NCBI GenBank assembly: GCA_947500445.1
Contig: CANMSB010000001.1
Span: 372,001 to 436,000, forward strand
Source of the DNA: an uncultured Flavobacteriaceae bacterium
GTDB taxonomy: Bacteria; Bacteroidota; Bacteroidia; Flavobacteriales; Flavobacteriaceae
Direction of reading: 5' to 3'
DNA length: 64,000 nucleotides
A program made the position numbers and the translations under genes. The notes under the pieces were generated by a model. That model did no database searches and was not told the origin of the DNA. It saw only the letters and a program-made list of their open reading frames with translations. This document shows, in pieces, positions 1 through 64,000 of the stretch (position 1 is the stretch's first letter; the number at the start of each line of letters is the position of its first letter).

Positions 1-407
1 GTACCAAAATTGAAGGCCAGATGCAGACCGACCTGAAAAGTTTCATCACCGCGCTTCATCCGACACCCGCGGTCTGCGGTTTGCCCGTTTCAGGGGCAAA
101 GACCTTCATTTTGGACAATGAGGATTATCCACGCAGCTTTTATACCGGATTTTTGGGCGAATTGAACATCAAGGAAAAACTGTCCCGGCCCGCTGTTGCA
201 AAGCGAAGAAATACCGAATTAAAAGCGTATGATGGAATACGCTCCCGTACGGAGCTGTTCGTAAACCTTCGATGTATGCAGTGGCATGACGATCATATGT
301 ATATATATGTGGGAGGAGGCATAACCGCAGCCTCCGATGCGGAAAAGGAGTGGGAGGAAACCGTGCATAAAAGCAAGACCATGCTCAGGGTGCTTTTGGG
401 CAAATAG
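1..407 (+). CDS. menF: Isochorismate synthase, C-terminal part (cut by window edge)
   Basis: About 134 residues of the C-terminal half are visible; the reading frame is open from base 3, so the gene begins upstream of the window. The stretch carries the signatures of the chorismate-binding family: PTPAVCGLP, GFLGE, LFVNLRC near the middle and IYVGGGIT followed by the EKEWEET tail. The enzyme converts chorismate to isochorismate, the entry step to menaquinone, and menD starts 51 bases after its stop, so the menaquinone role is favoured over siderophore synthesis. An internal ATG at 21 is not the true start because conserved family sequence precedes it. Confidence 0.9.
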   Translation, partial: TKIEGQMQTDLKSFITALHPTPAVCGLPVSGAKTFILDNEDYPRSFYTGFLGELNIKEKLSRPAVAKRRNTELKAYDGIRSRTELFVNLRCMQWHDDHMYIYVGGGITAASDAEKEWEETVHKSKTMLRVLLGK

Positions 408-445
408 TTTTATGTTTTGCATTGGGTAGCAAGCGTATTGCTTTG

Positions 446-453
446 TATTTTTG
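446..453 (+). promoter_or_regulatory. Promoter -7 box (TATTTTTG) of menD
   Basis: TATTTTTG fits the Bacteroidota TAnnTTTG consensus exactly, with a TTG at 422-424 as a possible -33 element. Only five bases separate it from the menD ATG, so transcription should begin at or next to the start codon. Confidence 0.55.
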
Positions 454-458
454 TGACA

Positions 459-2234
459 ATGATATATCCCAGTATTCCTTCGGCCCAGACCATTGTCCAA
501 CATTGTAAGGAAAGGGGCATCAAAAATATCGTAATCTCTCCAGGTTCCCGCAATGCCCCGCTAACCATTGGGTTCTCCGAAAATCCTTTTTTTAGCTGTT
601 TTAGTATCGTCGATGAACGATGTGCCGCGTTTTTTGCGTTGGGTATCGCACAGCAGACCAGAGAACCGGTCGTCATTTGTTGTACCTCGGGAAGTGCCCT
701 ACTGAACTACTATCCGGCAATAGCGGAGGCGTTTTACAGTCAAATTCCCTTAGTGGTCATTTCTGCCGACAGACCTCCCTATAAAATAGATGTCGGTGAT
801 GGACAGACCATACGACAGGATGATGTTTTCCTAAGACACATCGGATATTCCACACATTTGAAACAAGATGTGATCCATGCCACCGATCGGTTAAGGACTT
901 ATGTTCCGGATTGGTTGGAAGGGGATGCTATCGATGTGCTGCAAACAACGGTCCAGCGCAAAAACGACCAAGCGCTGAACAATGCGCTGCATGTTGCCAT
1001 GTCGTCCCAACTTCCGGTACATATCAACGTTCCCTTTGAAGAGCCGTTATACGATAAAGTACAAACGCCTTCCGTTGTGGTAGACGGTCATCCCATACCG
1101 GATGCCGCACCTCGCATAGCAAAGGATAAACTTCGCGAATATGCCGAGCGATGGAACGCTACCGACCGAAAGTTGATATTGGTCGGGGTCAACTACCCGG
1201 ATACAATTTCGCAAGAGTGTTTAGATACTTGGGCGAACGATCCATCGATACTGGTACTTACCGAAACGACTTCGAACCTTCATCATCCTAATTTCTTCCC
1301 AAGTATCGATAGCTTACTGGCGCCTTTGGAAAAAATCGACGACACCGAAGAATGGTTTTCGCGTTTACGCCCAAAAATACTGCTCACCTTTGGCGGCTTG
1401 ATCGTTTCCAAAAAAATAAAGGCCTTTTTACGCGGACACCGCCCCGAGGAGCATTGGCATATCGACCCTATAAAAGCGTACGACACCTTTTTTAGTCTTT
1501 CCCAGCATTTTAAAATTACCCCGAATCTGTTTTTCGACACATTCTTGAAGTACACAAAACCGGTCCAAAGCGATTATTTTCCGTTTTGGAATTCGATTCG
1601 AAAAGGCTTCGAAATGCGACGGGACAGTTACTTAAAACAAATCCACTTTAGCGACATGCTCGCTTTTGGACATATTTTAAAAGCCATTCCCGAGGGATAT
1701 CAGTTGCAATTGGCCAACAGTTCCACCGTGCGTTATGCGCAGTTGTTCGCATTGAACCCTTCGATAACCGTTTTTTGTAATAGGGGAACCAGTGGTATCG
1801 ACGGCAGCACCTCTACGGCCATAGGCGCGGCCTTATATCATAGTTCACCGACCGTATTCCTTACCGGGGACCTCAGTTTCTTTTATGACAGTAACGGACT
1901 TTGGAACGAGTACATTCGTGATGACTTCAGAATAGTGCTGTTCAACAACAGTGGGGGCGGTATTTTTAGAATTCTCCCCGGAAAGGAGCAAAGCGAAAAT
2001 TTTGAACGTTTTTTTGAGACGAAACACAACTTAACTGCCGGCAATCTCTGTGAAATGTTTGGTTTCGAACATATCGGGGTTGCCGATGAGGAAAGCCTTG
2101 TAAAGGCCACGAAATCCTTTTTTGAACAAGGTAAGGCTCCAAAGTTGCTCGAGATAAGTACACCAAGATTATTGAATGATAAAATTTTGCTCACATACTT
2201 CGATTTTATATCTTCGGTTTTTATAAACCATTAA
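459..2234 (+). CDS. menD: 2-succinyl-5-enolpyruvyl-6-hydroxy-3-cyclohexene-1-carboxylate synthase MenD
   Basis: A 591-residue thiamin-diphosphate enzyme that joins isochorismate and 2-oxoglutarate in menaquinone synthesis; cytoplasmic. Visible motifs are PGSRNAPL near residue 30, the VDERCAAFF segment holding the ThDP-activating glutamate near residue 54, and the C-terminal GDLSFFYDSNGLWN cofactor-binding motif near residue 470. The frame is open further upstream (ATG at 417), but the ATG at 459 gives the usual family N-terminus (MIYPSIPSAQT) and lies just after a promoter box, so the longer reading is rejected. It follows menF and precedes the DUF2853 gene; the expected neighbour menB is absent. 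Confidence 0.95.
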   Translation: MIYPSIPSAQTIVQHCKERGIKNIVISPGSRNAPLTIGFSENPFFSCFSIVDERCAAFFALGIAQQTREPVVICCTSGSALLNYYPAIAEAFYSQIPLVVISADRPPYKIDVGDGQTIRQDDVFLRHIGYSTHLKQDVIHATDRLRTYVPDWLEGDAIDVLQTTVQRKNDQALNNALHVAMSSQLPVHINVPFEEPLYDKVQTPSVVVDGHPIPDAAPRIAKDKLREYAERWNATDRKLILVGVNYPDTISQECLDTWANDPSILVLTETTSNLHHPNFFPSIDSLLAPLEKIDDTEEWFSRLRPKILLTFGGLIVSKKIKAFLRGHRPEEHWHIDPIKAYDTFFSLSQHFKITPNLFFDTFLKYTKPVQSDYFPFWNSIRKGFEMRRDSYLKQIHFSDMLAFGHILKAIPEGYQLQLANSSTVRYAQLFALNPSITVFCNRGTSGIDGSTSTAIGAALYHSSPTVFLTGDLSFFYDSNGLWNEYIRDDFRIVLFNNSGGGIFRILPGKEQSENFERFFETKHNLTAGNLCEMFGFEHIGVADEESLVKATKSFFEQGKAPKLLEISTPRLLNDKILLTYFDFISSVFINH

Positions 2235-2255
2235 CATTATTATAAACAAGTAATT

Positions 2256-2600
2256 ATGAGTAAAAGAGATGATTTGATCAAAGTGTATGCAGCAGACGTG
2301 AAAGATAAGTTGGGCGAGACTCCCGATATGGATCTTTTGACCAAGGTAACCGTTGGTCTAGGACCTGCTATCTATAACTTGGATGCTTCCAAGGTTTCCG
2401 GTTCCGATGACAAAGAGTTGGAAACGGTAAAAAACAATTATCTTATCAAAAAATTAGGTTTGAAGGATAGCCCGGAACTTATGGCCGCTATCAAGAGCGT
2501 TGTTGAAAAGTATGGATCCTCAAACAGAAACAAACACCGTGCGGTAATTTATTATATGCTTTGCAAGCATTTTAAAAAAGCGTCGGTATACGACAAATAA
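2256..2600 (+). CDS. DUF2853 family protein
   Basis: A 114-residue soluble protein beginning MSKRDDLIKVYAADVKDK and containing PDMDLLTKVTVGLGPAIYN and the basic C-terminal segment SSNRNKHRAVIYYMLCKHF. This is the DUF2853 family, whose molecular function is unknown to me. It sits 21 bases after menD and is followed by a strong terminator, so menF-menD-DUF2853 probably form one transcript. In flavobacteria this small gene is often embedded among menaquinone genes, which hints at, but does not show, a link to that pathway. No signal peptide or membrane segment is visible. Confidence 0.85.
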   Translation: MSKRDDLIKVYAADVKDKLGETPDMDLLTKVTVGLGPAIYNLDASKVSGSDDKELETVKNNYLIKKLGLKDSPELMAAIKSVVEKYGSSNRNKHRAVIYYMLCKHFKKASVYDK

Positions 2601-2621
2601 AATACCGTCTTATCAGTATTG

Positions 2622-2647
2622 GCCACTCAACTCGAGTGGCTTTTTTT
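2622..2647 (+). terminator. Rho-independent terminator after the menD/DUF2853 unit
   Basis: A 7-bp perfect stem GCCACTC/GAGTGGC (2622-2628 and 2634-2640), loop AACTC, then seven T. Confidence 0.9.
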
Positions 2648-2712
2648 GTTTGTGCGGTTTTAATCGGAACGGCATTTTCCGGTAGGTAGTTATGCCACCG
2701 TTTTCTAATGGT

Positions 2713-2720
2713 TATTTTTG
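2713..2720 (+). promoter_or_regulatory. Promoter -7 box (TATTTTTG) of the cvfB-like gene
   Basis: Exact TAnnTTTG match ending four bases before the ATG at 2725. It excludes the longer open frame from 2692 as the real start, since the box would lie inside that reading. Confidence 0.55.
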
Positions 2721-2724
2721 CAGT

Positions 2725-3561
2725 ATGATCGAACTTGGAAATTATAATACCCTAAAAATTGATAGGGACACCAGTGTAGGGCTTTTTTTAACCAGCGATA
2801 CCGGGGTAGAAATACTGTTGCCCAACAAATATGTTCCAAAAACGTACGAAATAGGCGATATGCTCAAGGTGTTCTGTTATTTGGACCACGAGGAACGTCC
2901 CGTAGCGACCAGTCTGGAGCCGTTTGTGAAACGTAATGCATTTGGGTTTTTACAGGTAGCGGAAGTCAACAAGATCGGGGCGTTTATGGACTGGGGGCTT
3001 GAAAAACATTTATTGGTTCCCTTTCGCGAACAGCGTGACGCCATGAAAGAGGGTCAATGGTATGTAGTATACTGCTATTTGGACGAGCAATCGTTTCGTT
3101 TGGTGGCCTCCAATAAAATAGACCGCTTTTTACAAAAAGAAGAAATTTCGGTATCCGTAGGTCAAGAAGTAGACCTTCTTGTATCGCGCCGCACAGAGCT
3201 GGGGTGGGAGGTCATTATAAATGACAGGCACAAGGGGCTCGTTTTTTTAAGTGATGTTTTTCAACGGATAGGGGTAGGGAATAGCATAAAGGGCTATGTT
3301 AAAAACATCAGGCCCGATGGTAAAATAGATGTAACGCTACAACCGATCGGCAACAAGGCGTTGGAGCCGGCCGCAGAAAAAATCTATCGCATGCTGGTAG
3401 ATCATGGTGGGTTTTTGCCTTTCCACGACAAATCAGACCCCAAAACGATTGCCGCAACTTTTGAGATGAGCAAGAAAATGTTTAAAAAAGGAATCGGTAC
3501 CCTATACAAGGAAAAGAAAATAACCTTGGGGGAGGACGGTATTCGTACTCTGGAAAAGTAA
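2725..3561 (+). CDS. S1 RNA-binding protein, CvfB/YitL family
   Basis: A 278-residue cytoplasmic protein. The N-terminal two thirds contain consecutive S1-like OB folds (for example EVNKIGAFMDWGLEKHLLVPFREQ near residues 80-105 and GLVFLSDVFQRIGVGNSIKGYVKNIRPDGKIDV near 170-205), and the C-terminus has the winged-helix segment typical of CvfB (KIYRMLVDHGGFLPFHDKSDPKTI...FEMSKKMFKKGIGTLYKEKKI). The family binds RNA; in Staphylococcus CvfB affects virulence gene expression, but its role in flavobacteria is not established. It is preceded by a terminator and its own promoter, so it is transcribed separately from menD. Confidence 0.85.
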   Translation: MIELGNYNTLKIDRDTSVGLFLTSDTGVEILLPNKYVPKTYEIGDMLKVFCYLDHEERPVATSLEPFVKRNAFGFLQVAEVNKIGAFMDWGLEKHLLVPFREQRDAMKEGQWYVVYCYLDEQSFRLVASNKIDRFLQKEEISVSVGQEVDLLVSRRTELGWEVIINDRHKGLVFLSDVFQRIGVGNSIKGYVKNIRPDGKIDVTLQPIGNKALEPAAEKIYRMLVDHGGFLPFHDKSDPKTIAATFEMSKKMFKKGIGTLYKEKKITLGEDGIRTLEK

Positions 3562-3635
3562 AGCTTAAAATAATGTATATCAGTGAAGTATATTACTTTA
3601 ACATCGGTTTTTTATCCCTTTACCACTAAAAATTC

Positions 3636-3643
3636 TATTTTTG
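3636..3643 (+). promoter_or_regulatory. Promoter -7 box (TATTTTTG) before the SPOR-like membrane protein
   Basis: Exact TAnnTTTG match about 83 bases before the ATG at 3727; implies a leader of roughly 75-80 bases and drives the 3727 gene plus menA. Confidence 0.5.
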
Positions 3644-3726
3644 CAACAAATGGTCGGCATTTATTGTGTGCCTACCATAGTTTTAATTAACTTTAACATA
3701 TAGGTTCCCTCTAAAACTCACTGTAC

Positions 3727-4326
3727 ATGCCTTTTATAGAAGAAAGCGATTTACTGGAATTGCATAAGGACATTGACAAGGCTCAAATTATTAACGAGCG
3801 ACTTCTGGATCAAATAAAGTTCAAGAACAAAGAACTGCGAAGGAGCAAGATGCAACGCAACGTGTTGGCCGGTATTACGGCGCTCTTTCTTGTCGGGACA
3901 TTGGCCATAACTTCCTTTACGGCCGGCTTGAGTACTTCAAAAAATTATGAGACACAAAATCATTACTTGGTGTCCATAGATAGTTTGGATGCGGTAAAGT
4001 CCAGGATAAATAATTTAAAGGTCCAGAACGAGGAATTGAGCCTGGTAAAGGAATTTTATTTGGCAAAGGAATTTTTGGAGAAGGAAAAAATCTATTCCGT
4101 TCAGGTAAAGTCCTTTGTGGAAAACAATATGACCTTGGCCTCGGAAGCACTCACCAATACCATGTTCGTAAAGACCAATCCGTTTTATTCGTATTCCCTT
4201 GGGAATTTTGAAACCTTGGAAGAGGCGCAGTCGTTTCGCAAACAACTTGTCGATCTAGGTTTTCAGGACGCGTTCGTAGCATCGTACCAAGATGGTAAAA
4301 GGGTGCAAATAGAAGACCCTTTTTAG
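3727..4326 (+). CDS. Membrane-anchored coiled-coil protein with SPOR-like C-terminus
   Basis: A 199-residue protein I cannot name. Residues 1-43 are charged and cytoplasmic, residues about 45-67 form one membrane helix (VLAGITALFLVGTLAITSFTAGL), residues 85-125 look like a coiled coil, and the C-terminal 45 residues (YSYSLGNFETLEEAQSFRKQLVDLGFQDAFVASYQDGKRV) have the pattern of a SPOR or SPOR-like fold: an aromatic-G-F start, an EAQ helix and a final hydrophobic strand. SPOR domains bind denuded peptidoglycan, so an envelope role is plausible; this is inference. Its TAG stop overlaps the GTG start of menA by one base, so the two are co-translated. Confidence 0.75.
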   Translation: MPFIEESDLLELHKDIDKAQIINERLLDQIKFKNKELRRSKMQRNVLAGITALFLVGTLAITSFTAGLSTSKNYETQNHYLVSIDSLDAVKSRINNLKVQNEELSLVKEFYLAKEFLEKEKIYSVQVKSFVENNMTLASEALTNTMFVKTNPFYSYSLGNFETLEEAQSFRKQLVDLGFQDAFVASYQDGKRVQIEDPF

Positions 4327-5234
4327 TGTTGAAAATACGTGCTTGGTTAAATGCGGCCAGACTACGGACCTTACCGTTATCGCTCAGCGGGGTAATCATG
4401 GGTACCGCTATCGCCAACTTTTACGGTTATAGCGATATATTAATTTTTATTTTAGCATTATTGACGACCATAGCTTTTCAAGTAATATCGAACTTCGCGA
4501 ATGATTACGGTGATGGTATGAAGGGAACCGATAATGATGATAGGATCGGACCCAAGCGCGCATTGCAGAGCGGACTTTTGAGCCCCTTGGAGTTAAAAAG
4601 GGGAATCGCACTTACGGCGTTTATCAGTGTTGTACTGGTGATTGTTTTGGTGTATCGGGCATTCGGTACGGAACACCTCGTACTTCCGCTGGTTTTTTTG
4701 ATTCTGGGCGGGCTTAGCATATGGGCAGCTATCCGCTATACGGTAGGAAAGTCGGCCTATGGTTATCAGGGATTTGGTGATCTTTTCGTGTTTTTGTTTT
4801 TTGGCCTGCTCGCGGTCATCGGTTCTTTTTTTCTGTATACCAAGCAATTGAGGTTTACGCCCGTGTTGCCGGCAATTGCCATTGGGGCGCTTAGTGCCGG
4901 CGTTTTAAATCTGAACAATTTAAGGGACTACCGATCCGATAAAAAGGCAAATAAGAACACTTTAGTGGTGAAAATAGGGTTTTCAAATGGCAAACGTTAC
5001 CATTATGCGTTGCTGATAATGGCATTTGTAGCGGTGCTCGTATTCGTAGGAACCTTTGCAAAAACCGTTTTGAACAGTCTACCGCTGTTGGCGTTTGTTC
5101 CGATAGCCTACCATTTTTGGACCGTATTGAATATAAAGGAGCCGGTGGCCATGGACCCCGAGCTTAAAAAGTTGGCCCTTAGCACATTTCTTTTGGCCGT
5201 GCTGACCTACATTACTTATAATAAATTTTTGTAA
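4326..5234 (+). CDS. menA: 1,4-dihydroxy-2-naphthoate polyprenyltransferase MenA
   Basis: A 302-residue integral membrane prenyltransferase of the UbiA superfamily that attaches the isoprenoid tail to dihydroxynaphthoate in menaquinone synthesis. Both Asp-rich motifs are present: NDYGDGMKGTDNDDR near residue 59 and LRDYRSDKKANKNTL near residue 200; eight to nine hydrophobic segments follow the family pattern. The start is GTG at 4326, in a TAGTG overlap with the preceding stop; the only nearby alternative is the TTG two codons' width away at 4329. Confidence 0.95.
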   Translation: MLKIRAWLNAARLRTLPLSLSGVIMGTAIANFYGYSDILIFILALLTTIAFQVISNFANDYGDGMKGTDNDDRIGPKRALQSGLLSPLELKRGIALTAFISVVLVIVLVYRAFGTEHLVLPLVFLILGGLSIWAAIRYTVGKSAYGYQGFGDLFVFLFFGLLAVIGSFFLYTKQLRFTPVLPAIAIGALSAGVLNLNNLRDYRSDKKANKNTLVVKIGFSNGKRYHYALLIMAFVAVLVFVGTFAKTVLNSLPLLAFVPIAYHFWTVLNIKEPVAMDPELKKLALSTFLLAVLTYITYNKFL

Positions 5235-5265
5235 TTTTACTAACCACCTAAAAACCCTACCTATC

Positions 5266-6024
5266 TTGGAACAACCCATTAGAATACTCATCGTTGAGGA
5301 TAATGTCATTATTGCGGATGACATGCAATCCATGCTGGAGGAAATCGGCTATGAGATTGTTGATAACGTAATAGTCTATGAACAGGCGGTAGAAGTACTG
5401 AAGACCCAACAGGTCGATTTGGTATTGATAGATATTATATTGGCATCGGATAAAACGGGAATCGATTTGGGAAAACATATTCGTGAGCACTACGATATTC
5501 CCTTTATATTCGTTACCTCTAACTCCGACAGGGCAACCGTGGAAAATGCCAAAACGGTTAAACCGAACGGTTATTTAGTGAAGCCTTTTGAGCAACAGGA
5601 CCTTTATACCTCTATAGAAATTGCGTTATCGAATTTTATTCGTTCCGACAAAAACGGTGAAGCTCCAGCCAATAATTTGCAAGAGGAGGATGTAGCCGTT
5701 TCCAATTCCGTATTGAAAGACTCGATTTTTGTAAAGAAACAACACTTATACTACCGTATTCAGTTTGGCGATATTCAGTTCATTAAGGCCGATAACGTAT
5801 ACTTAGAAGTGAATACAGTGGATAAAAAGTTTCTCGTTCGTTCTCCGTTAAAGGATTACCTGGAAAAACTTCCGAAGAACAAATTTTATAGGGCGCATAA
5901 GTCGTATATCGTCAATGTCGATCATATTGATGCGATAAACTCAAAAGATATCATGATCAACAATAATTTGATTCCGATTTCAAAGGAGTTTAAGGAGTTC
6001 ATTATTTCTTCTATGAACTCTTAG
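5266..6024 (+). CDS. LytTR-type response regulator
   Basis: A 252-residue cytoplasmic DNA-binding regulator with a TTG start. Residues 5-125 are a receiver domain with acidic pocket E11/D12, phospho-acceptor D56 in LVLIDIIL, and the conserved lysine in GYLVKPF near 107. Residues about 150-250 are a LytTR domain (FIKADNVYLEVNTVDKKFLVR, FYRAHKSYIVNVDHIDAI). It is followed by a terminator and then, 517 bases on, by a TPR histidine kinase of a kind that commonly pairs with LytTR regulators in flavobacteria. The pairing is inferred from proximity. The target genes are unknown. Confidence 0.9.
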   Translation: MEQPIRILIVEDNVIIADDMQSMLEEIGYEIVDNVIVYEQAVEVLKTQQVDLVLIDIILASDKTGIDLGKHIREHYDIPFIFVTSNSDRATVENAKTVKPNGYLVKPFEQQDLYTSIEIALSNFIRSDKNGEAPANNLQEEDVAVSNSVLKDSIFVKKQHLYYRIQFGDIQFIKADNVYLEVNTVDKKFLVRSPLKDYLEKLPKNKFYRAHKSYIVNVDHIDAINSKDIMINNNLIPISKEFKEFIISSMNS

Positions 6025-6049
6025 AATGTCTCCTTTGTCAATACCGATT

Positions 6050-6075
6050 AAATCCCGCTCCAAGCGGGATTTTTT
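6050..6075 (+). terminator. Rho-independent terminator after the LytTR regulator
   Basis: Stem AATCCCGCT/AGCGGGATT (6051-6059 and 6063-6071), 3-base loop, T-run to 6075. Confidence 0.9.
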
Positions 6076-6229
6076 GTTTTAATAGTGCCAAAAACCGCGC
6101 TCACCACAATATTTGGCCGTTTCACAACAAGTATTTTATAAAAAGGCCCCGGTGGCTTACTTTTACTATGTAGAAATAACAAAATAAGCTTCTAAAATTT
6201 TTTCATTTTCATATAGTGTTCTCGTAAAG

Positions 6230-6259
6230 GAGTCCTGAATAAAAATCAGGACTCTTTTT
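6230..6259 (+). terminator. Second terminator-like hairpin with no gene directly upstream
   Basis: Perfect 9-bp stem GAGTCCTGA/TCAGGACTC (6230-6238 and 6246-6254), 7-base A-rich loop, TTTTT. It lies 155 bases after the terminator of the response regulator, with no coding frame between them; see findings for a possible small RNA. The rest of 6260-6541 holds only the promoter of the kinase gene. Confidence 0.75.
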
Positions 6260-6454
6260 AGTTTAAAACGGTAGTTATCTGGGAATATCTTGCTATTTTA
6301 ATGGTATCGTAAAAAACGGTAGCGTATTGCCGGTTTCGAAAGAGTGTTCCCGCCATTTGGGGTGTGTTCTTAAAGACGTTTATACTAAAGTCTTGGTTGA
6401 CAACATAAATAGGCGGTTACACAACAATGTTCATTCCCAATTATACAAAAAAGA

Positions 6455-6462
6455 TATTTTTG
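6455..6462 (+). promoter_or_regulatory. Promoter -7 box (TATTTTTG) of the TPR histidine kinase
   Basis: Exact TAnnTTTG match about 80 bases before the ATG at 6542. Confidence 0.5.
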
Positions 6463-6541
6463 GGATGCACTGAAAGAAACCTAAGTAATAGTCCGTTTTC
6501 AACGTGTTTAAATAACCCCAAGTTATTGCACAGTAACCAAT

Positions 6542-8509
6542 ATGAACAGAACTACCAACCAACTAATAGTACTTTTTCTTTTTTTGGTTTTTTGGGTACC
6601 TCAAAAAAGTTTTGGCCAAGAAACGGCCATCTCCAATGATAACCTTTTTGAGACCTTTAAGAAGGACCAAGAATCACAGAGCAGACTGAATTTTTTCTTT
6701 GGTGAACCGAATCGTTATCGTGAAAACTCCGCCTATGATTGGTTGGATCAAATCAACCTTTACCTACAGCAAGCAAACAAACAAAAGGATTCTACCGTTA
6801 TTTTGGACTACCTGTTGATGCAATCACAGGTCTATCACGATTTAGGGGATTACTATCGTAGTATCGCGATTTCCAAAGATTTGCATAAAGAGATCGATGA
6901 GCTGGACCTCTATAGAAAAGCGTTGTTGTTGGATTTAATGGATCTCAACTACGGAAAGCTCGAATTTTACGCGGAACAAATAGATGTCAGAAAAGAAAAA
7001 CGCGTACTTGGATTGACCGAAAACATTTCTTTTTATGACATTTATGCCAATTTGGGTTTTTACCAAAAAGCTCGGGAGGACTATTTTTTAGAGGAAAAAA
7101 AGAAAGTTGATGAAACGGATTATTATGAGCAATCGATCTTTTACAATAACGTAGGTGATTTTCTCCGCCTGGACAAGTCCCCTACGGCCATCTCCCAATA
7201 CAATAAAGCGGGAGCCTTCATAGATTTGTTTTTAAACGAGGTCACCGAAACGAGAAGTGCAAGACAGTTGACCGAAGCAAACCTTCTAAAAGGAATAATC
7301 GAGGGCAACATCGGTAAATCCTTGGTACAACAGGGGGAGTACAAACTTGCTTTGGAGCGTCTGGAAAAAAGCATTTCGATAATCGATGAATTTAATGCGG
7401 GGAAGTTTTCTTCCGATTTGGTAGAAAACAATCTTGCCATTGCCGAATGTTATCTTCAGACCGGAAACTTTAAAAAAGCGACCGATTATTTGAGTAGTGA
7501 TTTTACTCCGGTAAAGCCGGAAAACATCATCAAAAAAAATCAGCTGTATGCCAATTATTACGACAAAACGGGAGACTACCAGAATTCCATAGCGTATTTG
7601 AAAAGAAACAACCGGATTTCCGATTCTTTAAAGACCAAAGAGTCGCAACTGCGCAGACAACAATTGGAGACCATTGTAGGTGAAGATAAAAACAACGACC
7701 GTTTTATGATCGAGCAACAGCGGCTCGAAATGGAACGGCAGAGAAGTGACATGATCGCACTGGATGAGCAGAACGATACTACCTTTATCCTTTTGGTGCT
7801 CACGCTTTTAGCCTTGGCCGGTCTGGTATATGCTTACCTAAGGAGTATTAAAAATCAGCGTTTGATCGCGGAACAAAAACACATTATCGAAAATTCTTTG
7901 GTAGAAAAAGATTCGCTACTGAAAGAAATCCACCACAGGGTAAAGAACAATTTGCAAATGGTTTCCAGCCTATTGAGCCTGCAAACCAAAAATACCCGTA
8001 GTAAAGCGGCGATCGAAGCCTTGGAGGAAGGTAAAAGCAGGGTGAAAGCGATGGCACTGATCCATCAAAAGTTATATCAGAACGAAGACCTTTCCGTAAT
8101 TGAAATGCAGGGGTATATCGAAAGTTTGATCAATAGCGTACAATCGGTATACAAAAAAGGGGGACATAACATTAATATTACCGTTGATGCCGAGGGCGTA
8201 GAACTCGATATCGATCGTGCCATCCCTTTTGGGCTTATTTTGAACGAGCTGGTTTCCAATTCCTTTAAATATGCGTTTCCTACTGATGATGAGAATGGGA
8301 AAATTTACATTCATTTAAGAAAAATAGGGATTAAAGAAGGCTTTTTCGAGTATACCGATAATGGGGTAGGGCTTCCCGATGATTCTGAAGAGCGCACCAA
8401 CTCTTCAATGGGTATACGGCTTATGAATCGGCTGGCCAACCAGTTACAGACCAAGTTAAACGTCGATAACAATGCCGAGGGCGTACGTTTTTGGTTCAAT
8501 TTTTCTTAG
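6542..8509 (+). CDS. TPR-containing sensor histidine kinase (HisKA_2 type)
   Basis: A 655-residue membrane sensor kinase. Order of parts: signal peptide or first membrane helix (residues 1-25), a periplasmic helical region with TPR-like repeats (about 40-395), a coiled stretch, one membrane helix near 416-434 (FILLVLTLLALAGLVYAYL), then the kinase. The phospho-acceptor histidine is in LLKEIHHRVKNNLQMV near residue 464, which is the HisKA_2 type H-box. The ATPase domain shows LILNELVSNSFKYAF, YTDNGVGLPD and SSMGIRLMNRLANQL. Its likely partner is the LytTR regulator upstream. The stimulus is unknown. Confidence 0.92.
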   Translation: MNRTTNQLIVLFLFLVFWVPQKSFGQETAISNDNLFETFKKDQESQSRLNFFFGEPNRYRENSAYDWLDQINLYLQQANKQKDSTVILDYLLMQSQVYHDLGDYYRSIAISKDLHKEIDELDLYRKALLLDLMDLNYGKLEFYAEQIDVRKEKRVLGLTENISFYDIYANLGFYQKAREDYFLEEKKKVDETDYYEQSIFYNNVGDFLRLDKSPTAISQYNKAGAFIDLFLNEVTETRSARQLTEANLLKGIIEGNIGKSLVQQGEYKLALERLEKSISIIDEFNAGKFSSDLVENNLAIAECYLQTGNFKKATDYLSSDFTPVKPENIIKKNQLYANYYDKTGDYQNSIAYLKRNNRISDSLKTKESQLRRQQLETIVGEDKNNDRFMIEQQRLEMERQRSDMIALDEQNDTTFILLVLTLLALAGLVYAYLRSIKNQRLIAEQKHIIENSLVEKDSLLKEIHHRVKNNLQMVSSLLSLQTKNTRSKAAIEALEEGKSRVKAMALIHQKLYQNEDLSVIEMQGYIESLINSVQSVYKKGGHNINITVDAEGVELDIDRAIPFGLILNELVSNSFKYAFPTDDENGKIYIHLRKIGIKEGFFEYTDNGVGLPDDSEERTNSSMGIRLMNRLANQLQTKLNVDNNAEGVRFWFNFS

Positions 8510-8515
8510 ATTCGA

Positions 8516-9310
8516 TCATCTCACCTTACTTTTTAGCACAGTACGGTGTAAGCGCTTGGGAAAAAAGCGTTTTAGGTATACCCCTATGGTTTCTTTTCGT
8601 CCGATATAGGCTTCAAACTTCTGTTTTTCCATAACACGGATCATTTTCTTTACAAAAACGGAAACGGGTAATCCGTTCGCCGTAGCAGAATCATCTTTCG
8701 ATTGGGCGGTACCTGTTTCCGTAAGGGCATTTTGGGCAACCTTGGTCTGTACGAAACCGGGACAGACGATGCTTACCTGAATACCATCTTTTTCATGTTC
8801 CATCCGCAATACATCAAAAAAACCGTGCAGGGCATGCTTTGCGGCACAATAACCGGAGCGGTAAGGCGAACCGAATTTGCCCATTAGACTCGATACCGTA
8901 ACAAAATATCCTCCGCCTTGGCGTACAAAATGCGGTAACAGCGCCTTGGTCAAAGCCACGGTGCCAAGGTAGTTGATGTCTATTAAGGTTTTGAATACCT
9001 CAAATTTGGTATCGATGAGCAAGGAGCGTTGGCTCAATCCTGCATTGTTCACCAAAACATCCACCGAACCCACTAAAGCCAATACCGAATCGGTAAGGGC
9101 GATCATACCATCAAAATCGGAAAGGTCCATAGGAACGACATGTACTTTCTCCGGTCTTGTGCAAGCTTGCCGTACACGGTGTAAGGCCGCTTCGTTTCTT
9201 GCGGAAAGTACCAAAGTACAGTCCATTGCTCCCAGTTCTTGGGCCAATGCAGCTCCAATACCGGAGGAGGCCCCTGTTATCCAAATGGTTTTTCCGTGAA
9301 TCGTTTTCAT
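8516..9310 (-). CDS. Short-chain dehydrogenase/reductase
   Basis: A 264-residue NAD(P)-dependent oxidoreductase of the classical SDR family. Cofactor motif TGASSGIG near residue 12, NNAGLSQRS near 87-95, catalytic serine region TVSSLMG near 140 and the YxxxK pair in YCAAKHALHG near 155. The basic C-terminal tail (GRKETIGVYLKRFFPKRLHRTVLKSKVR) is typical of the DltE/DHRS7-like subgroup, which may be membrane-associated. The substrate cannot be read from sequence. It converges on the kinase gene with six bases between the stops and is divergent from menC. It has no visible tie to menaquinone synthesis. Confidence 0.9.
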   Translation of the reverse strand: MKTIHGKTIWITGASSGIGAALAQELGAMDCTLVLSARNEAALHRVRQACTRPEKVHVVPMDLSDFDGMIALTDSVLALVGSVDVLVNNAGLSQRSLLIDTKFEVFKTLIDINYLGTVALTKALLPHFVRQGGGYFVTVSSLMGKFGSPYRSGYCAAKHALHGFFDVLRMEHEKDGIQVSIVCPGFVQTKVAQNALTETGTAQSKDDSATANGLPVSVFVKKMIRVMEKQKFEAYIGRKETIGVYLKRFFPKRLHRTVLKSKVR

Positions 9311-9328
9311 ACCGCTAATTTAGCTCTA

Positions 9329-9354
9329 ATACCATTTGAAGGTTAAAATGGTAT
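9329..9354. repeat. 26-bp palindromic repeat, copy 1 (perfect arms)
   Basis: Arms ATACCATTT and AAATGGTAT are exact inverted repeats around an 8-base centre. It lies between the divergent SDR and menC genes. Related copies are at 29728, 47728, 61116 and 61252. Confidence 0.85.
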
Positions 9355-9453
9355 GAAATGAGCCATAAGAATTCTTGATACCAACCGAAATGATTATTGG
9401 CGAATTACATCTGACCATTAAAAAACAATAAATATAAACAGATGAAATATAGT

Positions 9454-9461
9454 TAAATTTG
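9454..9461 (+). promoter_or_regulatory. Promoter -7 box (TAAATTTG) of menC
   Basis: Exact TAnnTTTG match ending two bases before an ATG at 9464 and eight before the ATG at 9470. Transcription is expected to start after 9464, which favours 9470 as the real start. Confidence 0.5.
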
Positions 9462-9469
9462 AAATGCCT

Positions 9470-10522
9470 ATGAAAGCTTGTTACAAAAAGTACATTCTCG
9501 ACTTTAAAACCCCTAGTGGAACGTCCCGTGGAATTCTGCGTAAAAAGGAAACCTGGTTTTTGATCGTTAGGGACAATGATCGCTCCGGTATAGGGGAATG
9601 TGGGTTGCTAAAAGGGCTGAGTGTTGACGATGTTCCTGAATATGAAGCCAAATTACAATGGGTATGCGACCATATCCAAGAAGGTAAAGATTGGTTATGG
9701 GAACAACTTTCCGAATTCCCCAGCATACAGTTCGGGGTAGAACAGCTTTTCCTTTCCCTTTCGGCGAAGGACCCGTTCCTGCTCTTTCCCTCGGATTTTA
9801 CCGAAAAGGAAAGCCCAATATCCATAAATGGTTTGGTGTGGATGGGAAAAGAACGTTTTATGCACGATCAGATACAACAAAAGATTGCCGAGGGGTTTGG
9901 TTGTATTAAAATGAAAATAGGCGCAATCGACTTTGAAACGGAGTATGGATTGTTAGAGGGGATACGCGGTAAATATGGTGCCGCTGAAATCGAATTACGG
10001 GTCGATGCCAATGGGGCTTTTACTCCCGAAGATGCGATTCACAAGTTGGAAAGGCTTTCAAAGTTGGACATTCATTCCATAGAACAGCCAATAAAGAAAG
10101 GGCAGTTTGATAAGATGGAACTACTCTGTAAAGAAACGCCCTTACCAATTGCCTTGGACGAGGAACTGATAGGGGTATTTTCCGTTACCGAAAAAGAAAG
10201 CTTGCTCCGCCGTATACGGCCACAGTATATCATCCTAAAACCAAGTCTTGTCGGTGGATTCAAGGGAAGTCTGGAATGGATTGAATTGGCTGAAAAACAT
10301 GGAATTTCGTGGTGGGTGACCAGCGCCTTGGAAAGCAATGTTGGTTTAAGTGCCATTGCGCAGTGGACCTATACGCTAAAAAATAAACTGCCGCAGGGTT
10401 TGGGTACCGGAAGCCTATACACGAATAATTTTGAGAGTCCGCTCGAAGTAACGGACGGGGCGATATGGTATCGAAAATCGCGGCAATGGGAGAAAAATAT
10501 AATATCAAATTTATGTACATAG
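9470..10522 (+). CDS. menC: o-succinylbenzoate synthase MenC
   Basis: A 350-residue enolase-superfamily dehydratase forming o-succinylbenzoate in menaquinone synthesis. Visible active-site elements are the KxK motif in CIKMKIGAIDFETE near residue 147, metal ligands in LRVDANGAF near 181, HSIEQPIKKG near 204 and LDEELIG near 230, and the opposite lysine in YIILKPSLVGGFKG near 255. The N-terminal capping domain (YKKYILDFKTPSGTSRG) has the usual family form. The frame also allows ATG at 9464, but a promoter box placed directly before that codon makes 9470 more likely. The gene overlaps the CPBP gene by ten bases, forming a menC-CPBP-menE operon. Confidence 0.93.
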   Translation: MKACYKKYILDFKTPSGTSRGILRKKETWFLIVRDNDRSGIGECGLLKGLSVDDVPEYEAKLQWVCDHIQEGKDWLWEQLSEFPSIQFGVEQLFLSLSAKDPFLLFPSDFTEKESPISINGLVWMGKERFMHDQIQQKIAEGFGCIKMKIGAIDFETEYGLLEGIRGKYGAAEIELRVDANGAFTPEDAIHKLERLSKLDIHSIEQPIKKGQFDKMELLCKETPLPIALDEELIGVFSVTEKESLLRRIRPQYIILKPSLVGGFKGSLEWIELAEKHGISWWVTSALESNVGLSAIAQWTYTLKNKLPQGLGTGSLYTNNFESPLEVTDGAIWYRKSRQWEKNIISNLCT

Positions 10523-11448
10523 CACAGGGATACAAAGGGAACATCGGTTTATGGAAATACGCGATATTGCCCTTAGGCTTTATTGGCTTAATGGTTCTCA
10601 ATTATATTTCCATTATGTTATCGCCCGTTTCGGTCGAGGACAGTATACAAATAATGATCGATGCCATTGGTTCCCATGCAGTGTTGGTTACCATGCTTTT
10701 TCCCATGGCCATTGGGTTGTTCTTCGTTTTGGTATGGACCAAGTTCGTACACCAACAATCGATAACTTCGTTGACCACTTCCCGTACCGTAATCGATTGG
10801 AAACGGGTCGCTTTTGCATTCCTTTTATGGGGCGGCGTTACGGTCGTTTTAACGGTGGTATCTGTTTATTTTTCACCGGAGTCCTATGTTTTTAATTTTA
10901 AGTTGGGACCATTTTTGCTTTTGGCGTTGATCGGAATACTGTTGATTCCCTTGCAAACCAGTTTTGAGGAGTATCTTTTTCGAGGACATATGATGCAGGG
11001 TATCGGAATCATGGCAAAAAACAGATGGGTGCCATTGGTGGTCACCTCCGTATTGTTCGGAATCATGCACATGGGCAACCCCGAAGTGGAAAAATTGGGT
11101 TATGGTATTATGGTATATTACATTGGTACCGGTTTTTTCTTGGGAATTATAACCTTAATGGACCGCGGTTTGGAATTGGCGTTAGGGTTTCATGCCGCCA
11201 ACAATTTGATTGGTGCGTTATTAATGACCGCGGATTGGACCGCTTTTCAAACCGATTCTATTTACTTGGATGTTTCCGATCCTACTTTGGGCTGGGATAT
11301 CTTTGTCCCCGTTTTGATTATCTATCCGATATTATTGATCATTTTTTCAAAAAAATATGGTTGGACGAAATGGAAAGAACGACTCGCAGGAACGGTACCG
11401 ACAAAAGAAGCGTTTCATTCCGACAATGAAAACCTGCGCAATGCATAA
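10513..11448 (+). CDS. CPBP-family intramembrane glutamic endopeptidase
   Basis: A 311-residue protein with seven to eight membrane helices and all CPBP (Abi/Rce1) motifs: EEYLFRG near residue 152, FGIMHMGN near 182 and HAANNLIGAL near 227. The family includes membrane proteases such as Rce1 and bacteriocin-immunity proteins; the substrate here is unknown. The open frame extends upstream to 10465, but ATG 10513 leaves only a ten-base overlap with menC and gives a sensible N-terminus. Placement between menC and menE is common in flavobacteria, yet no menaquinone function is established for it. Confidence 0.85.
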   Translation: MYIAQGYKGNIGLWKYAILPLGFIGLMVLNYISIMLSPVSVEDSIQIMIDAIGSHAVLVTMLFPMAIGLFFVLVWTKFVHQQSITSLTTSRTVIDWKRVAFAFLLWGGVTVVLTVVSVYFSPESYVFNFKLGPFLLLALIGILLIPLQTSFEEYLFRGHMMQGIGIMAKNRWVPLVVTSVLFGIMHMGNPEVEKLGYGIMVYYIGTGFFLGIITLMDRGLELALGFHAANNLIGALLMTADWTAFQTDSIYLDVSDPTLGWDIFVPVLIIYPILLIIFSKKYGWTKWKERLAGTVPTKEAFHSDNENLRNA

Positions 11449-12511
11449 CGCCATACATCCAGCCTTTAAACTTAATGGTGTTTCCTTTGATAAAGAAGCA
11501 CTGCAGGAAGTTGCGTATAGTTTTATAAAAGAGGGCGCTGATTTTGAAGTTGCCATTGGAGATTTCTTGATGGATTGGTTGGACCTGAACGACACCATTA
11601 CTGTTCAAACATCGGGAAGTACCGGCAACGCAAAGCAGATCCAATTGCAGAAAGAAAAAATGGTACAATCAGCACTGGCGACGGCAGAATATTTTGGATT
11701 GTGTTCGGGACAGCGTGCATTGTTGTGTTTGCCCGCAAGTTTTATTGCCGGAAAAATGATGCTCGTTAGGGCAATGGTATCGGGCTTGGAAATCGATTGC
11801 GTTGCCCCTTCTTCAAACCCTCTACACGAAAACCGCAACACTTATGACTTTTCGGCAATGGTGCCCTTGCAGTTGGGCAATGCCATTGCCGCTATAGACC
11901 GCATCGGGACACTCCTGGTCGGTGGGGCCCCGCTTTCGGATACCATTAAGGACCAAGTACGCGCCAAAAAGACCCGTGTTTTTGAAACCTACGGCATGAC
12001 GGAGACCATTACCCACGTAGCGACCAGGGAAATCCCGAAAACGGATATGACAACACCATGCCCTTTTAGGGCATTGCCGAACGTCTCCTTTACAAAAGAC
12101 GATAGGGAATGTTTGGTAATCGATGCCCCTAACATCGTAGATGAAAAAGTAGTCACCAACGATGTGGTAAAACTACTTTCGGCAGAAACGTTCGAATGGT
12201 TGGGACGTTTTGATTTTATAATCAATTCAGGAGGAGTTAAATTGAACCCGGAGCAGATCGAAGGAAAATTGAGACCATACATTTCCGGTCGGTTTATGGT
12301 TACCGGGGTTCCCGATGCCGCATTAGGTGAAAAGGTGGTACTTGTTTTGGAAGGAGAAAAAACAAATCCTGATTTACTTAAAAAAATACGGACAATATCC
12401 GCGTTGAACAAATACGAAACCCCAAAAGCAATTTTTTATTTTTCAGAGTTGCTGCTCACGGAGAACGGAAAAATTCAAAGAAAGAAAAATAGGGCTTTCA
12501 TTTTAGAATAA
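11426..12511 (+). CDS. menE: o-succinylbenzoate-CoA ligase MenE
   Basis: A 361-residue member of the ANL adenylate-forming superfamily that activates o-succinylbenzoate with CoA for menaquinone synthesis. It shows the P-loop TSGSTGNAK near residue 65 (the usual proline before lysine is alanine), YGMTE near 190, GRFDFIINSGGVKLNPEQIE near 260-280 and the C-terminal catalytic lysine in TENGKIQRKKNR. It is shorter than the usual ~450-500 residues, as is normal for Bacteroidota MenE. The start is uncertain: ATG at 11426 or 11441, both overlapping the CPBP gene; the frame open to 11357 is not credible. Confidence 0.92.
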   Translation: MKTCAMHNAIHPAFKLNGVSFDKEALQEVAYSFIKEGADFEVAIGDFLMDWLDLNDTITVQTSGSTGNAKQIQLQKEKMVQSALATAEYFGLCSGQRALLCLPASFIAGKMMLVRAMVSGLEIDCVAPSSNPLHENRNTYDFSAMVPLQLGNAIAAIDRIGTLLVGGAPLSDTIKDQVRAKKTRVFETYGMTETITHVATREIPKTDMTTPCPFRALPNVSFTKDDRECLVIDAPNIVDEKVVTNDVVKLLSAETFEWLGRFDFIINSGGVKLNPEQIEGKLRPYISGRFMVTGVPDAALGEKVVLVLEGEKTNPDLLKKIRTISALNKYETPKAIFYFSELLLTENGKIQRKKNRAFILE

Positions 12512-12857
12512 AACTTTTTATAACTCACTTTAGACAATCGTTTAACGGATTTTAAGGGAAGGAAGCATACACGGAAGGATAATAGCCGCTACTGGCAAAT
12601 ACGCTTCCCGTACTATCTTTCCATAACGAAATCACGACTATACAGTGACTTTTGGCTATGGTCTTAAATAACATGGGGATTTAGGGGTGCAGGTGATATA
12701 AAACAGCCAGATATTTGTTGGTAGATGGATAAACTAATTACCACATTCCAGCCTTGAACGTTTTTATACGGGTAAAAATACGCGCACGAAAATCCCTTAA
12801 GACGATTAACTTTTACGACCTATTTACTACTTCTTTTGATTTTGCAGCTATAAATAT

Positions 12858-12912
12858 AAGTAGAGTAAGAACAATAGGTTTTTGGTACTATTTTTGATGT
12901 AAGTAGCGTAAG
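12858..12912 (+). promoter_or_regulatory. Promoter with flanking direct repeats before the plug-TPR gene
   Basis: TATTTTTG at 12889-12896 fits TAnnTTTG. The 12-mer AAGTAGmGTAAG occurs at 12858-12869 and again at 12901-12912, one copy on each side of the box and 43 bases apart, as expected for a regulator binding about four helical turns apart. The remaining part of this 540-base gap (12512-12857) shows no gene or clear structure. Confidence 0.45.
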
Positions 12913-13053
12913 TCTAATAAACGTTCGGGGTAGGGATTTCCCACTATAAAATACATGCTAGTTGTATGGACCAGTTTAATCTTTTATTGTGAAATTGCGA
13001 GGTGGATAACCGTAACGAAACCTATAAATCCTAGTAACAAAACATTCCTGAAA

Positions 13054-14802
13054 ATGAAAAATCCAAACACTAAAAACTTACTTTCCGTTTCATTGATGCT
13101 TTTATTGGTCTGTAGCTCATATGCACAACAAAAGGTGTTTGGCACGGTTACCAATGAAAATGCTCCCCTAAAAGATGTTGTAATCAGTTTAAATGGTTCG
13201 GAGGTGCTTGCCCATAGTGATGTTAATGGTAAATACGAAGTATCGGTACGTGAGGCGGATAATTTGCAATTTGCTTATGATGGCATGAAAACGGTAACCA
13301 TAAAAATTGAGGATGTAACACGTGTATTGAACATTACAATGCTTCCCAAGGTAATGGCATTGGAAAATATTACGGTAAAAGAGAAAAGGAAAACTAGAGA
13401 TCTGGAATCGGATTATGCGTCAAATGAAGACATTATTCGTACCGCATACGGTTTTATAAATGCCAAGGTATCGGCAACTAGCGTGGCGGTGTTAAAGAAA
13501 AAACAGATTGGAAACTTCTCTTGCATACTTGATGTTTTACGGTCGCGATTTCCCGGAATTCGGGTAACCGGCGATTGTTTTTCCGGCGGTTCGGTAACCG
13601 GTGCGTCCGGGGCCGCAGGGGGACTTCAGGCGGCTAACGTTCTCTTTGATGTGGATGGGCAAGTTAGTACGGATGCTCCTCTTTGGTTAGATCCGGCGGT
13701 GATAGAGCGTATGGCCGTACTCAGTGGAAGGGCCAGTGCAGGTTTTTATAGTAGTTTGGGCGTAAACGTTGTAATCATAGTGAATACCGCTTTATCAATT
13801 CCTAATGTCCAAGAAAAAGTAGCATCGCGAAAGAGCGGCAAAGCGCTTCTTGAAGGCCCGGTACTTACCGCAAAATCGATGGAAAAGAATTTGCCGGAAT
13901 ACTTAAAACAACTGCATGAAACAACTTCGTTGGAAGCTGCAAAAAAGGTGTTCGAAAAATATAAAACCACTTATGGCAATTCTTCGCAATTCATTTTGGA
14001 TACCTACGGTTTTTTTGCGGACGTAAAAAATGACCTGCCCTTTGCCGACCAACTATTGGAGCAACATTACCATTCTGTGGAAGATGATGTATTGGCCCTG
14101 AAGGCGCTGGCGTATATGTTCGAGGCACAACAACGATATGAAAAGGCGCATGAAGCATATACCGCGGTCTTCAAAAAGAGAGCAAGATATGCCCAAAGTT
14201 ATTTCGACATGGCCAATAGTTATCGCAATTTGGGCGATTTTAAAAAATCCAAGGATATGTATACCAGATACAACTACATGTTGCATCAAGGGATTTTGGA
14301 ATTGGATACTACCGGTTTCACTAAAATTATGGGACGTGAACACCATAATTTGCTAAAAATGGAGCAGATGCTTTCGGTTAAAAACGATACGGTTTCCTTA
14401 AACTCCAAAGAAATGAAAAAAGGCTTTACCCGTTTGGTAATCGAATGGAACGATAGTGAGGCGGAGTTTCAACTTGGTGTGGTAGATCCCGATAAAAACC
14501 TATATGAGTGGAAACATAGTTTGGCCGACAATCCGGAATCTGTAAAGAAATCGAAGGATTTTGGATACAATATCAGTGAAAAAGCGTTGGACCCTTCGCT
14601 CAAGGGCGATTATGAAATTTTCGTCAAATATTTGGGTAACAAAAGCCTAACACCTTCATACCTTAAGGTCACCACCTATCACGACTATGGAACCATAACT
14701 CAAAAAAAGGACGTGAAGGTATTTAGAATGACGCTAAAGAACGTGAATCAGGAACTGATGAAAATCAATAATGCTATGGGCATCGTTTCTTTGGCCCCTT
14801 AG
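13054..14802 (+). CDS. Exported protein: carboxypeptidase-like domain, TonB-receptor plug domain, TPR and DUF2135-like domain, no barrel
   Basis: A 582-residue protein. Residues 1-25 are a signal peptide ending in SSYAQQ; about 26-110 is a carboxypeptidase-regulatory-like beta-sandwich (KVFGTVTNENAPLKDVVISLNG); about 125-250 resembles the plug of SusC/TonB receptors (LDVLRSRFPGIRVTG, NVLFDVDGQ, IERMAVLSGRASAGFY). The expected ~600-residue barrel is missing; instead there is a helical TPR-like part (about 290-450, with KAHEAYTAVFKKRARYAQSYFDMANSYRNLGDFKKSKDMY) and a C-terminal domain resembling DUF2135 (RLVIEWNDSEAEFQLGVVDPD, GDYEIFVKYLGN). Start chosen at 13054 for the signal peptide. Function unknown; likely periplasmic or surface-bound. 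Confidence 0.8.
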   Translation: MKNPNTKNLLSVSLMLLLVCSSYAQQKVFGTVTNENAPLKDVVISLNGSEVLAHSDVNGKYEVSVREADNLQFAYDGMKTVTIKIEDVTRVLNITMLPKVMALENITVKEKRKTRDLESDYASNEDIIRTAYGFINAKVSATSVAVLKKKQIGNFSCILDVLRSRFPGIRVTGDCFSGGSVTGASGAAGGLQAANVLFDVDGQVSTDAPLWLDPAVIERMAVLSGRASAGFYSSLGVNVVIIVNTALSIPNVQEKVASRKSGKALLEGPVLTAKSMEKNLPEYLKQLHETTSLEAAKKVFEKYKTTYGNSSQFILDTYGFFADVKNDLPFADQLLEQHYHSVEDDVLALKALAYMFEAQQRYEKAHEAYTAVFKKRARYAQSYFDMANSYRNLGDFKKSKDMYTRYNYMLHQGILELDTTGFTKIMGREHHNLLKMEQMLSVKNDTVSLNSKEMKKGFTRLVIEWNDSEAEFQLGVVDPDKNLYEWKHSLADNPESVKKSKDFGYNISEKALDPSLKGDYEIFVKYLGNKSLTPSYLKVTTYHDYGTITQKKDVKVFRMTLKNVNQELMKINNAMGIVSLAP

Positions 14803-14887
14803 TTAGCGTTAAGGAGGCCTAACGTTTTAATGCTGTTTTAATATACTCTTAATAGATTGGAATGGAAATTGGAACAAACAAGGTATA

Positions 14888-16516
14888 TCATACCTGAAGC
14901 ACTCCTAAGTTAAAAGGAATCTCGATAGGGGCGTGGTCCGCTGCTTCGATTCCCATAGAAATCCATTTTCGGGTTTCCAATGGATCTATTATGGCGTCCG
15001 TCCAAATGCGGGAGGCGGCATAATAGGGCGAAATTTGATTATCGTAGCGTTTTTTTATGTTATCGAACAACGCTTTTTCTTTGGCAGGAGTAATTTCTTC
15101 GCCTTTTTTCTTTAACGACGACTTTTCGATCTGCAGGAGTACTTTTGCCGCGGAATTACCGCTCATCACCGCTAGTTCAGCACTTGGCCAGGCTACGATC
15201 AATCTAGGGTCATAGGCTTTGCCGCACATGGCATAATTACCGGCGCCATAACTGTTTCCGATAACAACGGTAAACTTGGGAACTACCGAGTTGCTCACGG
15301 CGTTAACGAGTTTTGCCCCGTCTTTTATGATTCCGCCGTGCTCACTTTTGCTGCCGACCATAAATCCGGTCACATCCTGTAAAAACACAAGAGGAATTTT
15401 CTTTTGGTTGCAATTGGCGATAAAACGGGTGGCCTTATCGGCAGAATCGGAGTAGATGACCCCACCGAACTGCATTTCGCCTTTTGCCGTCTTTACCACT
15501 TTACGCTGATTGGCCACGATACCTACTGCCCAACCGTCGATACGGGCGTAGCCCGTAAGTATGGTTTTTCCGTAGTCGGCCTTGTATTGTTCAAATTCGG
15601 AACCGTCTACTAAACGTTCGATCAAGGTCAGCATATCATACTGGTCGGCTCGTGAAGCCGGAAGAATGCCGTAAATATCCTCTTGCTTTCCTAGCGGTTT
15701 TTTTGGTTCAGATCGGTTAAAACCGGCCTTATCAAAACTACCGATCTTATCCATAATGTTCTTAATGGTGTCCAAGGCGTGTTTATCGTCCTTGGCCTTA
15801 TAATCGGTTACGCCACTGATTTCACAATGGGTATCGGCACCGCCCAATGTTTCGTTGTCTATGGTTTCCCCGATGGCCGCTTTTACCAAATAACTTCCTG
15901 CCAAAAAAATACTACCGGTCTTATCAACGATCAAGGCTTCATCGCTCATTATCGGGAGGTAGGCACCACCGGCCACACAACTTCCCATGACCGCTGCAAT
16001 TTGGGTAATGCCCATACTGCTCATTCGCGCGTTGTTTCTGAAAATACGGCCGAAATGTTCCTTGTCCGGGAAAATTTCGTCCTGCATCGGTAAATACACG
16101 CCGGCGCTATCCACCAAATAAATTATGGGCAGACGGTTTTCCATGGCAATTTCCTGTGCCCGTAGGTTTTTCTTTCCCGTAATCGGAAACCATGCTCCTG
16201 CTTTTACGGTAGCGTCGTTCGCTACTACGATACATTGTTTTCCTTTTACATAACCGATTTTGATCACAACTCCTCCAGAAGGACACCCACCATGTTCGGC
16301 ATACATGCCGTCCCCTGCAAAAGCCGCAATTTCGATACGGTCGCTATCATCGTCCAATAAATAATCGATTCTTTCCCGTGCGGTCAACTTTCCGCTGGCG
16401 CGTTGCTTTTCCAAGCGTGCGGTACCACCGCCCAGGGCTACTTTGGCCAATCGGCGTTTCAGGTCCGATAACAAGAGCTTGTTATGATCTTCGTTTTTAT
16501 TGAATTTAAGGTCCAT
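14888..16516 (-). CDS. Acyl-CoA carboxylase carboxyltransferase (beta) subunit, methylcrotonyl-CoA type
   Basis: A 542-residue carboxyltransferase subunit of a biotin-dependent acyl-CoA carboxylase. It has both ClpP/crotonase-like halves, with LPIIYLVDSAGVYLPMQDEIFPDKEHFGRIF and AAVMGSCVAGGAYLPIMSDEALIV in the N-terminal half and LVFLQDVTGFMVGSKSEHGGIIKDGAKLV with NSYGAGNYAMCGKAYDPR in the C-terminal half. These match methylcrotonyl-CoA carboxylase beta better than propionyl-CoA carboxylase, so leucine/isovalerate catabolism is the likely role. The alpha (biotin carboxylase) subunit is not in the window, which makes the substrate less certain. Confidence 0.85.
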   Translation of the reverse strand: MDLKFNKNEDHNKLLLSDLKRRLAKVALGGGTARLEKQRASGKLTARERIDYLLDDDSDRIEIAAFAGDGMYAEHGGCPSGGVVIKIGYVKGKQCIVVANDATVKAGAWFPITGKKNLRAQEIAMENRLPIIYLVDSAGVYLPMQDEIFPDKEHFGRIFRNNARMSSMGITQIAAVMGSCVAGGAYLPIMSDEALIVDKTGSIFLAGSYLVKAAIGETIDNETLGGADTHCEISGVTDYKAKDDKHALDTIKNIMDKIGSFDKAGFNRSEPKKPLGKQEDIYGILPASRADQYDMLTLIERLVDGSEFEQYKADYGKTILTGYARIDGWAVGIVANQRKVVKTAKGEMQFGGVIYSDSADKATRFIANCNQKKIPLVFLQDVTGFMVGSKSEHGGIIKDGAKLVNAVSNSVVPKFTVVIGNSYGAGNYAMCGKAYDPRLIVAWPSAELAVMSGNSAAKVLLQIEKSSLKKKGEEITPAKEKALFDNIKKRYDNQISPYYAASRIWTDAIIDPLETRKWISMGIEAADHAPIEIPFNLGVLQV

Positions 16517-16558
16517 CTAGCTTTCTTTTACGCAATAAAGATACGGACTAAAATTCAT

Positions 16559-16566
16559 TACATTTG
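16559..16566 (+). promoter_or_regulatory. Promoter -7 box (TACATTTG)
   Basis: Exact TAnnTTTG match 18 bases before the ATG at 16585; rules out the in-frame GTG at 16564, which lies inside the box. Confidence 0.5.
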
Positions 16567-16584
16567 GTGAAATTTGAGAGCGAT

Positions 16585-17568
16585 ATGAGAACATTGATAC
16601 GTTGGGGAATACTGGGGCCGGGAAAGATAGCCCATAGTTTTGCAGGTGATCTGCAGTTGGTGGAAACGGGTGTTTTGAACGCAGTCGCCTCAAGAAGTAT
16701 GGAGCGTGCGACAGCGTTCGCCGAAACCTACGATGCCCCGTATGTATTCGATGATTATGATGCCATGTTGGCGTTGGACACTATTGATGTGGTGTATATC
16801 GCGACTCCACATACCGGGCACGAAATGTGGGCCCTAAAGGCTATGGAGCAAGGCAAGCACGTCCTTTGCGAAAAACCGCTGGGCATCAACCGTTCGCAAG
16901 TAGAACGAATGATCGCCTGTGCAAAAAAGAATGGTGTTTTTTTGATGGAAGCGCTCTGGACTCGATTTAACCCTTCCATTCAAAAAATAAAACAATTGGT
17001 CGATGCCAAAAAAATAGGGGAAATCGGATACCTACATGCCGATTTTGCGTTTTATGGCTTGGATAAAGGGGAAGAAGGAAGGCTATTGAACCCGGAACTG
17101 GCCGGGGGGTCGCTTTTGGATATTGGGATCTATCCTATTTTTTTGAGTTATCTGTTGTTGGGAAAACCAAAAAACATCCAGTCTTCGGTAAACATTCACC
17201 ATACCGGGGCAGAGGTACAGGCCGCAATGCTCTTCGATTATGGAAACACAAAGGCCCTATTGTACAGCGGACTCACTTCAAATTCGGAAATGCGTGCCGA
17301 GATACAGGGAACGGGAGGAACGATATTTATCGATTCCAGATGGCACGAAACCCAAGGTTTTTCGGTGATTAGGGACGGTGTCACCAAAGAATATGGGTTG
17401 CCTACTACAGGAAAGGGATATTCCCATGAAATCAACGAGGTACATTCCTGTCTTCAATCGGGGCAATTGGAAAGCGAACAATGGAGCCATGCGAACAGCC
17501 TAGACCTCATTACCCTCTTGGATACGGTCCGACAACAATCGAATATCGTTTTTCCCTTTGAGAAATGA
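16585..17568 (+). CDS. Gfo/Idh/MocA-family oxidoreductase
   Basis: A 327-residue cytoplasmic NAD(P)-dependent sugar or polyol dehydrogenase. The Rossmann motif GPGKIAHSF is near residue 10, the family EKPLGIN signature near 95, and a C-terminal alpha/beta domain follows (GGSLLDIGIYPIFLSYLLLG). It resembles the dihydrodiol/D-xylose dehydrogenase subgroup. No substrate can be assigned. Divergent from the carboxylase gene; no signal peptide, unlike the second family member at 46578. Confidence 0.88.
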   Translation: MRTLIRWGILGPGKIAHSFAGDLQLVETGVLNAVASRSMERATAFAETYDAPYVFDDYDAMLALDTIDVVYIATPHTGHEMWALKAMEQGKHVLCEKPLGINRSQVERMIACAKKNGVFLMEALWTRFNPSIQKIKQLVDAKKIGEIGYLHADFAFYGLDKGEEGRLLNPELAGGSLLDIGIYPIFLSYLLLGKPKNIQSSVNIHHTGAEVQAAMLFDYGNTKALLYSGLTSNSEMRAEIQGTGGTIFIDSRWHETQGFSVIRDGVTKEYGLPTTGKGYSHEINEVHSCLQSGQLESEQWSHANSLDLITLLDTVRQQSNIVFPFEK

Positions 17569-17649
17569 AAGTTGTAGAATTACTAGGACTGTTACCGCAA
17601 AATTTGCGATATTTGAAACTACTACCAAACCAAGAAAACCACGCTAAAA

Positions 17650-17832
17650 ATGGGAATGAATAAAAATACGGTGCTCGCATGGGCCACATTTATCATGATT
17701 TTTGTAGGCTTGGCCCTTATTGCCTTGGGCGCTTTCCGATATGATGATGTTGCAGGATGGGGATTTGCCTCCGTAGGTATCGGTTTTTTTGCCATAGCCT
17801 GGGTGTTTAATGCCTTAAAGGGGCGGGTTTAA
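17650..17832 (+). CDS. Small two-helix membrane protein, CAL67264-like
   Basis: A 60-residue protein starting MGMNKNTVLAW with two membrane helices (about residues 8-27 and 36-54) joined by the short loop FRYDDVAGWG, ending in a basic KGR tail. I recognise it as the small flavobacterial membrane protein family referred to as CAL67264 in annotations; the function is unknown. It stands alone between the oxidoreductase and ettA. An in-frame ATG at residue 3 could also be the start. Confidence 0.75.
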   Translation: MGMNKNTVLAWATFIMIFVGLALIALGAFRYDDVAGWGFASVGIGFFAIAWVFNALKGRV

Positions 17833-17960
17833 AAATCACGGGATTCTTATTAATGTCCGTTTCAATACGTTCTTTTGAGTAATGTCCATAGCTTTTAAGG
17901 ATATTGCCGAGAGGATGTAACACAAGAGTAAAGTCTTCAATTTTAAATACAGTACAACAG

Positions 17961-19652
17961 ATGAGCGACGATAAAAAAGTCATTTTTTCCATGTCAGGGG
18001 TCAGTAAGACCTATAAAAATGCCAATACTCCGGTTCTAAAGAACATATACCTCAGTTTTTTCTATGGAGCTAAAATCGGAATTTTAGGATTGAACGGTTC
18101 CGGTAAATCTACCTTATTGAAAATCATAGCCGGGCAAGATAAAAACTATCAGGGCGACGTTGTTTTTTCACCGGGCTATCGCGTTGGGTACTTGGAGCAA
18201 GAACCGCAATTGGATGCAGAAAAAACAGTTTTGGAGATTGTAAAGGAAGGCGTTGCCGAAACTGTCGCCATACTGGACGAATACAACAAGATCAATGATA
18301 TGTTTGCCTTACCGGAGGTTTATGAAGATGCCGATAAGATGCAAAAGCTTATGGATAAGCAAGCGGCCCTACAGGATCAAATAGATGCCTCCAATGCATG
18401 GGAGCTTGATACAAAGCTAGAGATTGCCATGGACGCATTGCGTACTCCGGAACCCGATAAAAAAATTGCCGTATTGTCGGGAGGGGAGCGGCGTAGGGTA
18501 GCCTTGTGCAGATTGCTGCTACAGGAACCTGAGATACTTTTACTGGACGAACCTACCAACCATTTGGATGCCGAATCCGTACATTGGCTGGAACATCATT
18601 TGGCGGGATATAAAGGAACCGTAATCGCCGTAACGCACGACCGTTACTTTCTGGACAATGTTGCCGGGTGGATATTGGAGTTGGATAGGGGAGAAGGTAT
18701 TCCCTGGAAAGGCAATTATTCCAGTTGGTTAGATCAAAAAGCAAAACGATTGGCTCAGGAAAGTAAAAGTGCTTCCAAAAGACAAAAAACATTGGAACGG
18801 GAATTGGAATGGGTCCGCCAAGGTGCTAAGGGAAGGCAGACCAAACAAAAGGCCCGTTTGAAGAATTATGATAAACTGTTGAGTCAAGATCAAAAGCAGT
18901 TGGACGAGAAACTGGAGATCTACATCCCGAACGGACCGCGATTGGGTACCAATGTGATCGAAGCAAATGACGTTAGCAAGGCCTACGGGGATAAGTTGCT
19001 CTATGAAAAATTGAGCTTTAACCTTCCGCAGGCCGGTATTGTGGGGGTTATCGGTCCTAATGGGGCCGGAAAAACCACCATCTTTAGGATGATTATGGGA
19101 GAGGAAACGCCGGATGATGGGGCCTTTCAGGTAGGCGATACGGCAAAAATCGCCTATGTGGACCAAAGTCATTCCAATATCGATCCGGAGAAAACCATTT
19201 GGCAAAATTTTAGCGATGAACAGGAACTTGTGATGATGGGAGGAAGACAAGTAAATTCAAGGGCGTATCTGAGCCGTTTTAATTTTTCCGGAAGCGAGCA
19301 GAATAAAAAAGTGCGAATGCTTTCAGGAGGTGAACGGAACAGGCTTCATTTGGCCATGACCTTAAAAGAGGAGGGAAACGTGCTGCTCTTGGACGAACCT
19401 ACCAACGATCTGGATGTAAATACCCTAAGGGCGTTGGAAGAAGGGTTGGAAAATTTTGCAGGATGTGCCGTGGTTATTTCGCACGACAGATGGTTTTTAG
19501 ATCGTATTTGTACGCATATACTGGCCTTCGAAGGAGATTCTCAGGTATACTTTTTTGAAGGATCATTTTCGGATTATGAGGAAAATAAAAAGAAGCGCCT
19601 GGGAGGCGATTTAATGCCCAAAAGAATCAAATACAAAAAATTGATTCGTTGA
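17961..19652 (+). CDS. ettA: Energy-dependent translational throttle protein EttA (ABC-F)
   Basis: A 563-residue cytoplasmic ABC-F ATPase with two nucleotide-binding domains and no membrane part. First domain: Walker A GLNGSGKST, signature LSGGERRRVALCRLLL, Walker B ILLLDEPTNHLD. Second: GPNGAGKTT, LSGGERNRLHLAMTL, VLLLDEPTNDLD. Length, the arm region (about residues 90-135) and the linker LERELEWVRQGAKGRQTKQKARL match EttA, which binds the ribosomal E site and gates early elongation according to energy state. The frame extends upstream to 17904, but ATG 17961 gives the family N-terminus (MSDDKKVIFSMSGVSKTY). Its stop is one base from the stop of the convergent hydrolase gene. Confidence 0.93.
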   Translation: MSDDKKVIFSMSGVSKTYKNANTPVLKNIYLSFFYGAKIGILGLNGSGKSTLLKIIAGQDKNYQGDVVFSPGYRVGYLEQEPQLDAEKTVLEIVKEGVAETVAILDEYNKINDMFALPEVYEDADKMQKLMDKQAALQDQIDASNAWELDTKLEIAMDALRTPEPDKKIAVLSGGERRRVALCRLLLQEPEILLLDEPTNHLDAESVHWLEHHLAGYKGTVIAVTHDRYFLDNVAGWILELDRGEGIPWKGNYSSWLDQKAKRLAQESKSASKRQKTLERELEWVRQGAKGRQTKQKARLKNYDKLLSQDQKQLDEKLEIYIPNGPRLGTNVIEANDVSKAYGDKLLYEKLSFNLPQAGIVGVIGPNGAGKTTIFRMIMGEETPDDGAFQVGDTAKIAYVDQSHSNIDPEKTIWQNFSDEQELVMMGGRQVNSRAYLSRFNFSGSEQNKKVRMLSGGERNRLHLAMTLKEEGNVLLLDEPTNDLDVNTLRALEEGLENFAGCAVVISHDRWFLDRICTHILAFEGDSQVYFFEGSFSDYEENKKKRLGGDLMPKRIKYKKLIR

Positions 19653-19653
19653 C

Positions 19654-20445
19654 CTAGAAGGGGTCGTTCGGATACCAATCCAGTTGCACTACTTTAATAT
19701 CGGTATTCCCTTCGGAAACGATTTGCTTAAATTCGGATACGTCACTTACATCGGGTTTTCCCCTATAATGGTAAGGATACACTTCTTTTGGCGCAAACTG
19801 CAATACGGCATCGGCAGCCTTGGACACCGTCATGGTATAAGGCAAATTCATGCAGACAAAAGCCTTGTCGATGTCCTGCAAAGCCCTCATTTCGGGGATG
19901 TCTTCGGTATCTCCAGAAATGTAGAGCCGTTTATCGCCCATTGTCAGTACATAACCGTTTCCCCTTCCTTTGGTATGGAAGGCCAATGCTTCTTCCCTTA
20001 AATTGTACATAGGCATCGCCGTGACTACAATTTCGTACCGTTCTTTTTCATCCCCATTGTCCATCACATCGATCTGTGGGGTAAACGAATCCGGCATCTT
20101 GTCGGCCACCGCTTGTGGCATCATTAGTTTTGCTTTAGCGGTATTTAAAGCTTGTAGTGTAGCAAGATCAAAGTGATCTCCATGAATATCGGTTATCAGT
20201 ATTAAATCGGGCCCCTTTTGACCGGTAAATGCTTCGGCACCTCCTACTGGATCGACGTAAATAGTAGTTCCGTTCCATTCGAGTACCATAGTTGCGTGCG
20301 AAATGGGAACAATTGTAATAGATTTCACAGTGTCCGATACTTTTTCCATGTTGTTGGTCGTAGCAGTATCATTTTTCTCGGTTTTTTCTTTACAGGCCAA
20401 TACGAATGGCAGGATACTACTAATCAGTAAAAAGGAAATTCTCAT
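19654..20445 (-). CDS. Metallo-beta-lactamase-fold lipoprotein (UlaG-like)
   Basis: A 263-residue predicted lipoprotein: the N-terminus MRISFLLISSILPFVLAC is a lipobox signal with the modified cysteine at about residue 18, followed by a Thr/Asn/Lys-rich linker. The mature part is a beta-lactamase-superfamily fold (HATMVLEWNGTTIYVDPVGG, ISGDTED, YHYRG). The usual THxHxDH metal motif reads ITDIHGDHFD, so the first histidine is aspartate, which may alter metal site 1. Related UlaG-type proteins are lactonases or hydrolases of unknown substrate. Expected in the periplasmic space or at the outer membrane. Confidence 0.82.
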   Translation of the reverse strand: MRISFLLISSILPFVLACKEKTEKNDTATTNNMEKVSDTVKSITIVPISHATMVLEWNGTTIYVDPVGGAEAFTGQKGPDLILITDIHGDHFDLATLQALNTAKAKLMMPQAVADKMPDSFTPQIDVMDNGDEKERYEIVVTAMPMYNLREEALAFHTKGRGNGYVLTMGDKRLYISGDTEDIPEMRALQDIDKAFVCMNLPYTMTVSKAADAVLQFAPKEVYPYHYRGKPDVSDVSEFKQIVSEGNTDIKVVQLDWYPNDPF

Positions 20446-21030
20446 GTCGAACGTTCGTTACCGTTATCCTATAAAAATAGGTATTTTATGGTAAAACATC
20501 TGCTGTTGACAAACCCTACTGGAATAGTATGGCGTTTGTTCCCATTGTTTTTCCAATACAAAGAACAGGGCCAACTATAACAATCGTAGCCCTGTTTTCA
20601 TGCTATATATGTCGCGGGCTGCGACCAATTTTCCTAGCTCAAAATGGCTTTTGCCAAATGGGAACTAAAGGAAGCGTGAACTACAACCTCCGAAATACAA
20701 ACTACAAAAAAGGATTCCCTGTGCTCAATAATAGTCCGCTTAAAGCGTTCAAACCGAAGTAGATTTCTTGTTCCGACCGAGAAATACCTTTTTAGCCAAG
20801 TAATGTTGAACAATTGAAAAGCAATCCCGTAATTGTTTTGAAAATAGGTAATTTCGTTGGCGATGGCCGTTATGATGGTGAAAAATCGCTTTAATGTAAG
20901 AATAAGTATTGATTTTTACATGCAGTTCGTCCAATTTTTTTGAAAGAAAAAATCTAAATGGAAAACCTGCCCGTATATAGAGCGATACAAACAAACACAT
21001 TCTAATAAAAAGTAATTAATAATTAAAGTT
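20446..21030. other. 585-base gap with one weak hairpin, no convincing gene
   Basis: The only structure seen is the inverted repeat AACAGGGC/GCCCTGTT (20564-20571 and 20589-20596) with a 17-base loop and four T, a weak + strand terminator candidate without a clear gene before it. Short open frames on both strands (20529-20762 +, 20749-21000 -) have unconvincing composition. The 3' part must hold the promoter of the gene at 21031, but I see no exact TAnnTTTG box. Confidence 0.5.
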
Positions 21031-21918
21031 ATGACTGAAACAAAAAATAACAACGGATTAAAGGTTTTGGCTGGTCTGCTTGGTGTCGTATTATTAGGTA
21101 CCATCATTTATACCGTAAGTCTTTACCAAGATAAAAAGAAAACGACTGCGGCACTTACCGACGAAAAGACCAAAGTTGTTGAGGACTTGAACAGCCTTAA
21201 ATCTGAATATGACAAGGCTATTTTGGAAAGCAACGTTACCAATGAAGAGTTGGTCGCTGCGCGGGACAACATCGCCAAGTACATCGATTCTGTGAAAACG
21301 ATGAAGGCCGATATCTCTTCTTTATCAAGATATAGAAGACAAGTTAGTGTTCTTAAAGCGGAAAGAGAGCAACTTCTAAAGCAAGTAGACTCTTTAAAGC
21401 AATCGAATACGTTGATTGCTATGCAACGCGACAGCACGTATGTTGAATTGGAAAAGCAAACCGTTTTTAACGATTCATTGGTAGTGCAGAACACCCAATT
21501 GGCTGATGTGGTCGAAAAAGGATCTGCTTTGAACATCACCACCTTTACTGTTGATGCGGTAAAAGAAAAGAACAGTGGTAAACTAGTTTCAACTTCTAGG
21601 GCTAGTCGTACCGATAAATTTAAAATCTGTTTCACTGTAGCCAACAATGTTATTGCGCAAGCTGGAGACAGAGAGTTTTATCTTGAAGTATTGGATCCTC
21701 AAGGAAACGTTTTGGGCGAAAGCTATGCCAAAACAAATGATTCCGGAGCTTCCGTAACGTACAGTAAGGGAACCAATTTTTACTATGAGAATAAAACCTT
21801 GGATGTTTGCGACTATATCAACAAACCATCAAGTGAGTTTCAGAAAGGAAACTACATGGTAAACGTTTATGATGATGGTCTTAAACTTTTAGGTACCTCC
21901 AAGTTTAGCTTGAAATAA
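21031..21918 (+). CDS. Membrane-anchored coiled-coil protein, conserved in flavobacteria
   Basis: A 295-residue protein I cannot name. A short cytoplasmic N-terminus (MTETKNNNGLK) precedes one membrane helix (about residues 11-29), then a long predicted coiled coil (about 33-150, rich in E/K/L with SVLKAEREQLLKQVDSLKQ), then a C-terminal beta-rich domain (about 165-295; FKICFTVANNVIAQAGDREFYLEVLDPQGNVLGE, GNYMVNVYDDGLKLLGTSKFSLK). The end domain looks like an Ig-like sandwich facing the periplasm. It has its own strong terminator and appears to be a single-gene unit. A structural or envelope-spacing role is possible, without proof. Confidence 0.8.
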   Translation: MTETKNNNGLKVLAGLLGVVLLGTIIYTVSLYQDKKKTTAALTDEKTKVVEDLNSLKSEYDKAILESNVTNEELVAARDNIAKYIDSVKTMKADISSLSRYRRQVSVLKAEREQLLKQVDSLKQSNTLIAMQRDSTYVELEKQTVFNDSLVVQNTQLADVVEKGSALNITTFTVDAVKEKNSGKLVSTSRASRTDKFKICFTVANNVIAQAGDREFYLEVLDPQGNVLGESYAKTNDSGASVTYSKGTNFYYENKTLDVCDYINKPSSEFQKGNYMVNVYDDGLKLLGTSKFSLK

Positions 21919-21945
21919 AGAAATAACACTTTCCATTATACATGG

Positions 21946-21979
21946 AAAAAGGGACATCTTCATCGATGTCCCTTTTTTT
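21946..21979 (+). terminator. Strong rho-independent terminator
   Basis: 13-bp stem AAAAAGGGACATC/GATGTCCCTTTTT (21946-21958 and 21965-21977), 6-base loop, T-run; ends the transcript of the 21031 gene. Confidence 0.95.
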
Positions 21980-22025
21980 ATGTTCTTGAATGAAATATCC
22001 GGATGTTTACGCAAGATTTTGTATT

Positions 22026-22067
22026 TCACTCATCACTCATCACTCATCACTCATCACTCATCACTCA
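22026..22067. repeat. Heptamer tandem repeat (TCACTCA x6)
   Basis: Six exact head-to-tail copies of TCACTCA. The last three bases are the stop codon of fumC read on the minus strand, so the array begins inside the gene end. Confidence 0.95.
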
Positions 22068-23462
22068 TTTCAAAGCCCCCACCATATCTTCCGGTTTCAC
22101 CCAAGCGTCGTAATCGGCCTCGCTTACATAACCGAGATTTACGGCTTCTTCCCGTAAGGTGGTTCCATTTTTATGTGCCGTATTCGCAATTTCTGCGGCC
22201 TTGTAGTATCCGATTTTGGTATTGAGGGCAGTGACCAACATTAAAGAGTTGTTCAATAGTTGTTGTATCACTTCATGATTTGGCTCGATACCTCTTGCAC
22301 AATTAACCTCAAAACTGGTACAGGCGTCCCCTAACAATTGGGCGGATTGTAAAATATTGGCGGCCATCATGGGTTTGAAAACGTTTAGTTCATAATGGCC
22401 CTGAGTGCCTCCAATGGTAATGGCCACATCGTTGCCCATTACCTGGGCACAAACCATGGTCAATGCCTCACATTGCGTGGGGTTCACTTTTCCGGGCATG
22501 ATCGAACTTCCCGGTTCATTGGCGGGTATGATGATTTCCCCGATTCCAGATCTTGGTCCGGAAGCCATCATTCGAATATCGTTGGCTATTTTGTTCAAGG
22601 ACACCGCCAACTGTTTTAAAGCGCCATGGCTTTCGACGATGGCATCGTGAGCGGCCAGTGCCTCAAACTTATTGTCCGCGGTCTCGAAGGGCAGACCGGT
22701 AAATTGGGCAATGTATTTTGCTACAAGCACATCATAACCCTTTGGAGTGTTCAACCCAGTACCCACGGCGGTTCCCCCTAAAGCAAGTTCCGCCAAATGG
22801 GGCAGGGTGTTTTGTAACGCTTTTAGGCCATGGTCCAATTGGGAAACATATCCCGAAAACTCTTGACCAAGGGTAAGCGGTGTGGCATCCATCAAATGGG
22901 TACGTCCTATTTTTACCACTTTTTGAAACTCTTTCGATTTTTGATCTAGGGTATCGCGAAGTTTGGTGATGCCTGGTAGGGTCGTTTCAATAATTTTTTT
23001 ATAAGCGGCAATGTGCATTCCAGTGGGAAAGGTGTCGTTGGACGACTGTGACTTGTTCACATCATCATTGGGTTGAATGGTTTTTTCCCCTTCACCGATA
23101 ACCTTTCCGGCAATTTCATGTGCCCGGTTGGCGATTACCTCGTTAACGTTCATGTTGCTTTGCGTTCCCGATCCTGTCTGCCAAACGACAAGCGGAAACT
23201 GGTCGTCTAGTTTTCCCGCCAAAATCTCATCGCACACTTGCGCTATAAGATCTCGTTTTTCCTCGGCCAATACACCAAGTTCACAATTGGTATAGGCCGC
23301 TGCCTTTTTTAGGTAGGCAAAGCCGTAGACCACTTCCAATGGCATGGAACCAACGGGACCGATTTTGAAATTCATTCTAGAGCGTTCGGTCTGCGCCCCC
23401 CAATATTTGTCGGAAGGCACTTGTACGGTGCCCATCGTATCTTTTTCTGTTCTAAAGCTCAT
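22065..23462 (-). CDS. fumC: Fumarate hydratase, class II
   Basis: A 465-residue cytoplasmic TCA-cycle enzyme (fumarate to L-malate), of the iron-independent aspartase/fumarase superfamily. Diagnostic segments are [16 protein letters not shown] near residue 98-113, [14 protein letters not shown] near 138, [13 protein letters not shown] near 185 and the superfamily signature [16 protein letters not shown] near 316-331. Full length. Its TGA stop lies in the last unit of a heptamer repeat. Confidence 0.96.
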
Positions 23463-23584
23463 ATATCAATATAATTAGGTTAACAAAGGTAGTAGTTTGG
23501 AAAATGAATAGCACCTAGCGACTTCCAAAAATTACATACATCATTTTTTTTGAATTTGATTTGTCAATGTGCCCTTTTTCAAAG

Positions 23585-23592
23585 TATCTTTG
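23585..23592 (+). promoter_or_regulatory. Promoter -7 box (TATCTTTG) of the 57-residue membrane protein gene
   Basis: Exact TAnnTTTG match 20 bases before the ATG at 23613. Confidence 0.55.
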
Positions 23593-23612
23593 TATTCGTA
23601 AAATAAAGAAGC

Positions 23613-23786
23613 ATGTTCGAATTCGACCAATACCTTGGATTTTTAGCCTTTTTGACCATTCTTACTATAGGCTTTTGGCTGATGATTTTTTTATTGACTT
23701 TTGTAATACCATATTGGTTGTTCGGTAATCTTATCGAAATGTATAAAGAAAAACGTAAGGCCAAAGCGGCTGCACGTAACGCATAA
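23613..23786 (+). CDS. Small single-helix membrane protein (57 residues)
   Basis: A short gene reading MFEFDQYLGFLAFLTILTIG at the N-terminus, continuing through a hydrophobic stretch (residues about 10-36, WLMIFLLTFVIPYWLFGN) to a strongly basic C-terminus (MYKEKRKAKAAARNA). It has a consensus promoter 20 bases upstream and a textbook terminator five bases after its stop, so it is a complete one-gene unit despite its size. The shape (one or two membrane passes with a charged cytoplasmic tail) suggests a small membrane regulator or subunit; no family is recognised. Confidence 0.8.
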   Translation: MFEFDQYLGFLAFLTILTIGFWLMIFLLTFVIPYWLFGNLIEMYKEKRKAKAAARNA

Positions 23787-23790
23787 TAAA

Positions 23791-23815
23791 AAAGAGCCTT
23801 TAAGGCTCTTTTTTT
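23791..23815 (+). terminator. Rho-independent terminator of the small membrane protein gene
   Basis: Stem AAAGAGCC/GGCTCTTT (23791-23798 and 23804-23811), 5-base loop, T-run to 23815. Confidence 0.93.
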
Positions 23816-23881
23816 GTATAACATATTTTGAACTGAAAAACAGTTTAGGTCAGCTACAAGTGGTACATCCGTATACTATTA

Positions 23882-23921
23882 GAAATACCTAAGTGTTGAA
23901 CTTTCAACATAGCGGTATTTC
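23882..23921. other. Compound hairpin, possibly the 3' end of the minus-strand gene
   Basis: Outer arms GAAATACC/GGTATTTC (23882-23889 and 23914-23921) and inner arms TGTTGAA/TTCAACA (23894-23900 and 23903-23909). It lies just downstream of the 23932-24429 gene on the minus strand, without a T-run in that direction. Confidence 0.6.
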
Positions 23922-23931
23922 TATCAAACAG

Positions 23932-24429
23932 CTACTGTTGCTTTTTCTTTTTGTTTTTCCGTTTTTCTTTCTTCTTTTCCCTTTTCGATTGTTGAATACC
24001 ATCGCTTTGCATTTTTACAAAGGCTTCGTATTTTTCGGGAGGCAAACCGGCCTTCAGTTCTTCATCTTGCCGTTTCCTTATACTTTCGTAACCTTCACGT
24101 GTTTTTTCCGGACTTAGTTTTAAAATCTGCATTTCAATACGCTCTTGGGTGTACTTTTTTAAAATCGCCCCAAGTACGGCAACTTCAAAGTCGTTGAGTT
24201 CCAACACTTCCGTTATATTGGGCATCGCCTCATCAACGATTTCCTCTGCAGTTTTTGGCTTCGGAGGTTCGGGAGCCGATTGGGCCTGCGGAATGGTACT
24301 TCTTCCTTGTCTACCGCCAAGCCCTCTTCTACCATAGGCGCCACCACCATATCCATATTGTGCGCTCAGTTCCGCTGCGAATGAAAATAGACAGAGAAAA
24401 AGGAGCAGTCCGACATATTTCGTTTTCAT
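23932..24429 (-). CDS. Exported protein with Gly/Tyr/Arg-rich segment and Lys-rich tail
   Basis: A 165-residue protein of unknown function. A signal peptide (MKTKYVGLLLFLCLFSFAAELSAQ) leads into YGYGGGAYGRRGLGGRQGR, a proline-rich linker (SAPEPPKPKTAEE), then a helical domain (about residues 65-150) with FEVAVLGAILKKYTQERIEMQILKLSPEKTREGYESIRKRQDEEL, and a tail of almost pure lysine/arginine. The helical part has the rhythm of periplasmic Spy/CpxP-like proteins but lacks the LTxxQ motifs, so I do not assign it there. Expected in the periplasm or at the cell surface. Confidence 0.75.
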   Translation of the reverse strand: MKTKYVGLLLFLCLFSFAAELSAQYGYGGGAYGRRGLGGRQGRSTIPQAQSAPEPPKPKTAEEIVDEAMPNITEVLELNDFEVAVLGAILKKYTQERIEMQILKLSPEKTREGYESIRKRQDEELKAGLPPEKYEAFVKMQSDGIQQSKREKKKEKRKNKKKKQQ

Positions 24430-24548
24430 TTTGTAAAAGTATTTAGAACAAACCTATTTTATAAAAGGCAAACGTTAGACCGTTTCGGCTTTAAAGATAC
24501 CACAAATAACCGATTTTAAGAGGTTTTTGATGTCCAAAGTGTTGATTG

Positions 24549-24896
24549 TTATTGGTTTAAGACACTTTCGATATTCGTTATCGGCCTACCGATCACCGCG
24601 CTATTACCATTTATTACAATGGGTCTTTCGATAAGCTTGGGATACTGTATCATGGCTTCCAGCGTTTCTTCGTCGGAAAGCAATCTCCCCCGGTATTTTT
24701 CTTTCCAGATCGCCTCATTTTTGCGTACCAAATTTTCAGGACGGATACCCAAACAGTCGATCACCGAGCGCAGTTCGTCCTTGGTGGGAATGTCTTCCAA
24801 ATATTTTATGACCTCAAATGCTTTGCCCGATTTCTCCAATAATTCAAGGCCTTCCCTTGATTTCTGACATCTCGGATTGTGATAAATTTTAATCAT
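24549..24896 (-). CDS. ArsC-family thioredoxin-fold reductase (arsenate reductase-like)
   Basis: A 115-residue protein of the ArsC/Spx fold. The catalytic cysteine is in HNPRCQKSREGLELL (Cys10), and the second conserved region reads LIERPIVINGNSAVIGRP, with the arginine that binds the oxyanion in the glutaredoxin-dependent ArsC group. No ars regulator or efflux gene is nearby, so the true substrate may not be arsenate. It lies downstream of prfB on the same strand, separated by a heptamer-phased repeat region. Confidence 0.85.
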   Translation of the reverse strand: MIKIYHNPRCQKSREGLELLEKSGKAFEVIKYLEDIPTKDELRSVIDCLGIRPENLVRKNEAIWKEKYRGRLLSDEETLEAMIQYPKLIERPIVINGNSAVIGRPITNIESVLNQ

Positions 24897-24927
24897 TTTT
24901 ACTTTATTTACTATTGATATGGTGAGA

Positions 24928-25044
24928 AGTTAGGAGTAATGAGTACGGAGTATTGAGTAATTGGTATTTCCTGCTCATTACTCATTATTGCCACTAACTA
25001 CTAGATACTAACTACCACATACTAACAAACTACTAACCTACTAC
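24928..25044. repeat. Degenerate heptamer-phased repeat between prfB and the arsC-like gene
   Basis: From 24928 to 24962 the sequence reads as five degenerate 7-base units beginning AGT (AGTTAGG, AGTAATG, AGTACGG, AGTATTG, AGTAATT). TAATGAGTA at 24937-24945 is the exact inverse of TACTCATTA at 24979-24987. The rest, up to prfB, is a C/T/A-only run of ACTAAC-type units with 14-base periodicity. No gene. Confidence 0.7.
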
Positions 25045-26146
25045 CTACACATCTTCCTCCTGTTGTCCCGTCATCATCAAATAGGCTTTTAAAAAGCGAT
25101 CGATATCCCCGTCCATTACGGCGTCTACATTTCCGGTTTCTTCGGCAGTCCGTACATCCTTCACCAGCTTGTACGGATGCATTACGTAGTTTCTTATTTG
25201 GGAGCCCCATTCGATTTTCATTTTGGAAGATTCTATTTCTTCCCGGGCTTCCATTTTTTTGCGCAATTCAATTTCATACAACTGTGATTTCAGCATTTTA
25301 AGGGCGGTTGCCCTATTATCATGCTGGGATCGGGAGTCCGAACAGGAAATTTGAATACCACTGGGTTTATGCACTAGTTGTACCTTGGTCTCTACCTTGT
25401 TCACATTTTGGCCACCGGCACCACTTGAGCGCGCGGTGGTGATTTCGATATCCGCAGGATTCACTTCGATTTCGATGCTATCGTCTACTAAAGGATATAC
25501 ATAAATGGATGCGAAGGAAGTGTGCCGCTTTGCATTACTGTCAAAAGGGGAAATCCGTACCAATCGATGTACACCGTTCTCACCCTTTAACCAACCAAAG
25601 GCATACTCCCCATCAATTTCTAGGGTAACGGTCTTGATGCCCGCGACATCCCCTTCTTGGTAGTTGAGTTCCTTGACTTTATACCCGTTTTTTTCGCTCC
25701 ACATCATATACATGCGCATCAGCATGGAGGCCCAATCACAGCTTTCCGTCCCTCCGGCCCCGGCGGTAATCTGTAAGACTGCGGTAAGTTCGTCCCCTTC
25801 TTCGGACAGCATGTTCTTGAACTCCATTTGCTCGATCAGTCCCAAGGACTTATCATGCTGTTGGACGACCTCGGTTTCCGAAACCTCGCCTTCCTGATAA
25901 AATTCCAACAATACTTCTAGATCGGACAACAGGGTTTTGGCCGCATTATAATCATCGACCCATTTTTTCTTGGATTGAATAAAACGCATATGCTCCTGAG
26001 CCGTTTTTGGATTGTCCCAAAAGTCAGGGGCGAGCGTTTTTTCCTGCTCATTTTCTATTTCGATAAGTTTGGCATCAATGTCAAAGATACCTCCTTAACG
26101 CACCAAGGCGATCAATAAGACCTTTGTAATGGTCCGTTGTTATCAT
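25045..26146 (-). CDS. prfB: Peptide chain release factor 2, with programmed +1 frameshift
   Basis: RF2, which releases peptides at UGA and UAA; 366 residues after frameshifting. On the minus strand, ATG at 26146-26144 starts a 21-codon frame ending RRYL followed by in-frame TGA at 26083-26081. Skipping one base (26083) continues as [13 protein letters not shown] to the stop at 25045. The site has AGGAGG, then TATCTTTGAC, the same layout as the E. coli autoregulatory frameshift. The body has the tripeptide anticodon SPF ([12 protein letters not shown]) and the catalytic GGQ ([13 protein letters not shown]). A frame starting at 25989 alone would be an N-terminally truncated misreading. Promoter box CAAAAATA (complement TATTTTTG) at 26164-26171. 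Confidence 0.95.
26081..26098 (-). promoter_or_regulatory. prfB programmed frameshift site
   Basis: On the minus strand, TTAAGGAGG precedes TATCTTTGA: an internal Shine-Dalgarno-like sequence, the slippery CTT codon and the in-frame TGA stop followed by C. Low RF2 levels would favour the shift, giving autoregulation. Confidence 0.93.
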
Positions 26147-26163
26147 TGTGTTCTGTTTGTGGG

Positions 26164-26171
26164 CAAAAATA
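26164..26171 (-). promoter_or_regulatory. Promoter -7 box of prfB (TATTTTTG on the minus strand)
   Basis: Exact TAnnTTTG match 17 bases before the prfB ATG, in the divergent region shared with the protease gene at 26243. Confidence 0.5.
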
Positions 26172-26242
26172 GGATTTAACTATGGTTGTGCAACCAAATT
26201 TCTATAATTTTAGCACAGTGATTATAGATTAAACCAACTCCT

Positions 26243-28645
26243 ATGAAGCAGTGTTACGTCCTTCCCATTGTACTCTTTTTTTGTGGTTGTTCCATTTTCG
26301 GACAGTTTTCTGAAAAAAAGAAGGGATATCAGCAATTTGAGGGGTATTTTGATTTTTATCATGATAGTGCCTTGGATAAGATATTCTTGACCGTAGATCG
26401 GTTGGACCAGCAATTTTTATATGTATATGCACTGAGTAGTGGAATTGGAAGTAATGATATCGGTTTGGATAGGGGGCAGCTTGGTAATGAGCAGGTTGTG
26501 TTTTTTGAAAAAGCGGGCGGAAAGCTGTTTTTGGTACAGCCTAACCTTAGTTATCGGGCGTTGACCGATAATGCGCTGGAACAAGCATCCGTAAAACAGG
26601 CCTTTGCCAAATCTATTTTGGGAAGTTTTAAGATTATTGAGGAAAAGAACGGGTCGTATGTTATCGACATTACCGATTTTTTGATGCGTGATGCACATGG
26701 GGTGGCACAACGTTTAAAGCAAACGGCACAGGGAAAATATACCTTGGATAAGGATAAAAGTGCGCTGGCCATGGAAAGGACGGTCGCATTCCCTAACAAT
26801 ATTGAGTTCGATGTAACTTTGACGTTCAAAGGTACACCTCAAGGGGATTTTATTAAATCGGTAAGCCCAAATCCAAGTTTGGTAACGGTTGCGCAGCACC
26901 ATTCTTTTATAAAGTTGCCCGGTGACGGTTACGAACAACGCGCTTTTGACCCTCGGAGCGGTGCTTACCCCTTTGCCTATTATGACTACGCCAGCCCGGT
27001 ACAAGAACCCATATTAAAACGTTTTATTACGAGACACCGGTTACAAAAGAAAAATCCCGAAGCCGAAAGGAGCGAAGCGGTAGATCCCATTGTTTATTAC
27101 CTCGATAATGGTACTCCCGAACCGGTACGTTCCGCATTGATGGAAGGCGGAAGATGGTGGAACCAAGCTTTTGAGGCCCTAGGATATGAAAATGCCTTTC
27201 AACTAAAAATACTTCCCGACGATGCAGATCCCTTGGATGTACGCTACAACGTAATACAATGGGTACACCGTTCCACAAGGGGCTGGAGCTATGGCAGTAG
27301 TATAACCGATCCGCGGACCGGAGAAATTATAAAAGGCCACGTAAGTTTGGGGAGTTTGCGGATCCGTCAGGATTTTATGATCGCCCAAGCTTTAACCAAT
27401 AGGCCCTTTGGGGAAAGGGACGATAATGATGAAAAACTATTGGAGATGGCCCTGTCTCGGATCAGACAACTATCGGCGCACGAAATCGGACATACCCTGG
27501 GCTTTGCACACAATTATGCGGCCAGTGCCAACAATAGGGCGTCCGTAATGGATTATCCGCATCCGCAATTCACGATTTCGGGAGACGATATCGATTTTTC
27601 AAATGCATATGCGGTCGGAATCGGTGCATGGGACAAGGTTGCCGTAGCGTATAGCTACACCGATTTTGGAACTGCCGAAAATGAATCTGAAGAGTTGTCC
27701 AAAATTTTGGAGGACGCACAAAATAAAGGACTGCGTTATATTACAGATCAAGATGCACGGCCGATGGGAAGCGCCCACGCGATTGCCCATTTATGGGATA
27801 ATGGTATGGATATTGTTTCGGAGTTGGAAGCGTTGTTAGCGGTTCGGAAGAAGGCCATTGGTAATTTCTCCATCGATAATATTCGGGATAATGAACCGAA
27901 TACCGTATTGGAGGACGTTTTTGTTCCCCTATATTTTTTCCATCGGTACCAAACGGAGGCCGTGGCGAAGCGTATCGGTGGTCTGGAATATAATTATGCG
28001 GTAAAGGGCGATGGCCAGGAGGTGGTATCGGTTTTGGCCGCCCTGCTTCAAAAAAAGGCGTTGACCAGCGTTCTAAATACATTGGACGCGGCCATCATTG
28101 CGATACCTAAGGAAAAGCTGAAGCTGTTTCCGCCCAGGGCCTTTGGCTATCCCAGAACACGGGAGTCGTTCAAGGGGAAGACCGGGGTTTCCTTTGATGC
28201 GCTTTCCGCTCCGGAGACCGCGGCGGATATGAGCTTGGTTTTTGTATTACATCCGGAACGTAGCTCACGGTTGATCCAACAAAAGGCGCTTGACCCAAGT
28301 CAATTGGGTCTGGAAACGCTGCAAAACGAATTACTAAAAAGTACATTTGGAAAAAGCCACAAGGACCCTTATTTGACGACCGTACAGCAAAACATCAACT
28401 TTAGGGTATTGCAGCATTTGATGAATTTGGCCGTTCAGAAAGGCGTACACCCCCAGGTGAATGCTATTACACACGCTACGCTTCAAAAACTTAAGACCGA
28501 TTATGCCCGTTCTACCGATGTTTTTGAAAAAGAAGTGGTCAGAAGGATCGATAATTTTCAAAAACACCCAGAAAAGTTTAAGGTATTCGCAGTTCCTAAG
28601 ATACCCGATGGATCTCCCATCGGTATGGACTGTTTTCATGGGTAA
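26243..28645 (+). CDS. Exported zinc-dependent metalloprotease (Met-zincin, DUF5117/DUF4953 type)
   Basis: An 800-residue exported protein. The signal peptide is MKQCYVLPIVLFFCGCSIFG; cysteines near its end could be lipidated but the lipobox is poor. The N-terminal beta-rich part (DKIFLTVDRLDQQFLYVYALSSGIGSNDIGLDRGQ) is DUF5117-like. The catalytic motif is the extended zincin LSAHEIGHTLGFAHNY near residues 410-425 (HExxHxxGxxH), followed downstream by a Met-turn candidate SVMDYPHP. This is the M10-like family widespread in Bacteroidota; substrates are unknown. Divergent from prfB; likely surface or periplasmic. Confidence 0.9.
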   Translation: MKQCYVLPIVLFFCGCSIFGQFSEKKKGYQQFEGYFDFYHDSALDKIFLTVDRLDQQFLYVYALSSGIGSNDIGLDRGQLGNEQVVFFEKAGGKLFLVQPNLSYRALTDNALEQASVKQAFAKSILGSFKIIEEKNGSYVIDITDFLMRDAHGVAQRLKQTAQGKYTLDKDKSALAMERTVAFPNNIEFDVTLTFKGTPQGDFIKSVSPNPSLVTVAQHHSFIKLPGDGYEQRAFDPRSGAYPFAYYDYASPVQEPILKRFITRHRLQKKNPEAERSEAVDPIVYYLDNGTPEPVRSALMEGGRWWNQAFEALGYENAFQLKILPDDADPLDVRYNVIQWVHRSTRGWSYGSSITDPRTGEIIKGHVSLGSLRIRQDFMIAQALTNRPFGERDDNDEKLLEMALSRIRQLSAHEIGHTLGFAHNYAASANNRASVMDYPHPQFTISGDDIDFSNAYAVGIGAWDKVAVAYSYTDFGTAENESEELSKILEDAQNKGLRYITDQDARPMGSAHAIAHLWDNGMDIVSELEALLAVRKKAIGNFSIDNIRDNEPNTVLEDVFVPLYFFHRYQTEAVAKRIGGLEYNYAVKGDGQEVVSVLAALLQKKALTSVLNTLDAAIIAIPKEKLKLFPPRAFGYPRTRESFKGKTGVSFDALSAPETAADMSLVFVLHPERSSRLIQQKALDPSQLGLETLQNELLKSTFGKSHKDPYLTTVQQNINFRVLQHLMNLAVQKGVHPQVNAITHATLQKLKTDYARSTDVFEKEVVRRIDNFQKHPEKFKVFAVPKIPDGSPIGMDCFHG

Positions 28646-28705
28646 TGTCCAAGACAGGTATTTCTTGATATTCTCAACCGAAATAAACCACTAAAGTGCA
28701 GTAAT

Positions 28706-29728
28706 TTGGAAATAAACTTGATCAGTGATACGGTTACTAAACCAACACAAGGGATGTTGGACGCTATGATGCGCGCGCCGGTGGGAGACGATGTGTTTAA
28801 AACGGATCCCTCGGTAAATGCTTTGGAACAGAAAGTGGCCGAGCTGTTCGGTATGGAGGCCGCGTTGTATTTTCCATCGGGAACTATGGCCAACCAAACC
28901 GCGATAAAGCTACATACCCGACCGGGAGACCAGCTTATTTGTGATAAATATGCCCATGTGTATAATTATGAAGGGGGCGGGGTTAGTTTTAATAGCGGTG
29001 TATCGTGCAAATTGATCGATGGGCACCGGGGAATGATGACCGCCGAACAGGTAAAACAAGCGATCAACCCACCCGACTTTTATCATAGCCCGTTGACCAG
29101 TTTGGTCTGTGTTGAAAATACTACGAACAAGGGTGGTGGTGCCTGTTGGTCGGTAAACGCTCTGGAAGAAATTAAAACGGTATGTGCGGAGAACGGCCTG
29201 GCCTATCATTTGGACGGTGCTCGACTATGGAACGCGATGGCAAAGACGAACGAATCTGCCGAAACTTTTGGAAATTTGTTCGACACCATCAGTGTTTGCC
29301 TCAGTAAGGGACTGGGTTGTCCCGTAGGTTCCGTTTTAGTAGGTTCGGAAGAACATATGAAGAAGGCCTTGCGGATCCGAAAAGTTTTAGGAGGTGGTAT
29401 GCGTCAGGGCGGTTTTATGGCTGCGGCCGGTAGCTATGCCTTGGACCATCATATCGAACGTTTGGAAGAGGACCACGAAAAAGCTATTGCGTTGGGAAGT
29501 ACTTTGGCCGCACTGCCTTTCGTTAAAAAAGTGGAACCGATCGAAACCAATATTGTGATCTTTGAACTTGACGAAACTAAAATGTCGGCCGAAACCTTCA
29601 TTTCAAAATTAAAGGGGAAACAGATTCTTATGATAGCGATGGGGGATGGAAAGCTTCGGCTTGTAACCCATATGGACTATTCGGACCTACAACATGAGAA
29701 GGTGCTGGCAGTATTAAATTCTCTGTAA
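28706..29728 (+). CDS. ltaE: Low-specificity L-threonine aldolase
   Basis: A 340-residue PLP-dependent fold-type I enzyme that splits threonine or allo-threonine into glycine and acetaldehyde. Features: DTVTKPTQGMLDAM at the N-terminus, PSGTMANQTAIKLHT near residue 55-70, LDGARLWNA near 170, and the PLP lysine in CLSKGLGCPVGSVLVG near 205. The start is TTG at 28706 (encoding MEINLISDTVT), which matches the family N-terminus; there is no nearby ATG. A degenerate copy of the 26-bp palindrome begins at its last stop base. Confidence 0.92.
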   Translation: MEINLISDTVTKPTQGMLDAMMRAPVGDDVFKTDPSVNALEQKVAELFGMEAALYFPSGTMANQTAIKLHTRPGDQLICDKYAHVYNYEGGGVSFNSGVSCKLIDGHRGMMTAEQVKQAINPPDFYHSPLTSLVCVENTTNKGGGACWSVNALEEIKTVCAENGLAYHLDGARLWNAMAKTNESAETFGNLFDTISVCLSKGLGCPVGSVLVGSEEHMKKALRIRKVLGGGMRQGGFMAAAGSYALDHHIERLEEDHEKAIALGSTLAALPFVKKVEPIETNIVIFELDETKMSAETFISKLKGKQILMIAMGDGKLRLVTHMDYSDLQHEKVLAVLNSL

Positions 29729-29753
29729 TACCTTTTCAAAATTAAAATGGCAG
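29728..29753. repeat. 26-bp palindromic repeat, degenerate copy 2
   Basis: Same length and orientation as the copy at 9329, with several mismatches in the arms (ATACCTTTT and AAATGGCAG). It sits between the convergent ltaE and DUF1508 genes, where a transcript terminator would be expected. Confidence 0.6.
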
Positions 29754-29758
29754 AAAGC

Positions 29759-30070
29759 CTAAATATTGAGTGTATCAATTTTTGTCTTTAGGTTTTTAAT
29801 GCCGTTTTCCATACCGACTTCGGAATCATAAAGCGGGCTATTTCCGATCAATTGTCCCGTAGCCCCTTTTAAATTGAATAAAAACTTGCCTTGATAGTTG
29901 GTTTTACGCTCAAAGCCGGATGCTTGTAGAATAAGTGGTTTCAAAACGGAGACCATTCGTTCCGCTTCGTCCTTGGTTTCAAAGGAAACACTCTTGAAAA
30001 TGGAATTGCCGTCATCGGTCTTCAGTTGAAACCTGAACAGGTTTTCGTCATCTTTAAATACCTCGATCAT
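29759..30070 (-). CDS. DUF1508 (YegP-like) protein
   Basis: A 103-residue soluble protein containing two DUF1508-like repeats: the first (MIEVFKDDENLFRFQLKTDDGNSIFKSVSFETKDEAERMV) is clear, the second (YQGKFLFNLKGATGQLIGNSPLYDSEVGMENGIKNLKTKI) has the GxFxFxLKxxxGQxIGxSxxYxSxxxxxxGI pattern in full. The family (UPF0339/YegP) has no established function. It is convergent with ltaE. Confidence 0.85.
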   Translation of the reverse strand: MIEVFKDDENLFRFQLKTDDGNSIFKSVSFETKDEAERMVSVLKPLILQASGFERKTNYQGKFLFNLKGATGQLIGNSPLYDSEVGMENGIKNLKTKIDTLNI

Positions 30071-30225
30071 AGCAGAATGGATTCTTTTTCTTTAAAGATA
30101 TTCACTTTCTATGAAGAAAGCAACGTTATAATTCTTTCAATACTATTCCAACAGGAAGTTATAGGAACGCATTAGGTCGAAATTGCATGAAAAAAAGCAT
30201 AGGTTGATGATTCCCATAAACGAAA

Positions 30226-30268
30226 AGCTTTAATCGCTTGTTTTAAGCGGATTAGGGGCTCTTTTTTT
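30226..30268 (+). terminator. Terminator-like hairpin without an assigned gene
   Basis: AGCTTTAATCGCTT (30226-30239) pairs with AAGCGGATTAGGGGCT (30245-30260) with two bulges and G-U pairs, followed by C and seven T. On the + strand no gene precedes it within the 30071-30225 gap, so it may end a small RNA or read-through from ltaE. The rest of 30071-30419 shows no gene. Confidence 0.55.
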
Positions 30269-30419
30269 CCTAGATATCATAACATTTCGTTCTTTTTAAC
30301 TCCGATTGAAAGAAAAACCTTTCATTTGATAGCAATTATGTTCTAAAAATATGTTAATTATGTTAAGAAATAGTATCTTGCCGATACATTACTATAAACA
30401 TTAACTAAACATTTTTACA

Positions 30420-31523
30420 ATGATGAAAAAAGTACTTTTGTGCTGCGCGCTGATGACGGCGGCAGTTAGTATGGCTCAGGATTTGCCCGCAAACCCCCAA
30501 CCCGGTAAATGTTACGTACGTTGTACGACACCTGATGTGTACGTTAACGAAACGGTAACCATTACCGTAAAACCGGCTTACAAGGTGCTCAAAAAAGTAC
30601 CCGCTACTTTTAAAACGGTAACGGAAAGGGTCATGATAAAGCCAGAAGGTAAAAAATTGACCGTAGTACCTGAAAAGTGGGGCACCGAAACGGTGAGTTA
30701 CGTGTCTAAAGAAGGCGGTAATACCCTTTCGATCACTCCCGCTTCTTTCGGAACCAGTTCCGAAACGATTGAAATTAAGCCCGCTTATGCCCAATGGGAA
30801 TTGGGCGCACCTGCTCCAGATTGTGCCTCTGGAAACCCTAATGATTGTCGGTATTGGTGTTATAAAGGGTATCCTGCGGAGTTTACTACCGTGGAAACAA
30901 CTACTCTGGCCAGTGATGCCAGTACTTCAAAAACCCCGATAGGGTCTAAAAACGCTTCTTACACAAAGCAGGTGTTGTTGGAACCGGCCCGAGTGGTCGA
31001 GGAAATCATTCCTGCCCAGTACAAGGAAATTACCAAAACAGTTTTGGACAATGATGCCTATACTACCGAAGAAACGGTACCTGCCGTAACCGAAACGGTT
31101 ACCAAGGAAGTATTAAAGGAAAAGGGCGGATTGACCACTTGGAAGGAAGTCGAGTGCTCTTTGGTAGAGTATCAGGCATTACCGATCAATTGGAATTTGG
31201 GAAGCGCTACGTTGACTTCCCAAGCGCGCAACATTATCGATTCGCGTTTGATGCCCGTTTTGGCACAAAACCCTGGTGTAAAGTTAGAGATCGCTTCACA
31301 TACCGATGTTAGAGGAGGGGCCAGTTCCAACCAAAGTCTTTCCGAAAGAAGAGCAAAGGCCGTTGCCGATTATTTGATCAGCAAGGGAATCAATGCAAGT
31401 CTTTTAGTAGCAAATGGTTATGGAGAAAGTAAAATCAAGAACAGATGTAAAGAAGGTGTTTCCTGTACGGAAAGGGAGCACGCGGTCAATAGAAGAACGG
31501 AATTCCGTTTGATCAACAACTAA
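30420..31523 (+). CDS. OmpA-family outer membrane protein
   Basis: A 367-residue exported protein. Signal peptide residues 1-20 (MMKKVLLCCALMTAAVSMAQ). The middle contains at least two copies of a VPA/IPA-x-F/Y-K-x-V/I-T beta repeat (KKVPATFKTVTERVM near residue 58, EEIIPAQYKEITKTVL near 197, then TVPAVTETVTKEVL near 220). The last ~110 residues are a peptidoglycan-binding OmpA domain: LGSATLTSQARNIIDSRLMPVL, ASHTDVRGGASSNQSLSERRAKAVADYLISKGI, NRRTEFRL. It likely tethers the outer membrane or a surface structure to peptidoglycan. Six cysteines in the central region could form disulfides. A strong terminator follows. Confidence 0.88.
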   Translation: MMKKVLLCCALMTAAVSMAQDLPANPQPGKCYVRCTTPDVYVNETVTITVKPAYKVLKKVPATFKTVTERVMIKPEGKKLTVVPEKWGTETVSYVSKEGGNTLSITPASFGTSSETIEIKPAYAQWELGAPAPDCASGNPNDCRYWCYKGYPAEFTTVETTTLASDASTSKTPIGSKNASYTKQVLLEPARVVEEIIPAQYKEITKTVLDNDAYTTEETVPAVTETVTKEVLKEKGGLTTWKEVECSLVEYQALPINWNLGSATLTSQARNIIDSRLMPVLAQNPGVKLEIASHTDVRGGASSNQSLSERRAKAVADYLISKGINASLLVANGYGESKIKNRCKEGVSCTEREHAVNRRTEFRLINN

Positions 31524-31547
31524 GAACTATCATCAACCTAAATAGTC

Positions 31548-31581
31548 AAGGAGCTTTTCCATATGGAAAGCTCCTTTTTTT
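31548..31581 (+). terminator. Rho-independent terminator after the OmpA-family gene
   Basis: AAGGAGCTTTTCC pairs with GGAAAGCTCCTT across an ATAT loop (one T bulged), followed by a T-run. Confidence 0.92.
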
Positions 31582-31614
31582 ATGATAACGGATTTGCTAG
31601 GCCTGTTTTAGCAA

Positions 31615-31839
31615 TGAACTCATTTAGACTTTTTGGATTGAAGCGAAAATTAGTGATTTAAAGGCCTGTTGAAGACTTTTTTGAGTTTCAAAGCAGGGCT
31701 ACGAGAGGAAAAAAAGGCAGGGCCGAAAGAAAAAGCCAATGATTTGGCTTTTGATGAGGAGCCGGCCGGCGCGTCGAGCGAAAAAGGACAATTTTTTAGC
31801 CTCCCGACAGTTCGGGGAAAAAAATCTAAATGAGTTCAA
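31615..31839. mobile_element. 225-bp MITE-like element with perfect 14-bp terminal inverted repeats
   Basis: TGAACTCATTTAGA at 31615-31628 and its exact reverse complement TCTAAATGAGTTCA at 31826-31839 bound a non-coding segment. Inside are a perfect hairpin AAAAGCCAA/TTGGCTTTT (31731-31739 and 31744-31752) and a GC palindrome GCCGGCCGGC at 31761-31770 whose composition is unlike the flanks. No open frame of note and no clear target duplication. It could be a non-autonomous transposable element or a structured RNA gene. Confidence 0.7.
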
Positions 31840-31848
31840 TAAGTAGCT

Positions 31849-32301
31849 TTAATCACTGTACTTTTTGAACAGATCCATATGATACCGTACATCTCCGGTC
31901 ATGCTATATCCCGAGTATTTGTCCAGCACTTTGCCTTTAGGGTTTAATATCATGATCAATGGAAAAGATCCTTTTTTATTGTACTTGCCCAATACCTCCT
32001 GATTGTGTTTCCATTGCGTATCGCTGAGCAAATCCTTATTTCGGGGTATATCAACATAAAGGAGCTCATAATCCTTTGCAACGTTTTCAAACTCGGCTGT
32101 ATCAAAAAGATCTTTTTTTAGCATTTTACAAGGTGGGCACCAGTCGCTACCAGTAAAATAGACTAAAATATTCTTACTGTCCTTTTTTGCATCGGAAATG
32201 GCCGTATCGAAATCAAGGCCCCAATGTTCACCGTATTCATGCTCGCCATCCTGAGCGCTAACAAAAAATGGTAAAAGCAATAAGAAAAACAACTTTTTCA
32301 T
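31849..32301 (-). CDS. Exported thioredoxin-fold protein
   Basis: A 150-residue protein with signal peptide (MKKLFFLLLLPFFVSAQ) and a thioredoxin fold of the thioredoxin_7/DsbDgamma kind. The redox motif is GSDWCPPCKMLKKDLF near residues 50-65, the cis-proline is in GSFPLIMILNPKGKVLDKYSGY near 110-130. Expected in the periplasm, reducing or repairing cysteines of envelope proteins. The open frame extends to 32361, but ATG at 32301 gives a normal signal peptide. Confidence 0.88.
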   Translation of the reverse strand: MKKLFFLLLLPFFVSAQDGEHEYGEHWGLDFDTAISDAKKDSKNILVYFTGSDWCPPCKMLKKDLFDTAEFENVAKDYELLYVDIPRNKDLLSDTQWKHNQEVLGKYNKKGSFPLIMILNPKGKVLDKYSGYSMTGDVRYHMDLFKKYSD

Positions 32302-32447
32302 GGTTTCGTATCTTATGTTCAAATTTATAATTAAGTAGGCTTTTTTCCAGAATGCGCCCATCTATGAGTATTGATTGTACCGTTAATATTCAAGTACCCT
32401 TACTGTAGGGTTTCAAAAAGCTTGCCATTTTTTATGGAATCCCGGTT

Positions 32448-32774
32448 TTATTTAAAAAACGAATCCATTCCCGGAATATTGGGCATACCTTCCTTGGCGG
32501 CCGCTGCCAATTCATTTTCATTGATAGCGGTAGCTTTGGCAATGGCCTTGTTCAAGGTCAAAATCAAATAGTCTTCCAATTGTTCCTTATCCTGCAGCAG
32601 TGCCTCCGCTATTTTAACTTCTTTAATCGTTCTATTGGCCGTTATAACGACCGATAGTAAGCCGTCCGACGATTTTTCCTCAAGGGTTACGTCGTTTAGG
32701 CGTTTCTTGGTGGCTTCGACTTTTGCTTGGGTTTCCTTTAATTTTCCCATCATACCCATCATATCTCCGAACAT
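32448..32774 (-). CDS. YbaB/EbfC-family nucleoid-associated protein
   Basis: A 108-residue DNA-binding protein. N-terminus [26 protein letters not shown] and the body [40 protein letters not shown] follow the YbaB/EbfC pattern. Members bind DNA as dimers and are usually beside dnaX-recR; here neither is in the window. The open frame to 32831 is rejected because the family N-terminus begins at the ATG at 32774; ATG at 32759 (MMGMMG) is another option. Confidence 0.9.
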
Positions 32775-33023
32775 GGTAACGTTTTTATGGTTATACCCTG
32801 CGAAATTAACAAAACCAATGGAGAAATGCACTTTTAGTGTTTGTGCGATAGGTTCCGTTGGTATTTTAGCAAGACATTAAATCTGGATACTAGGATGCTT
32901 CTATTTATGTGCTTCCTACGGTTTTACCAATGTATTGAGCACCATAAAGGAAATTCCAGATCGTTTCGGGACCTTTTGGGAAACCTTTCGTCATAAAAGC
33001 ATAGCCGTTTTTTTAGGATGCCT

Positions 33024-33031
33024 TACTTTTG
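33024..33031 (+). promoter_or_regulatory. Promoter -7 box (TACTTTTG), candidate for the S9 peptidase gene
   Basis: Exact TAnnTTTG match about 105 bases before the ATG at 33138. The remainder of the 32775-33137 gap shows no gene. Confidence 0.4.
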
Positions 33032-33137
33032 CCGTCAAAATTGAATCGGAAGCTATCGTTTATAGGGTAACCGGGGTTAAATCCTTTGTTATTACCGTGT
33101 AGGAGGATTGCGGCGATAAAAGACAAATTGCAATAGC

Positions 33138-35195
33138 ATGACCAAAATTTCGTTTCCCCAGGCCAAAATCCAACCAAAAACATTGGAGAAGCACGGCGAT
33201 GTCCGCATCGATGATTATTATTGGATGAACGATAGGGAAGATGCCGCTGTAATTGCGCATTTGGAGTCCGAAAATGCATACTACGAATCGGCCAGCGCCC
33301 ATACCAAAAACGCTCAGGAGTCGCTCTATCAGGAAATGAAGGGCAGGATAAAGGAAGATGATTCTTCCGTTCCCTATAAAAGCAATGGGTACTGGTATAT
33401 TTCCCGGTTCGAGACGGGACAGCAATACCCGATCTATTCCAGAAAAAAAGCGGTGCTTACGGCCAAGGACGAAGTGATGTTCAATGGAAACGAAATGGCG
33501 GAAGGACATGACTTTTTTAACCTGGGCGGACTCGCCATAAGTCCCAACAATGAACTCGCCGTTTTTGGGGTCGACACCGTTTCACGCAGACAGTATACCT
33601 TACAGGTCAAAAATTTGCACGATGGAACGATATACGAAGACAAAATATTGAATAGCACCGGTAGTGCAGTATGGGCAGATGACAATAAAACGTTTTTCTA
33701 CACCAAAAAAGACCCCGTAACCCTTCGTGCGGATAAAATTTTCAGACATGTGCTAGGAACTCCGGCGGAGTCGGACGAATTGATTTTCCACGAACAGGAC
33801 GATACGTTCGGTACATACGTATACAAGACCAAATCGAAGAAGTATATCGTCATTGGTTCTTATAGTACGTTGACCTCGGAATATCAAATTCTTCCTGCGA
33901 ACCGTCCATACGATAAATTTCGCCTGTTCAGCCCTAGAAAAAGGGGAGTGGAATATTCGATTGCACATTACGGGGAGTATTTTTATATGCTTACCAACAG
34001 GGACGATGCCATCAACTTTAAGCTGATGAAAACAAAGGAGAGCACTACCGATTTTGAACATTGGGAGACCTTTATACCACACCGCCAGGAAGTATTACTC
34101 GAGGATGTGGACATGTTTAAAACATTTTATGTGCTTTCGGAGCGCGAAAATGGGCTCAACAAGCTAAAAATTGTTCGATGGGACGGTACCGATTCCTACT
34201 ACCTCCCTTTTGATAGCGAAACCTATACGGCCTATGTCGGGACAAATCCCGATTTTGATACCGAAATTCTTCGATACGGATATAACTCCATGACCACACC
34301 GTCGTCGGTAATCGATTTTAACATGGTTACCAAGCAGAAGAAGGTTAAAAAAGAGCAAGAGGTCATGGGGAATACCTTCAAAAAAGAGCATTACATTGAA
34401 AAACGGATTTGGGCCACTGCCAGGGATGGGGCTAAAATACCCATGTCGGTAGTCTATCATAAGAATACCGTGCCCGGCAAGGACACCCCTTTGTTACAAT
34501 ATGCCTACGGATCCTATGGAGCGACCATAGATCCCTATTTTTCAACGGTGCGTTTAAGTTTGCTGGACCGTGGTTTTATTTTTGTGATCGCCCACATACG
34601 TGGCGGACAGTATTTGGGCAGATCGTGGTATGAGGATGGAAAACTATTAAAAAAGAAACATACTTTTTTCGATTTTATCGATTGCTCCAAACACCTGATA
34701 GCGGAAGGATATTCCTCCAATGCGCATTTGTATGCCATGGGAGGGTCGGCAGGTGGGCTGCTTATGGGAGCCGTAATCAATATGGCCCCACAGCTTTACA
34801 ATGGAATCGTTGCCCAGGTTCCTTTCGTCGATGTGGTCACTACCATGTTGGACGATTCCATACCCCTTACCACCGGGGAGTATGACGAATGGGGAAATCC
34901 GAACGAAAAGGTTTATTACGACTATATGAAGTCGTATTCGCCCTATGACAATGTTGTGGCCCAGTCGTATCCCAACATGCTGGTCACTACCGGGCTACAC
35001 GATTCCCAAGTACAGTATTTTGAGCCGGCGAAGTGGGTGGCAAAATTACGTGAACTCAAGGAAGATGCGAATTTATTACTTTTTAACATCAACATGGAAG
35101 CTGGTCATGGCGGGGCTTCGGGTCGTTTTGAATCTTTACGGGAAGTGGCCAAGGAATATGCTTTTTTACTCGATTTGGAAGGAAAAATCGACTAA
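33138..35195 (+). CDS. S9A-family oligopeptidase (oligopeptidase B-like)
   Basis: A 685-residue cytoplasmic serine peptidase with no signal peptide. An N-terminal propeller domain is followed by an alpha/beta-hydrolase domain: the catalytic serine in AMGGSAGGLLMGAV near residue 537, the acid in LVTTGLHDSQVQYFEPAKW near 620, and the histidine in MEAGHGGASGR near 660. PLLQYAYGSYGATIDPYFS and FVIAHIRGGQYLGRSWYEDGKLLKKKHTF are typical of oligopeptidase B, which cleaves short peptides after basic residues. Specificity for this protein is inferred from the family only. Confidence 0.92.
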   Translation: MTKISFPQAKIQPKTLEKHGDVRIDDYYWMNDREDAAVIAHLESENAYYESASAHTKNAQESLYQEMKGRIKEDDSSVPYKSNGYWYISRFETGQQYPIYSRKKAVLTAKDEVMFNGNEMAEGHDFFNLGGLAISPNNELAVFGVDTVSRRQYTLQVKNLHDGTIYEDKILNSTGSAVWADDNKTFFYTKKDPVTLRADKIFRHVLGTPAESDELIFHEQDDTFGTYVYKTKSKKYIVIGSYSTLTSEYQILPANRPYDKFRLFSPRKRGVEYSIAHYGEYFYMLTNRDDAINFKLMKTKESTTDFEHWETFIPHRQEVLLEDVDMFKTFYVLSERENGLNKLKIVRWDGTDSYYLPFDSETYTAYVGTNPDFDTEILRYGYNSMTTPSSVIDFNMVTKQKKVKKEQEVMGNTFKKEHYIEKRIWATARDGAKIPMSVVYHKNTVPGKDTPLLQYAYGSYGATIDPYFSTVRLSLLDRGFIFVIAHIRGGQYLGRSWYEDGKLLKKKHTFFDFIDCSKHLIAEGYSSNAHLYAMGGSAGGLLMGAVINMAPQLYNGIVAQVPFVDVVTTMLDDSIPLTTGEYDEWGNPNEKVYYDYMKSYSPYDNVVAQSYPNMLVTTGLHDSQVQYFEPAKWVAKLRELKEDANLLLFNINMEAGHGGASGRFESLREVAKEYAFLLDLEGKID

Positions 35196-35209
35196 TCGAA
35201 AAAAAATGG

Positions 35210-35217
35210 TAATTTTG
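35210..35217 (+). promoter_or_regulatory. Promoter -7 box (TAATTTTG) of the cysteine-synthase-like gene
   Basis: Exact TAnnTTTG match 44 bases before the ATG at 35262. Confidence 0.45.
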
Positions 35218-35261
35218 CCATTGAATTTTGTTGATTTTTAAGTTAACGAAAAACAACTTTG

Positions 35262-36302
35262 ATGCAAAACGAAATACAAGCGCACGATAATATACTGGCC
35301 CTAGTGGGAAATACACCGCTGGTAAAGTTGAACAAGATCGTAGCGGATATTGAAGGTGCATTTTATGCTAAGGTAGAGGCATTGAATCCGGGCCATTCTT
35401 CCAAAGACCGCATAGCGCTCCACATTATTGAGGAGGCCGAGCGAAAAGGACTGCTTCAAAAAGGCGACACAATTATCGAAACCACCTCTGGTAATACGGG
35501 ATTTAGTATTGCCATGGTGAGTATTATAAAGGGATATGATTGTATTTTGGCGGTAAGCTCAAAATCGAGTCCGGATAAAATCGATATGCTCCGTGCCATG
35601 GGGGCCAAGGTTTATGTCTGTCCGGCGCATGTTAGTGCCGACGATCCACGATCGTACTACCAAGTGGCAAAAAGACTTCACGAAGAAACCAAAGGAAGTA
35701 TCTATATTAATCAATACTTCAACGAATTGAATACCGCTGCCCATTACAACACTACGGGACCGGAAATTTGGGAACAGACAAACGGTAAGATAACCCATTT
35801 GGTGGCCTGTAGCGGTACCGGGGGGACCATCTCCGGAACGGCACGTTTTTTAAAAGAGCAGAATCCGGATATACAGGTTATCGGTGTGGATGCCTATGGT
35901 AGCGTGTTAAAAAAATATCATGAAACCGGGGAGTTCGATGCCAACGAAATTTATCCCTACCGTATTGAAGGTCTTGGAAAAAACCTGATTCCTTCCGCTA
36001 CGGATTTTACGGCTATTGATACGTTTATTAAAGTTACCGATGAGGAAAGTGCCCATATGGCGCGCCATATTTCCAAAACTGAGGGTATTTTTGCAGGATA
36101 TACCTGTGGTGCGGTGATGCAGGCCGTAAAACAGCTTGGTGAATTGAATACATTCACCGCTGAAAGCAAAGTGGTCGCCATATTTCCCGACCACGGCTCG
36201 CGATACATGAGCAAGGTATACAGTGATTCCTGGATGGAAGCGCAGGGCTTTTTGAACGAAAATGCCACCGAGGAGACACCAAAGGTCCAGGTGATACGGT
36301 AA
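35262..36302 (+). CDS. PLP-dependent cysteine synthase/CBS-fold enzyme; candidate L-cysteate synthase
   Basis: A 346-residue fold-type II PLP enzyme. The Schiff-base lysine is K48 in NPGHSSKDR; the substrate loop is TTSGNTGFS near 77; the phosphate loop is [11 protein letters not shown] near 186; the C-terminal [16 protein letters not shown] is as in bacterial CBS-like proteins. Two usual substrate-contact segments differ: NPGNSVKDR-type reads NPGHSSKDR and the GNSAGAA-type loop reads AGYTCGAV, suggesting a substrate other than O-acetylserine or homocysteine. Its neighbour is an alpha-oxoamine synthase, which makes CapA-type cysteate synthase (phosphoserine plus sulfite to cysteate) a good candidate. 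A plain cysteine synthase remains possible. TTG at 35259 is disregarded in favour of ATG. Confidence 0.75.
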
Positions 36303-36421
36303 TCCCTTTAAAAACAGAATATAGGATGAGCAATGATGTCGATATATCGTTGCTTTTTTTTGTTCACGATCTACTGTTCAAAAACTAAGAAAAAGAGGTG
36401 GGTAACTACCCAAAAAATATA

Positions 36422-36429
36422 TACTTTTG
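36422..36429 (+). promoter_or_regulatory. Promoter -7 box (TACTTTTG) of the oxoamine synthase gene
   Basis: Exact TAnnTTTG match 17 bases before the ATG at 36447; places the longer frame from 36333 out of consideration and gives this gene its own promoter in addition to any read-through. Confidence 0.55.
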
Positions 36430-36446
36430 CAACAAATATAGTACTG

Positions 36447-37706
36447 ATGAGAGATTTGTTCGATAGGATCATTGAAAATAAAGGGCCTTTGGGAAAATGG
36501 GCTTCACAAGCGGAAGGATATTTTGTTTTTCCACAACTGGAAGGACCGATTTCCAATAGGATGCAGTTTCAGGGCAAGGAAGTGATTACCTGGAGCATCA
36601 ATGATTATCTAGGGATGGCCAACCTACCCGAAATAAAACAAATCGATAGTGAGGCCGCTGCGGAGTTCGGTGCTGCATACCCGATGGGGGCGCGTATGAT
36701 GAGCGGTCATACCAAATATCATGAACAACTGGAAAAAGAACTTGCCACATTCGTGAGCAAAGAATCGGCTTATTTGTTGAATTTTGGGTACCAAGGAATC
36801 ATGTCGGCCATAGATGCATTGGTATCGAAAGACGATATTATTGTGTATGATGTAGATTCCCACGCTTGTATTATAGACGGCGTACGTTTGCATATGGGCA
36901 AGCGTTTTACCTTCAAGCACAACGATATCGAAAGTCTTGAAAAGAACTTGGAACGTGCCGTTAAAATGGCGGAAACCACTGGTGGTGGTATCTTGGTCAT
37001 TTCTGAAGGCGTATTCGGAATGCGAGGTGAGCAAGGTCGATTGAAAGAGATCGTAGCTTTAAAGAAAAAATACAATTTTCGTCTTTTGGTAGACGATGCA
37101 CATGGTTTTGGAACACTGGGAAAAACAGGTGCCGGGGCAGGAGAGGAGCAAGGGGTTCAAGATGATATCGACGTCTACTTCGCCACTTTTGCGAAGTCCA
37201 TGGCCAGTATCGGTGCTTTTTTGGCCGCCGATAAGGAAATTATCGATTACTTGAAATACAACCTGAGGTCTCAAATGTTCGCCAAGTCCCTTCCCATGAT
37301 CTATGTAAAGGGAGCATTAAAGCGGTTGGATATGATGCGCAACGATCCCAAAATGAAGGAGAAACTTTGGGAGAACGTAAATGCCTTGCAAAACGGACTT
37401 AAAGATCGCGGTTTTGATATCGGTACCACTACAAGCTGTGTGACTCCTGTATACCTAAACGGAAGTATTCCGGAAGCGATGGCATTGGTAAAAGACCTTC
37501 GGGAAAACTACGGAATATTCTGTTCCATAGTTGTTTATCCGGTAATACCTAAAGGATTGATTTTACTTAGGATGATTCCTACCGCCACCCATACCCTGGA
37601 CGACGTTTCGGAAACCTTGGAAGCGTTTTCGGCAATTCGGGATCGACTGGAAAATGGCACTTACAAACGCCTTTCCGCTGCCGTTGCTGCTGCAATGGGC
37701 GAATGA
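36447..37706 (+). CDS. Alpha-oxoamine synthase (serine palmitoyltransferase-like); candidate cysteate C-fatty acyltransferase
   Basis: A 419-residue fold-type I PLP enzyme of the SPT/KBL/AONS group, which condenses an amino acid with an acyl thioester and releases CO2. Visible are WSINDYLGMANLPEI, GARMMSGHTKYHEQLEKELA, YDVDSHACIIDGVRL, the PLP-ring aspartate/histidine in LLVDDAHGFGTLGKTGAG, and the Schiff-base lysine in FATFAKSMASIGAF near residue 250. In flavobacteria such enzymes make the 3-keto precursor of capnine from cysteate (CapB/SulA) or of sphingolipids from serine. Placement after a cysteate-synthase candidate favours the sulfonolipid reading. Start at 36447 fits promoter position and family length. 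Confidence 0.8.
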   Translation: MRDLFDRIIENKGPLGKWASQAEGYFVFPQLEGPISNRMQFQGKEVITWSINDYLGMANLPEIKQIDSEAAAEFGAAYPMGARMMSGHTKYHEQLEKELATFVSKESAYLLNFGYQGIMSAIDALVSKDDIIVYDVDSHACIIDGVRLHMGKRFTFKHNDIESLEKNLERAVKMAETTGGGILVISEGVFGMRGEQGRLKEIVALKKKYNFRLLVDDAHGFGTLGKTGAGAGEEQGVQDDIDVYFATFAKSMASIGAFLAADKEIIDYLKYNLRSQMFAKSLPMIYVKGALKRLDMMRNDPKMKEKLWENVNALQNGLKDRGFDIGTTTSCVTPVYLNGSIPEAMALVKDLRENYGIFCSIVVYPVIPKGLILLRMIPTATHTLDDVSETLEAFSAIRDRLENGTYKRLSAAVAAAMGE

Positions 37707-37880
37707 TGTAATGCTTCCACATTACTTTTTACGGCACCTTGTTCTACGATTTTAGTCTATCTAAATGGATAACGGTCTTTGGAGGTCGTCCTATACGTGT
37801 ACAACCAAAAGACCAGTGTTGTTGGGCGAAACGCGTAATCCAGATAATTTTAAAAGGGTGATTTAATACCGGAAATGGTA

Positions 37881-39005
37881 TTATATGTCGATGTTTTTTT
37901 TGAAGGTTGCCCTGCGTTTGTGTATAACAGGCTCAAAGTGCTTCCACATTTGCCGAATAGCAACATTATCTTCTAGCTCGGGCGTACGATAGCACATGTC
38001 AATTTTGTTTGCGGTAAAGGTTTTGTAATACTCATTAAAAATAATGGCCGTAACTCCTTTGTTCTGATAATCCGGATGGATCCCAATGAGGTAAAAGTGC
38101 ACGTCCCGGTGCTTTTTTTTCGCTTTTAGCAAATGGTAAAATCCGAAAGGAAACAGCTTGCCATTGGCTTTTTGTAATGCCTTTGAAAAAGAGGGCATTA
38201 CTATGGCGAAGGCGATGAGCTGCTCTTTGGAATCCACGATAAACTTGATGTACTCCGGATTGATGAAGCTAATATACTTTTTCTTGAAATAGGCTATTTG
38301 TGCATCTGATATGGGCACAAAAGAAGAAAGCTTGTCATAAGTTTGGTTGAACAGTGCGAACATTTGATCGGCCAGGGGGAGAATATCCTTGGTATTGTCA
38401 AAGTTCAATTCCTTGAGCTTATAACGCTTTTTCACCAAGTCGTTCAGTCTGGTAAACAGTGCCGGATCGGCATTTTTGGCCGGAAACTTGTTTTCCACAT
38501 AACCTTTTTCCTTTTTAAAGCCATGCTGCGTATAATGGTCGGCATAATAGGGATGGTTGTACCAAGTGACCATACTTCCAATTTCCGTAAATCCTTCGGT
38601 AAGCACTCCCACCTTGTCAAGGTTGGAAAATCCGACCGGCCCTTCAATAAATTCGAGCTGGTGTTCGCGTCCGATTTCCGCAATCTTGTTCAACAACGCC
38701 TCGGATACCGCAGTGTCGTCTATAAAATCGAACCAGCCAAAGCGAACTTTGGGTATTTGTTGTTGTTTCACCTCCACCCAGTTGATGATGCCTACAATGC
38801 GCCCCACCAGTTTATTGTCTTTATAGGCGAGGTAAAACCATGCGTCCGCATTTTTAAATGCCGGGTTCGTGTTTTTGTCAAAAGCGTTCAGTTCGTCCGA
38901 AATCAATGGTGGCACCCAGTAGGGAGAGTCCCTGTACAGGGAAAAAGGAAACTTTATGAAGGTTTTTAGATCTGCCTTGCTAACAGCTTCTTTTAAGATG
39001 ACCAT
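37881..39005 (-). CDS. Long GNAT-like acyltransferase family protein; candidate capnine N-acyltransferase
   Basis: A 374-residue protein of a family common in Bacteroidota and sometimes mislabelled GTP cyclohydrolase; no cyclohydrolase motif is present. The N-terminal half (FIKFPFSLYRDSPYWVPPLISDELNAFD, AYKDNKLVGRIVGIINW, FGWFDFIDD) has a GNAT-like strand-helix pattern, and the C-terminal half has a second GNAT core with the acyl-CoA region FYLIGIHPDYQNKGVTAIIFNEYYKTF near residue 310-335. Bacterial ceramide synthase (bCerS) is a similarly sized GNAT-type N-acyltransferase. Convergent with the oxoamine synthase 174 bases away. Role as sulfonolipid or sphingolipid N-acyltransferase is my inference. 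Confidence 0.7.
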   Translation of the reverse strand: MVILKEAVSKADLKTFIKFPFSLYRDSPYWVPPLISDELNAFDKNTNPAFKNADAWFYLAYKDNKLVGRIVGIINWVEVKQQQIPKVRFGWFDFIDDTAVSEALLNKIAEIGREHQLEFIEGPVGFSNLDKVGVLTEGFTEIGSMVTWYNHPYYADHYTQHGFKKEKGYVENKFPAKNADPALFTRLNDLVKKRYKLKELNFDNTKDILPLADQMFALFNQTYDKLSSFVPISDAQIAYFKKKYISFINPEYIKFIVDSKEQLIAFAIVMPSFSKALQKANGKLFPFGFYHLLKAKKKHRDVHFYLIGIHPDYQNKGVTAIIFNEYYKTFTANKIDMCYRTPELEDNVAIRQMWKHFEPVIHKRRATFKKNIDI

Positions 39006-39022
39006 TGACTCGTTTTTCTTTG

Positions 39023-39044
39023 GTCAATATTAGCGAATATTGAC
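39023..39044. promoter_or_regulatory. 22-bp palindrome before the GNAT-like gene (operator candidate)
   Basis: GTCAATATT and AATATTGAC are exact inverted repeats separated by four bases, 18 bases upstream of the ATG at 39005 (minus strand). The position overlaps where a promoter or operator would be. Confidence 0.5.
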
Positions 39045-39105
39045 AAGAGCAAGAAATTAGGAATGCCAATTTTACAAGAAGTTTTTGGGATGTTGGAAGG
39101 CCGTT

Positions 39106-40188
39106 TTAGAAATCGATCGGCCCACTGTCGTTTTGTTTGTTCTTTTTCTTCTTTTTTGCCTCCTTGCGCTGTTTGCGAAGCTGTTTTTTTGATGGCCCAA
39201 GGTCGATATCCTCGGCACCATTGCCACCATCTTCACCGTCCTTATCCTTACCTTTTTTCTTTTTCTTCATGGCATTTTTCTTGATCGGACCACCGTTTTC
39301 ACCGGCTTGCTGATCCTCGATCGGTACCGGCTTATCCTTGTGGAAATCCATGCGGTAAGACCCTCCGAGCGAGATAAAGATTCGGGAAGGTGTATTTTTA
39401 AAACTGGCGCCCATATTGATATCGGCCTGTAAATGGTCGTTGAACAAATGGGCCACACCTCCACGGAGAAGCACATCGGAATACCGATCGCTTTGAATGC
39501 CCTGATTTTCTACAAAAACGCTCCATTTGGGATTGCGAAACGCATGGGAGAGCGATATCAAATAGCTCAGCTCCGGAAAATCGGTGCTAATGCGGTCGTA
39601 TGCAATGTTGGATATCAATACGAACCTTGGTGTAAGCCTGCTTTGTGTGGCGAGCATGGCCCGATACGATACCGTTGGGTCACCTACATAAAACGGATTA
39701 TCTCCTAGATTGAAGGTCGCACCACCATAAATGGAAACGGATGGGATCAGGTTTTTCCATTTGAAGCCGTAGTTCGCTTTCCAGCTATACAAGTTGGGTT
39801 TGTTGCGTTCGGGGTTTTTATAGCGATCGTAGACCAAAAATTTTAGCCCCACCCTATTTCGGGAAAAGTCGGTCCGGTTTTCACTGATCCCCAAGTTATT
39901 GAAGGTTATGTTCTGGTTTTGGAAGGTTCCCTCATAATTCAGTTCTAAGGCTTCAAACAGCAGTCCGTAACGTAAGGAAATATCGGTACCCCAGATGTTA
40001 CTATCGGTATCCAACAACGAATGGTCTTGCTGTTCATATAACAGTCCTGCCTCGAACTGCAATACATTTCGGCCTACGGCATATGCGCTTACAGAAAGTC
40101 CGGGTCGGTTGGAATTGATAACATCCGTATACTGCGCCGTTCCCGCAAAGGAAAGCCCCAAAAGGAGCATGCCTATTAAATACCTCAT
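39106..40188 (-). CDS. Outer membrane beta-barrel protein (MetA/phenol-pathway transporter-like) with Lys-rich tail
   Basis: A 360-residue exported protein. Signal peptide residues 1-19 (MRYLIGMLLLGLSFAGTAQ); VINSNRPGLSVSAYAVGRNVLQFEAGLLYEQ at the mature N-terminus and alternating strands up to about residue 285 (ISLGGSYRMDF) match the Phenol_MetA_deg-like barrel family frequent in flavobacteria. An unusual 75-residue tail follows, with KKNAMKKKKKGKDKDGEDGGNG and KKQLRKQRKEAKKKKKNKQ. The barrel's cargo is unknown. Its neighbour on the same strand, 100 bases downstream, is the GNAT-like gene. Confidence 0.75.
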   Translation of the reverse strand: MRYLIGMLLLGLSFAGTAQYTDVINSNRPGLSVSAYAVGRNVLQFEAGLLYEQQDHSLLDTDSNIWGTDISLRYGLLFEALELNYEGTFQNQNITFNNLGISENRTDFSRNRVGLKFLVYDRYKNPERNKPNLYSWKANYGFKWKNLIPSVSIYGGATFNLGDNPFYVGDPTVSYRAMLATQSRLTPRFVLISNIAYDRISTDFPELSYLISLSHAFRNPKWSVFVENQGIQSDRYSDVLLRGGVAHLFNDHLQADINMGASFKNTPSRIFISLGGSYRMDFHKDKPVPIEDQQAGENGGPIKKNAMKKKKKGKDKDGEDGGNGAEDIDLGPSKKQLRKQRKEAKKKKKNKQNDSGPIDF

Positions 40189-40315
40189 TTTATGTTGTTT
40201 GACGGTATCCCGAAACGCCCATCGGTTTGCTGTAAAAAGTACGCCCCATGCCCCGTTATACCTGGTTTTATTATATTTTTAAGAGTTTTGCCACATGTTT
40301 AAAACGTTAGAATTG

Positions 40316-40323
40316 TACTTTTG
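40316..40323 (+). promoter_or_regulatory. Promoter -7 box (TACTTTTG) of the glycan operon
   Basis: Exact TAnnTTTG match 20 bases before the DUF4834 ATG at 40344; likely drives the four genes 40344-45821. Confidence 0.55.
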
Positions 40324-40343
40324 ATATATTAAAGTGAAAAAAT

Positions 40344-40598
40344 ATGGGTTTTTTAAAAGCGGTCCTTATCATTTTGTTGGTCTATTATCTCTTCAAGATA
40401 GTGGTCAGAATGTTCGCCCCAAAAATCTTGGGCTATGCCGCAAAAAAGACCGAACAGCACTTTCGCGAAAAATTCGAAGGTTTTCAGGATGTTCGGCAAC
40501 AACAGGAAGGAGAGGTAACCATTACTACAAAAAGCGATCGAAAGCACGATTCTTCGGAAAAAGTTGGGGAATATATAGATTTTGAGGAGGTCGATTGA
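40344..40598 (+). CDS. DUF4834 family membrane protein
   Basis: An 84-residue protein with one N-terminal membrane helix (MGFLKAVLIILLVYYLFKIVVRMFAPKIL) and a charged, probably cytoplasmic tail ending KVGEYIDFEEVD. This is the Bacteroidota-specific DUF4834 family, of unknown function and usually found, as here, directly before a YfhO-like membrane protein. First gene of the glycan operon. Confidence 0.87.
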   Translation: MGFLKAVLIILLVYYLFKIVVRMFAPKILGYAAKKTEQHFREKFEGFQDVRQQQEGEVTITTKSDRKHDSSEKVGEYIDFEEVD

Positions 40599-40639
40599 TT
40601 ATTTTTACCGAAGCAAGTAACCAATCACCCTAAAAGTTT

Positions 40640-43084
40640 ATGCAAAACGGTCTAAAAGCGTTTTTTGTCCATTTCTTCGTCGCTGTTTTTTTTGTTGTGG
40701 TAGCCCTTTCTTATTTTCATCCGGTCCTTCAGGGAAAGGTTATGGAACAAGGTGACATTGTTCAGTACACCGGAATGGCCAAGGAACAGAACGATTTTCG
40801 AAAACGTACCGGCGAGGAACCTTACTGGACCAATAGCGCCTTTGGTGGAATGCCCACCTACCAGCTGGGGGCCTATTATCCTCACGATTATGTGAAAAAA
40901 CTGGATAGCCTGATCCGTTTTCTTCCACGACCGGCCGATTATCTTTTTCTTTATTTTATCGGGTTTTATATTCTATTGTGTTGCCTAAAAGTCGATTATC
41001 GTTTGGCCATAGTGGGGGCCTTGGCCTTTGGTTTTTCTACTTATCTTATAATCATTTTTGGTGCAGGGCATAACGCCAAGGCACATGCCATAGGATACCT
41101 TCCCATACTCTTGGCGGGAATACTTCTGGTTTTTCGTAAACGATATCTATGGGGTTTTGTGGTAACGGCAGTTGCCATGGCCTTGGAAATAAGGGCGAAC
41201 CATTACCAAATGACCTACTATTTTATGTTATTGGTATTGCTTTTGGGTGTTGCCCATTTGGTAGACGCCATTCTAAAAAAACAGTTAAAACACTTCGGCA
41301 TATCGGTGGGGCTTCTTTTGGTAGCCGTTAGTATCGGTATTGCGGCAAACGCGACGGGGCTCATGGCCACCAAGGAATATGCCGATTGGAGTACCAGGGG
41401 CAAATCGGAACTGACTATTACCCCCGAAGGCACCCCAAAAGAGAATACCGGAGGTTTGAATCGTGAATATATTACCCAGTGGAGTTACGGTATTGCCGAA
41501 TCGTTGAACCTATTTGTTCCCCGTTTGTTCGGAGGGGGTAGTGTTGAAAACCTAGGAGAAAATTCAAAGGCATATGACTTTTTGATCGATCAGGGATTGC
41601 CGCGTACAAGGGCGTTGGAGTTCGCGAGTCAGATACCGACCTATTGGGGCGATCAACCCTATGTGTCGGCACCTGCATATATTGGTGCAATTGTTTTTTT
41701 TCTGTTTGTACTGGGACTGTTTTTGGTAAAGGGCAAGCGCAAATGGTGGCTTTTGGGTGGTGTCGTCTTCTCGTTGTTGTTGTCCTGGGGAAAGAATTTT
41801 GGAGCGCTTACGGATTTTATGATCGCTTATTTTCCCTTGTACGACAAGTTTCGTGCAGTTTCGTCAATTCAGGTCATTTTGGAGTTATGTGCCCCGCTAT
41901 TGGGCATTTTGGGACTCGCTGCAATTTTCGACCCTAACATAGGGGATAAGGAGAAATTTCGTGCTTGGAAAATTGCGTCTATCCTGGTGCTCGGCCTTGG
42001 GGTGCTATTGTTCCTTTTGAAAGGCATGTTCTCTTTCGAGGGCCTACGCGATCGTATGTTTGCCGAAGGCTATGGCAATGAGCTGTATTCGTTGATCGTA
42101 TTGGACAGAAAAGCGGTCTATAATGCCGATTTGTTCCGTTCCATGGTGTATGTGTTACTGACCGCCGGACTGTTATGGTTTTACCTTAAAGGAAAATTGA
42201 AACAGACCTTGGCGATTGTTGTCATCGGTGCCATGATCGTTTTTGACCTTGTAGGGGTGGGACTCCGTTATGTTAACGAAGATAATTTTGTGAGCAAACG
42301 ACGGATGTTGGAGCCGTTTCCAGAAACCGCTGCGAATAAAAAAATACAAGAGGACGAAAGTATCTTTAGAGTGTATAACCCCTCGGAAGGATGGGACGCT
42401 GCGGGTACTTCTTACTTTCATCAGTCCATAACCGGTTACCATGCTGCCAAGCCTGCCGGAATGCAGGACCTGTTTTACTTTTATTTATTTGAGGGGAATT
42501 TGGAGCTGCTAAACATGCTGAACGTTAAATATATAATTCAGAAGAACGAACAAGGGCAGTCCTCCCCGGCATTGAACACCGATGCCAATGGAAATGCCTG
42601 GTTCATTTCCGAACTTGTTCCCGTAAGCAGTGCCGATGAAGAGATCAAAGCATTGGGGTCTTTGGATACCAAAACAAAAGCGGTAGTCAATACCAAGAAA
42701 TTTGACGATCTCAATCGTTTTAGTTTTAGGGTAGACAGCACCGCTACCATTCAACTGACGGATTACAAACCCAATCACTTAACGTATACCACGAACAATC
42801 CGAATGCCGGAGTCGCCGTATTCTCTGAAATGTACTACGCCAATGGATGGAACGCCTATATCGATGGAGCCTTGAAGGACCATTTTCGGGTCAATTACGT
42901 ACTTCGGGCGTTAAGGGTTCCGGAGGGGGAGCATACCATTACCTTCAAGTTTGAACCCAAAGTGGTAGAAACGGGAAGTCAGATAACCTTGGCCAGTTCC
43001 ATTTTGTTGGGACTTATTATTATCGGGGGGCTCATCTTTACCTTGAGAACATCCAAAAGAAAAGTTGAAAAAGCCGACAGCTGA
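40640..43084 (+). CDS. YfhO-family polytopic membrane protein (GT-C-like glycosyltransferase)
   Basis: An 814-residue protein with about 13 membrane helices and a large periplasmic C-terminal part. The first loop holds GDIVQYTGMAKEQNDFRKRTGEEPYWTNSAFGGMPTYQLG; an acidic residue pair early in this loop (QGDIVQ) is where GT-C enzymes place their catalytic acid. The region QIPTYWGDQPYVSAPAYIGA and the C-terminal LTYTTNNPNAGVAVFSEMYYANGWNAYIDG are typical of YfhO. In Firmicutes YfhO decorates lipoteichoic acid; in Bacteroidota it presumably adds sugars to lipid-linked or surface glycans. It overlaps the next gene by one base (TGATG). Confidence 0.85.
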   Translation: MQNGLKAFFVHFFVAVFFVVVALSYFHPVLQGKVMEQGDIVQYTGMAKEQNDFRKRTGEEPYWTNSAFGGMPTYQLGAYYPHDYVKKLDSLIRFLPRPADYLFLYFIGFYILLCCLKVDYRLAIVGALAFGFSTYLIIIFGAGHNAKAHAIGYLPILLAGILLVFRKRYLWGFVVTAVAMALEIRANHYQMTYYFMLLVLLLGVAHLVDAILKKQLKHFGISVGLLLVAVSIGIAANATGLMATKEYADWSTRGKSELTITPEGTPKENTGGLNREYITQWSYGIAESLNLFVPRLFGGGSVENLGENSKAYDFLIDQGLPRTRALEFASQIPTYWGDQPYVSAPAYIGAIVFFLFVLGLFLVKGKRKWWLLGGVVFSLLLSWGKNFGALTDFMIAYFPLYDKFRAVSSIQVILELCAPLLGILGLAAIFDPNIGDKEKFRAWKIASILVLGLGVLLFLLKGMFSFEGLRDRMFAEGYGNELYSLIVLDRKAVYNADLFRSMVYVLLTAGLLWFYLKGKLKQTLAIVVIGAMIVFDLVGVGLRYVNEDNFVSKRRMLEPFPETAANKKIQEDESIFRVYNPSEGWDAAGTSYFHQSITGYHAAKPAGMQDLFYFYLFEGNLELLNMLNVKYIIQKNEQGQSSPALNTDANGNAWFISELVPVSSADEEIKALGSLDTKTKAVVNTKKFDDLNRFSFRVDSTATIQLTDYKPNHLTYTTNNPNAGVAVFSEMYYANGWNAYIDGALKDHFRVNYVLRALRVPEGEHTITFKFEPKVVETGSQITLASSILLGLIIIGGLIFTLRTSKRKVEKADS

Positions 43085-44355
43085 TGAAAAAGGTACTCAT
43101 CATCACATATTACTGGCCACCAGCAGGAGGTCCGGGAGTACAGCGGTGGTTGAAGTTCGTCAAGTATTTAGGGGAATATGATATCGAACCGGTAGTTTAT
43201 GTACCGGAGAATGCACACTATCCGATTCAAGATGCTACCTTATCCGAAGAAATCCCCAAAAACCTTAAACTATATTCGCGTCCCATTTTTGAACCGTATG
43301 GCCTGGCGGGACTCTTCTCAAAAAATAAGACAAAGCAGATCAGTTCCGGTATTATCGAAACCAAAAACCAATCGGTGCTGGAGAAAGCGATGCTTTGGAT
43401 ACGGGGCAACTTTTTCATTCCGGATGCCCGAAAGTATTGGGTAAAACCTTCAGTAACGTTTTTATCTACCATCCTAAAGGAGGAAGGAATAACCACCGTT
43501 ATCACTACCGGCCCTCCGCACAGTGTGCATTTGATAGGGGCACGGTTAAAAACTGATCACGAGCTATGTTGGATAGCCGATTTCCGGGATCCTTGGACGT
43601 CAATAGGCTACCATAAAAAGCTGCGGCTTTCAAAGCGATCTCAAAAAAAACATAAGCGATTGGAACATGAGGTGCTAAACCGTGCGGACCGATTGATCGT
43701 GACCAGCCAGACCACTAAGCAGGAATTTCAGGGCTTGACAAAAAAGCCGATTACGGTGATTACCAATGGATATGATTTTGAATACCAAAAGGGAACCCGT
43801 TTGGACAGCGGTTTTACCATTGCACATATCGGATCGCTTTTGAACGGAAGAAACCCGGGTAATCTGTGGAAGGTACTTTCCCAATTGGCCACTGAAAACG
43901 AGGTGTTTCGGTCCGACCTGCAACTTGAATTTATCGGTGTTGTCAGTGAAGATGTCATGAATACCTTGTCCCGATACGAATTGGCACCCTATGTGAAAAT
44001 GCGGGGCTATGTTTCCCATAGCGAAGCCATCCGTAGACAGCAAAGTGCGCAGGTGTTGTTGCTGGTAGAGATCGATTCGGAAGAAACAAAGGGTATCGTT
44101 CCCGGAAAGCTGTTCGAATATATGGCGGCCAAACGGCCCATTTTAGCGGTAGGCCCAACGGATTGGGAAGCCGGCGCAATGGTTATGCAAACACGTACCG
44201 GACAAGCCTTCGACTATCGGGATACCACGGCCTTAAAGGAAACGGTATTATCATGGTACAAGGCGTTCAAAAGCGGTGCGTTATCGGTAACCTCCGAAAA
44301 TACGGAAAACTATAGCCGAAAGTCACTCACCGGAAAATTGGCCGAACTGTTGTAA
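43084..44355 (+). CDS. Glycosyltransferase family 4 protein
   Basis: A 423-residue cytoplasmic or membrane-associated GT-B enzyme. N-terminal loop MKKVLIITYYWPPAGGPGVQRWLKFVKYL is the acceptor-side glycine motif of this family; the donor-side domain has ITNGYDFEYQKG, FTIAHIGSLLNGRNPGNLWKVL and the E-x7-E motif region in EIDSEETKGIVPGKLFEYMAAKRPILAVG. It transfers a nucleotide-activated sugar, presumably to a lipid-linked surface glycan; sugar and linkage cannot be told. Overlaps by one base with genes on both sides (TGATG and TAATG). Confidence 0.9.
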   Translation: MKKVLIITYYWPPAGGPGVQRWLKFVKYLGEYDIEPVVYVPENAHYPIQDATLSEEIPKNLKLYSRPIFEPYGLAGLFSKNKTKQISSGIIETKNQSVLEKAMLWIRGNFFIPDARKYWVKPSVTFLSTILKEEGITTVITTGPPHSVHLIGARLKTDHELCWIADFRDPWTSIGYHKKLRLSKRSQKKHKRLEHEVLNRADRLIVTSQTTKQEFQGLTKKPITVITNGYDFEYQKGTRLDSGFTIAHIGSLLNGRNPGNLWKVLSQLATENEVFRSDLQLEFIGVVSEDVMNTLSRYELAPYVKMRGYVSHSEAIRRQQSAQVLLLVEIDSEETKGIVPGKLFEYMAAKRPILAVGPTDWEAGAMVMQTRTGQAFDYRDTTALKETVLSWYKAFKSGALSVTSENTENYSRKSLTGKLAELL

Positions 44356-45821
44356 TGGGAATCGTCAGAAAACAATCCATCGATAATATGCTGGTCACCT
44401 ATCTGGGTTTCGGTATCGGTGCGGTCAATGTTTTGTTTTTGTACACCAATTTTATGTCCGACACCTATTACGGCCTTATTCAGGTAATGCTCTCCGCTGC
44501 CCTGATCTTAATGCCGCTAATGGCTTTCGGGGTTCCCAACACTTTGGTCAAATTTTATAGTAGTTTTCAAGACCAAAACCAAAAAGAAGGTTTTTTAACG
44601 CTGATGCTGCTTTTTCCTTTACTTCTGATTATACCTATAGGACTATTGTCCTATTTCGCCAATGAAGCGATAGGAACTTTTTTAGCACGGGAAAACCCCG
44701 AGGTAAAGGAGTATGTGTGGTATATTTTCTGGATCGGTTTCGCGATGGCCTATTTTGAGGTGTTTTATGCCTGGACAAGGGTCCATTTGAAATCCGTTTT
44801 TGGAAATTTCATGAAGGAGGTGTTCTGTAGGGTAGGGCAGACAGTACTCTTGGTATTGCTGTATTTCGATAGTATCGACGTTTCCTTTTTTCTAAAGGCT
44901 TTGGTAGTACTATATCTGGCACGAACGCTGATCATGAAAGGATATGCCTATCACCTGCACCGGCCACGGCTAAAAGTGGTCAGGACTTTACCTAACTGGA
45001 AAATCTTTTCATACAGCCTGATCATCATATTGGGTGGATCCACGGCCATCATACTGCTTGAAATAGATAAGGTAATGCTCAACCATTATGTTCAGATAGA
45101 AAACGTCGCCTATTACAGTGTTGCCGGTTTTATGGCTTCCGCCGTTGGAGTACCCGGTAGGGCCATGCATCAGATCACCTATCCGTTGACGGCAAAATTA
45201 TTGAACGAAAAGGATTTTTTTGCCTTGAAGCGGTTGTACCAAAAAAGTGCATTGACCTTATTTGTGATTTCCGGTCTCCTGTTCGTGCTATTGCTCAGTA
45301 ATCTGAACGATCTTTATTTGCTTTTACCGGATACCTATGGTGGGGCATGGTTCATTGTCTTTTGGATCGGTATGGCGAAAGTTTCCGATGCAGTGTTGGG
45401 GAATAACAATGCCATATTATACAACTCTGATTATTATAGGGCCGTATTGTTTATGGGTATGGGGTTGGCATTGCTGACCATCGTTTTTAATTTGTGGCTC
45501 ATACCGGAGTACGGTATCAAAGGTGCGGCCATCGCAAGTTTTATGGCCTTTTTACTGTACAATACCATAAAATTGCTGTTCGTATGGCGCACCTATGGTA
45601 TGCTCCCCTTTACCGTAAATATGGGCAAGGTATTGGCAGTGTTGTTTTTCTTGCTCTTACTTTTCCAATATGTAAGGCCCAATTTGCCACCGTTGGTAAA
45701 TATTGCGATAAAAACCGTGCTTATGGGAGGATTTTATTTTGGTGTCGTATACCGATTGAACGTTTCCGAGGACATATCCGCTGTAATAAGATCGATTTTC
45801 CGCAGAATCAAAAAAGAATGA
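44355..45821 (+). CDS. Polysaccharide biosynthesis flippase (Wzx/MATE-like)
   Basis: A 488-residue protein with about 14 membrane helices, of the polysaccharide transporter group in the MOP exporter superfamily. It starts MGIVRKQSIDNMLVTYLGFGIGAVNVLFLYTNF and contains the family pattern GGSTAIILLEIDKVMLNHYVQIENVAYYSVAGFMASAVGVPGRAMHQITYPL. It would flip the lipid-linked oligosaccharide made by the two preceding gene products. Last gene of the operon; a convergent nucleotidase gene ends 40 bases later. Confidence 0.9.
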   Translation: MGIVRKQSIDNMLVTYLGFGIGAVNVLFLYTNFMSDTYYGLIQVMLSAALILMPLMAFGVPNTLVKFYSSFQDQNQKEGFLTLMLLFPLLLIIPIGLLSYFANEAIGTFLARENPEVKEYVWYIFWIGFAMAYFEVFYAWTRVHLKSVFGNFMKEVFCRVGQTVLLVLLYFDSIDVSFFLKALVVLYLARTLIMKGYAYHLHRPRLKVVRTLPNWKIFSYSLIIILGGSTAIILLEIDKVMLNHYVQIENVAYYSVAGFMASAVGVPGRAMHQITYPLTAKLLNEKDFFALKRLYQKSALTLFVISGLLFVLLLSNLNDLYLLLPDTYGGAWFIVFWIGMAKVSDAVLGNNNAILYNSDYYRAVLFMGMGLALLTIVFNLWLIPEYGIKGAAIASFMAFLLYNTIKLLFVWRTYGMLPFTVNMGKVLAVLFFLLLLFQYVRPNLPPLVNIAIKTVLMGGFYFGVVYRLNVSEDISAVIRSIFRRIKKE

Positions 45822-45860
45822 GGTTGTCTTGCGCTTTGTTGAGAAAAGGATATGGTTTTT

Positions 45861-46382
45861 CTACAATAGCTTTTGGGCCACTTCGGTCCAATCGTTTGCC
45901 CTCGCGTGTCCATCGCTATTGCTGTTGTGCGGCGAACTGAACAGTAGCGTGTCTCCCTCAAAACGGTCTAAATTATAGCTGCGGTCGTCAATCAACACAT
46001 CTCCCCTTAGAATGTGTTTATCCCCACATAAAATCCTGTTTTTCCAATGGATAAAAGGAAAGTACCGATCGAGCCATTCCGATTTTTCGTGAAGGGAGTT
46101 GGGAAATTGCATGGCCGCCGAAGCGATGAACAGTTCGTGTTTTTCGTTTATCTCCCGAAGAACGCTAATACTGTCCTTGATGGGGGTAAGGTCCTTAAAA
46201 AACCCGGGGCGACGCGCGTGGTTCCGAATGCTTTTTTGGTGTATTTCCGGCACACATTGCCATACTTCTTTTCCCATGCAGTCCGATACTTGGAGGGTTC
46301 CGTTAAACTCCCGGTTGTAAATTTCAATATGGGCGCCGTAGGTATCGGCAATAACCTCATCCATGTCAACAAAAATGGTCAT
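45861..46382 (-). CDS. 5'(3')-deoxyribonucleotidase-like HAD phosphatase (NT5C family)
   Basis: A 173-residue HAD-superfamily protein. The nucleophile motif is FVDMDEVIADTYGAHIEIYN at the N-terminus, motif II is ELFIASAAMQFP near residue 90, the lysine region is EKSEWLDRYFPFIHWKNRILCGDK, and the acidic motif is DVLIDDRSYNLDRFEG near 135. This is the pyrimidine 5'-deoxynucleotidase (NT5C) group that dephosphorylates deoxynucleotides. The frame runs upstream to 46445, but ATG at 46382 gives the standard start MTIFVDMDE. Confidence 0.87.
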   Translation of the reverse strand: MTIFVDMDEVIADTYGAHIEIYNREFNGTLQVSDCMGKEVWQCVPEIHQKSIRNHARRPGFFKDLTPIKDSISVLREINEKHELFIASAAMQFPNSLHEKSEWLDRYFPFIHWKNRILCGDKHILRGDVLIDDRSYNLDRFEGDTLLFSSPHNSNSDGHARANDWTEVAQKLL

Positions 46383-46577
46383 ACAGTCATAATTTGGAAC
46401 GAAGAAAAGGAATAAAAACGGAAAATGGAAGAAGCTCCTGCGCAAGGTTCCGTAATCGGGTATTTTTCAAAGGATAATCGCTTTTTATGGGAAAACGATT
46501 CCATACCTATTTTTCAGCGGCATTTTATTGACCATAATTTGGCGCGAAAATCGTATTTTCCAGATTAAACTAACGTA

Positions 46578-47669
46578 ATGGACAAAAACCGCAGACATTT
46601 TATTCAAAAAACGGGCATATTGGCCACTGCGACCGGTTTGGCCCCACAGCTGTTTTTTGCAAACACTGATCGGACTTCGGGCAAATTGGGCGTGGCATTG
46701 GTCGGTTTGGGGTATTATAGCACAGAGGTACTGGCTCCGGCCCTGCAATTGACCAAACATTGCGAGCTTAGGGGAATTGTTACGGGAAGTCCTGAAAAAG
46801 TGCCCCTTTGGCAAAAAAAATATGGAATTGCCGATAAGAACGTGTATTCTTATGACAATTTTAATACCATAGCCAACAACCCGGATATTGACGTGGTCTA
46901 TGTGGTATTGCCTCCCGGTCTGCATGCGGAATATGCCATAAAAGCCGCAGAAACCGGCAAACATGTATGGTGCGAGAAACCAATGGCGCGGACCGTAGCG
47001 GAGTGTGAGGCCATGATCCAGGCCTGTAAGGAGGCCAAGGTAAAATTGGCCATTGGTTATCGTTGTCAACACGATCCAAATGTGCAATTCTTTCAAAAAA
47101 TGGGAAAAACAAGGCCCTTTGGACTTCCAAAAATGATTTCATGCACGGCCGGTTATGTAGATCTGCGTACCGATCATTGGAAACAAAATAAAAAGCTCGG
47201 CGGTGGGGTAATGGGCGATATGGGGGTGTATGCCTTACAGAGCGCACGTATGGTTACCGGCGAAGAACCTATAATGGTCTCCGCCCAAGCGTCGACTACC
47301 CGTCCCGAAATCTACACCGAAGTAGAGGAGACAATGTCCTTCCAGTTAACCTTTCCGAGTGGTACGATAGCTTCCTGTCAAAGCAGTTTTGGAACGCGTA
47401 CCAATAATTTGCACGTGGCCTATGAGAAGGGCTGGCTTAAAATGGACCCGCACTCGGCCTATAGTGGAAATAAAGGAAAATTGTCGGATGGAACCTTAAT
47501 CGATTTTGCACTGCCAAACCAACAAGCGGCACAAATGGATAACGATGCAAGGTCCATAATTCAGGATACCTCGATGTTGGTGCCGGGAGAGGAGGGGCTT
47601 CGGGACATTCGCGTGATAGAGGCCATTTACAGGGCTGCCAAGAACAACTGTTCGGTAGCGATACCATAA
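46578..47669 (+). CDS. Gfo/Idh/MocA-family oxidoreductase with Tat signal
   Basis: A 363-residue NAD(P)-dependent oxidoreductase. The N-terminus DKNRRHFIQKTGILATATGLAPQLFFA is a twin-arginine signal (RRxFxxK), so folded, cofactor-loaded enzyme is probably exported to the periplasm, as for glucose-fructose oxidoreductase. The Rossmann motif is ALVGLGYYSTEVLAPAL near residue 40, the EKP motif WCEKPMARTVAECEAM near 135. The second domain has GGGVMGDMGVYALQSARMV. Substrate unknown. It is monocistronic; a 26-bp palindrome copy lies downstream. Confidence 0.87.
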   Translation: MDKNRRHFIQKTGILATATGLAPQLFFANTDRTSGKLGVALVGLGYYSTEVLAPALQLTKHCELRGIVTGSPEKVPLWQKKYGIADKNVYSYDNFNTIANNPDIDVVYVVLPPGLHAEYAIKAAETGKHVWCEKPMARTVAECEAMIQACKEAKVKLAIGYRCQHDPNVQFFQKMGKTRPFGLPKMISCTAGYVDLRTDHWKQNKKLGGGVMGDMGVYALQSARMVTGEEPIMVSAQASTTRPEIYTEVEETMSFQLTFPSGTIASCQSSFGTRTNNLHVAYEKGWLKMDPHSAYSGNKGKLSDGTLIDFALPNQQAAQMDNDARSIIQDTSMLVPGEEGLRDIRVIEAIYRAAKNNCSVAIP

Positions 47670-47727
47670 GCCGTTTTTGGTCGTAGATCAAGAACGGAAA
47701 CGAAAGTATGCGACAATAACGCAATTA

Positions 47728-47753
47728 ATACCATTTCAAAGTTAAAATGATAT
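47728..47753. repeat. 26-bp palindromic repeat, copy 3
   Basis: Arms ATACCATTT and AAATGATAT, one mismatch from a perfect inverted repeat, same centre CAAAGTTA as the copy at 61252. It lies 17 bases before the YdeP-like gene and 58 after the preceding stop. Confidence 0.85.
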
Positions 47754-47770
47754 AAAGGTATTTTTAAGGG

Positions 47771-50083
47771 ATGAAACAAAAGAAAATAAGGAACGTATCG
47801 GCACAGGGACCGGAACGTTTTACCGGAATACGGCTAAAGGAACCCATGGATTCGGCCGCCGGGGTGCTTGGCGTAAAAGAGGCGCTACGGCATGGATTTA
47901 AGGAAATGGGCGTGCTCAAAGCAATGCGGGCACTACTGGAAATGAATCAGAAAGATGGTTTTGATTGCCCTTCCTGTGCTTGGCCCAATCCCGAGACCCC
48001 TTCAAAAGTGGCCGAATATTGTGAAAATGGGGCCAAGGCCCTGGCCGATGAAGCTACTTCAAAACAGATAGGAAGATCCTTTTTTGCAAACAACAGTGTA
48101 GCGCAGTTATCGTTGTTAAGCGACTATGAACTGAACCGGTTCGGAAGGTTGACCGAACCTATGGTACTGCGACCGAACAAGGAACATTATGAGCCCATTT
48201 CATGGGACGAAGCTTATGATTTGATCGCTTCGGAACTTCGTTCGCTCGATTCGCCCGATGAAGCTATTTTTTATACCTCGGGCCGGTCCAGTAACGAAGC
48301 GGCATACCTATATGGTATGTTTGCCCGTGCCTTTGGCACCAATAATATGCCCGATTGTTCCAATATGTGCCATGAGTCCAGCGGAATGGCACTTTCACAG
48401 ACATTGGGAATCGGTAAGGGGTCCATAAAGCTTGAAGACCTTTATCATGCCGAAGTCGTAATCGTCGCCGGTCAAAATCCGGGAACGAACCATCCGCGAA
48501 TGCTTTCGGCATTGGAAAAGTGTAAACAAAACGGCGGAAAGGTCATTAGCATCAATCCTTTACGCGAGGTGGGACTCGTCAATTTTAAAAACCCTCAAAA
48601 GGTTTCCGGTTTTATCGGTAACGGAACGGATTTGGCCAATCTTCATTTACCGGTTAAAATCAACCAGGACATTTCCTTAATGAAACTGGTACTGCAAAAA
48701 TTGTTTGCCCTGGATGCCATAAATAATGCGGTTTTTGATCATGATTTTATAGGGGCCTATGTCGATGGCTATCAAGAATTGAAGGACGACCTGTCGCGTT
48801 ATGCGCCGGAAACCCTATTGGCCGATTGTGGTGTATCCGAAGCGCAGATCGATACTATGGTGGCGATGCTCGCGGGTAAGAGCAAAATCGTGGTCTGTTG
48901 GGCCATGGGCCTTACACAACATAAAAACGGGGTGGAAAACATACGGGAATATGTGAACCTCTTGTTGCTAAAGGGGGCTATCGGTCGCCCCAATGCCGGT
49001 ACCTGTCCCGTACGCGGACATAGTAACGTGCAGGGGGACCGTAGTGTAGGAATCATGCATTTTGTGGATAAAGAATTGAACGAACGTATCGAAAAACACT
49101 TAGGGTTCGACCCACCCACTGATAAGGGGGTTGATACCGTAGGCACCCTAAAGGCAATGTATGAGGGCGACTGTAAGGTTTTTATATGCTTGGGCGGAAA
49201 CTTTCTGATGGCGGCATCGGATACCGAATACACCGCGGCAGGCTTGCAACGGTGCCAACTTACGGTCCAGATCAGTACCAAATTGAACCGCACCCATTTG
49301 GTCACGGGAAAAACGGCCTTGATATTGCCCACTTTCGGTCGGTCCGAGAAGGATATGAAAAACGGTGCCCCACAATACCAGACCATGGAAGATAGCATGG
49401 GAAGGGTGCAGCGTTCCCGGGGAATATTAAAACCGGCTTCGGAGCAGTTAAGGGCCGAGCCCCAAATTATTGCGGCTCTTGCCGACACCTATTTTAATGG
49501 AGATCATCCGGTGCCTTGGAAAGCGATGGGGGAGGACTATGAATTGATCCGCAAAAGTATCGATACCGTTATCAAAGGCTTTAAGGATACCGCAACGCGT
49601 TCGAAGGGAAATGGATATTACCTTCCCAACAATGTGCGTGAACGCGATTTTAGCAAACTGAAAAACGGAAGGGCACAGTTGACCGTAAACCGGATTCCGG
49701 AACACGATTTGATGACCGACGAGTTACTGTTGATGACCATTCGTTCCCATGATCAGTTCAATACCACCATCTACGGTCTGGACGATCGTTACCGGGGTAT
49801 TTATAACGAGCGGAGAGTTGTTTTGATGCATCCCACTGACATGCTCGAACGCAAGCTCAAGGAAAAAGACGTGGTACACCTATTCAGTTCCTATGGAGGC
49901 GTAACACGGACCGCCAAACGGTTTTTGGTGGTTCCCTATGAAATACCGCAAGGAAATATTGCAGCATATTTTCCGGAAACCAACGTGCTGATACCGCACG
50001 ACCAATATGCCGACAAGAGCAATACGCCCATTAGCAAATCCATAAAGGTTACCATTGCCATTGCCGAGGGTACAAACGGTTGA
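47771..50083 (+). CDS. FdhF/YdeP-family molybdopterin oxidoreductase
   Basis: A 770-residue DMSO-reductase-superfamily protein without a signal peptide, so cytoplasmic. Near residue 65 it has the single pair FDCPSCAWPNPETPSK, not the four-cysteine 4Fe-4S set of formate dehydrogenase. DCSNMCHESSGMALSQTLGIGKGS near residue 200 places a cysteine where FdhF has selenocysteine, the probable molybdenum ligand. VIVAGQNPGTNHPRML and RSHDQFNTTIYGLDDRYRGIYNERRVVLMHP are pterin-binding segments. E. coli YdeP is linked to acid resistance; the physiological substrate of the family is not known. No cofactor-sulfurase (fdhD) or partner subunit is adjacent. Confidence 0.9.
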   Translation: MKQKKIRNVSAQGPERFTGIRLKEPMDSAAGVLGVKEALRHGFKEMGVLKAMRALLEMNQKDGFDCPSCAWPNPETPSKVAEYCENGAKALADEATSKQIGRSFFANNSVAQLSLLSDYELNRFGRLTEPMVLRPNKEHYEPISWDEAYDLIASELRSLDSPDEAIFYTSGRSSNEAAYLYGMFARAFGTNNMPDCSNMCHESSGMALSQTLGIGKGSIKLEDLYHAEVVIVAGQNPGTNHPRMLSALEKCKQNGGKVISINPLREVGLVNFKNPQKVSGFIGNGTDLANLHLPVKINQDISLMKLVLQKLFALDAINNAVFDHDFIGAYVDGYQELKDDLSRYAPETLLADCGVSEAQIDTMVAMLAGKSKIVVCWAMGLTQHKNGVENIREYVNLLLLKGAIGRPNAGTCPVRGHSNVQGDRSVGIMHFVDKELNERIEKHLGFDPPTDKGVDTVGTLKAMYEGDCKVFICLGGNFLMAASDTEYTAAGLQRCQLTVQISTKLNRTHLVTGKTALILPTFGRSEKDMKNGAPQYQTMEDSMGRVQRSRGILKPASEQLRAEPQIIAALADTYFNGDHPVPWKAMGEDYELIRKSIDTVIKGFKDTATRSKGNGYYLPNNVRERDFSKLKNGRAQLTVNRIPEHDLMTDELLLMTIRSHDQFNTTIYGLDDRYRGIYNERRVVLMHPTDMLERKLKEKDVVHLFSSYGGVTRTAKRFLVVPYEIPQGNIAAYFPETNVLIPHDQYADKSNTPISKSIKVTIAIAEGTNG

Positions 50084-50194
50084 TCTCAGCGTTAAGGAGC
50101 ATAGGAAACCGACCCTACTCTGGTTTTCTCGTTTCGTGCCGTAATAAACGATAGTTTTAGTGCAGTAATCCAAGTGCCTGTTCAAATTGGTACA

Positions 50195-50232
50195 ACAAAA
50201 AACCTCCGCAGTGGACGGATCCGCTACGGAGG
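50195..50232 (-). terminator. Terminator of the basic secreted protein gene (minus strand)
   Basis: CCTCCGCAGTGG (50203-50214) and CCGCTACGGAGG (50221-50232) form a 12-bp stem with two mismatches and a 6-base loop; on the minus strand it is followed by TTTTTT. Confidence 0.85.
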
Positions 50233-50269
50233 TAAACAACTAACCAACCTAAAAACTATTTTAATACTG

Positions 50270-51463
50270 TTACTGTCTTCTTACACTTCTGCCACTTGAT
50301 CTTGAACTGGTAGCTCTCGAATTTCTTGAGACGGTACTTCTACTTTTTGTGGCATTCGAAGAACGTTGGCTCCTTTGGGCCGTACTTCGTTTCGGTGCTT
50401 TGTACGTAGTACGACTTCTGGTAACCGTTGTGCTTCTTGGTGTTCGGGTTACGGAGCGCGTGGCTACGGTATTCCTTTTGGGCGCCTTGGCAATAGTATT
50501 GGAACGTGTTCTTGTCCCTTGTGTTCGGCCTACATTGGCACTTCCCTTTTTAATGGTACTCCGTTGTATCGTTTTACCACGATTTCCCGAGTTGCTTCGC
50601 ACAGTGCTACTGTTTCCTCTGGCTCTTGTTGTGGCCCTACCATTGTTGACCGCGCTACGTACATTTCCGTTTCTTTGTACGGCCTTATTGACTCTAGCAA
50701 CACTGTTTCGTGCCCTAGTGGTCGTACGATCCATATTTCGGTTGCTTCTTCCGATATCGCCACGTCTATTGTTATTGCGTACGGCAACCCTTTTGTCGTT
50801 TCGGTAGATGGAAGCCCGCTCCCTACGTACGGAATTGTAACGGTGCTCCCTACCGATTTTCGCATACGTTCTTCTGGTATTAAAGCGATACGGGTTGTAA
50901 TACGTATAGCGAACAGGCGAATAAAACCTTCTATAAGGTCGGTTGTACACAAGGCAAAAACCTACCGCCGGTCTGGCAAAAAATGCATGGAAGGGACGGT
51001 ATACATAAACCCTGTTGAAGGTGTTGATGAATCCTCTATGGTAATCATAAAACCCACGGTTGTTATAATAAACATACATTCCACCAAGACTTCGAACCCT
51101 ATTGTTACGGTAACGGATATCGACATCCCCGATTTGGGATACCCTCCCGTAGTAATCGTAAAACACGGGAACGTTTTCCACCTGTATAACGGCTCCATAG
51201 TCATCATACTGGGCGTATGGGCTATAATCAAACCCGGAATTCATGGTTAATCCATTTCTGCGCCCCTGAACATAGGATTCTATATAAAAATCAAATTCAC
51301 CATCGGGATACACTGAAAACGTAACACCATTTTCTACGAAAATGAAGGAGTTGTTGAACCTATAAGCATTGCGTTCTGCAACCTTATTCTCTAATGTACT
51401 GTTAGCCATGATACCACTGGTACCAAATATTAAGGCTGAAAAAAGAAGTACGAGCTTTTTCAT
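50270..51463 (-). CDS. Exported, extremely basic protein with disordered Arg/Ser/Thr-rich tail
   Basis: A 397-residue protein of unknown function. Signal peptide residues 1-20 (MKKLVLLFSALIFGTSGIMA). About 30-200 is a Tyr/Arg/Asn-rich beta-like region (FNNSFIFVENGVTFSVYPDGEFDFYIE, YRNNRVRSLGGMYVYYNNRGFYDYHRGFI). From about 205 to the end the sequence is low complexity, almost only R, N, S, T, K, A with repeats of the type RTTTRARN, RTPRSTTVTRSRTTYKAPKRS and SRSTVSRNSR. The charge is strongly positive and there are almost no hydrophobic residues, so it is disordered and likely binds polyanions such as DNA, capsule or LPS outside the cytoplasm. Composition unlike its neighbours. Confidence 0.8.
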   Translation of the reverse strand: MKKLVLLFSALIFGTSGIMANSTLENKVAERNAYRFNNSFIFVENGVTFSVYPDGEFDFYIESYVQGRRNGLTMNSGFDYSPYAQYDDYGAVIQVENVPVFYDYYGRVSQIGDVDIRYRNNRVRSLGGMYVYYNNRGFYDYHRGFINTFNRVYVYRPFHAFFARPAVGFCLVYNRPYRRFYSPVRYTYYNPYRFNTRRTYAKIGREHRYNSVRRERASIYRNDKRVAVRNNNRRGDIGRSNRNMDRTTTRARNSVARVNKAVQRNGNVRSAVNNGRATTRARGNSSTVRSNSGNRGKTIQRSTIKKGSANVGRTQGTRTRSNTIAKAPKRNTVATRSVTRTPRSTTVTRSRTTYKAPKRSTAQRSQRSSNATKSRSTVSRNSRATSSRSSGRSVRRQ

Positions 51464-51816
51464 GATATAAGGTTTTTGGACCTGCCGTCGGCAGGTGGAA
51501 TTCTGAATGGAATTATTCGCATTCGATTTAGATATACCAAACAGCGTGCCAAAAAATAGTGATAATATTTAAAAACATGAAAATCAGTTAATTAAAATAA
51601 AATTTAAACTTCTAAGATGTATTGGAGGTCGCTATAGGTTTTCATTGCTGCAGTAAATACAGCGCATTTTTGGAGATAGCTATGGACATTTATCCACTGT
51701 TCTGATGGCAACGGGCAGCTTATGCAAATTACGTTGGGCGCTGGCAAGCCATTCCCTCTATGGGGTCGCGCACAACAACCTTTTTCGGGTGGAACTGGGA
51801 TTTCATAAAAATGACA
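51464..51816. other. 350-base gap with a GC-rich palindrome
   Basis: ACCTGCC/GGCAGGT (51480-51486 and 51490-51496, loop GTC) lies in the leader of the minus-strand gene starting at 51463. From uvrA's stop the same minus-strand frame remains open for about 60 more codons (to near 51610), a composition oddity rather than a supported gene. No exact TAnnTTTG box is seen for the 51463 gene. Confidence 0.5.
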
Positions 51817-54615
51817 TCAGTTACGCGTCAACTTTTCCTTTAAATATTGTGCTGTGTAAGATTTTTTGTTCTTTGTAATTGCTTCTGGGGTACCCTCGGC
51901 CAGCAATGACCCGCCCTTATCTCCCCCTTCGGGGCCCAAGTCTATAATATAGTCGGCACATTTAATCAACTCTATATTATGTTCTATCACTACCACGGAA
52001 TGGCCTTTATCGATCAATGCATCAAAGGATTTCAGCAGTTTTTTGATGTCATGAAAATGAAGTCCGGTAGTGGGCTCATCAAAAATGAACAAGGCCTTGT
52101 CCTTTGTAGTGCCTTTTACCAAAAACGAAGCCAGTTTGATCCGTTGTGCCTCGCCACCGGAAAGGGTAGAGGAGGATTGCCCCAATGTTACGTACCCGAG
52201 CCCTACATCCTGTAAGGGTTTCAATTTTCCCGTTATTTTTTGCTGTTGGTGCTCTTGAAAGAAATTGATGGCGTCGTCAATTGTCATGTTCAACAAATCG
52301 TCTATGGAAGCGCCGTTGAACGTTACCTCCAAAACTTCTTTTTTGAAACGTTTTCCACCACAGGTATCGCATTCCAGGTGTACGTCGGCCATAAATTGCA
52401 TTTCTACGGTAATCTCTCCTTCGCCCTTACATTTTTCACATCGGCCGCCATCTACGTTAAAGGAGAAATGTTTTGCTTGGTAGGCCCTTATTTTACTTAG
52501 TTTTTGGGAAGCGAAAAGGGCCCTGATGTCGTCATAGGCCTTGATATAGGTTACGGGATTGGATCGGGACGACCTCCCGATAGGGTTTTGATCGACAAAT
52601 TCGATATGTTTAATGTGGGCGTATATTCCCTCTACGGCCGTAAATTGCCCCGCCTTTTCACCATACCCGCCAACTTCCTTTAGCAGTATCGGATACAGCA
52701 GTCGCTTTACCAATGTACTTTTTCCACTTCCCGAGACTCCGGTAATTACGGTAAGCATGTTTAGGGGAAACGTAACGTCGATATTTTTAAGGTTATGTTC
52801 CCGTGCCCCTCTTATGGTAATCTGATGTTTTGATGTTCTTCTTTTTTCGGGAACTTTGATTTCTTCTGTACCGTTCAAATATTTTGCGGTCAACGATTGG
52901 GTTTTCAATACCTCTTCATAACTTCCGTCCGCCACAACTTGGCCCCCGTTCGTTCCGGCTTCGGGACCTATGTCTATCACACGGTCGGCGGCTTTCATTA
53001 CATCTTCATCATGCTCCACTACAATTACGGTATTTCCAAGGTCGCGAAGCGATTTTAATACCTCGATCAGGTTTTCGGTATCTTTTGGGTGTAAACCTAT
53101 ACTGGGTTCGTCCAAGATATACATACTTCCGACAAGACTGCTCCCCAGTGATGTGGCAAGGTTGATGCGTTGACTTTCGCCCCCCGATAAAGTATTCGAT
53201 TTTCTGTTCAGCGTAAGGTAACCGAGCCCTACTTTAAGTAAAAAACCGAGCCTGGTGTTGATTTCCTTCAAAAGTCTTGAGGCGATCTGGTTTTCGGTCT
53301 CGGTCAATTGCAATGTTTTAAAAAAGCCGATAAGTTCTTGAATGGGCAACTCTACTAAATCGGAAATGGCCCTGTCCTGTACTTTTACATAATCGGTCTC
53401 TTCGCGCAAACGGCGCCCCATACAAGCGTTACATCTTGTTTTGCCCCTGTAGCGCGACAACATTACCCTATTTTGAATTTTATAACTTTTCTCTTCAAGG
53501 GTGGTAAAAAATTTATCAAGACCAATAAAATGGTCGTTTCCTTTCCAGACCAATTTTTTCTGCACCTCGGAAAGTTGAAACCAAGGTTTGTGAATGGGAA
53601 AATCAAATTTGTATGCCGCATTGACCAATTGGTCCCTATACCACCCCATGCTATCACCCCTCCAGGGAAAAATAGCATTTTCGTATACGGATAGTGCGGT
53701 ATTGGGCACTACAAGATCTTCGTCAATTCCAATAACATCGCCATAGCCTTCGCATTTGGGGCAAGCACCATAAGGGTTGTTAAAACTGAACAAATGAACA
53801 TTGGGTTCCAAAAAGGACATGCCGTCCAATTCGAAATTTCGGCTAAAGGTAACCTGTTCCGCATTGGAAAGCGCTTCAATTATACATTCTCCCTTTCCTT
53901 CAAAAAAAGCGGAATCGATGGCATTGGCCAAGCGATTGTAAAAGTCTTCATCTTCCTGTGTGATGATCCGGTCTACCACTAAATGAAAAGAACGTCCGAT
54001 ATCTTTTGGAGCGGATTCGATCCGTAGCATTTCACCTTTGTACTTGATTCGGGCATAACCTTGTTTGGCAAGCAATTGTAAAGACTTTACAGGGTCTCGC
54101 TCTTTGTCGATATGAATCGGGGCCAACAATAGCAATTTTATACCGGAATCATAGCTTTTTACATGATCGATCACGTCGCTTACCGTATGTTTTTTTACTT
54201 CTTTACCGGATATGGGGCTATAGGTTCGCCCAATTCTGGCGTACACTAGTTTTAAGTAGTCATATATTTCGGTGGTAGTGCCTACCGTAGAACGCGGATT
54301 GGTGGAGTTTACCTTTTGTTCTATGGCTATGGCGGGGGCGATACCTTTAATATAATCGACTTTTGGTTTGTCCAATTTGCCCAGGAACTGTCTGGCGTAG
54401 GACGATAGGCTTTCCACGTACCTTCGTTGGCCCTCCGCATAAAGGGTATCGAACGCCAAACTTGACTTTCCGGAGCCCGAAAGCCCGGTAATCACCACTA
54501 ATTTGTTTCTTGGGATAACAACATCGATGTTTTTTAAATTGTGCAATTTGGCACCTTTAATAATGATGTTGTTCTTGGGGTCGACTTCGGTTATTTCTGG
54601 CATTTTTATACTCAT
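51817..54615 (-). CDS. uvrA: Excinuclease ABC subunit UvrA
   Basis: A 932-residue cytoplasmic DNA-damage sensor of nucleotide excision repair. Two ABC ATPase modules: Walker [24 protein letters not shown] near residue 40 and [15 protein letters not shown] near 625, signatures [17 protein letters not shown] and [16 protein letters not shown], Walker [13 protein letters not shown] and [12 protein letters not shown]. Zinc modules appear as CPKCEGYGD near 265 and [10 protein letters not shown]...CDTCGGKRF near 720-745. The frame continues upstream to 54672, but ATG 54615 lies five bases after a TATCTTTG promoter box and gives the normal length. Confidence 0.96.
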
Positions 54616-54620
54616 GGGCG

Positions 54621-54628
54621 CAAAGATA
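54621..54628 (-). promoter_or_regulatory. Promoter -7 box of uvrA (TATCTTTG on the minus strand)
   Basis: Exact TAnnTTTG match five bases before the uvrA ATG; predicts a leaderless or nearly leaderless mRNA. Confidence 0.55.
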
Positions 54629-54720
54629 CGATACCCCGAATTGTAACCCAAGGATGTCGTTTTACCTATCAATTTTTCACAGACTTATACTGAAATTTGT
54701 CGGTTGTATTTAATTTTTTC

Positions 54721-54728
54721 TATATTTG
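54721..54728 (+). promoter_or_regulatory. Promoter -7 box (TATATTTG) of the first ECF sigma gene
   Basis: Exact TAnnTTTG match about 118 bases before the ATG at 54846, implying a leader of roughly 110 bases. Confidence 0.5.
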
Positions 54729-54845
54729 GTACTAATAAAACGTTAAACGCCTATAGCAGAAAATTACTTTTTTAAAATTCTAGGAATAACCTAAAGACCT
54801 TCTACCCCAGGTAAGGTCGTTGTTTTAACCAAAAAAGTAATTGTT

Positions 54846-55427
54846 ATGGATGTACTTATCAACGATTCCCAACTCATTAGAAATTATATTGAAGGTGATG
54901 AAAGGGCCTTGGCCACTTTGATCAATCGCCACAACCAGCGTATAAGCGGCTTTATTTACTCCAAAGTCAACGACCGCGATATTACGGAAGATATTTTTCA
55001 GGATACCTTTATTAAAGTAATCCGCACCCTAAAACGGGGAACCTACAGTGAGGAAGGGAAGTTTTTGCCCTGGGTAATGCGTATAGCCCACAATTTGATC
55101 ATTGACCATTTCAGAAAAACTTCCAGGATGCCCATGTTCGAGGGAAGCGATAGTTTCAACATTTTTTCTTTTGTGAGCGACGATCGTTTGAACATTGAAA
55201 AGAAAATGATCAAAGAGCAGATCGATTGCGACTTGAACCATCTTATAGAGGAATTGCCGACGGACCAAAAGCAAGTGTTGTTGATGCGTATCTATAAGGA
55301 TATGAGTTTTAAGGAAATTTCGGAGATAACCGGTGTAAGTATCAACACTGCCCTGGGTAGAATGCGCTATGCCCTGATCAACCTTAGGAAGATCATTGAG
55401 AAGCACAACATAGTTTTAACGAATTAA
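54846..55427 (+). CDS. ECF-type RNA polymerase sigma factor, copy 1
   Basis: A 193-residue sigma-70-family protein with region 2 (IRNYIEGDERALATLINRHNQRISGFIYSKV, DITEDIFQDTFIKVIRTL, LPWVMRIAHNLIIDHFRK) and region 4 (LPTDQKQVLLMRIYKDMSFKEISEITGVSINTALGRMRYALINLRKII). It has no region 3 and no extra C-terminal domain, so it is a minimal ECF factor. No anti-sigma (FecR or zinc-anti-sigma) gene is next to it; instead a 48-residue protein follows after 80 bases. A close paralogue of the same length lies at 56005. Confidence 0.93.
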   Translation: MDVLINDSQLIRNYIEGDERALATLINRHNQRISGFIYSKVNDRDITEDIFQDTFIKVIRTLKRGTYSEEGKFLPWVMRIAHNLIIDHFRKTSRMPMFEGSDSFNIFSFVSDDRLNIEKKMIKEQIDCDLNHLIEELPTDQKQVLLMRIYKDMSFKEISEITGVSINTALGRMRYALINLRKIIEKHNIVLTN

Positions 55428-55507
55428 TTTACCAAAGGTCGAACGGATAAATGAAATAGTACTTATATGGCGTTATCAACAGGAACGACATTATTATTTA
55501 AGATACT

Positions 55508-55654
55508 ATGGAAGATATTTACGTGAATGACGATACTGCATGTAGGTTGGTAAAAACCAAAAAGGAACGGTTGCAGTTCCTGTTGGATTATTCTAAAAGC
55601 CTTTATATCGAAGAGGTGGCAAACGGTTTGGTATTGGAGAGTTGCAAGAATTGA
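55508..55654 (+). CDS. 48-residue protein downstream of ECF sigma, copy 1
   Basis: A short frame from ATG 55508 to TGA 55654 followed by a strong terminator. It reads MEDIYVNDDTACRLVKTKKE, then RLQFLLDYSKSLYIEEVANG, then LVLESCKN. The partner after the second sigma gene shares ME, Y, C-x-L-x-K and the block FLLDYSKSL-x-I at the same positions, which shows that both are real coding sequences under selection. Function unknown; the constant position behind the sigma factor suggests a regulator of, or a partner in, the same response. Confidence 0.75.
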   Translation: MEDIYVNDDTACRLVKTKKERLQFLLDYSKSLYIEEVANGLVLESCKN

Positions 55655-55674
55655 ATTCGGATATAAAAAGTAGG

Positions 55675-55702
55675 GCCCCCGTACACACGGGGGCTTTTTT
55701 TT
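55675..55702 (+). terminator. Rho-independent terminator of sigma cassette 1
   Basis: Perfect 8-bp stem GCCCCCGT/ACGGGGGC (55675-55682 and 55687-55694), loop ACAC, eight T. The following 300 bases (55703-56004) contain no gene; a TAGTTTTA box-like sequence near 55880 may be the promoter of the second sigma gene. Confidence 0.95.
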
Positions 55703-56004
55703 GGCCCTAAACCAAAAAACCAGGTATTTCATAGATGAAACAATACCGTTCGTCGATGTTTTGAGATTTCCGCCGAACGTGATATTCTCGATTAAATTGT
55801 GTTCAAATTATCCAAACAGGGATTTCACATCAAAAACCAGTGGTTTGACAACAATGTTTTTACAGAACATGGGGTATTGTATAGTTTTAGGTCATAATTA
55901 AAAAACAAAGCTGGTATCGATACGATAACAGTTTGAGCAACCAAACAAAGACCAACAAAGCTTACTAAATCAAAATCATCTACTTAACCAAAAAACTTGA
56001 TCGT

Positions 56005-56586
56005 ATGGAATTTCAAATTGAAGACTCAGTATTAGTAAACAACTTTATCAGTGGAGACGAAAAAGCATTGGAAATTCTGATCAACAGACATAACCAGCGA
56101 ATATCCAGTTTTATTTATTCGAAGGTTTTGGATAAGGATGTTACGGAAGATATTTTTCAAGATACTTTTATAAAGGTCATCAAGACACTAAAAAAAGGTT
56201 CCTATAGCGAAGAAGGAAAATTTTTGCCATGGGTGATGCGCATAGCACATAACTTGATCATCGATCATTTCAGAAGAAACAAAAGAATGCCGATGTTCGA
56301 AGGAAACGAGGATTTCAATATTTTCTCGGTAATCGGTGATGATAAGTTAAATGCTGAAAAACAATTGATTAAAGATCAAATCGATAGTGATCTTAGAAGT
56401 TTGATCGACGAACTTCCAGACGATCAGCGAGAAGTACTTTTAATGCGTATTTATAAGGATATGAGTTTTAAAGAGATATCGGAAAACACCGGGGTGAGCA
56501 TCAACACCGCTTTGGGACGTATGCGTTACGCTTTGATAAATCTTCGAAAAATCATTGAAAAAAACAACATTGTACTAACCAACTAA
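56005..56586 (+). CDS. ECF-type RNA polymerase sigma factor, copy 2
   Basis: A 193-residue paralogue of the protein at 54846, aligning without gaps. Segments identical in both include INRHNQRIS, FIYSKV, TEDIFQDTFIKVI, YSEEGKFLPWVMRIAHNLIIDHFR, MPMFEG and the whole DNA-contact part LLMRIYKDMSFKEIS plus TGVSINTALGRMRYALINLRKIIEK. Differences cluster at the N-terminus and in the linker between regions 2 and 4. The identical region 4 helices suggest overlapping promoter recognition. The leader has TTAACCAAAAAA shortly before the ATG, as in copy 1. A 47-residue companion follows after 73 bases. Confidence 0.93.
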   Translation: MEFQIEDSVLVNNFISGDEKALEILINRHNQRISSFIYSKVLDKDVTEDIFQDTFIKVIKTLKKGSYSEEGKFLPWVMRIAHNLIIDHFRRNKRMPMFEGNEDFNIFSVIGDDKLNAEKQLIKDQIDSDLRSLIDELPDDQREVLLMRIYKDMSFKEISENTGVSINTALGRMRYALINLRKIIEKNNIVLTN

Positions 56587-56659
56587 AAGAACTCTTCGGG
56601 AGTAAAACAATATTTTTATATTGATGGCGTTATGGTAATATAACTATACGATCATCAAT

Positions 56660-56803
56660 ATGGAAAAAACTTACGCAAAAAACCAAGGAGATTGTGAACT
56701 CACTAAGGCTTGTCCGGAAACTGTGAAGTTTCTATTGGATTATTCCAAGTCGTTACATATTGTAAAATATGATGGAGTGCGTTTTGAGAACAACTTGAAT
56801 TAA
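56660..56803 (+). CDS. 47-residue protein downstream of ECF sigma, copy 2
   Basis: A short frame from ATG 56660 to TAA 56803, reading MEKTYAKNQGDCELTKACPE, then TVKFLLDYSKSLHIVKYDGV, then RFENNLN. The block FLLDYSKSL-x-I and several flanking residues match the protein at 55508. It is soluble, with a mildly acidic N-terminus and two cysteines. It ends 25 bases before a bidirectional terminator. Function unknown. Confidence 0.78.
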   Translation: MEKTYAKNQGDCELTKACPETVKFLLDYSKSLHIVKYDGVRFENNLN

Positions 56804-56828
56804 AAGAACTAGTACCTGTGTACTACTG

Positions 56829-56857
56829 AAAAAAGCCCGTTACTTACGGGCTTTTTT
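56829..56857. terminator. Bidirectional terminator of sigma cassette 2 and nth
   Basis: 12-bp perfect stem AAAAAAGCCCGT/ACGGGCTTTTTT with loop TACTT. The nth stop codon (56840-56842, minus strand) lies at the loop edge, so the hairpin also encodes the C-terminal residues of Nth. Confidence 0.95.
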
Positions 56858-57505
56858 CAGTTTATGGTATGCACTGATCACCGTTTTTCGACCGATCGTT
56901 TTTGTAATCACGTCCTTGTCCAGATTCCATCCTCTGGCAGGACTGTATTCCCGACCATACCAAATAATCTGTAAATGTAGGTCGTTCCAAATTTCTTCCG
57001 GAAAAAGGCGTTTGGCATCCCGCTCGGTCTGCACCACGTTTTTACCGTTTGAAAAGCCCCACCGGTACATTAGTCTATGAATGTGGGTATCTACCGGAAA
57101 TGCGGGTATACCGAAGGCCTGCGAAACCACTACACTTGCCGTTTTATGGCCCACCGCCGGTAGTTCTTCCAAAAGATGGATTTCTTTAGGGACCTTGCCA
57201 TCGTGTTTGGCGATCAAGATTTCCGATAATCCATGTATGCCCTTCGATTTCATTGGGGAAAGACCAACGGGGCGTATGATATCCCTAATTTCTTCCACGG
57301 TAAGTTTTACCATGTCATAGGGGTTGTCCGCTTTGGCAAACAATACCGGGGTAATCTGATTTACCCGTACATCAGTGCTTTGAGCGGACAATAGAACGGC
57401 AATCAATAGGGTATAGGGATCTTTATGGTCCAGTGGCACCGGAATTTCAGGGTAGTACTCCCGTAATGTCTTTATTGTGAAGGCAACCTTTTCGGCTTTG
57501 GTCAT
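56840..57505 (-). CDS. nth: Endonuclease III homologue lacking the 4Fe-4S cysteines
   Basis: A 221-residue HhH-GPD DNA glycosylase/AP lyase of base excision repair. The helix-hairpin-helix is LEELPAVGHKTASVVV near residue 115 with the catalytic lysine (GHKTAS), and the catalytic aspartate is in FPVDTHIHRLMYRWG near 138. In E. coli Nth the C-terminal loop has four cysteines holding a 4Fe-4S cluster; here that part reads LHLQIIWYGREYSPARGWNLDKDVITKTIG and the whole protein has no cysteine. Cluster-less homologues occur in flavobacteria. The C-terminal KKARK is encoded within a terminator stem. Confidence 0.9.
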   Translation of the reverse strand: MTKAEKVAFTIKTLREYYPEIPVPLDHKDPYTLLIAVLLSAQSTDVRVNQITPVLFAKADNPYDMVKLTVEEIRDIIRPVGLSPMKSKGIHGLSEILIAKHDGKVPKEIHLLEELPAVGHKTASVVVSQAFGIPAFPVDTHIHRLMYRWGFSNGKNVVQTERDAKRLFPEEIWNDLHLQIIWYGREYSPARGWNLDKDVITKTIGRKTVISAYHKLKKARK

Positions 57506-57560
57506 TTTTGTTTAATTTTACGACGAAAATAATAAACACAAATTTAAGTAATATAAACGC

Positions 57561-58013
57561 ATGAATACACTAAAAATAGGGGACACCGTTCCTGAGTTTT
57601 CCACCACGGATCAAGACGGAAATACTGTTAAACTTTCCGATTATAAAGGAAAGAAATTGATCGTTTTCTTTTATCCTGCTGCCAATACGCCCGGTTGTAC
57701 GGCCGAAGCCTGTAATTTACGGGACAATTATGCCGCCTTACAGGAACAAGGCTACGAGTTGTTAGGGGTAAGTGCCGATTCCGAAAAAAAGCAGTCCAAT
57801 TTTAAGAAAAAGTATGACTTTCCATTCCCGCTATTGGCCGATGTCGATAAAACGGTAATCGAAACTTTTGGTGTATGGGGCCTAAAAAAATTCATGGGCA
57901 GGGAATACGACGGAATCCATAGAAAAACCTTTGTAGTCGATGGAGATGGAAAAGTAACGAAGGTTATCGACAAAGTAAAAACGAAAGACCACGCCGCGCA
58001 ACTGCTCGATTGA
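57561..58013 (+). CDS. bcp: Thioredoxin-dependent thiol peroxidase (Bcp/PrxQ)
   Basis: A 150-residue atypical 2-Cys peroxiredoxin that reduces peroxides with thioredoxin. The peroxidatic and resolving cysteines are five residues apart in FYPAANTPGCTAEACNLRDNY near residues 46 and 51, the arrangement of the PrxQ/Bcp group. GVSADSEKKQSNFKKKYDFPFPLLAD follows as expected. Full length, cytoplasmic. Divergent from nth. Confidence 0.94.
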   Translation: MNTLKIGDTVPEFSTTDQDGNTVKLSDYKGKKLIVFFYPAANTPGCTAEACNLRDNYAALQEQGYELLGVSADSEKKQSNFKKKYDFPFPLLADVDKTVIETFGVWGLKKFMGREYDGIHRKTFVVDGDGKVTKVIDKVKTKDHAAQLLD

Positions 58014-58043
58014 GCCATAAAAGCGATATGGTAAAGGAAACTG

Positions 58044-58074
58044 CCGTTAAGAAATTATTTCTTAGCGGTTTTCT
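58044..58074 (+). terminator. Terminator of bcp overlapping the end of the convergent gene
   Basis: CCGTTAAGAAA (58044-58054) pairs with TTTCTTAGCGG (58058-58068, one G-U pair) across the 3-base loop TTA, which is the stop codon of the minus-strand gene, followed by T-rich sequence. Confidence 0.8.
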
Positions 58075-59536
58075 TTTTGGTATCCTCTTTTTTTTCGGGC
58101 AGTTGTTTTCTGGTAAACAGCTTGTTGTTTTTAATCATTTCCGCGATTCCTTCGGGAAGCATTTCTTCCCAACCGCCTTCTTCGTTCATGATTTTTTTGA
58201 GCACGTCCCGCGAGAAAATGTGCATGATTTCGGGATCGTAGTCAATAATGTCCATCACCTTGCCATTGTACTTGAAAAACTTGTACAGTTCTTTCATCCT
58301 CGGGTGCACCTTTACGTTGTTACTGGTCATTATCTGACCGGTTTCCGTATTCTTCATCGGATACAGATATACTTGTAAGTCTTTGAAAAACAGCTTTCCA
58401 AAGGCTTCCAAAATGCCACCGCTCAAATTACGGTAGTACTTTTCATCAAAGATGTCGACCAGGTTATTGACGCCCATGGTCAGCCCTATTTTCTCTTTGG
58501 TATAGTTGTTAAAATACTCTACCAGCTTATAATACTCCTGAAATTTGGAGATCATTACCGTTTGGCCCAAAGAGCATAACAGCTCCGCACGATCCATAAA
58601 ATCTTGTTCATCGATTTCTCCCGAGGCCCTAAGGTTGCTCAAGGTTATTTCGAAAATGATGATCGTTTTTTCTTCATTCACCGATGGGTCCCTGATAAAA
58701 ATATCATAGGATTTGTGGAACATATCGGTGTTGACCTTGGTAACCGGCCGAAAACTACCGCGCATGGCCAAAATATTTTTTTTGTACAGTTCCGCGGCGG
58801 GCAACAAGTTGTTTCCGTCCGGTCCGAACATTACCGCATCGGTCATGTTGTTGCGTATGAGCTGTAGGCTCATAAGGCGGTTGTCCACATTTTTAAAGTT
58901 CGGCCCTGAAAAATTCACCATATCGATTTCTATGGTATCCTTATCGATGTGGTCGTAGATATAACGAAGCAGTTTACGCGGCTTGTCATACTTGTAAAAA
59001 GCACCGTATATTAGGTTTACGCCAACAGTTCCCAAGGTTTCCTGCTGTAATCGCGCCTCATTTTGTTTGAAACGGATGTGAAGGATAATTTCGTCGAATT
59101 CTTTTTGGCCAGGTTCCAATTGAAACCTTATGCCTACCCAACCGTGGCCTTTATAGCGTTTTGAAAAATCGATGGTCGCCACCGTATTGGCATAGGAAAA
59201 AAACAATCGTTCCGGGTGTTTCTCCCTACTGATGCGCTCTTCCATGAGGTTCATTTCATGGGCCAACATCCGTTTTAATCGGGCCTGGGTAACATATCTT
59301 CCGTCCGCCTCTACACCATAAATGGCATCGCTAAAATCTTTATCGTAGGCGCTCATCGCCTTGGCGATGGTACCCGATGCACCTCCTGATCTAAAAAAAT
59401 GTCTTGCGGTTTCCTGACCGGCACCGATCTCCGCAAAACTGCCATAAATATCGGGATTAAGGTTGATTCGTAAGGTTTTTGCCTTTATGGAGGGAATGTT
59501 TTCAAACGAGGTGTCCCTTTTTAGAACTGAAGCCAT
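58055..59536 (-). CDS. Conserved 493-residue protein of unknown function
   Basis: A soluble protein of a family I know from flavobacterial and some other genomes, sometimes labelled nicotinate-nucleotide adenylyltransferase; it has no HxGH or other adenylyltransferase motif, so I do not accept that name. Recognisable conserved stretches are KTLRINLNPDIYGSFAEIGAGQETARHFFRSGGASGTIAKAMSAYDKDFSDAIYG (about 20-75), KGHGWVGIRFQLEPG, ETLGTVGVNLIYGAFY, MDRAELLCSLGQTVMISKFQEYYKLVEYF and NNVKVHPRMKELYKFF. The GSFAEIGAGQE segment could be a nucleotide- or phosphate-binding loop. Ends with a Lys-rich tail encoded partly in a terminator. A hairpin (ACCCGA/TCGGGT, 59574-59589) lies in its leader. Confidence 0.8.
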   Translation of the reverse strand: MASVLKRDTSFENIPSIKAKTLRINLNPDIYGSFAEIGAGQETARHFFRSGGASGTIAKAMSAYDKDFSDAIYGVEADGRYVTQARLKRMLAHEMNLMEERISREKHPERLFFSYANTVATIDFSKRYKGHGWVGIRFQLEPGQKEFDEIILHIRFKQNEARLQQETLGTVGVNLIYGAFYKYDKPRKLLRYIYDHIDKDTIEIDMVNFSGPNFKNVDNRLMSLQLIRNNMTDAVMFGPDGNNLLPAAELYKKNILAMRGSFRPVTKVNTDMFHKSYDIFIRDPSVNEEKTIIIFEITLSNLRASGEIDEQDFMDRAELLCSLGQTVMISKFQEYYKLVEYFNNYTKEKIGLTMGVNNLVDIFDEKYYRNLSGGILEAFGKLFFKDLQVYLYPMKNTETGQIMTSNNVKVHPRMKELYKFFKYNGKVMDIIDYDPEIMHIFSRDVLKKIMNEEGGWEEMLPEGIAEMIKNNKLFTRKQLPEKKEDTKKKTAKK

Positions 59537-59666
59537 TGATCGTTTTTAGGTTTTCGAGCCGATAGTGGACAGCACCCGATTTTTCGGGTACTGACGCAGC
59601 TTGATTTGATTGTACAACGCTAAACAAAGTTAAGAAGTTAAAAACATCTTTTAACAAATTATGTTA

Positions 59667-59674
59667 TAAATTTG
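59667..59674 (+). promoter_or_regulatory. Promoter -7 box (TAAATTTG) of the PhnP-like gene
   Basis: Exact TAnnTTTG match seven bases before the ATG at 59682, predicting a leader of only a few bases. Confidence 0.5.
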
Positions 59675-59681
59675 GTATCAC

Positions 59682-60458
59682 ATGAAGTCAGGTTTGAAAA
59701 TCACATTTTTGGGTACGGGAACCTCTCAAGGGATCCCTATAATCGGGAGTACCCATCCGGTTTGCCTGAGCAAGGACCCCAAGGACAAACGACTTCGGGT
59801 ATCCGTAATGATTTCATGGGGCGACTACAATTATGTAATCGATTGTGGTCCCGATTTTAGGCAACAAATGTTGACCCACAAGGTATCCCGGTTGGACGGC
59901 ATACTGTTTACCCATGAGCACGCCGATCATACGGCAGGTATCGATGATATTCGCCCTTTTTTTTTCAGACAGGGCGATATACCCATATATGCCCATAAAA
60001 GGGTAGTCACCGCATTGGAACGCCGTTTCGACTATATTTTTGCGAACGAAAACCGGTACCCCGGTGCCCCGGCGGTCGCCATACACACAGTAGTACCCAA
60101 CGTCTCTTTTGCCCTAGGAGACAAAACGGTGGTACCTGTAGAGGCCTATCACAATAGGTTGCAGGTTTTTGGTTATCGGATCGGTGGCTTTACCTACCTT
60201 ACCGATGTTAAAAGCATGGCCGATGATCAGTTGGAAAAAATAAAGGGTTGCACGGTATTGGTAGTAAATGCGTTGCGCCAAGAGCCCCATCATTCGCATT
60301 TCAATTTGGAAGAAGCCCTTGACTTTGTAGAAAAGGTAGGCCCAAAGGCCGCGTATTTTACCCATATCAGCCATCATCTGGGATTTCATGAGGAGGTAAA
60401 CCGTAGTCTGCCCGAACATGTGCATTTGGCCTATGACAATCTGGTCATCGAAGTTTAG
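59682..60458 (+). CDS. PhnP-like metallo-beta-lactamase-fold phosphodiesterase
   Basis: A 258-residue cytoplasmic MBL-fold hydrolase. N-terminal LKITFLGTGTSQGIPIIG, a cysteine-bearing insertion (HPVCLSKDPKDKRLRVSVMI), the metal motif LFTHEHADHTAGIDDIRPF near residue 75, YLTDVKSM near 170, and the late motif NALRQEPHHSHFNLEEALDF near 200 match the PhnP/cyclic phosphodiesterase branch, also found as YhfI-like proteins. No phn genes are nearby, so a role in phosphonate use is not supported; a general phosphodiesterase function is more likely. Confidence 0.88.
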   Translation: MKSGLKITFLGTGTSQGIPIIGSTHPVCLSKDPKDKRLRVSVMISWGDYNYVIDCGPDFRQQMLTHKVSRLDGILFTHEHADHTAGIDDIRPFFFRQGDIPIYAHKRVVTALERRFDYIFANENRYPGAPAVAIHTVVPNVSFALGDKTVVPVEAYHNRLQVFGYRIGGFTYLTDVKSMADDQLEKIKGCTVLVVNALRQEPHHSHFNLEEALDFVEKVGPKAAYFTHISHHLGFHEEVNRSLPEHVHLAYDNLVIEV

Positions 60459-60621
60459 AGATAGGACGCCGTCTAAGTTGTATACAGTACCGGAAACTAA
60501 GGCTTTTAGATCATTATTATGGTGCGAAAGGCGAAATTTATAGGCATTAGAAAAACGTAAGACAAGTTCGATACATACTAGGGTTGTCATCCCTTCGTTT
60601 ATTATTTTAAAACCCATTATT

Positions 60622-61116
60622 TTGAAGAACAAAATTTTCCTTTACCTATTTATTTTTGCGGCCCTTATCGCACTTTACCTGTTTGTTAGCGGAGGTAAGA
60701 TGGCCGATGTCAAAGACCAAAAGATTCAAGCGCTACGAACGGAGGTACAGCAGTTAAAGGATTCGGTGCAGAACGCTCAGTTAAAGGCGTTGGACATGCA
60801 ATATTTTTCGTTGGAAAACAATGATGATGCGCTTGCCTATTACGACCATTTACAGCTGCAGGACCCGGCCCGTTATATTGCCGATAAACTTCTGGAAACC
60901 AATGAGTCCAAAGGCGATAATCCATTGATTCCATATGAGGGGATGGAAAGCGATTTTAAGCTGAACAGAATAAAGTTATTGAACCATAAATGGATCATTG
61001 CCGATTTTTCGGATGGAAAATACTGGGGGGAAATACAGCTTAAGTATGAGCTGAAAGATGATTTAGGGGTCGATTTTACGCTTATGGACCATTTGCTATA
61101 TACACGTAGCAACTAA
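60622..61116 (+). CDS. Membrane-anchored protein of unknown function
   Basis: A 164-residue protein starting at TTG 60622 (no suitable ATG upstream). One N-terminal helix (residues about 4-23, KIFLYLFIFAALIALYLFVSGG) anchors a coiled-coil stretch (DVKDQKIQALRTEVQQLKDSVQNAQLKALDM) and a compact C-terminal domain (about 60-164) with PLIPYEGMESDFKLNRIKLLNHKWIIADFSDGKYWGEIQLKYEL. The layout parallels the FtsL/DivIC-like or signal-anchor proteins, but no family is recognised. Conserved-looking; probably faces the periplasm. Confidence 0.72.
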   Translation: MKNKIFLYLFIFAALIALYLFVSGGKMADVKDQKIQALRTEVQQLKDSVQNAQLKALDMQYFSLENNDDALAYYDHLQLQDPARYIADKLLETNESKGDNPLIPYEGMESDFKLNRIKLLNHKWIIADFSDGKYWGEIQLKYELKDDLGVDFTLMDHLLYTRSN

Positions 61117-61141
61117 TGCCATTTTAACTTTTAAATAGCAC
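61116..61141. repeat. 26-bp palindromic repeat, degenerate copy 4 (opposite orientation)
   Basis: Matches the reverse complement of the consensus with a few changes (ATGCCATTTTAAC start). It begins at the last base of the 60622 gene's stop codon. Confidence 0.65.
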
Positions 61142-61251
61142 TAATAAATGGTTTCTTTTTCAATTATTCTTCGTTGAAAAAAATAACCGTAACTGCCGCT
61201 ATGCTTAGGTTTTTCGCCTTGAATACCTAAAAAATAATTCAATTTCTATAC

Positions 61252-61277
61252 GTACCATTTCAAAGTTAAAATGGTAT
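61252..61277. repeat. 26-bp palindromic repeat, copy 5
   Basis: Arms GTACCATTT and AAATGGTAT around CAAAGTTA. It ends five bases before the stop of the convergent esterase gene, so this convergent gap is bounded by two copies in opposite orientation. Confidence 0.85.
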
Positions 61278-61282
61278 AAGGC

Positions 61283-61939
61283 TTATCGTTTTAACAGCCA
61301 GTTTTTAAAGGAGTTTAAATTTTGAGGTGAAACGCCGTGGCCTACGGGAAACTCTTCATAAACATGTGCGATACCTAATTGTTTTAGAAAAGGGGATATG
61401 CGCTGGGCCCATTCGGGTGGTATCACCTGATCTACCTGACCATGGGAGGCATAGACGCTTAAGTTGGAATGATCTTTCCCTTTGTAGTCCGGTATCAGTA
61501 TGTCCTCATTGATGTAACCGCTCAGCCCTACGACCGTCCTTATTTTTTCGGGGTAGGAGAGTGCCACGGAATAACTGAGAATGGTCCCTTGGCTAAACCC
61601 CAGTAAGGTTACCCGAGTATCATCCAAATGATAGGTACGACAGGCCTCTTCGATAAAACCGATTATTTTTTCTCTAGAGCTTATGGCTTGTTCGTTATCG
61701 CTCCATTTGCCCTGTTCCGCATCAAAATTTATGGCATACCAGGCATATCCGAACGGTTCCATTGCATATGGGGCACGTGCCGATATGACCGTGTGATCCT
61801 TGGGCAATTCGGATGCAAAGGAAAAAAGATCTTCTTCATTGCTTCCATACCCGTGAAAAAGAAAGATTACCGGAGCCTTGTCCGTTGTTGGGTCCGATGG
61901 CCTTATGAGATGGGTCAACGATAAAGGGGCTGTGGTCAT
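61283..61939 (-). CDS. Alpha/beta-hydrolase of the phospholipase/carboxylesterase family
   Basis: A 218-residue serine esterase. Oxyanion region APVIFLFHGYGSNEEDLFSFA near residue 25, nucleophile elbow LLGFSQGTILSYSVAL near 115, acid in SHGQVDQVIPPEWA near 170 and histidine in EEFPVGHGVSPQNL near 200. This matches the YtpA/acyl-protein thioesterase-like carboxylesterase group. No signal peptide. The gene follows the DUF4870-like gene with a one-base gap, so both are in one operon. Confidence 0.9.
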   Translation of the reverse strand: MTTAPLSLTHLIRPSDPTTDKAPVIFLFHGYGSNEEDLFSFASELPKDHTVISARAPYAMEPFGYAWYAINFDAEQGKWSDNEQAISSREKIIGFIEEACRTYHLDDTRVTLLGFSQGTILSYSVALSYPEKIRTVVGLSGYINEDILIPDYKGKDHSNLSVYASHGQVDQVIPPEWAQRISPFLKQLGIAHVYEEFPVGHGVSPQNLNSFKNWLLKR

Positions 61940-61940
61940 A

Positions 61941-62264
61941 CTATGAAATAAAAGTGAACCATTTTTGAAACAGGGGACCCAGTACGGGTACGGTACTTTT
62001 TTTATCGGTAAGGGCAGCTATAAACCCATAGCCCCAGAGGACAATATAGCAGATATATAGGCCGTACCATGCATAGGCATTGAACCACTGGCTTAAAAAA
62101 ATGGCGAAACCTAAAAAAAACAGATGCAGACCGAATGCTTGGCGAATGTGAAAACGGGCAAAATCATGCTTTGGTTCGGAATTCATACTTATGGCGATCA
62201 GCGCCCCTACCATCGTTAGGTACGCTACGATGGCCGTTGTTTTTCCCGTTTCTTCTTTACCCAT
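61941..62264 (-). CDS. DUF4870/Tic20-like membrane protein, copy A
   Basis: A 107-residue protein with three membrane helices, N-terminus GKEETGKTTAIVAYLTMVGALIAISMN and the amphipathic HDFARFHIRQAFGLHLF motif. It closely parallels the next upstream gene (62348): both have GKT-A-I-AY-T--G-LIA--MN, F-FHI-Q and a final VPV-G segment. The family function is not known to me. Co-transcribed with the esterase gene. Confidence 0.8.
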   Translation of the reverse strand: MGKEETGKTTAIVAYLTMVGALIAISMNSEPKHDFARFHIRQAFGLHLFFLGFAIFLSQWFNAYAWYGLYICYIVLWGYGFIAALTDKKSTVPVLGPLFQKWFTFIS

Positions 62265-62297
62265 GGTGCAAAGTTAGCGGAACCTTAGGTATTCAAC

Positions 62298-62330
62298 AAA
62301 AAAAGGAGGCCTCTTAGACCTCCTTTTTTT
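62298..62330. terminator. Bidirectional terminator between the two DUF4870-like genes
   Basis: 12-bp perfect stem AAAAAAAGGAGG/CCTCCTTTTTTT (62298-62309 and 62319-62330) with a 9-base loop; on the minus strand it ends the 62348-62665 transcript. Confidence 0.93.
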
Positions 62331-62347
62331 AATGAGTACGTTTTAGC

Positions 62348-62665
62348 TTATCCGCCGATAGTTCCGATTACAGGTACCGGTTTGTCCTTTAGGTTAATGG
62401 CGTTCACCAATCCCAAGATCCACAGTACAAGTACCGCAAGACTAATGATAGTAGAAACGATTGCTATGGAGGCGGGCAAAAATGCCGCTAATACGGAATT
62501 CGCAAGGCCCAAGATCGAAATTCTCAAGGACTGTCCGATATGGAATTTTGCAAACTCGTTTTTCTTGTCATTATTCATAAAAAAGGCTATTAGCAATCCT
62601 ATTAGGGTAATATAGGCGATAATAGCAATTGTTTTACCTTCTTCTTTTACTGATTGTTCCATCAT
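62348..62665 (-). CDS. DUF4870/Tic20-like membrane protein, copy B
   Basis: A 105-residue protein with three to four membrane helices (EGKTIAIIAYITLIGLLIAFFMN, then EFAKFHIGQSLRISILGLANSVLAAFLP and the following hydrophobic stretch), ending VPVIGTIGG. It is paralogous to the protein at 61941, but separated from it by a terminator, so the two are regulated separately. Start could be either of two adjacent ATG codons (62665 or 62662). Confidence 0.82.
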   Translation of the reverse strand: MMEQSVKEEGKTIAIIAYITLIGLLIAFFMNNDKKNEFAKFHIGQSLRISILGLANSVLAAFLPASIAIVSTIISLAVLVLWILGLVNAINLKDKPVPVIGTIGG

Positions 62666-62706
62666 GCTAATTTTTAGGGTTGATTATTAGTTAAACTCGA
62701 AAAATA

Positions 62707-63963
62707 CTAAATTATTACGTGCTCCTTATTGATTATTCCTAAAACATTGCCTTTAAGCAGCTGATTTTTAAAGGCATTGTTCCTAGAGGTGCTTTTTAAT
62801 GGTTTGTTTCCTACCTCATTTACCGTATTGGGTTCAAAAAACGTAAAGTTGGCCGGGGTGTCGGTTTTAAAGGAAGGCACCGGTATACCGTACCGTTCGC
62901 GACCTTTGGTCAACAGTGTTATGGTCGTGTCGAGATCAAATACTTGGTTCAAGATACCAAAGGCCGATTCCATTCCCAGGGTACCATAGGCGGCATGATC
63001 AAATTCAACTCGTTTTTCTTCAATGGTCAGCGGGGTATGGTCGGTAGTAACGTAATCGATCGTTCCATTTTTAAGCCCCTTGATCAAGGCTTTTGTATCG
63101 TTGGTTGTACGAAGCGGTGGCATTACCTTAAAGTCGGTATCAAAATCGGACAGTACCGTATCGTTGAACCAAAGGTGGTGAACGGTGGTACTACAGCTTA
63201 CATCCAATCCCTTTTTCTTCGCCTCTGCAACCAATTTTACTCCTGCAGCGGTGGTTATCGTGGGGATATGCAACCTCCCTCCCGTATACTCCAAAATAGA
63301 AAGGTCCCTTGTTATCTGCAAGGTCTCCGCTAAGGACGGAATTCCCTTTAGGCCAAGTGTTGTAGAAACCGCTCCCTCGTTCACGACCCCTTTTCCCGCA
63401 ATACTGGTATCCAAGGGAAAGGAATAGACCAGACCGTTAAAGTTCTGGGCATACTGCAATGCAATTTTAAGCAGGTTTGCATTGGTGACCGGTTTCCTGA
63501 AATCGTAGAAGCCTACGGCGCCATTTTGGTGCAGATCAAAGAGCTCCGCCAAATGTTCCCCTTCGGAAAGGTTGGTCAAGCACCCTAACGGATGCAAGGC
63601 AGTACCCTTGAGCCTTCCTGCATTTTTAACGTAAATAATATCGGAGCCGCTATCCGGTACCGGATAGGTATTGGAATTCAATACAACATCCGTAAATCCG
63701 GATATGCTTGCCGTATCCAATCCATTGGCTATGGTTTCCCTGTCCTCATGGCCCGGCTCCCCAAAGGAGACCCCACTATCAAACCAGCCTAAGGAAACAT
63801 GAAGATCGTTAAAACGTATTTCTTTTGTTCCTTTGTTAGGGGCGGTAATATTGGAGGCAATTTTGGCAATATGTCCATTGGTCACTAAAATATCCCTTTT
63901 CTTAAGGTGCAGTTCCTTTTGTTCAGGGGCTATTATTTTAGCGGATTTTATAAGTACGTTCAT
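62707..63963 (-). CDS. Dihydroorotase homologue without the catalytic HxH motif
   Basis: A 418-residue amidohydrolase-superfamily protein of the DHOase type. In active enzymes the metal site begins with DxHVHxREPG; here the segment reads WFDSGVSFGEPGHEDRE near residue 60, so both histidines are replaced. The later histidine strand reads GRLHIPTITTAAG. The substrate-side motif DYVTTDHTPLTIEEKRVEFDHAAYGTLGMES near residue 300 is kept. It is therefore probably a non-catalytic (PyrC'-like) partner of aspartate carbamoyltransferase or a neofunctionalised protein, with a true dihydroorotase expected elsewhere. Full length. Confidence 0.87.
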   Translation of the reverse strand: MNVLIKSAKIIAPEQKELHLKKRDILVTNGHIAKIASNITAPNKGTKEIRFNDLHVSLGWFDSGVSFGEPGHEDRETIANGLDTASISGFTDVVLNSNTYPVPDSGSDIIYVKNAGRLKGTALHPLGCLTNLSEGEHLAELFDLHQNGAVGFYDFRKPVTNANLLKIALQYAQNFNGLVYSFPLDTSIAGKGVVNEGAVSTTLGLKGIPSLAETLQITRDLSILEYTGGRLHIPTITTAAGVKLVAEAKKKGLDVSCSTTVHHLWFNDTVLSDFDTDFKVMPPLRTTNDTKALIKGLKNGTIDYVTTDHTPLTIEEKRVEFDHAAYGTLGMESAFGILNQVFDLDTTITLLTKGRERYGIPVPSFKTDTPANFTFFEPNTVNEVGNKPLKSTSRNNAFKNQLLKGNVLGIINKEHVII

Positions 63964-64000
63964 ATCAAGTCGAGAAACGGGAAATCATTTTTATATCAGG

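Follow-up and report, generated by a model that had tools for sequence, protein, structure and literature searches.

The window analysed here is a stretch of 64,000 nucleotides from an uncultured Flavobacteriaceae bacterium. Within it, two genes lie directly next to each other, as the sequence-only reading of this DNA had described them: both are open, both run along the forward strand, and the second ends where that reading had placed its end. We refer to these genes as capA and capB, and to a third gene, which is convergent with capB, as the GNAT gene (Table 1). For capB, we favour the start listed in the table over the mechanical ORF start at 36333, because the alignment of the protein with PDB 28eh starts at the first residue of each chain.

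Table 1. Features at the capA-capB locus, with positions counted from the first nucleotide of the window.
Feature	Position	Strand	Basis
Possible capA promoter box TAATTTTG, match to TAnnTTTG (taken as the Bacteroidota -7 type)	35210..35217	+	sequence; 45-52 nt before capA
capA, predicted cysteate synthase, fold-type II PLP enzyme, 346 aa; ATG start	35262..36302	+	NCBIfam NF053679 score, PDB 9k2p identity, invariant residues
Perfect inverted repeat TGGGTA-AC-TACCCA	36399..36412		
Probable capB promoter box TACTTTTG	36422..36429	+	TAnnTTTG enrichment upstream of capB
capB (sulA/cfat), predicted cysteate fatty-acyl transferase, alpha-oxoamine synthase (AOS), 419 aa; ATG start	36447..37706	+	PDB 28eh and 7u7h matches, invariant residues
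GNAT-fold acyltransferase, 374 aa; candidate capnine N-acyltransferase (hypothesis)	37881..39005	-	Pfam, predicted structure, co-occurrence, tree

Of 77 usable named loci, 68 carry the motif TAnnTTTG, which we take to be a Bacteroidota -7 type promoter box, no more than 150 nt from the start of capB, compared with 8.5 after base shuffling; the box was mostly situated at -25 to -40. This enrichment suggests that capB probably has its own promoter. The inverted repeat is found a short way upstream of the probable capB box and could be an operator. An Rfam search returned no match, and a tRNA search returned no tRNA.

The first gene had been read as a fold-type II PLP enzyme from two motifs. Both are indeed present, NPGHSSKDR at residues 42-50 and AGYTCGAV at residues 278-285, and the protein matches the Pfam domain PALP (PF00291) with 264.7 bits. 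The further proposal that it is of the CapA type was borne out by the NCBIfam equivalog model for CapA, NF053679, against which it scored 640.9 bits (cut-off 600). The nearest solved chain, PDB 9k2p, is 63.5% identical; its deposited name is PLP-dependent protein beta subunit. The CapA-type loops are present as well: a KDR containing the PLP lysine, and a GYT that replaces the loop of CysK and CBS. By inference, these loops would bind the substrate. K48, Y280 and T281 were invariant across 88 CapA loci (86 distinct sequences); the loop residue H45 varied, being histidine in 78, glutamine in 7, leucine in 2 and asparagine in 1.

Could the first gene instead encode an ordinary cysteine synthase or CBS core that merely sits beside an AOS enzyme? 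The fold is common to both, chains named as CBS reach 271 bits and 46.5% identity (the latter for PDB 26fv, deposited as a probable CBS), and most of the loop residues are shared. Placement among these enzymes was looked for directly, and the protein missed every one of their curated cut-offs (CBS, 387.1 of 510.25; CysK, 264.3 of 350.95; CysM, 251.9 of 394.2). Moreover, the same genome encodes a separate CysM at another locus (L174), which clears both CysM cut-offs (468.7 bits against 413, 401.9 against 394.2), scores just 197.8 on the CapA model, and adjoins a serine O-acetyltransferase (158.5 bits; EpsC cut-off 150). Given the family cut-offs, the separate CysM and the invariance of Y280-T281, we rejected this alternative, which we consider very improbable. 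This CysM is one of the two matches besides CapA that the genome yielded at E 1e-10. The other is a CBS/CysK-like CapA paralogue on contig 9 (L173:1483-2490) that is 53% identical to the CapA of the window; because it falls below both the CapA cut-off (463.8 of 600) and the CBS cut-off (397.2 of 510.25), it is named by neither model.

The second gene had been read as an AOS resembling serine palmitoyltransferase (SPT), of the CapB/SulA type. Its Pfam domain is Aminotran_1_2 (PF00155; 123.3 bits), and no NCBIfam model matched it over its cut-off, so the assignment to CapB rests on its neighbours in the PDB and on specific residues. Both were clear. The protein scored 719.9 bits against PDB 28eh, which was deposited as a cysteate-C-fatty acyltransferase and is 72.6% identical over 419 aligned residues, and 575.8 bits against PDB 7U7H, which is SulA of Alistipes finegoldii (PMC9304779) and is 60.2% identical. 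The best SPT reached 241.2 bits, and identity to the SPT in PDB 3a2b was 33.9%. It has been suggested that Lys281 of SulA, which is an alanine in SPT, may serve to tell the two enzymes apart (PMC9304779). This signature lysine corresponds to K280 in the CapB of the window, and we found it in all 118 CapB-type loci (those above 350 bits, comprising 116 distinct sequences). None of 11 other AOS had a lysine at this position; it was alanine in all 10 SPT-linked AOS and asparagine in one AOS from the same genome as the window. The AOS catalytic residues K250, H139, N52 and R375 (Lys251, His140, Asn53 and Arg376 of SulA) were likewise present in 118 of 118 CapB-type loci.

These data bear on the alternative that the second gene encodes a serine palmitoyltransferase or a Kbl/BioF-type enzyme. 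CapB and SPT share the AOS fold, and the top NCBIfam match of the protein was in fact an SPT model (NF047600), but the score was far below the cut-off (294.9 of 640), and the scores and identities to solved CapB/SulA-type chains and the presence of K280 led us to reject the alternative; we consider it very improbable. The genome does encode two other AOS, which scored lower (181 and 135 bits). We detected no SPT in this genome, for which the Bacteroidota SPT model at E 1e-120 gave no match; at the same threshold, the model matched 223 of 296 genomes sampled across the phylum, none of which were among the 30 from the family of the window. When we searched the same 296 genomes with CapB, the matches listed fell into one group at or above 396 bits and another at or below 250 bits. 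We treat the 108 genomes of the upper group as capB-positive. Within the Flavobacteriaceae, capB was present in 338 of 346 sampled genomes.

We then examined the pairing of the two genes. Among named capB loci, ordered by their similarity to one flavobacterial CapB, 80 were fetched and 12 were dropped because they had less than 5 kb of flank on a side. In 65 of the remaining 68, capA was located no more than 5 kb from capB, with a median gap of 156 bp. The pairing is thus more than chance. It is not universal, because only 12 of 30 capB loci from the phylum-wide search had a capA match in their flanks of approximately 1.5 kb (22 had a GNAT match).

Altogether, the membership of both proteins in their families, the intact signature residues, the pairing of the genes and the failure to detect an SPT in the genome indicate that this pair very probably represents the start of a capnine (sulfonolipid) pathway in a member of the Flavobacteriaceae, as the sequence-only reading had proposed. 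The reactions and the lipid product are inferred by analogy with published enzymes. CapA would use PLP to replace the phosphate of O-phospho-L-serine with sulfite, yielding L-cysteate. CapB would then condense the PLP-cysteate aldimine with a fatty acyl thioester, probably an acyl-ACP, with loss of CO2 to give 3-ketocapnine. A reductase encoded elsewhere would convert 3-ketocapnine to capnine, and an N-acyltransferase, for which there is a candidate only, would produce the mature sulfonolipid. This scheme follows the published route, in which CapA makes cysteate from phosphoserine, CapB performs the condensation with a fatty acyl thioester, and the reductase CapC/KCR produces capnine prior to N-acylation (PMC10191378; PMC11211663; PMC9304779). 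The 3-ketocapnine reductases are described as scattered SDR-type genes that do not cluster, and those tested in two species were not beside other genes of the pathway (PMC11211663).

The same two families acting in the same order are described for CapA and CapB of Capnocytophaga ochracea (C7M8J5 and C7M8J6) and for Cys and CFAT of Chryseobacterium gleum (PMC10191378; PMC11211663). On comparison with these published descriptions, nothing is known to differ. In contrast, Alistipes is reported to make cysteate with an archaeal-type synthase (PMC10191378), in place of which the window locus has CapA. The CapA-CapB pair is known biology and ordinary for its family, and since the first steps of the pathway are already published, our finding adds one more member. 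Its practical value is that the gene pair marks a probable producer of sulfonolipids, which are sphingolipid-like membrane lipids of gliding bacteria. Links to gliding, choanoflagellate development and immune responses have been reported for these lipids (PMC9304779; PMC11211663).

During the phylum-wide analysis, we also noticed single ORFs of 1108-1143 aa in three Bacteroidota genomes (G179, G219 and G254; ORFs at L033:3472-6852, L034:2145-5576 and L035:9571-12897) in which an AMP-binding domain, a phosphopantetheine-attachment domain and an AOS are fused. The AOS portions are of the CapB type (396-427 bits), and the proteins look as though the activation of fatty acids, their carrier and the condensation step had been joined in one chain. 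Such fusions fit an acyl-ACP as the acyl donor, as has been reported for SulA.

The N-acylation step could matter more than the pair itself. The sulfonolipid route is described as having four steps with enzymes named for three of them (PMC11211663). The portion of the review PMC10191378 available to us names no enzyme for N-acylation, and neither did the literature within the scope of our search, outside of which most subscription papers fall. Capnocytophaga has been reported to hold free capnine (PMC9304779). GNATs that track with capB would provide a short list of candidates for this step, and we put forward the window GNAT, along with a second group described below, as a lead of this kind, that is, as a hypothesis.

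The window GNAT matches the Pfam family Acetyltransf_1 weakly (23.0 bits, cut-off 20.7). An NCBIfam search gave it no family name, and a sequence search of the PDB found no relatives at E 0.1. Its predicted structure (pLDDT 90.4) has a GNAT fold and resembles tandem GNATs, the best PDB structural match being the tandem GNAT 2wpw (E 2.2e-15, TM 0.58-0.66). The structure search gave no pointer to long-chain substrates. The window GNAT is a distant relative of GNATs linked to SPT: in 59 of 68 genomes typed for both, a subset of the 223 SPT genomes, a GNAT relative was encoded within 1.5 kb of SPT. A gene of the epimerase family follows in 4 of 10 SPT loci, and in 2 more it flanks SPT on the opposite side; one of these six was named by Pfam.

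To place the window GNAT among these relatives, we constructed a phylogenetic tree of 89 GNATs, which was rooted at its midpoint. One clade (96/90) holds 9 of the 10 GNATs from SPT operons, together with both proteobacterial ones. The window GNAT, which adjoins capB rather than SPT, is situated outside of this clade in the other major part of the tree, within a large clade that also includes the one remaining SPT-linked GNAT (L047). The sister of the SPT-linked clade is a clade of 20 GNATs from capB-positive genomes (100/99), which we denote clade W. Inside the large clade, a subclade of 39 rows (99/96) contained only GNATs from capB-positive genomes: 28 from Flavobacteriaceae, 5 from f2, 4 from f23 and 2 from the same class. 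The capB labels of these 28 and of the W rows are not independent tests, because the sequences were selected via capB or from the list of capB-positive genomes. The large clade has 19 other rows, whose sources are capB-negative Bacteroidota, Chloroflexota, Bacillota and four capB-positive genomes; taken as a whole, it is therefore not bound to capB.

We next considered whether GNATs and capB occur in the same genomes. In the 346 Flavobacteriaceae genomes, a GNAT of the window type was found in 316 at E 1e-60; 315 genomes had both it and capB, 23 had capB only, 7 had neither, and a single genome, a 360-contig assembly (G580), had the GNAT only. Ten of the 30 GNAT-negative genomes in these counts were derived from the list of positives. 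Fisher's test gave p 1.4e-7 for the co-occurrence, a value that ignores relatedness and the joint deletion of neighbours. Of the 23 genomes with capB only, G385 encodes a GNAT of the W type; the other 22 yielded no hit with the W query at E 1e-6. In an unselected search of the phylum with one W protein as the query, W-type GNATs (at least 214 bits) were found in 34 of 296 genomes, corresponding to 34 of the 108 capB-positive and 0 of the 188 capB-negative genomes. Left out of this count were five rows at 191-199 bits, all in capB-positive genomes; four of these lie beside SPT and one (G235) does not. Among SPT-positive genomes of the same class, W occurred in all 7 that also had capB and in none of the 3 that lacked it (p 0.008, without correction for relatedness), and W was absent from 6 of the 34 capB-positive genomes of the class. 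In loci from Mesonia, Salegentibacter and Gillisia (L094, L109 and L121), the GNAT gene between capB and metA is missing, and the order of capA, capB, metA-like, yfhO and GT4 genes is kept.

Two readings of the window GNAT deserve weighing. The one that we judge reasonably probable is that it has an unrelated acceptor and is a bystander, located near capB only through general synteny. In the same 68 loci, the genes within 5 kb of capB included a metA-like gene in 45, yfhO in 46, ybaB in 52, an S9 peptidase gene in 61 and the GNAT gene in 44. We therefore rejected adjacency to capB as evidence: flanking genes are linked to capB at least as often, and the adjacency belongs to a wider block of general synteny. 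For the same reason, the joint loss of capB and the GNAT gene may be one deletion. The S9 peptidase gene is kept in 7 of the 8 capB-negative family genomes (G580 had no match). In the stretches fetched around it from these seven genomes, ybaB was the only other window gene found, in 3 of 7, so the joint loss could have been a single event. The GNAT gene is also convergent with capB, it is absent from 23 of the 338 capB-positive family genomes, and relatives from its large clade are also found in genomes without capB and in other phyla, with no apparent neighbour in common. Clustering of the ORFs around such relatives in capB-negative genomes revealed no recurrent functional neighbour; two pairs of ORFs recurred, one of them encoding a tRNA pseudouridine synthase. 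Furthermore, the fetched 10 kb beside capB in Leeuwenhoekiella polynyae (L139) contains no GNAT gene, and L. parthenopeia has been reported, from a putative MS identification, to hold sulfobacin A (PMC9859067). Against the bystander reading, the GNAT occurs without capB only once in the 346 family genomes, in the 360-contig assembly G580; it is absent from 7 of the 8 capB-negative genomes of the family; and it is homologous to the GNATs beside SPT.

The second reading, which we hold to be possible but rather doubtful, is that the GNAT beside capB N-acylates capnine or 3-ketocapnine in the Flavobacteriaceae, and that clade W, the sister of the SPT-linked GNATs, does likewise in other families. 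If true, enzymes of the ceramide-synthase superfamily would have been recruited at least twice for the last step of sulfonolipid synthesis. CerS homologues have been reported in Bacteroides and Prevotella copri (PMC10865984). A GNAT from Sphingomonas that is 26% identical to the window GNAT is encoded in a region with NAD(P)H-binding, ACP, AOS, lptF and lptG genes. This region resembles the CC_1168-CC_1152 region of Caulobacter, which includes the N-acyltransferase CC_1154, a bacterial ceramide synthase (bCerS/CerS) (PMC11324152); the comparison with CC_1154 is one of gene region. A further member of the same GNAT superfamily is E. coli YghO, encoded on a plasmid (L197:1344-2486; 27% identity), which adjoins genes for a fatty acyl-AMP ligase (FAAL), an epimerase, an ACP and an AOS, as well as lptF/lptG-type genes.
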